Assembly: GCA_037367355.1 (NCBI GenBank)
Contig: JAVSCG010000033.1
Span: 1-20,000, forward strand
DNA from: Neoscytalidium dimidiatum
Taxonomy: Eukaryota; Ascomycota; Dothideomycetes; Botryosphaeriales; Botryosphaeriaceae
DNA: 20,000 nt
Direction: 5' to 3'
Positions 1 through 20,000 of this stretch are shown here, in pieces. Numbering within the stretch: position 1 is the stretch's first letter; every line of letters starts with the position of its first letter. The notes under the pieces were generated by a model that saw only the letters and a program-made list of their open reading frames with translations, did no database searches and was not told the origin of the DNA. Both the position numbers and the translations under genes were made by a program.

Positions 1-293
1 CACACTGCTTAGATAGGTTTGACCGTTGTAGTGAATTTCACAAAAATTTACTGTACTTGTTGTAATACGGCCTTCATGCGCAATGCTTAATTACGTTACA
101 CATCCACTTGTTCTCATCCACTTCTCATACTCCACCCAAGGAAACCAATAAGGGCTTCCGCTCTCTTGGTGTTGAAGTATATGTCAAGAATCCCTCCATT
201 GATTTACATCGAGAATGGTTGATCCGTCAGCACGAGCTGTCTGTAACGGACGGCCTCTACCTCTAAGGATCAAACACCAAAGAAGGAGAAGAC
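1..293. other. No gene recognised
   Basis: Un-RIPped sequence with ordinary CA and TG content. I see no convincing reading frame, RNA gene or repeat. The change to RIP-like sequence begins near 294. Confidence 0.4.
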
Positions 294-642
294 TAGTCAC
301 GGGGTTTTCCTTAAGTAGGTATAAGAAGAGAGAAAGAGTAAGTAATAACTAAGTACTACGTACGAAGGCCTAGTTACTAGTAAGTGTCTAAATTACTATA
401 AGAAGTTAACTACGAGGGTCAAAGCTATCTAAAGAGCGTAGTTTCTATATAGTAGGAAATAATATATAATCCAAATTTATAGGTATTAGATATCTCATCT
501 ATAGATCTAGGGTTATAGATCTAAGGTGGATCTTTATGTGATTTACGTGATTTCTTTGCGGATCGTTTGTGGTGCCCGTCTGCGCCCCGCTTGTCTCTCT
601 TTCTTCGTCTTTTCCGACCCTTGCGAAGGCTGCGCCATAACA
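294..642. repeat. Possible degenerate solo LTR
   Basis: The segment starts TAGTCACGG and ends CCATAACA. The reverse complement of the end is TGTTATGG, so the two ends would be near-inverted repeats if the first TA were a RIPped TG. The first 230 bases are TA-rich and poor in CA/TG, while the last 100 bases are a pyrimidine-rich run that looks unmutated. No target-site duplication is visible: the five bases before are AAGAC and the five after are CCGTC. It may equally be a chance resemblance. Confidence 0.25.
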
Positions 643-904
643 CCGTCATGAACTCGCACAAAAGATAGCTAAAACCATAAGAATATTTCTTTGTAAAGGC
701 AACATTTTCACTTCAGATATTCTCCCGAACCTCACTGCGGACTGGTCCGCATTTAGGGATAAATCATAGTGAGCAGAGCGCAAAGCCAGCTTCGAACAGC
801 AGCGGAGAGCTGAATGCGGTGTAGGTATGTCCCAGAAAATAGAAGTAGTGAAAAGCAATTGAGCCGCCGTAGAAGTCTCAGACTAAAACGACGGGCATCT
901 CATT
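643..904. other. No gene recognised
   Basis: Un-RIPped stretch. A 70-codon open frame exists on the minus strand (646-858), but its translation resembles nothing I know and I see no promoter or splice context. I do not call it a gene. Confidence 0.3.
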
Positions 905-1320
905 CGATTTACAGTTTGCTATCTACTATATTTTAAAATCTCTTATCTTTAACTTTAGTAAAAACTACATCTCCCCGTATATAAATCTTACCGTTTCTAT
1001 TCTCTAATATACCGACTAGAGTAATCTTTATACTATTAATACTCTCTAATTTCGCTCGCGCTAGTATAATAGCTAGTATAGATATTAGTTAAACGTATTA
1101 GGTCTTAAGACTCGCTGCTAAAGCGCCCGTTAAGTTCGTCTTATAGCTAACGCGTTTTATAAGCTCTATATTAATATCGAGGAAGCTACCGAATATATTA
1201 TTAAAGAGTATCGCGATAATACCGCTATAGTAAGTCTTCGGGTAGCCGAATAGCCCGTCTCTAAGATCGAGGAATAACCGTAGTTCGCGAGTAAATAGGA
1301 AGCTATTATCGGACGATTGT
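905..1320. repeat. Short RIP-mutated patch, family unknown
   Basis: CA and TG dinucleotides are rare here while TA is very frequent, in contrast to the flanks on both sides. That contrast is the signature of RIP acting on a repeated sequence, so this is probably a fragment of a transposon. I could not assign it to a family from the residual translation, and I see no LTR or inverted-repeat ends. Boundaries are judged from where CA/TG reappear and may be off by tens of bases. Confidence 0.5.
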
Positions 1321-1633
1321 CGATACTGTATAAGACATGCTCTGATTATTCGCGATGTGTAGAGTGTTATAGCGCCTAGGGTATTCCCGCTGGCAGTAGG
1401 TAGGCGCCAGTAGGTCGGACAAAGGACAAAACTACTGTCAAAAAGAAGTTTTACACACCATGGAATTTGTGCAAAGGCTTCCGCATCCTTTTGCGCCAAT
1501 TCTATGTTTTGATGAGTGGCTGTTTACGAAATCTTGAGGGACGTTTAGACTGACCAAGAGCTTGAGATGGAGGTGAGCAGAATACCGCATCTCGGAAAAA
1601 GCAGACTTTTTGAGTGAGCTTCGGCTGTGTCAA

Positions 1634-1912
1634 TTACTGATCACCGAGGCATCCCACCGATGAAAAAGTATAAAATGGAAAGGAAAAAGCGTAATTCCGG
1701 TACGGATAGTATTTTTCCCACTCGAGTTCAGGATTTCCGATGACGTTAATTTTGCCATCGGCACTGACCGGAGCGGTATTTGCTCCGAAAATATCCTTAT
1801 TCATGAATAGTCGAACAGCGATTCGTAACGTCCGTAGCGCACGACTGTCAGAAACTGTTGTTGTAGATAAGTCATTTGGCGATGTTAAAAGTTCTGTCCA
1901 TAGAAGTGGCAA
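1634..1912 (-). CDS. Unassigned 92-codon reading frame
   Basis: This is an ATG-initiated open frame in un-RIPped sequence, divergent from the MFS remnant that begins about 130 bases to the right. The translation is mixed and not repetitive, with a segment reading GKINVIGNPELEWEKYYPY, and it has no signal peptide or membrane segment. I do not recognise the family. It could be one exon or a remnant of a larger host gene, or a chance frame. The surrounding 1321-2040 holds nothing else I can support. Confidence 0.2.
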   Translation of the reverse strand: MPLLWTELLTSPNDLSTTTVSDSRALRTLRIAVRLFMNKDIFGANTAPVSADGKINVIGNPELEWEKYYPYRNYAFSFPFYTFSSVGCLGDQ

Positions 1913-2040
1913 GAATCTAATTTGTCGCTGGCGCTCTGCTGCCCCCTCTCCTAGAGCATTTTCTTGGAGCTCGTTGACTTTGCATGCAACCCGATCAACA
2001 CTTCAACTAAAAAGGATACATTCGTGAGAGTAAATGCATA

Positions 2041-3384
2041 TATGGAAATGCTATAGTTACCGTTATTTATGTACTTGAGCAATTCGTGGCCTGCCACTTC
2101 CTAGCAGCTGTTATTGGATTTGCAGGCGTGGCTATCGGTGCGGGTACGGCCGGAGACATCTGGAACGGCGAGCCAGCGCAGGGACCAGCGATGATGTTGT
2201 TTATCTCGGCTCTGTTCCTGGGTCCAACGCTGGCACCTCTCGCAAGCGCGTACACGCTTACGATCGGGACAGCAATTGGCGCTGGACACAGTGGCTGATA
2301 CTACTGATCGGTGCTCTGGAGATGATGGGAATCGTGCTAATGAGCGAGACGTCGGCCGTCAAGCTCGTCTCTCCACCATCATCTGGCGCTGCCGAAAGGA
2401 TCGGCGGTCCGCGACGTAAACAGAGCCTTCGAGTTGTCATTCCTCTTGAGAGCAAGGCTATTGGGCGTTCGACGCGTATGCTATTCACGGAACTTATCGT
2501 CGCATCTCTGACCTTGTACAATGTACACTGCGTTCGCTTATGCCATGGTCTTTAGCTACTTCTCCAACACCTCATACGTGCTCCCGCGCTCTTACGGCTT
2601 TAAATCTCGCGTAGTCGGCCTGAGCTTTATCTGAGCCATGATAGGGTATGCTCTCGCGACTGTCGTATTCGCTGTTTTTGACAAGACCTTGAATGCTCGA
2701 GCGGCTGTAGCTGCCAAGGCGTAGGGGACAAAGCCTGCTGCGAAACATCGGTTGTACTCGGCCATGGTCGGAATTGTCCTTTATTACCAGTGTGATTATT
2801 CTGGTGGGTCATTTGGAAACCTGACGAATGCAAGGACGCTTGGGAAGCGCACAATCATGGCGGGAGATGGGCCGCTTTGGTGGCGAGCGGGATTCCTTTC
2901 AGCTTCGGTGCCTTCTTCTTGTTTGTAAATACTCATATCCAACGATGCAGACAACCGCGTGAGAGCTCACACAGAAGATGAAAATATCGACGATCGTTCA
3001 TCTTGTCGAATTGTACAAGGCCGAGGTAGCTGCATCTGGTTTGAAGTCCCCGTCCCACCGAGTCGCGATTATACCTGGTATTAGACCGCAGGTTAATTGA
3101 AAGTAGCCCTCGCTACTAGTGGAACTCTCAGATATATAGTTGGCGCCCTCTGCCCTCTTTTCACAACACAAATTTATAAGAACCTCGGTGTTCACTGGGC
3201 GGGCAGTGTTTTTGCTTTTTTTGTCTCTACTGCTTCTACGTATCCAGTGGCCACTATTTTGGTATTTGGACAAATTGCGAGGGAAACGGTAAGTCTGATG
3301 GCAGGGTGTAAAGCAAGAAATAGGAGGCTTCAAAACTTAGCGGATATGAAGCTTCAGGCCCGATATGACGGAAAATATGCATGA
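2041..3384 (+). pseudogene. MFS drug/H+ antiporter-like transporter, broken
   Basis: Remnant of a major facilitator superfamily transporter of the fungal multidrug (DHA1-like) type, a membrane exporter when intact. It reads in pieces: frame 1 from about 2041 (VACHFLAAVIGFAGVAIG, then LFISALFLGPTLAPLAS, which fits the GP-containing antiporter motif C), frame 0 from 2262 (NWRWTQWLILLIGALEMMG), frame 1 from 2524 (YTAFAYAMVFSYFSNTSYV), frame 0 near 2886 (GIPFSFGAFFLFVNTHIQ), and frame 1 from about 3097 (TLRYIVGALCPLFTTQIY) to the TGA at 3382. These match transmembrane segments of roughly TM4 to TM12. The amino-terminal three helices are missing. In-frame stops lie at 2632 (TGA, probably a former Trp) and 2722 (TAG). 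CA/TG content is normal, so decay was not by RIP. Introns were considered but cannot explain the in-frame stops. Confidence 0.8.
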
Positions 3385-3776
3385 CAAAAAAAACCCCCCC
3401 GTCAGGCAATACGACTACCCAGAACGCATTGGGGTGCATGCCCAGCCCGGATCGGCCGTCTCAAACTCTTCCTGCTGGAGTTGGTTGGCTAATGCGGAAT
3501 GGCCCTCAACAAAGGATGGTGAGTACTACAAACATGAAAGGAGGTATTATAGATGTAACGAGTAGCAGATGGTGACAGGGAGAACGAGACGGACACACGG
3601 AGAAAGCTACGTCAAGGAATTCGTAATGGAGGTAAGAGCGGCTAGCTGTTATAGACCTCTAGATCCCAAAGAGTTTATATAGCTTAGAATTACGAAAGAA
3701 ATAAATAGTCCCTTTGATGTTTTCCAATAGGCAGCTATATGATGCTGCATCTGATTTTGTGAGATCTTTGTCTGTT
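3385..3776. other. No gene recognised
   Basis: A run of A then C (about 3385-3402) follows the MFS stop. Overlapping plus-strand frames of about 65 codons occur but their translations look random. Nothing supportable was found. Confidence 0.3.
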
Positions 3777-4012
3777 CTAAGAATACAAAGGTCTCTCGAT
3801 AGGAACTTCAACTTGCTCATCGGAGAAAGCACAATGTCCCACCTTCTCAGCATCACCCCTCTCTTCTTCCAGATCTGAGATAGCCCCCTACTCAACTGGT
3901 AGATACTCTGATGTTCCTTCTGGCACGTGGCATCCGTCGAAATAGCTACACTACAGCTTCCCACCATCGGCATGCCTGGCTTTAGCATCCTTATGCCCAG
4001 GGGTCGCATTAA
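3777..4012 (-). pseudogene. Frameshifted fragment of an uncharacterised fungal protein
   Basis: On the minus strand the sequence reads KPGMPMVGSCSVAIS in one frame down to about 3935. It then continues in a second frame from 3932 as CHVPEGTSEYLPVE, a TAG where a Trp would fit, and later VGHCAFS (about 3823-3842), ending at a TAG at 3777-3779. The order 'GSCSVAIS - CHVP - WG - VGHC-FS' resembles a conserved stretch I remember from uncharacterised fungal proteins, but I cannot name the family or assign a function. The first frame stays open to 3659 but turns into low-plausibility sequence. Loss of frame plus a stop at a Trp position indicates a pseudogene. The RIPped nest begins some 60 bases to the right, which may have cut off the rest of the gene. 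Confidence 0.45.
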
Positions 4013-4069
4013 ACCGTTATAGCGATTGTTTCCTAAAAACTAGACTGATTAGTATAAGGAGGAGGAATG

Positions 4070-6690
4070 CCTAACTCGACTAAATTATTAGATTTTAGTA
4101 AACGAGTAACTATTAAATACGTACTTAATAAGCGTAACTACTTTACGATACTTAGTATAGTATTAAGGCTCTTTTTACTCTAATAAGATTAGTACGGCTC
4201 TTATATACGCTCTAGAGTATACTCTAGTACGGATTCTAGAACGTATATACGTTCTAAAAGAGTAATTTCTATAGTATTATAGTTATTAAGTATATTATAA
4301 TACTCCGTCGCCTATAAGGGCGTTATCTACGTTCTCGTCGCTAACGCTAAGGATTCCTCGCTATAGCTATATCTTTATATATTCCTCTACTTCTATAACG
4401 TCTACTCCTAAGCTTATTCTATTATATATTATAATCCTTTCTATACCGCTAAAGAGTCGTTCGTAATCTACTAATATCGCTAGAGCGCTAAAAAGGCGGA
4501 GCGCGAGCTATAAGAGTATTAGGTATATATTAGTATAAGCTAGCTACTACTAAATAGGGTCCTTTACGCGCCGCTCTTATAGAGTAGTATAATAACGCGT
4601 ATACTCGTTATTAACGGGGCGAGGTTTCTTCGAAGGTGGCTAAACGCGAAGGTATTACTAAAATAGTATAAGAGGCTTCTTTAGAGGCTTCTACTCCTCT
4701 TCTTACTAAATAGCCTCTTTTATACGCGACTCTTATCTAACTCGCGTAACTAAAGCCTTATAAAGTAGCTAGTACTCTATATATTAACTCCTTATCTAAT
4801 TATCGTTAGTATTCTTATTCTAATACGTTAAGGCGTTTATTTTCTAGTCCTTACCTTCTCGACCTAGTCCTTAGTCTATTTTACCTCTAGTAACTCCTAC
4901 TTATATTATAGATAGAGTATAATTACTATTATATAGCCGGGCGTTTTATTAGACTCTTCGTAGTACTTCTTAAGCTTTATATAGCTAATATTAACTACTC
5001 TTCGTATATACTAGTCGTATAGTATCTAATCTTCGCGTAAACGAGCTTCTATTACCTCGAGATATAAGTATAAGTAGTCTAGTACGAGTAATAACTCCTA
5101 GAGGCTTCTATAAGTATTAGTCTTACCGTCGCTCTCGATAAGGCGTATAGCCTCCTTAAAAGGCGTAAGAAGCTCCTTAAAGTACGTAAGTTACTTCTAG
5201 TCGTTATCTATAAGGGCGAACTCGTATAACTTACGCGTTTAATAAATTATAAGGTTAAGGGCGTCTCGTAACTACCGTACGCGTCTAATTATAGCGAGTA
5301 CTACGTTCTAGTAAATCTCGTAGTCCTTAATAAGCGAGTAGTAGAAGACTTCGCCGTTCGTAAGGCGCGCTAGATAAGTCTATTATTTTCTTTTAAATAA
5401 CTTACGCCTCTCTAGATTTAAATTAATCTATATATATATACGGCGTAGCTTACTAAGAGGCCTAAATTACCTCTATAAGGCGTACTCTTAAAGGACTTCT
5501 AAGACGTTAAGCCCTATTTCTTTTAGCCTCTATTTAAGCTCCTTTACTATATTTTTACCCTAAATAAGCGTCTTAGCGACGAGATTAATAATATAGCCGG
5601 CGTAGCGGAGGCGAGTCTCGGTAATATTAAAGCGAAATTTATCTATAAGAACGCGTAGAGTAGTATCGTTATTAGTAGCGTTATTATATATAATATAATC
5701 GAGTCGTATAACTATACTAATACCGTATACTTTTAAGACCTCTATAATTAGCTCTGCCTAGTTCTTACCTATATAACGTCCGATAAGCCTTAGAAGGCCT
5801 AAAGGTACTAAGAATAGCTCTCCTTTAGCGTCTAGAAAATAAGCGTTAATAGTAATAAGGTAAAAGAGCTAGCTAGGCGACGTCTAGCCGTTAAATAAGA
5901 TATAGATTAGTATACTCGCGGAAGTAAGAATATTCTTTATAATGCTCTTTTTTTACTAAAAGAGGTTTAGTAGCTACTTTTTTAGCGTATTCGATAATAT
6001 AGGTAGTATTCCTTATATTATTTTAGTCGAATTAAGGAGTAGAAAGAGCTACTAAAGGAAGTATACCGTTACTTATATAAAGATAACGTTATAGAGGATA
6101 ATCTATCGTATAAAAGCGCTCCTCTAAGTAGCTAGACTAAAAGAGGTAACGAGAGTCGTTAAGCGCCGTAAGGCCTACGGAAGAGGCGTCTACTAAATCC
6201 TCTTATCTTATTTAGTAATACTATACTTCTCTTTTAAGTATTAAATAGTATTCGTAGTCGATTTTAACGTAAAGCGATAATTATATAGATCGCGGCGGAC
6301 CTCGTCTATATAAGTTAGCTTTATATAAGATAAGAAAGAAGCTTTTATATATAAATTTTATAGAGCTAAGCTTTATTCTTATTCTTTAATAAGCTTTAGT
6401 TATATAGGGCTTATCTATAACGCTAAATCTAAGACCGACGAGCTCTCTAACGCTATAAGAAGCCCGCGCTCTATCTAAAAGAAATACGCCTAGGCTTAAG
6501 AACGTAATCTAGATATTTTATAACTCGCTTATACTCTATAGAGGTAGCTAAGGGGTTCGTAGCGCTAGAAAACGAAGAGTTAAGCGTACTAGAGGCTTCG
6601 TATATAGAACTCTCGTCTTCGCTTATATTAGAATTAGAGGTAACGATTATAGGAGTAAAGTTATTTATAGGCCTCTAAGGCTTATTACTA
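4070..6690. repeat. RIP-saturated repeat, left part of the outer layer
   Basis: About 2.6 kb in which CpA and TpG are almost absent. By eye, only one (at 4637) occurs between 4081 and about 5740, while CpG, CpC and GpC remain common. TA steps dominate and stops fill all frames, so no long reading frame survives. I could not identify the parent element: I see no LTR pair, terminal inverted repeat or diagnostic transposase motif. It is interrupted by the old retroelement at 6690/6691 and appears to resume at 19249, because the direct repeat TTACTA occurs at both junctions. Confidence 0.7.
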
Positions 6691-6921
6691 TAAGGCAGCT
6701 TAAACTAAAAGGATGGTATTACTATTAAGAAGAAATCTAAGTATAAAGAGAAAAAGAAGAGAAGGTAATAGAGAGGTAGGTAGGTAGATATACCTAGCTA
6801 CCTCGGCGCTACTATAACTAAGCCTACGGAATAATATTATTCCGGTTTCTACCTAACCTGCGGAGCTACTAGGTACTTACCTAGCGGCCTAATCTACTAT
6901 CTAAGCCTTAAGGGCCTAATA
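6691..6921 (-). repeat. 3' LTR of the old retroelement
   Basis: 231 bp matching 19018-19248 with about 15 differences, all transitions, as RIP predicts. Both ends are TA (TAAGG... and ...CTAATA), explained if the canonical TG...CA ends were mutated. It contains a short GGTA tandem run (about 6774-6787) and a perfect 18-bp palindrome at 6827-6844. Exact edges are uncertain by a few bases. Confidence 0.8.
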
Positions 6922-6924
6922 CTA

Positions 6925-6940
6925 CCCCCCCCTCCTTTAA
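6925..6940 (-). other. Polypurine tract of the old element
   Basis: On the minus strand this reads TTAAAGGAGGGGGGGG immediately before the 3' LTR. This is the position and composition expected for the plus-strand DNA primer of an LTR retrotransposon. Confidence 0.7.
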
Positions 6941-7887
6941 GCGAGGTTCTCCGAGCTCCGGGAGAAAAAAATCTAGCGGGGGTCCTATCTCGGGATACTA
7001 GGCGTGGTATTCTCTAACCTTATCCGGGGCGTTCTTAAAGTTAGTCTAGAGCTAGAGAGGCGGAGCGGCGTTCTAGTCGTTCTAACCTAGCGTATAGGTA
7101 GCTCTATAGGTGCGGTTTTTAGCCGATCCGCCGTAGCTAACTATCTCTAGTACTTTCTATTCTTCGTATAGCGTGTCTTTATCGTCGTTCTAGATTAGGA
7201 CTACGGGGCCTAGTTCTTATACTTAGCCTAGGTAGGGGTTATCTAGGGCGAGATAAAGCTTCTAAGGATAGAAGATATTAAAGAGATTCTTATTTTATAT
7301 ATATTCTAGAAGCGCGATTTTGTAGGCTTTATTATCGATAACCCGGATAATTTCGTAGGGCCCTATACTCTTAGGTCTAAGGGACTTCGTTTCTCTATTT
7401 AGATTAAAGTGCCTAGCGTCTATAAAGACCTTATCGCTAAGTTTAAAGGCTAGGTAAGGTTATCGGAGCTTATTAGCGTGGCGTTCTTATTCTTCCTAGA
7501 CCTAGTAGAGTTATTCCTAGAGGAACTCCCTTATAGCGTTATAGTGGTCTAAGAGGCGGTCTACTCTAGTAACTTCCGCCGACTAAGGGCTTCCCGTACT
7601 CTTAGATTCTAAACTAGTACGCGGATAGAAGCCGTTATCTACGAAGAAGGGGGAGACGCCGGTAGATACGCTAATATAGGTATTTACTATAAACTCCGCG
7701 TCTAGTAAGAAGTTAACCTAGTTGTCTTAGGCGTAGTTAACGAATTTACGGAGGTACTACTTAAAGGTTTTAACGCTACTCTCGCTTTAGCCGTCTATCT
7801 CTAGGTGGTATATAGTAGATATTTTAATCTTAATACGGTATCTTTCTAGGATTCTTTTATATAGCTGGGAGTTTATAGCGCTTCCTT
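6941..7887 (-). pseudogene. Old element: integrase C-terminal half and tail
   Basis: Reading the minus strand from the junction at 7887, the first residues are GSAINSQLYKRILERYRIKI and then STIYHLEIDG. This lines up with the integrase segment that follows the second catalytic Asp in Ty3/gypsy elements (typically '..RGSxFTSxFW...STAYHPETDG'). The second catalytic Asp itself is not present. Further left the frame dissolves into RIP stops. A segment near 7035-7150 reads as a possible chromodomain-like fold (KVLEIVSY...YRATYT), which I hold only weakly. Confidence 0.65.
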
Positions 7888-8272
7888 TGTTACGCCGGGA
7901 CTCTTTCTGGGGGAGTCGAGGCGCGTCGTCAGGCAGCTTGGGCTTTCTAGGGGCCAATACAGTGGTAGGCAGGGGAGGTTCGTACAATAGTAGGGTAGGA
8001 ATCAATTGACAAGTTGACCACGAGGGTCCTAACTACGATAAATGAGTGTGGTCTATATACATGGAGTGATCGGTACGATCAGTAGTGATCTGTAATGTTA
8101 ACCCACTGATCAGTACTGATCGGTGGTCCGAGCTTTGCTGAGCGAGTGTGCGGTGGTCTGGTGCATCAGTGTCGGTAGGTATTCTGCCGAGTTAGGCCCC
8201 GAGTTGGTCACGTGGGCGGTGAGTAGTCGTAGGGTTTCGTTATCCGCCTTTCTGGGCGACTGTGCCGTAACA
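7888..8272 (-). repeat. 3' LTR of the young chromovirus
   Basis: 385 bp, identical by eye to 14047-14431. It begins TGTTACGCCG and ends GCCGTAACA, giving a 7-bp terminal inverted repeat with TG...CA ends. In transcriptional (minus) orientation it holds a CACGTG (8209-8214), a cluster of five GATC tetramers (about 8068-8131), and a TATATA (8054-8059). Confidence 0.97.
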
Positions 8273-8287
8273 CTATCCCCCCTCTAG
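8273..8287 (-). other. Polypurine tract of the young element
   Basis: On the minus strand TAGAGGGGGGATAG abuts the TG of the 3' LTR, the expected site of second-strand priming in reverse transcription. Confidence 0.75.
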
Positions 8288-8290
8288 GCA

Positions 8291-8307
8291 ACCTTCGGCC
8301 CGAAGGT
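8291..8307. promoter_or_regulatory. Palindrome ACCTTCGG-C-CCGAAGGT upstream of the antisense gene
   Basis: A perfect inverted repeat of 8-bp arms with a one-base spacer, ending four bases before the TATAAA of the plus-strand gene. Its core is CGG-N-CCG, an inverted pair of the CGG triplets bound by many Zn2Cys6 proteins. The palindrome is seen directly; an operator role is inference. Confidence 0.45.
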
Positions 8308-8311
8308 CGAG

Positions 8312-8317
8312 TATAAA
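8312..8317 (+). promoter_or_regulatory. TATA box of the antisense gene
   Basis: TATAAA lies 47 bases upstream of the ATG at 8364 and is followed by a CT-rich stretch (8329-8360) typical of fungal transcription starts. It leaves room for a 5' leader of about 15-20 bases. Confidence 0.5.
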
Positions 8318-8363
8318 GGTAGTTGAGCTCCTCCTTAGTTCCCTTGATTATTTCTCTGCCGTC

Positions 8364-8993
8364 ATGTCCAGTTCCGCTCGTCGACGCGCGCTTCTCGCCC
8401 GTATCCTTCGTAACGGTACTGACGCTCCCAGACGTTGTTCCTTTTGTGTGGAGAGACCTCGTCTTCGTTGTCTTGTGTCGCCGGATTCCAAGAGGTGTTA
8501 CGAGTGTGCCAAGCGAGGCCACCTTTGTTCCTTTCCTTCTGACATGGCTTCCCTATTGAGTTTCGTCGTGTGGATCAACAACGGGACCGGGTGCGGGCTC
8601 AGATTGAGCAGACCCAGCGCGAGATCGAAAGGGATGAGGCCGAGATTCAGCGGTTGCAAGAGGAGGCTCAACGTTTGGTTCGTCGTACCGCCACTTCTCG
8701 GTCAAGGTGATCCGCCTGTTGCGGACACTTTCCTTCCTGGATTCCCGGTCAGGAGTTGTTTGAGCGGGAGTTGGCGGCCATTGAGGCTGAGGAGGCGCAG
8801 GAGGCGCGGGCGGCTCAGGGTCCTTGTTATCTGGTTCAGGCGGTGGTGACGTGGCGGGTTCCGACGGGCTGGTTCCTCGAGAGCACCGGTGGACCAGTTT
8901 CAGGTGTCCTTGACGCCTCCTCCGGGGTTTGCGTCGTGGGAGGATGCTCTGGGTTTGGGCGGTCAGGGTTTCGTCGGTGGTATTCATGGATGA
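8364..8993 (+). pseudogene. Antisense cargo gene: cysteine-cluster and coiled-coil protein
   Basis: Encoded opposite to gag-pol, between the chromodomain and the 3' LTR; about 209 codons if frames are followed across small indels. Order: basic N-terminus (SSSARRRALLARIL); cysteine cluster from CSFC to CAKRGHLC with spacing C-x2-C-x7-C-x8-C-x2-C-x6-C, close to the fungal Zn2Cys6 pattern; a Gln/Glu/Arg-rich coiled coil (about 8558-8707, e.g. RAQIEQTQREIERDEAEIQR); a segment RLLRTLSFLDSR; ELFERELAAIEAEEAQEA (8753-8806); a Gly/Ser linker; and a C-terminus SWEDALGLGGQGFVGGIHG ending in TGA at 8991. Frames change near 8557, 8705, 8748, 8820 and 8889, mostly one-base homopolymer losses. The layout resembles small Cys-cluster/coiled-coil proteins I recall as common in fungal genomes, of unknown function. 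It overlaps the pol 3' end by up to 158 bp. DNA binding is inferred. Confidence 0.65.
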
Positions 8994-10230
8994 GTTCCTC
9001 GCAGTTAAGGTAAGAGATTGGTTCCCATGAGGGTTCCCACGGGTTCCCGGCGGAATCCGCTCCTTCCCATTTGATGAGGTACTTAAATTGACCGTCGATC
9101 CAGTCTCCATCCAAGATTTTCTCTACGTCCCATTCTTTGTCGGCGTCATCGGGGTGTATTTCAAGTTCTGGGTCAGGTTCGGCGTTGCTGTGTGCGGGTT
9201 CAAGTAAAGAGATGTGGAAAACTGGGTGTATACCCACTTGTTCTGGCAATCTGAGTTTAAAGGAAACAGGTGAAAGTTTTTTCTCAATTTGGTAGGGTCC
9301 GATTTTCTTGTGGTCCAATTTGTCGTTCGATCGTGTTGTTTTGATGTTTTTTCTGAGGAGCCAGACTTTATCCCCCTCCTTCAGGGGCGGCGACGCCTGG
9401 CGCCGTCTGTCATGGTACATGGCCATTCGGTATGCGGTGAATTTGATGTCTCGGGCCAGTTCCTGGTGTAGTTCACGTAGCTGGTCTGCTCTGAGCATAG
9501 CTTTTGGGCGAGTACTTCGCAGATCTGGGGTTCTCCGAAGGCAGTAGGGTCGAATCCGTAGTTGGCGTAGAAGGGCGTGGTTTGTGTGGCTTCCGTTGAT
9601 GTGCTGTTGTACGCGTATTGGGCTAATGGTAGGAGTTCGACCCAGTTGTTTTGCCTGTAATTCAGGTAGAATCTTAGGTACTGTTCTAGCGTTTGGTTGG
9701 TTCGTTCCGTTTGTCCATCGGTTTGCGGGTGTGCCGTTGTTGACATCTTGTGTTTAGTTCCTAACTTGTGGACCAAGGTTTGCCAGAACTTAGCTCTGAA
9801 TCGTGGGTCTCGGTCCGTGATTAGTTCCTTGGGCATCCCGTGGTGGGCGAAGATATCTCTGAGGAAGAGGTAGGCGCAGCCTTCTGCTCCGATTTTTTGT
9901 TACAAGGGATGAAGTATGCCCATTTTGTCAGGCGGTCGACAATGACCAGGATGGCGTTGTGTCGTGCTTTAGTCACAGGGTCTACTGAATTTGGCAGGTC
10001 GGTGATAAAATCCATTGTGACCGATTCCCAGGGTTTGGTTGGTGTTGTGATGAGCTGTAGTTGTCCGTATGGTGCATGTCGTGCCACCTTGTTTTTGCGC
10101 ATTCGTCACATTCCTGGATGACTTTCTCTACTACTTTCCTCATTCGGGAAAGTAGAAGTGTCTTGCAAGCCGTTCCAAGGTTCTTGTCATTCCTGGGTGT
10201 CCGTGAACTGCGGACTCGTGGTATTCCTTT
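8836..10230 (-). pseudogene. Young element: integrase with chromodomain
   Basis: Inserts element cDNA into the genome. On the minus strand: zinc-binding HHCC region (VHGHPGMTRTLERLARHF, then CDEC at 10099-10110); core with first Asp in TMDFITDLP, second in LITDRDPRF and Glu in NQTLEQYLR; GPY/F region (KKIGPYQIEKKL, about 9199-9303); and a chromodomain (8965-9135) containing EWDVEKIL, YLIKWEG, NPWEP and ELIHEYHRRNP, with aromatics in the positions used to hold methylated histone tails. The stop of the last frame is at 8836. Frame breaks: near 10145, 10094 (T5), 9887 (GG to G in coding sense) and 9501 (GG to G). Each break has proper integrase sequence on both sides, so the gene is recognisably complete apart from these indels. 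The tail after the chromodomain is Pro/Thr-rich and its natural end is uncertain. Confidence 0.9.
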
Positions 10231-10720
10231 GTCAGCCGTTTGCGCAGAGGTGTGGGTACGTAGATTTTTCCGCGGAATAGTATGTTGCCTCTATGGTCTT
10301 GGACTAGGTCGGGTCGTCATGTTCGGGGTGCCTATTCGTTGAAGCAGTTCTTGGGATAGCGGATCATTGTTATATTTTCCTTGGATGATTTGTTCCCAAG
10401 TGGCGGTGTCATCTTCTTCCTCGTTTACTGCCTCTTCCGTGGTTTCTTCAAGTGTTGGTATGGGTTCCTCGTCCTGCGGTTCCTCTTCGTCCTCCGGCTC
10501 CTGCTCTGGTGTTGGGTTTCGTGGAGGTTCGTCGTCGTCGATGGGGCTCCTAGCCTTATGATGGGTGCCAGTATTCGTTCTTCCCAGGGTGCGTCGGATT
10601 CTTCAATGATTCGGGGCGGTTGGGGCCTAACGTGCCGTCGTCATTTTGTCGTAGTACTGCTGGTGATAGTTCTGGCTTTCCTTCCACGTGGTCGGCTCTG
10701 CGGCTAAGTGCGTCGGCCTT
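10231..10720 (-). pseudogene. Young element: RNase H-integrase linker
   Basis: On the minus strand this reads as the connector between RNase H and integrase, including an acidic stretch rich in Glu/Asp (about 10390-10545) followed by TATWEQIIQGKYNNDPLSQE. It has no catalytic motifs and is expected in gypsy polyproteins. The complementary plus strand gives long Ser/Val/Phe-rich open frames that are shadows of this acidic region. Confidence 0.6.
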
Positions 10721-11125
10721 GCCGTTTCACTTCCCTTGCGGTAGTGGATCTTGAAGTAGAAGGGGGCGAGTTGTTCTGCCCATCGTACTTGTCTTCTGTT
10801 TAACACCTTGGTGGTTGTGAAGTATCCCAGGTTCTTGTGATCCGAGTATACCGTGATTTCGTAGTTAGCTCCTCAAGGTAGTGTCGCCATTCCTTGAACG
10901 CTGTGACGATCGCAAGCAGTTCTTTGTCGTGTATCTCGTAATTGAGCTCGGCGGGTGACATTTTGCGAGAGTAATACGCGATAGGGTGTAATCTTCCCTC
11001 GTCGTCTGGCTGGCTGAGGTAGCGCCAATGGCATAGTCGGATGCGTCAGTTTCGAGGTAGAGTGGCTTGTCAGGATCGAACATGAGGAGTACCGGCGCTT
11101 CTACGAAGGCCCTTGAGTTGATCAA
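10721..11125 (-). pseudogene. Young element: RNase H
   Basis: Degrades the RNA strand during reverse transcription. Motifs on the minus strand: AFVEAPVLLMFDPDKPLYLE followed by [10 protein letters not shown] (first Asp); then [34 protein letters not shown] (Glu), VYSDHKNL (Asp), and near the end KADALSRRAD. Together these form the standard Ty3/gypsy RNase H/tether region. Frame breaks lie near 11112, 11018 (one C lost in coding sense), 10871 (GGG to GG) and 10725 (AAAA to AAA). After each, the expected sequence resumes in a new frame. Confidence 0.88.
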
Positions 11126-12776
11126 ACGCCTCTTGTTGGGGTGCTTCCCAGGTGAAAGGGGTATTTTTCGGGTGAGTCGGATTAGGGGTTCGGCTACATG
11201 CGAGTATCGTTTGATGAATCGTCGGTAGAAGTTGGCAAACCCTAAAAACTTGTACTTCTTTGACGTTCCTTGGTTCTGGCCACTTCAGGATGTCTTCCAC
11301 CTTTTTTGGGTCCATGACTATTTTTCCTGGTTCGATGATAAAGCCTAGGAATTCTACCCTTTGGGCATGGAAGGTACATTTTTCTGGTTTGACGGAGAGG
11401 TTGTATTCGAGTAGTTTCTGGAGGACTTTGGATACATGTTCCTTGTGTTCTTCAAGGGTTTCTGAGTAGATCAGGATGTCGTCGAGGTAGGCTGTGCAGA
11501 ATCGGTCCAGATATTCTCGTAGGACGTGGTTGACAAGGGCTTGGAATGTGGCAGGGGCGTTGGTAAGTCCGAAAGGCATTACCAAGTACTCGTACAAACC
11601 GTATCGAGTTCTGAATGCGGTTTTCCATTCATGTCCTTCCTTGATTCGGATAAGGTGGTACCCATCCCGCAGGTCTAACTTGGTGAAGAATCGTGCCCCG
11701 GAGAGGCGATCCCTTAGTTCATCGATGCGGGGTAGAGGGTAGCGGTCTTTGATGGTAATGTCGTTCAGGGATCGGTAATCCACACAGAGGCGTAACTTGC
11801 CTCCGGGCTTTGGTACGAAGAGGACGGGGAATCCTGCTGAGGATTGAGAGGGTCGGATGTATCCCTTCTTCAGTAGTAAGTCCAAGTGTTCCCTCATTGC
11901 TTGTAACTCCTTTTCCGACATTGGATATAGGGGTCCAAATCGGGGTTCAGTGCCTGGTTTCAAGTTGATCTCGTGGTCCCATGGTCTGTGTTCCGGTAGT
12001 GCGTCTTCGATCTTTTCTCTGAAAATTTCCTTGAACCGGTGGTATTCCTTAGGAACGCCATCAAGGTACTGTTCGTGTATCCTGGTGGGGTCATCTCCTC
12101 CCACGGGTGTCGGGTAGTCTGGTTTTTCTCGTCTGGTGGCACTAATCTGTCGGGTTCTTTCTTTGTTTGTAGTGGTGGGGCGATACCACATCATTCCAAT
12201 TGCTTGCCCCTTCTTTCGGGTCCTTTCCAGCGCAGCTTTCGAAATTAGGCTTACGTGGGTAATCGGTTCGGCTATGGTGCGTGGTTTCCATTCTGGTTCT
12301 TGGTTTCGTTCTCTGGACTTGAGGGTAATTCCTCCATTGTCCCAATCGTATTGTATTTTCCATTTCTTCTGCCAAGGGATGCCGAGAATGACATCATACT
12401 TGGGGATCTTGGTAACGTCTAGACAGATACGTTCCCTGTGGTTTTTGTATTCGAGGGTCAGTTTCGGGGTTTCGATGATTACCTTTCCATCTCCAAAGGA
12501 GCTGGGGGATCCATCAACAGTTCTCAGCTGATATGGTTGGTCCTTTTCTCTGGGTTTTAGGTTGGCTTTTTCTGCAAATCGGTTTGAGACGTAGTTCCCT
12601 TGTGATGCGGAGTCGATGAGGGTGAGCGCTCGGCGTCCATTGATTTTTGTCACGACAACCCAGTGGTTCCCGTATTCTGCGGAGTCTCCTTTGCTTTCTG
12701 GTGGGTGTCCTGTGGTTTTCCGGTCGATGCTGCTATGGTCCTGTGGGGCAGGGGCCTCGCCTGCTGTAGCCCCAGT
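11126..12776 (-). pseudogene. Young element: protease and reverse transcriptase
   Basis: A long open stretch of pol, open from the TGA at 12777-12779. Protease: HWVVVTKINGRRALTLIDSA, with the catalytic Asp codon at 12612-12614; the active-site triplet reads D-S-A rather than D-S/T-G. RT: GFPVLFVPKPGGKLRLCVDY, FTKLDLRDGYH (motif A Asp), YLVMPFGLTNAPATFQ, and AYLDDILIYS with both catalytic Asp codons at 11478-11483, then EFLGFIIEPGKIVMDP. All RT residues needed for polymerisation are present. Near 11244 the frame slips (an FLGFANFYRRFI block lies in another frame) and it slips back near 11166. No ATG marks the start; pol probably begins as a fusion or frameshift product of gag, whose stop is at 12790, but the indels hide the natural arrangement. 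Confidence 0.93.
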
Positions 12777-12789
12777 TCAGTAGGCGTTT

Positions 12790-13991
12790 CTAGTTTTTTG
12801 GGTGGTACCCGCTGATGTTCTTAGCTTCCTGGTGAATGGGGCAGGCTTCGATGCTACAAGTGGACCAGTGGATGGTGTCATGGTTGGGGGTCTCCGGTCG
12901 TCCTTCAGTAGCCGAGGTGGTTTTCTTGTCGTTGGTTCGCTGGTTGCTGGTTCGTTTGTCTGGGCAGTTTCTGCTGATATGTCCGTGCTTTCCACAGTGG
13001 AAGCAAAGACCCTTTCACGCCGTCGCTGTTCTTCCTCCGGCGCCAGCCGAGGTTTCGTCGTTGGTTGGCATCTAAGTCCATGGGGTCCCCCGGGGGTAGG
13101 TTGTTTCGAGGTTGCGCGGTGTTGGCCGAGTATCGGGTTTGGCCTGTCTCTTGTCTGAAATTGAACAGTTGTTGGTCGACTCGGATGGCCGTGTCGATGG
13201 TCTCGCTAAGGTCCTTGGGTAATCCGGTGCGGGCGAATTCGGCCTTCACATTGTGCTTTAGGCCCTTGTAGAAGATGTATTTGAGGATTGGTCGTTCCAA
13301 TTGAGGTAGGAGGCGAGCATGCGGAATTCCGTGACATATTCCGAGACTGATCGGGTTTGTCGGAGGTCCTGAATTCGAAGGGCGGCCTCCTGCTCCTCGT
13401 TCTTGCTACCAAAGGCTTGTCTGATTGCGTCGGCGAAGCGATTGTAGTTGGCGAACAGGCTACTGGTTTCCGTACGTGGGATGGCCGAGCGGAAATCCTT
13501 TCGATAGGGTTCGAACCACCGTGCTGCGTTACCTCGGAGGTAGGTTCCTGCAAAGCGGACCCTTTCCTCATCGTCCTTGAATGATGCTTTGTAGAATTCG
13601 AAGTAATTCTCTAGTTGGGCCAGGAAGTCGTTGAGCTTACGCCGATCCCCATCGTAGGTGTCGGGGGTCTTGATCTTTAGTTTGGTGTTGTGGGGGGTCG
13701 ATTCTGATGTCGCGGGGTGGCTGGGGTGGAGGGCCGCATAGTACGGTTGACAGTAAAGGCTTGTCCTCGAATGAAGTACTCCAGAAGGACTTGGCCGCAG
13801 TCCTCACTGGCGTTCTCTGGTACTCTGGGTCCGTTGATTGCTCGACTCAAGGAGGCTATGCCCGAGGAATATGCTTCCGAAATGAGCAGCCTCATGTTAA
13901 GAGCTGGGTTTCCAGGGATCAAGGGACGGATTGACTGAAGCTGTTCCTCCTCCGTCGGAAGGTTGTTCCTGATTTCGGTCCAGGATGTCAT
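12790..13991 (-). pseudogene. Young element: gag (capsid and nucleocapsid)
   Basis: Structural protein of the virus-like particle. It starts at an ATG at 13991 (MTSWTEIRNNLP...), about 55 bases inside the 5' LTR. An N-terminal segment with SEAYSSGIASLSRAI runs to about 13680. The capsid core follows in another frame (TYDGDRRKLNDFLAQLENYF, then NAARWFEPYRKDF, LRQTRSVSEYVTEFRMLASY). A third frame from about 13303 reads ERPILKYIFYKGLKHNVKAE to DPMDLDANQR, and a final frame carries the zinc knuckle CFHCGKHGHISRNC (12964-13005; C-x2-C-x4-H-x4-C) and ends at TAG 12790-12792. Breaks: about 13680 and 13303 (each a CC to C loss in coding sense) and near 13012. Sequence content is otherwise intact. Confidence 0.88.
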
Positions 13992-14036
13992 GGTTAGTAG
14001 TTTTCAGGGTGGGGTTACCTCCGGTGCCTAAGAAAG

Positions 14037-14044
14037 GTGGTCAA
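14037..14044 (-). other. Candidate self-priming PBS, young element
   Basis: Two bases inside the 5' LTR the minus strand reads TTGACCAC. This is exactly complementary to GTGGTCAA inside the same LTR (minus strand, 14173-14180), about 33-38 bases downstream of TATATA. The usual TGG start of a tRNA-type PBS is absent. This matches the layout of Tf1-type self-priming, where the 5' end of the transcript folds back to prime. Confidence 0.5.
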
Positions 14045-14046
14045 AG

Positions 14047-14431
14047 TGTTACGCCGGGACTCTTTCTGGGGGAGTCGAGGCGCGTCGTCAGGCAGCTTGG
14101 GCTTTCTAGGGGCCAATACAGTGGTAGGCAGGGGAGGTTCGTACAATAGTAGGGTAGGAATCAATTGACAAGTTGACCACGAGGGTCCTAACTACGATAA
14201 ATGAGTGTGGTCTATATACATGGAGTGATCGGTACGATCAGTAGTGATCTGTAATGTTAACCCACTGATCAGTACTGATCGGTGGTCCGAGCTTTGCTGA
14301 GCGAGTGTGCGGTGGTCTGGTGCATCAGTGTCGGTAGGTATTCTGCCGAGTTAGGCCCCGAGTTGGTCACGTGGGCGGTGAGTAGTCGTAGGGTTTCGTT
14401 ATCCGCCTTTCTGGGCGACTGTGCCGTAACA
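14047..14431 (-). repeat. 5' LTR of the young chromovirus
   Basis: 385 bp, identical by eye to 7888-8272. It holds the element promoter (TATATA at 14213-14218 on the minus-strand transcript path), CACGTG at 14368-14373, and the GATC cluster at about 14227-14290. Confidence 0.97.
14213..14218 (-). promoter_or_regulatory. TATA box of the young element
   Basis: On the minus strand CATGTATATAGACC sits mid-LTR, just downstream of the GATC cluster. The proposed priming site lies about 35 bases further on, consistent with a transcription start there. Confidence 0.5.
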
Positions 14432-14900
14432 GGCGGTTAGTTACGACTAGGTAGTACTAGAACGTCTACCCTTTATAGAAGTACGGAGTAAGCTTTTTAG
14501 CGAAGTCTATCGAGATATTAAGCTACTTCTACTAGGAAATCGGTAGAGGTTATAGGAGTCCTTATTTTTATTCCGAGTACGGTTTATAGCGGCGGTAGTA
14601 AAAGTAGTTCTTATAATAGACCGCTATATCGTTACGTATATTAGGCTACTAGTAGTATTCCTTAAGATAGTAATATATAGCCTTATAGCCTAGATAGCCT
14701 AATAGTTAGTTATCGTAGTAGCTCTTAAGAACTTATAGGCGGGTCTCTTTATTATCTAGGACTATAAGGCGATTCTTATAGTATAAGCGATAGTCTAAGA
14801 CCCTAAGGTCGGCTATATTTAGTTTATAGCCGTGCTCTATAAGGTACGTAGATATACGGCGGAGTTTCTTATCTACTACGGCTATAAGGTTCTAGAGGTA
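14432..14900 (-). pseudogene. Old element: integrase N-terminal half
   Basis: RIPped integrase remnant. At the junction the minus strand reads a degraded V-L-V-V-T-D-R-L, equivalent to the ILVIVDRL segment of the young element. The preceding zinc-binding region is recognisable by its alignment with 10060-10340 of the young element. The segment between DRL and RGSA, about 35-40 codons including the second catalytic Asp, is missing from both sides of the younger insertion. Confidence 0.65.
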
Positions 14901-17250
14901 TTCGTCGCTCTCGTAGCCTAACTCTAGGGCCTTCTCGATTATATCTTACTTAGAGTCCTCTTCGGCTTCTTTAGAGACCTCGTTATCCGCGAAGAAGATA
15001 GAATTTAAAGCGATCTTTATATCTTCTTCGATATTATAGTCCTTAAGTATTTATTAGAATCTATATTACCTACGAAGGTCCTCTACTCCTTAGGGGAGGT
15101 CCTATAATCGGCGTATAAGGGAGTCCGGCTTTTCGCCTTACTTACCGGGGCGGTACGTAATAGTAAAGTTAAATACTAAGAGAAACTTAGCCTATCTCGC
15201 TTATCTACTAGTTAGCTATTTAGTAGTTATATAGTACTAGAGGTTCTTATAGTTAGTAAGAACCTTAATTAGCTTCTCTAGCTCGGCGCCTATAAGCTTA
15301 GGCTCCTAAGTCTCGAAGGAACGAATAATTACGAGGAGTTCCTTATCGTAGATTATATAGTTTATCTTAGCGGGAGATATCTTCTTAGAAAAGAAGGCGA
15401 TAGGCTTTAAGACGTCTCCGTATATTTAGGAGAGTATACCGGCGGTAACGAAGTCGGAGGCGTTAGTCTCTACCTACGTTTCCTTTTTAGGGTTATAGTA
15501 AGCTAAGATCGGAGTAATAGTAAAGGCTTTTTTTAGCTCTTCGAAGGCGGACTACTTCTTATCCCTCTAGGAAAATAGTGCGTACTTTATTTTTCTTTTA
15601 CTAGTCCTAGTCGTAAAGTATTCGCCTTTAGTAAGTTTCGTAAGCGGCCTAGATAGTCGGGAGAAGTAGCGGATAAAGCGGCGGTAGAAGTTAGCGAATC
15701 CTAGAAAGGCCTAAACGTCTTTTACCGACGCGGGTACCTTCTAGTTTAGAATTACTTTAACTTTCTCGGGGTCTATCTAGATACCGTCGACTCTAACTAT
15801 AAGGCCGAGGTATTTAATAGTTTTAACGTTAAACTCGTATTTATCGATATCGAGCTATAGGCCTCTTTTCTTTAGTCTCGCGAGGACTTTATTAACGTAT
15901 TCTATATATTCCTCCTCGTTCTCGCTATAGACTAGCACGTCGTTAAGGTAAGCTGTATAGAATTAGTCTAGGTAGTCTAATACGGAGCTATTAATATAGC
16001 TTTAAAACGTAGCGAGTATATTATAGAGTCCGAAGGGTATAACTAAGTACTCGTATTATCCGAAGCGGGTATTAAAGGAGGTAAGATATTTATAGCCCTC
16101 CTTAATACGGATCTTATTAAAGGCGGTAACGACGTCGAGTTTAGTAAAGATCTTAGCCTTATTTAGGCGGGTAAGGGTCTCGTTAATATTAGGGATCGGG
16201 TACCGGTTCTTTTCGGTAATTACGTTAAGGGCTCGGTAGTTAACGTATACCCTAAGGCCTCTAGAGGGTTTTCTAATAACGAGTATTAGAATAGATACGT
16301 AGGAGGTGCTAGGGCGGATCTAGCCTTTACCTAGGTACTTCTAGATATACTTCTATAATACGTCGCTTTCTTAAGAGGATATCGGCTTATAGTTCTTAAC
16401 GTAGGGAGGTTTAAATCCGGGTTTAAGGTTAATCTCGTAGTCCTCTAGGCGGTAGGATACGAGCTCGTCGGCTTTCTTAATATCCTAGAGGTCCTCTATC
16501 TAGTAGTAGGCTTAAGGTAGCCTAGCGAGCCGGTCCTTCTTCGTAAGTTCTTCTTTACCCTTTATAAACTTCTAATAATCTACTTCCTTTACTACGGCTA
16601 CGATAGTAGCGGCGAAGGCGGCCTCGTTAGAGGCCCTATTTAGAATAAAGCCTTAGTAGTCTTTCTTATAAGTAAGGCGGATAAAGGTAGCGGTACTATA
16701 GAACTAAATATCGATATCTTACTTCGGAGGGTTAGGTAGCGGAAGGCGGTAGTCCGTAGCTCTTATCGTATATAGTTTATCGTAGGCGAGGTATCCGTTC
16801 TTAAAACACTCTACCGAGTTAAACGTTACTATTCTATCGGCGAAGCTAATACTAGGGTCGTAGTACCGGAGCTAGAAGTCGCCTAAGACGATAGAGTACG
16901 TACCTATACGCGCGACGTAGTAGAGGGCTTATTTCTAATATCCGTCTATTATAATAGGTACTAGATAGCCGTAGGTTAACTATTAGGAGAAGGACCCGTC
17001 TCTAAGGGTTATACGGATTCTTTTTATAAGAGGGAAAGTGCTAAGTTTATTTATGCGAGTAAAGGGTTTATTAACGAGGTTAGCTTAGCTACTATTATCG
17101 AGGAGAATACGTATATTTATACTATTTATAGTTGCCTTAAGAATTATATAGGATTCTTTTTCTATACGGGAGCGGTTATCTACTATAAAGAAAGAAACTA
17201 ATACTTTTAACCTCGAAATAGTAGGTAGGCTTCGCTTACCCGTAGCCCCT
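14901..17250 (-). pseudogene. Old element: RNase H, RT and protease remnants
   Basis: RIPped pol. Clear RT motifs remain on the minus strand: FTKLDVVTA (motif A, Asp codon 16134-16136 intact), YEYLVIPFGL (Met to Ile), TAYLNDVLVYSENEE in place of YLDD (first Asp codon, 15942-15944, changed to AAC = Asn), and further on AFLGFANFYRRFI (about 15655-15700). Stops replace former Gln and Trp codons, for example after ATF (Gln of ATFQ), after YLD, and after ILN. A protease-like LDNSS-stop-ANLVN lies near 17080-17110. No ATG can exist where TpG has been eliminated. Confidence 0.8.
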
Positions 17251-18990
17251 TCTACGGTATATTCTAGGGAGCGACTTAGTCCTAGAACTAGAAGTTTTCC
17301 GAATCGCTAAGGTAGCTAGAGTTCTAAGAGTCGAAGGGTTTAGACTTAATATCGATACTACTAAACTTAGCGGGCTTATTCTTTAGTAGGTAGTAGGAGT
17401 CGGTAGTACGGTATTCGGAGCCGCGGTAGCGGTAGTAGCGGCCTTACTAGCTAAGCTAGAGCCTAGCTTAGAAATCTCTAGCGAGGCTCTTAGGGTTAGA
17501 CTTAGGTTCGTACTAAGTACCGGACTATTCTAGGGGCTTAGTTATAGTAGGAGTAAGCGCCAAGTTTAGGTTCGAGCGACGTTTACTATTAGTAGGAGGG
17601 CGGGGTTATCTGCTACTATTATGTGTCGTAGTAGGAGTAGTCTAGGGCTTATCTTTATTACGAGGGTAGTTAATACGGATTTTACCGGAGCGGGCCTCGA
17701 TACTACGTAGGGCGTTAAGTATTTTATTAACGGATTCGTACTCGGTGGCTAGAATACTAAACCTAAGGTTACGGTTAATAGAGAAACGAAGAGTCTCTAT
17801 TTTTTCTTTCTCGTTAGTGCTGGCTAGGTTCTAGAGGGTAGCGATACGGGCGTAAAAGGCGTTAATAGCCTCGTCGAACCTTTACGAGATTCTAGTAAGG
17901 TTAATCCGTACCTTTCTAGCTACGTTATCTATATTGTAAGTCTTTCTAAGCCTTTTTAGAAACTCTTTAGCGGTTATACCTTCTTTAATAGAGAAAGGGC
18001 GTATTATACTAGCGATTTCCGTACTTAGGCGCTACTAGATATAACGGACTATAAGGCGGTTATCGCCGCGGAAGTATCTAGACTCGATAGTAAGCTTATT
18101 CTTAATATTATCGCGGAAGTAAACGAAGTAATCGAGTACGGCGGCGGTAAGCTTATCTACGTTACTAGTAAGTATCTTACGAGAGCCTTTAGTAACGTTT
18201 CCTTAAGAGTCGACGGTACCTTTACGCCGGACGCGGGCGGCGTGTTTATTGAGGCGCTAGGAGGCCTAGCGGTTAAGCTCGCGTAGTTAGACGTTTTCGC
18301 GGTTCCTTTCTTCGAGAGAGTAGGTAAGATTAGTAATCTAGCCTTCTTATTTAACGCCCGTACGCTAAAGAGCGTCTCGTTCCTCGCGGAGGTTATTACG
18401 CTCTAGGCGAATATAAGCGAGGTTCTTTAAAGTAGTATTAAGTTTAGCTATAGTCTCGTAGAGGTAGATAAGAAGCCTAGCGCGGGCGGCGGCGTTAGAG
18501 AAACGGTTACTAAAGTTCTTAAAGCCGTAGATTTTTATATTCTTAGGATACTACTACGGCTTATAGACGGGGGACTACGCTAGATCTACTTTAAGGTCGG
18601 TAAGAACTCTAATAGCGGACTTAGATAGAGGGTCTTTAAGTTTAAGTTAAGGAAGGTCGGTATTAGGTAGACCTTCGATATCGTCTAGGGTAAGGGCGCG
18701 GCTTTTACTAAAGGTACGCTAGCTAGAGGGGCCGACGATAGCTACGCGAGGCTATATATCTCCTTTATCGATTATCGTAGAGCGTCCGCGAGTCGTTAGT
18801 ATAGTTCTTAGTAGTTAGTCTTAGAGGGTCTAGAACGTCTTAGCTTTTATCGGCGGTAGTCTATACTAAGTAAAGATTTTCTCGGTAGTAAAGGTAATCT
18901 AGCCTTTCTAGTACTAGATAACTAAGTAAGCTTCGCTAGATCTAAGAAGGTTACTAGGTATTACTAGGTTAGGTAGTAGCTAAACTACTA
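17251..18990 (-). pseudogene. Old element: gag remnant
   Basis: RIPped gag, identified mainly by position. On the minus strand near 17405-17455 a Tyr/Arg-rich run (YYRYRG..EYRTTDS) fits a CCHC zinc knuckle whose TGC codons became TAC. A capsid-like stretch reading VDKLTAAVLDYFVYFRDNIK is found near 18110-18165. The start codon is unrecognisable. Stops are spread throughout. Confidence 0.55.
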
Positions 18991-19004
18991 TACTAAGGTT
19001 TTAG

Positions 19005-19014
19005 TACTTAGATT
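19005..19014 (-). other. Candidate self-priming PBS, old element
   Basis: On the plus strand TACTTAGATT, three bases from the 5' LTR edge, is the exact reverse complement of AATCTAAGTA at 19061-19070 inside that LTR (and 6734-6743 in the other). The geometry is the same as in the young element but the sequence is unrelated. Confidence 0.5.
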
Positions 19015-19017
19015 ATA

Positions 19018-19248
19018 TAAGATAGCTTAAACTAAAAGGATAGTATTACTATTAAGAAGAAATCTAAGTATAAAGAGAAAAAGAAGAGAAGGTAATAGAG
19101 AGGTAGGTAGGTAGATATATCTAGCTACCTCGGCGCTACTATAACTAAGCCTGCGGAATAACGTTATTCCGGTTTCTACTTAACCTACGGAGCCGCTAGA
19201 TACTTACCCGGCGGCCTAATCCACTATCTAAGCCTTAAGGGCCTAATA
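19018..19248 (-). repeat. 5' LTR of the old retroelement
   Basis: 231 bp matching 6691-6921 with transitions only. It contains the palindrome CGGAATAACGTTATTCCG (19154-19171) and a GGTA tandem run. It is followed on the right by TTACTA, also found just before the other LTR. Confidence 0.8.
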
Positions 19249-20000
19249 TTACTATATACTTACTAATAAGAAGCTTACGAGAGCGTAGTAGAGGTAGTAG
19301 GAAAGTCCTTATAAGACTTCTAGACGATAGAGAGAACGTTAAATAGATTATAGCGCGGGTTATTATAGCGGGCTTCCTCTAGGCGCGTAGAACGACGGCT
19401 AGAAGGTATACTAGTAGCGCTAATAGTAGGAGTTACCGCTCGTCTTAAAGTAGAGCGAAGCCGGCGAGATATAATAGGAGTAAAATCTATAGAGAAGGTA
19501 GTATAGAGAGGTACTAATACTACTTCGCTACGGAGGCTTATCTAAGCTTATATACTACTAAAATATAGTATAGAAAGATCTTACGTAAATCGCTTAAAAT
19601 TTAAAAATTCTACTAAAACGCGTTAGAAGACTTAGAAAGATTTCGTAAGAATATAAAGAATTAACTAAGTCGCTAAAGAATATAGAAATTACGCTATATT
19701 ATTATATATTCGAGGTTATCTTATAGAGGAGTAAGGGTTATAAGATTTAGCGAGGAGGTACGGCGAGGAGTAAGATACTAGGCACGTTAGATACGCTAAG
19801 CCTAATTTAGTAAATACTAGACTACTTATAGCCGTACTAGCCTAGAGTAGATACGCTAAAGCTTAATACTATAAAATATATCGTAAACTCTCTAGGCCCC
19901 TTTCCTACGACTCTTATCTCTTATCCTATTTTTAAGGTACGTAGGGACGTTTAATATATTCCTATAGTAAATTCTTATATCTTTTACGCGTACGCGACGC
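19249..20000. repeat. RIP-saturated repeat, right part of the outer layer
   Basis: Same extreme CA/TG depletion as 4070-6690; no surviving frame and no identifiable domain. It is most simply the continuation of that repeat beyond the old retroelement, and runs off the window. Confidence 0.6.

Follow-up and report, generated by a model that had tools for sequence, protein, structure and literature searches.

The window, by which we mean the whole 20,000-nucleotide stretch of Neoscytalidium dimidiatum DNA analysed here, holds a young minus-strand chromovirus (7888–14431) nested in an older chromovirus, and the young element contains a protein gene that runs on the opposite strand between its pol frame and its 3′ LTR (Table 1). 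The assignment to the chromoviruses is based on a reverse transcriptase (PF00078) and a chromodomain (PF00385) that both score above the cut-off and lie between identical LTRs, with the integrase core weakly matched in its piece. The young element is without RIP bias (TA/AT 0.85), and the rest of the window is biased (1.57 and 2.33). Its flanks (TCCTT at 7883–7887 and GGCGG at 14432–14436) show no target-site duplication despite the identical LTRs.

Table 1. Features of the young element, its antisense gene and the surrounding outer element; positions are those of the window
Feature	Position	Strand	Basis
Antisense accessory gene (type A), indel-broken in this copy	8364–8993	+	sequence, copies, tblastn pieces
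Six-cysteine cluster C-x2-C-x7-C-x8-C-x2-C-x6-C, predicted Zn2Cys6-like fold	8436–8528	+	invariant Cys, models
Long helix/coiled-coil part of the gene, codons 62–155	8546–8824	+	tblastn piece, homologue model
C-terminal motif overlapping pol	8880–8990	+	tblastn piece; common to P0007, P0008, P0010
Convergent overlap, antisense gene versus pol 3′ end	8836–8993	.	sequence
TATAAA of the antisense leader	8312–8317	+	sequence
17-bp palindrome around CGG-N1-CCG, antisense leader	8291–8307	.	copy comparison
Purine-rich tract adjoining the 3′ LTR, putative PPT	8273–8284	-	sequence
3′ LTR of the young element	7888–8272	-	identical to 14047–14431 over 385 bp
Part of the 3′ LTR taken as U3	~8060–8272		differs between types A and B
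Part of the 3′ LTR taken as R-U5	7888–8060		common to types A and B
5′ LTR of the young element	14047–14431	-	385-bp identity with the 3′ LTR
pol 3′ part: SH3-like (PF24626) and chromodomain (PF00385)	8836–9498	-	Pfam
Integrase core piece	9381–9836	-	weak, PF00665 E=0.045
Protease and reverse transcriptase	11070–12653	-	PF00078 E=1.4e-40
LTR of the older, RIP-mutated outer element	6684–6925	-	sequence
Second LTR of the outer element, 93% identity	19012–19252	-	sequence

It is near certain that the antisense frame is a real protein gene. It opens with an ATG at 8364, its stop codon ends at 8993, and all six cysteines lie within the first 61 codons; the start, the cysteine spacing, the stop and the upstream TATAAA that the first-pass annotation had described are all present. 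The convergence on pol that it had described was likewise borne out, as the minus-strand pol frame ends at 8836 and the resulting 158-bp overlap extends into the last codons of the chromodomain match. The frame of the window copy is broken, and the best protein matches (tblastn) come in pieces, chiefly 8364–8564, 8546–8824 and 8880–8990. The outer element, in which the nearest pol match stops short of the chromodomain, yielded no match to the antisense gene, in agreement with the earlier statement that the older element lacks it. Even so, the two LTRs of that element each contain a palindrome of 18 bp (6827–6844 and 19154–19171; CGGAATAA..TTATTCCG, a CGG-N12-CCG arrangement).

Comparisons within the genome were made on a 43.8-Mb assembly of 40 contigs, of which many small ones (C18, C21, C31–C33, C38 and others) are exactly 20,000, 40,000, 60,000 or 80,000 bases long, as if cut. 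Among 89 candidates, all 40 scored matches, the window's own included, cover the full 630 nt, and the possibility raised at first pass that other copies are without the frame thus failed. The other 39 scored copies are 97–99% identical to the window frame, and two of the 40 have, as found, an uninterrupted frame from start to stop, with products of 210 and 211 amino acids. The locus counts that follow are lower bounds; a locus without a link may simply lack a listed partner, and decayed genes may have escaped the searches. Convergence on a chromodomain match was seen at 93 of 105 listed gene loci, namely 71 of 83 for the gene type of the window (type A) and 22 of 22 for a second type (type B, see below), and this addresses, within this genome, the earlier question of how often homologues lie antisense by the chromodomain. 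Conversely, 91 of 127 listed chromodomain loci carry the gene, and its presence follows the identity to the window chromodomain region: 37/37 listed loci at 80–100%, 42/45 at 60–80%, 6/7 at 50–60%, 6/12 at 45–50% and, in an older lineage, 0/26 at 40–45% among the matches listed. At 60% identity or more, 79 of the 82 listed loci have the gene, and two of the three without it lie at contig starts. Twelve gene loci were unlinked to a chromodomain match, and the five inspected (L008, L036, L039, L040 and L043) are in or beside element pieces. The antisense gene is carried as part of the element; it is kept in most family copies, antisense between pol and an adjoining 3′ LTR, which is the arrangement of aORF-3R-type genes.

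The first-pass annotation had argued for constraint from the observation that coding sense resumes after each small indel, and this argument did not survive the comparison of copies. When 29 young copies were aligned against one open copy, the gene showed 131 gap openings and 7 substitutions, and the indels strike pol as well as the antisense gene (per kb, 4.6–6.8 gaps in pol with the odd copy L008 included, 9.6 in the leader and 0.74 in the LTR). In all six RIP-mutated copies compared, the 210 codons aligned gap-free. Two pairs of RIP-mutated copies showed 55–59 mismatches and 2.7–3.1 gaps per kb, and four young same-type pairs showed 0.5–1.0 mismatches and 4.0–6.6 gaps per kb. Because old copies have fewer gaps than young ones, the indel argument was set aside, and assembly noise among near-identical repeats is the probable source of the small indels. 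Decay was rejected as their main account, since the old copies are less gapped, though the clean LTRs fit poorly. Across L001–L030, about 5–10 gaps per kb are found inside the element and 0.74 in the LTR, which simple assembly noise does not explain. An apparent pol substitution rate of 22–25 per kb was traced to one copy, L008, which has the flank of another lineage.

Type B is a second young type of the element, and it has a gene of the same design in the same place. Its first exon encodes the cluster C-x2-C-x7-C-x8-C-x2-C-x7-C, and one of the 12 rows examined (11 distinct copies) has it uninterrupted across the six cysteines. After the cluster follows an insert of 48 nt with GTAAGT, CTAG and an in-frame stop, which measures 46 nt in older copies, termed B2 (L043, L067). 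With the insert removed, type B reads ‘...AEFRRLDRARED’, matching ‘...IEFRRVDQQRDR’ of type A and ‘...AEFRRVDQARDR’ of the homologue P0004; the removal yields the EFRR junction found in both of these, and retention breaks the frame. The insert begins with GTAAGT in 10 of 11 distinct young loci and with ATAAGT, a RIP-direction change, in all 11 RIP-mutated or old loci, and its terminal AG is kept in 21 of 22 distinct type-B loci. In its interior, one B and one B2 copy are alike in 11 of 36 columns and have 19 non-RIP differences; fixed non-RIP differences between B and B2 amount to 38/205 in exon 1 and 61/330 in exon 2. From these sequence features, we interpret the 46–48 nt insert as an intron that the spliceosome would remove from the antisense transcript. 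An intron on this strand would persist, as the sense RNA is the form through which the element replicates.

Codon-level selection was analysed by comparing type B with the older B2 (L043/L067) after removal of RIP-direction changes, with null expectations from shuffles. In exon 1, 20 of 38 differences are synonymous (null 8.9, reached by 0 of 5000 shuffles), in codons 1–110 of exon 2 it is 42 of 61 (null 19.3, 0 of 5000 shuffles), and in codons 140–180 it is 14 of 22 (null 6.7, 11 of 20000 shuffles). The open pol frame opposite exon 2 gave 6 of 61 synonymous differences with a null of 14.3. When all six frames were compared, one further frame was high (37, null 22.2), but this frame has three stops in the young copy. 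The synonymous excess in the antisense frame, and its lack in the pol frame, shows that the antisense protein and not the pol tail was kept, and we regard it as near certain that the antisense gene has been under protein-level selection in type B. The constraint that the first-pass annotation had suspected was thus confirmed, in this sister type, by a comparison among copies. Type A gives no information on selection, as its young and RIP-mutated copies differ by RIP-like majority changes alone (81/81).

These data also bear on two explanations that do without a functional protein. That the frame is open by chance, lying opposite a pol tail that is itself conserved, could be suspected from a pol-strand frame of about 250 codons (noted at L031–L033) that is open through all of exon 2, and thus through the type-B gene, in three of five copies, but it is this pol frame that is the non-conserved one, with its 6 of 61 synonymous differences against a null of 14.3. 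Furthermore, pol stops at 8836 in the window, so type-A codons 1–157 lie outside the pol frame. The six-frame test refutes chance for type B, and we give this explanation next to no credence overall. Alternatively, the antisense RNA could matter by pairing with the sense RNA or feeding small-RNA silencing, with the frame being incidental; the convergent overlap would give double-stranded RNA, and such a role has been proposed for plant aORF-3R genes (PMC7264820). The codon-level constraint in both type-B exons, with a frame kept across a diverged intron, makes an RNA-only role very improbable.

Homologues exist outside this genome, and their identities range from 42 to 94%. P0001 is 94% identical in the common part, P0004–P0006 are at 52–59% and P0009 of Thermoascus aurantiacus is at 43%. 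Of the C-terminal relatives, P0007 is at 60%, P0008 at 42% and P0010 at 87%. The five outside homologues that include the N-terminal region have kept all six cysteines, which are invariant in 6 of 6 aligned proteins. No relative was found in viral contigs with the N-terminal 61 codons, P0009, P0008 or the reverse transcriptase as queries.

Structure prediction suggests that the six-cysteine domain folds like a Gal4-type Zn2Cys6 cluster and is followed by a long helix, albeit with weak scores. In the first model, Zn2Cys6 domains made up 9 of 10 rows of superposed top Foldseek chains, and the cluster alone superposed with 1.4–1.8 Å over 36–37 residues in four rows; the second model gave Zn2Cys6 domains in 6 of 6 rows with 2.0–4.2 Å over 36–41 residues, again at weak scores. 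A 61-residue model had no Foldseek match at E up to 10. The coiled coil claimed at first pass corresponds to the long helix predicted after the cluster, which spans residues 65–163 in the homologue model. Sequence searches against the PDB returned weak matches only, many of them coiled coils, and NCBIfam matches were all far below cut-off. Zn2Cys6 domains follow the pattern C-x2-C-x6-C ... C-x2-C-x6-8-C, and all six cysteines are present here, but with x7 where the pattern has x6 in the first half. According to the models, the protein resembles Gal4-type factors (HAP1, GAL4, PPR1, LEU3, PUT3) in the order of its six cysteines and in having the cluster before the helix, and it differs from them by the one additional residue between cysteines 2 and 3, by its size of about 210 residues, by being element-borne, and by the lack of a listed Pfam Zn_clus match. 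With PF00172, no match was listed for P0003 up to E=10, nor for type-B exon 1, P0004, P0006 or P0009 up to E=5, and HMMER filters drop most weak matches of this kind; the genome itself has many Zn_clus matches.

The cluster may descend from a host zinc-cluster or DUF3716-type gene that was captured by the element, a tentative idea that would be compatible with any regulatory role of the product. It draws on the Zn2Cys6-like models and on type-B exon 1, which matched DUF3716 (PF12511) with E=0.011 and 16.1 bits, below the cut-off of 22. The whole genome gave two listed DUF3716 matches, of 20.3 and 15.5 bits and both below that cut-off: one is a type-B antisense gene, and the other, with 20.3 bits, is a host open frame of 448 codons (G000:C4:927650-927802), which weakly matches the same family and offers a lead as to where the cysteine cluster came from. 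Against a capture speaks that no clear host paralogue was among the own-genome matches listed for P0003, P0004 and P0008, that the five inspected of the 12 unlinked loci are in or beside element pieces, and that Pfam Zn_clus was not among the listed matches. Two very weak own-genome matches, L046 and L047, were no match on closer comparison.

The leader of the antisense gene contains a palindrome between the purine tract and the ATG, after which a TATA-like box follows in both types. The type-A palindrome ACCTTCGG-C-CCGAAGGT is found in 29 of 30 distinct young copies, and the type-B palindrome AGCTTTCGG-C-CCGAAAGCT is complete in 12 of 22 copies and altered by RIP-like changes or indels in the rest. 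The two differ by two compensatory, paired changes that keep the symmetry, and in the young element it is the sole palindrome with arms of at least 8 and a spacer of 0–3. TATAAA also lies 54–55 nt before the start in all six RIP-mutated type-A copies examined. The CGG-N1-CCG palindrome is a suggestive candidate for a binding site, and TATA box, leader and splice-like signals point to a putative promoter of the antisense gene's own.

Types A and B are nearly the same element outside this region: gag-pol is 98.2% alike, with 6.9 substitutions per kb in one A–B pair, and R-U5 is 96% alike. From about 8904 to about 8060, a stretch that comprises most of the gene, the leader and U3, no A–B alignment exceeds 60 nt, with the exception of a 32-nt match beside the purine tract; from about 8904 onward, the last ~30 codons of the type-A gene lie in DNA common to both types. 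Of 50 loci, U3A accompanies type A in 29 of 30 and U3B accompanies type B in 18 of 20, and none is crossed, so that the gene type is inherited together with the U3 type in the loci examined. U3B (L033, 4266–4477) holds an everted repeat, ACCGCGGT, twice, in a CCG-N0-CGG arrangement, and U3A by contrast has TCGG-Nx-CCGA pairs.

The exchange junctions would fit template switching during reverse transcription. One junction would be near U3/R, where first-strand transfer occurs, and the other just behind the chromodomain, within the last ~30 codons of the gene. It is conceivable, if somewhat doubtful, that a transferable self-regulation cassette is swapped as one unit between gag-pol backbones in this way, and this cassette would join the spliced zinc-cluster regulator gene on the antisense strand, together with its promoter and palindrome, to the U3 promoter under its control. 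The immunity region of lambdoid phages may serve as a comparison, and, if such exchange occurs, the elements within one genome would be grouped by cassette into those that cross-regulate and those that do not.

As to the function of the protein, we lean, with moderate confidence, towards a self-encoded, dimeric, sequence-specific DNA-binding regulator of the element's own promoters, a role that we infer together with transcription, splicing, zinc binding, dimer formation, the DNA targets and the sign of regulation. The antisense gene would begin immediately internal to the 3′ LTR and run against pol, probably driven by a promoter of its own next to the polypurine tract. Its product of about 210 residues would have a Zn2Cys6-like domain for DNA binding, then a long helix that probably dimerises, and finally a tail encoded in the overlap with pol. 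The protein might bind CGG-type palindromes in its own leader, beside the TATA box, and in U3, and binding would tune sense transcription from the U3 promoter, with either direction of effect. The exchange junction inside the gene slightly lowers our confidence in a DNA-binding regulator of the own element. There is a precedent for the logic of this arrangement in HBZ of HTLV-1, which is the product of a spliced gene lying antisense at the 3′ end of such an element, has a dimerising helix and regulates sense transcription; the likeness is drawn at the level of logic, and HBZ has a bZIP domain instead of a zinc cluster.

A real accessory factor that is no transcription regulator would be an alternative, for example a partner of integrase or chromodomain that binds nucleic acid or chromatin, a nuclear-import helper or an anti-silencing factor. 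Small zinc and coiled-coil proteins have many roles, the C-terminal part of the gene overlaps the pol tail up to the chromodomain, and 93 of 105 listed gene loci sit against the chromodomain. The cluster models, however, matched almost only DNA-binding Zn2Cys6 domains, if weakly, and most of the gene goes with the U3 type while the integrase/chromodomain DNA stays 98% the same, which points to U3 and not to the integrase; we therefore consider a non-regulatory factor unlikely. In the first-pass interpretation, the conserved, element-borne antisense gene for a zinc-cluster-like and helical protein was substantiated, whereas regulation of the element, an effect on silencing and host capture stay at the level of inference; for an action on host silencing, our analyses gave no evidence.

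LTR retrotransposons with antisense genes at their 3′ ends have long been known, without an assigned function for these genes (PMC7264820), and the gene described here is of this known kind. Among the closest described systems are Boty-like Ty3/gypsy elements of Botrytis cinerea, in which the antisense gene brtn lies between pol and the 3′ LTR (PMC7264820, PMC8365987, PMC4227169) and pol has a chromodomain (PMC4227169). The two systems share a fungal gypsy element, a chromodomain pol and an extra antisense gene in this position, and, compared by description alone, the excerpts on brtn contain no mention of a zinc cluster, an intron, a promoter palindrome or U3-linked exchange. Plant aORF-3R genes (Grande gene23, RIRE2, Retand, PvRetro13), for which a regulatory role has been proposed, agree in position, orientation and presence in most family copies (PMC7264820, PMC11963269), and differ in belonging to other hosts and lineages. 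In Retand, most clusters are stated to have TRP28 (PF04195), a domain absent from the matches listed for P0003. Other fungal Gypsy chromodomain elements have an additional ORF of unknown function (PMC2864245), and here, too, the likeness of a chromodomain element with an extra frame is by description alone. The literature searches turned up no description of a Zn2Cys6 protein encoded antisense in an LTR retrotransposon, none of a spliced antisense retrotransposon gene and none on DUF3716. What the descriptions consulted do not show is a zinc-cluster-like fold, an intron, a palindrome or an exchange linked to U3.

The antisense gene combines codon-level selection with a splice-like structure, a predicted DNA-binding fold and a candidate promoter site. 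Types A and B moreover represent a natural exchange: U3 and the larger part of the gene changed jointly, and gag-pol stayed constant. Self-regulation by antisense retrotransposon genes becomes a directly testable question, for which a small domain and a pair of short DNA fragments suffice.
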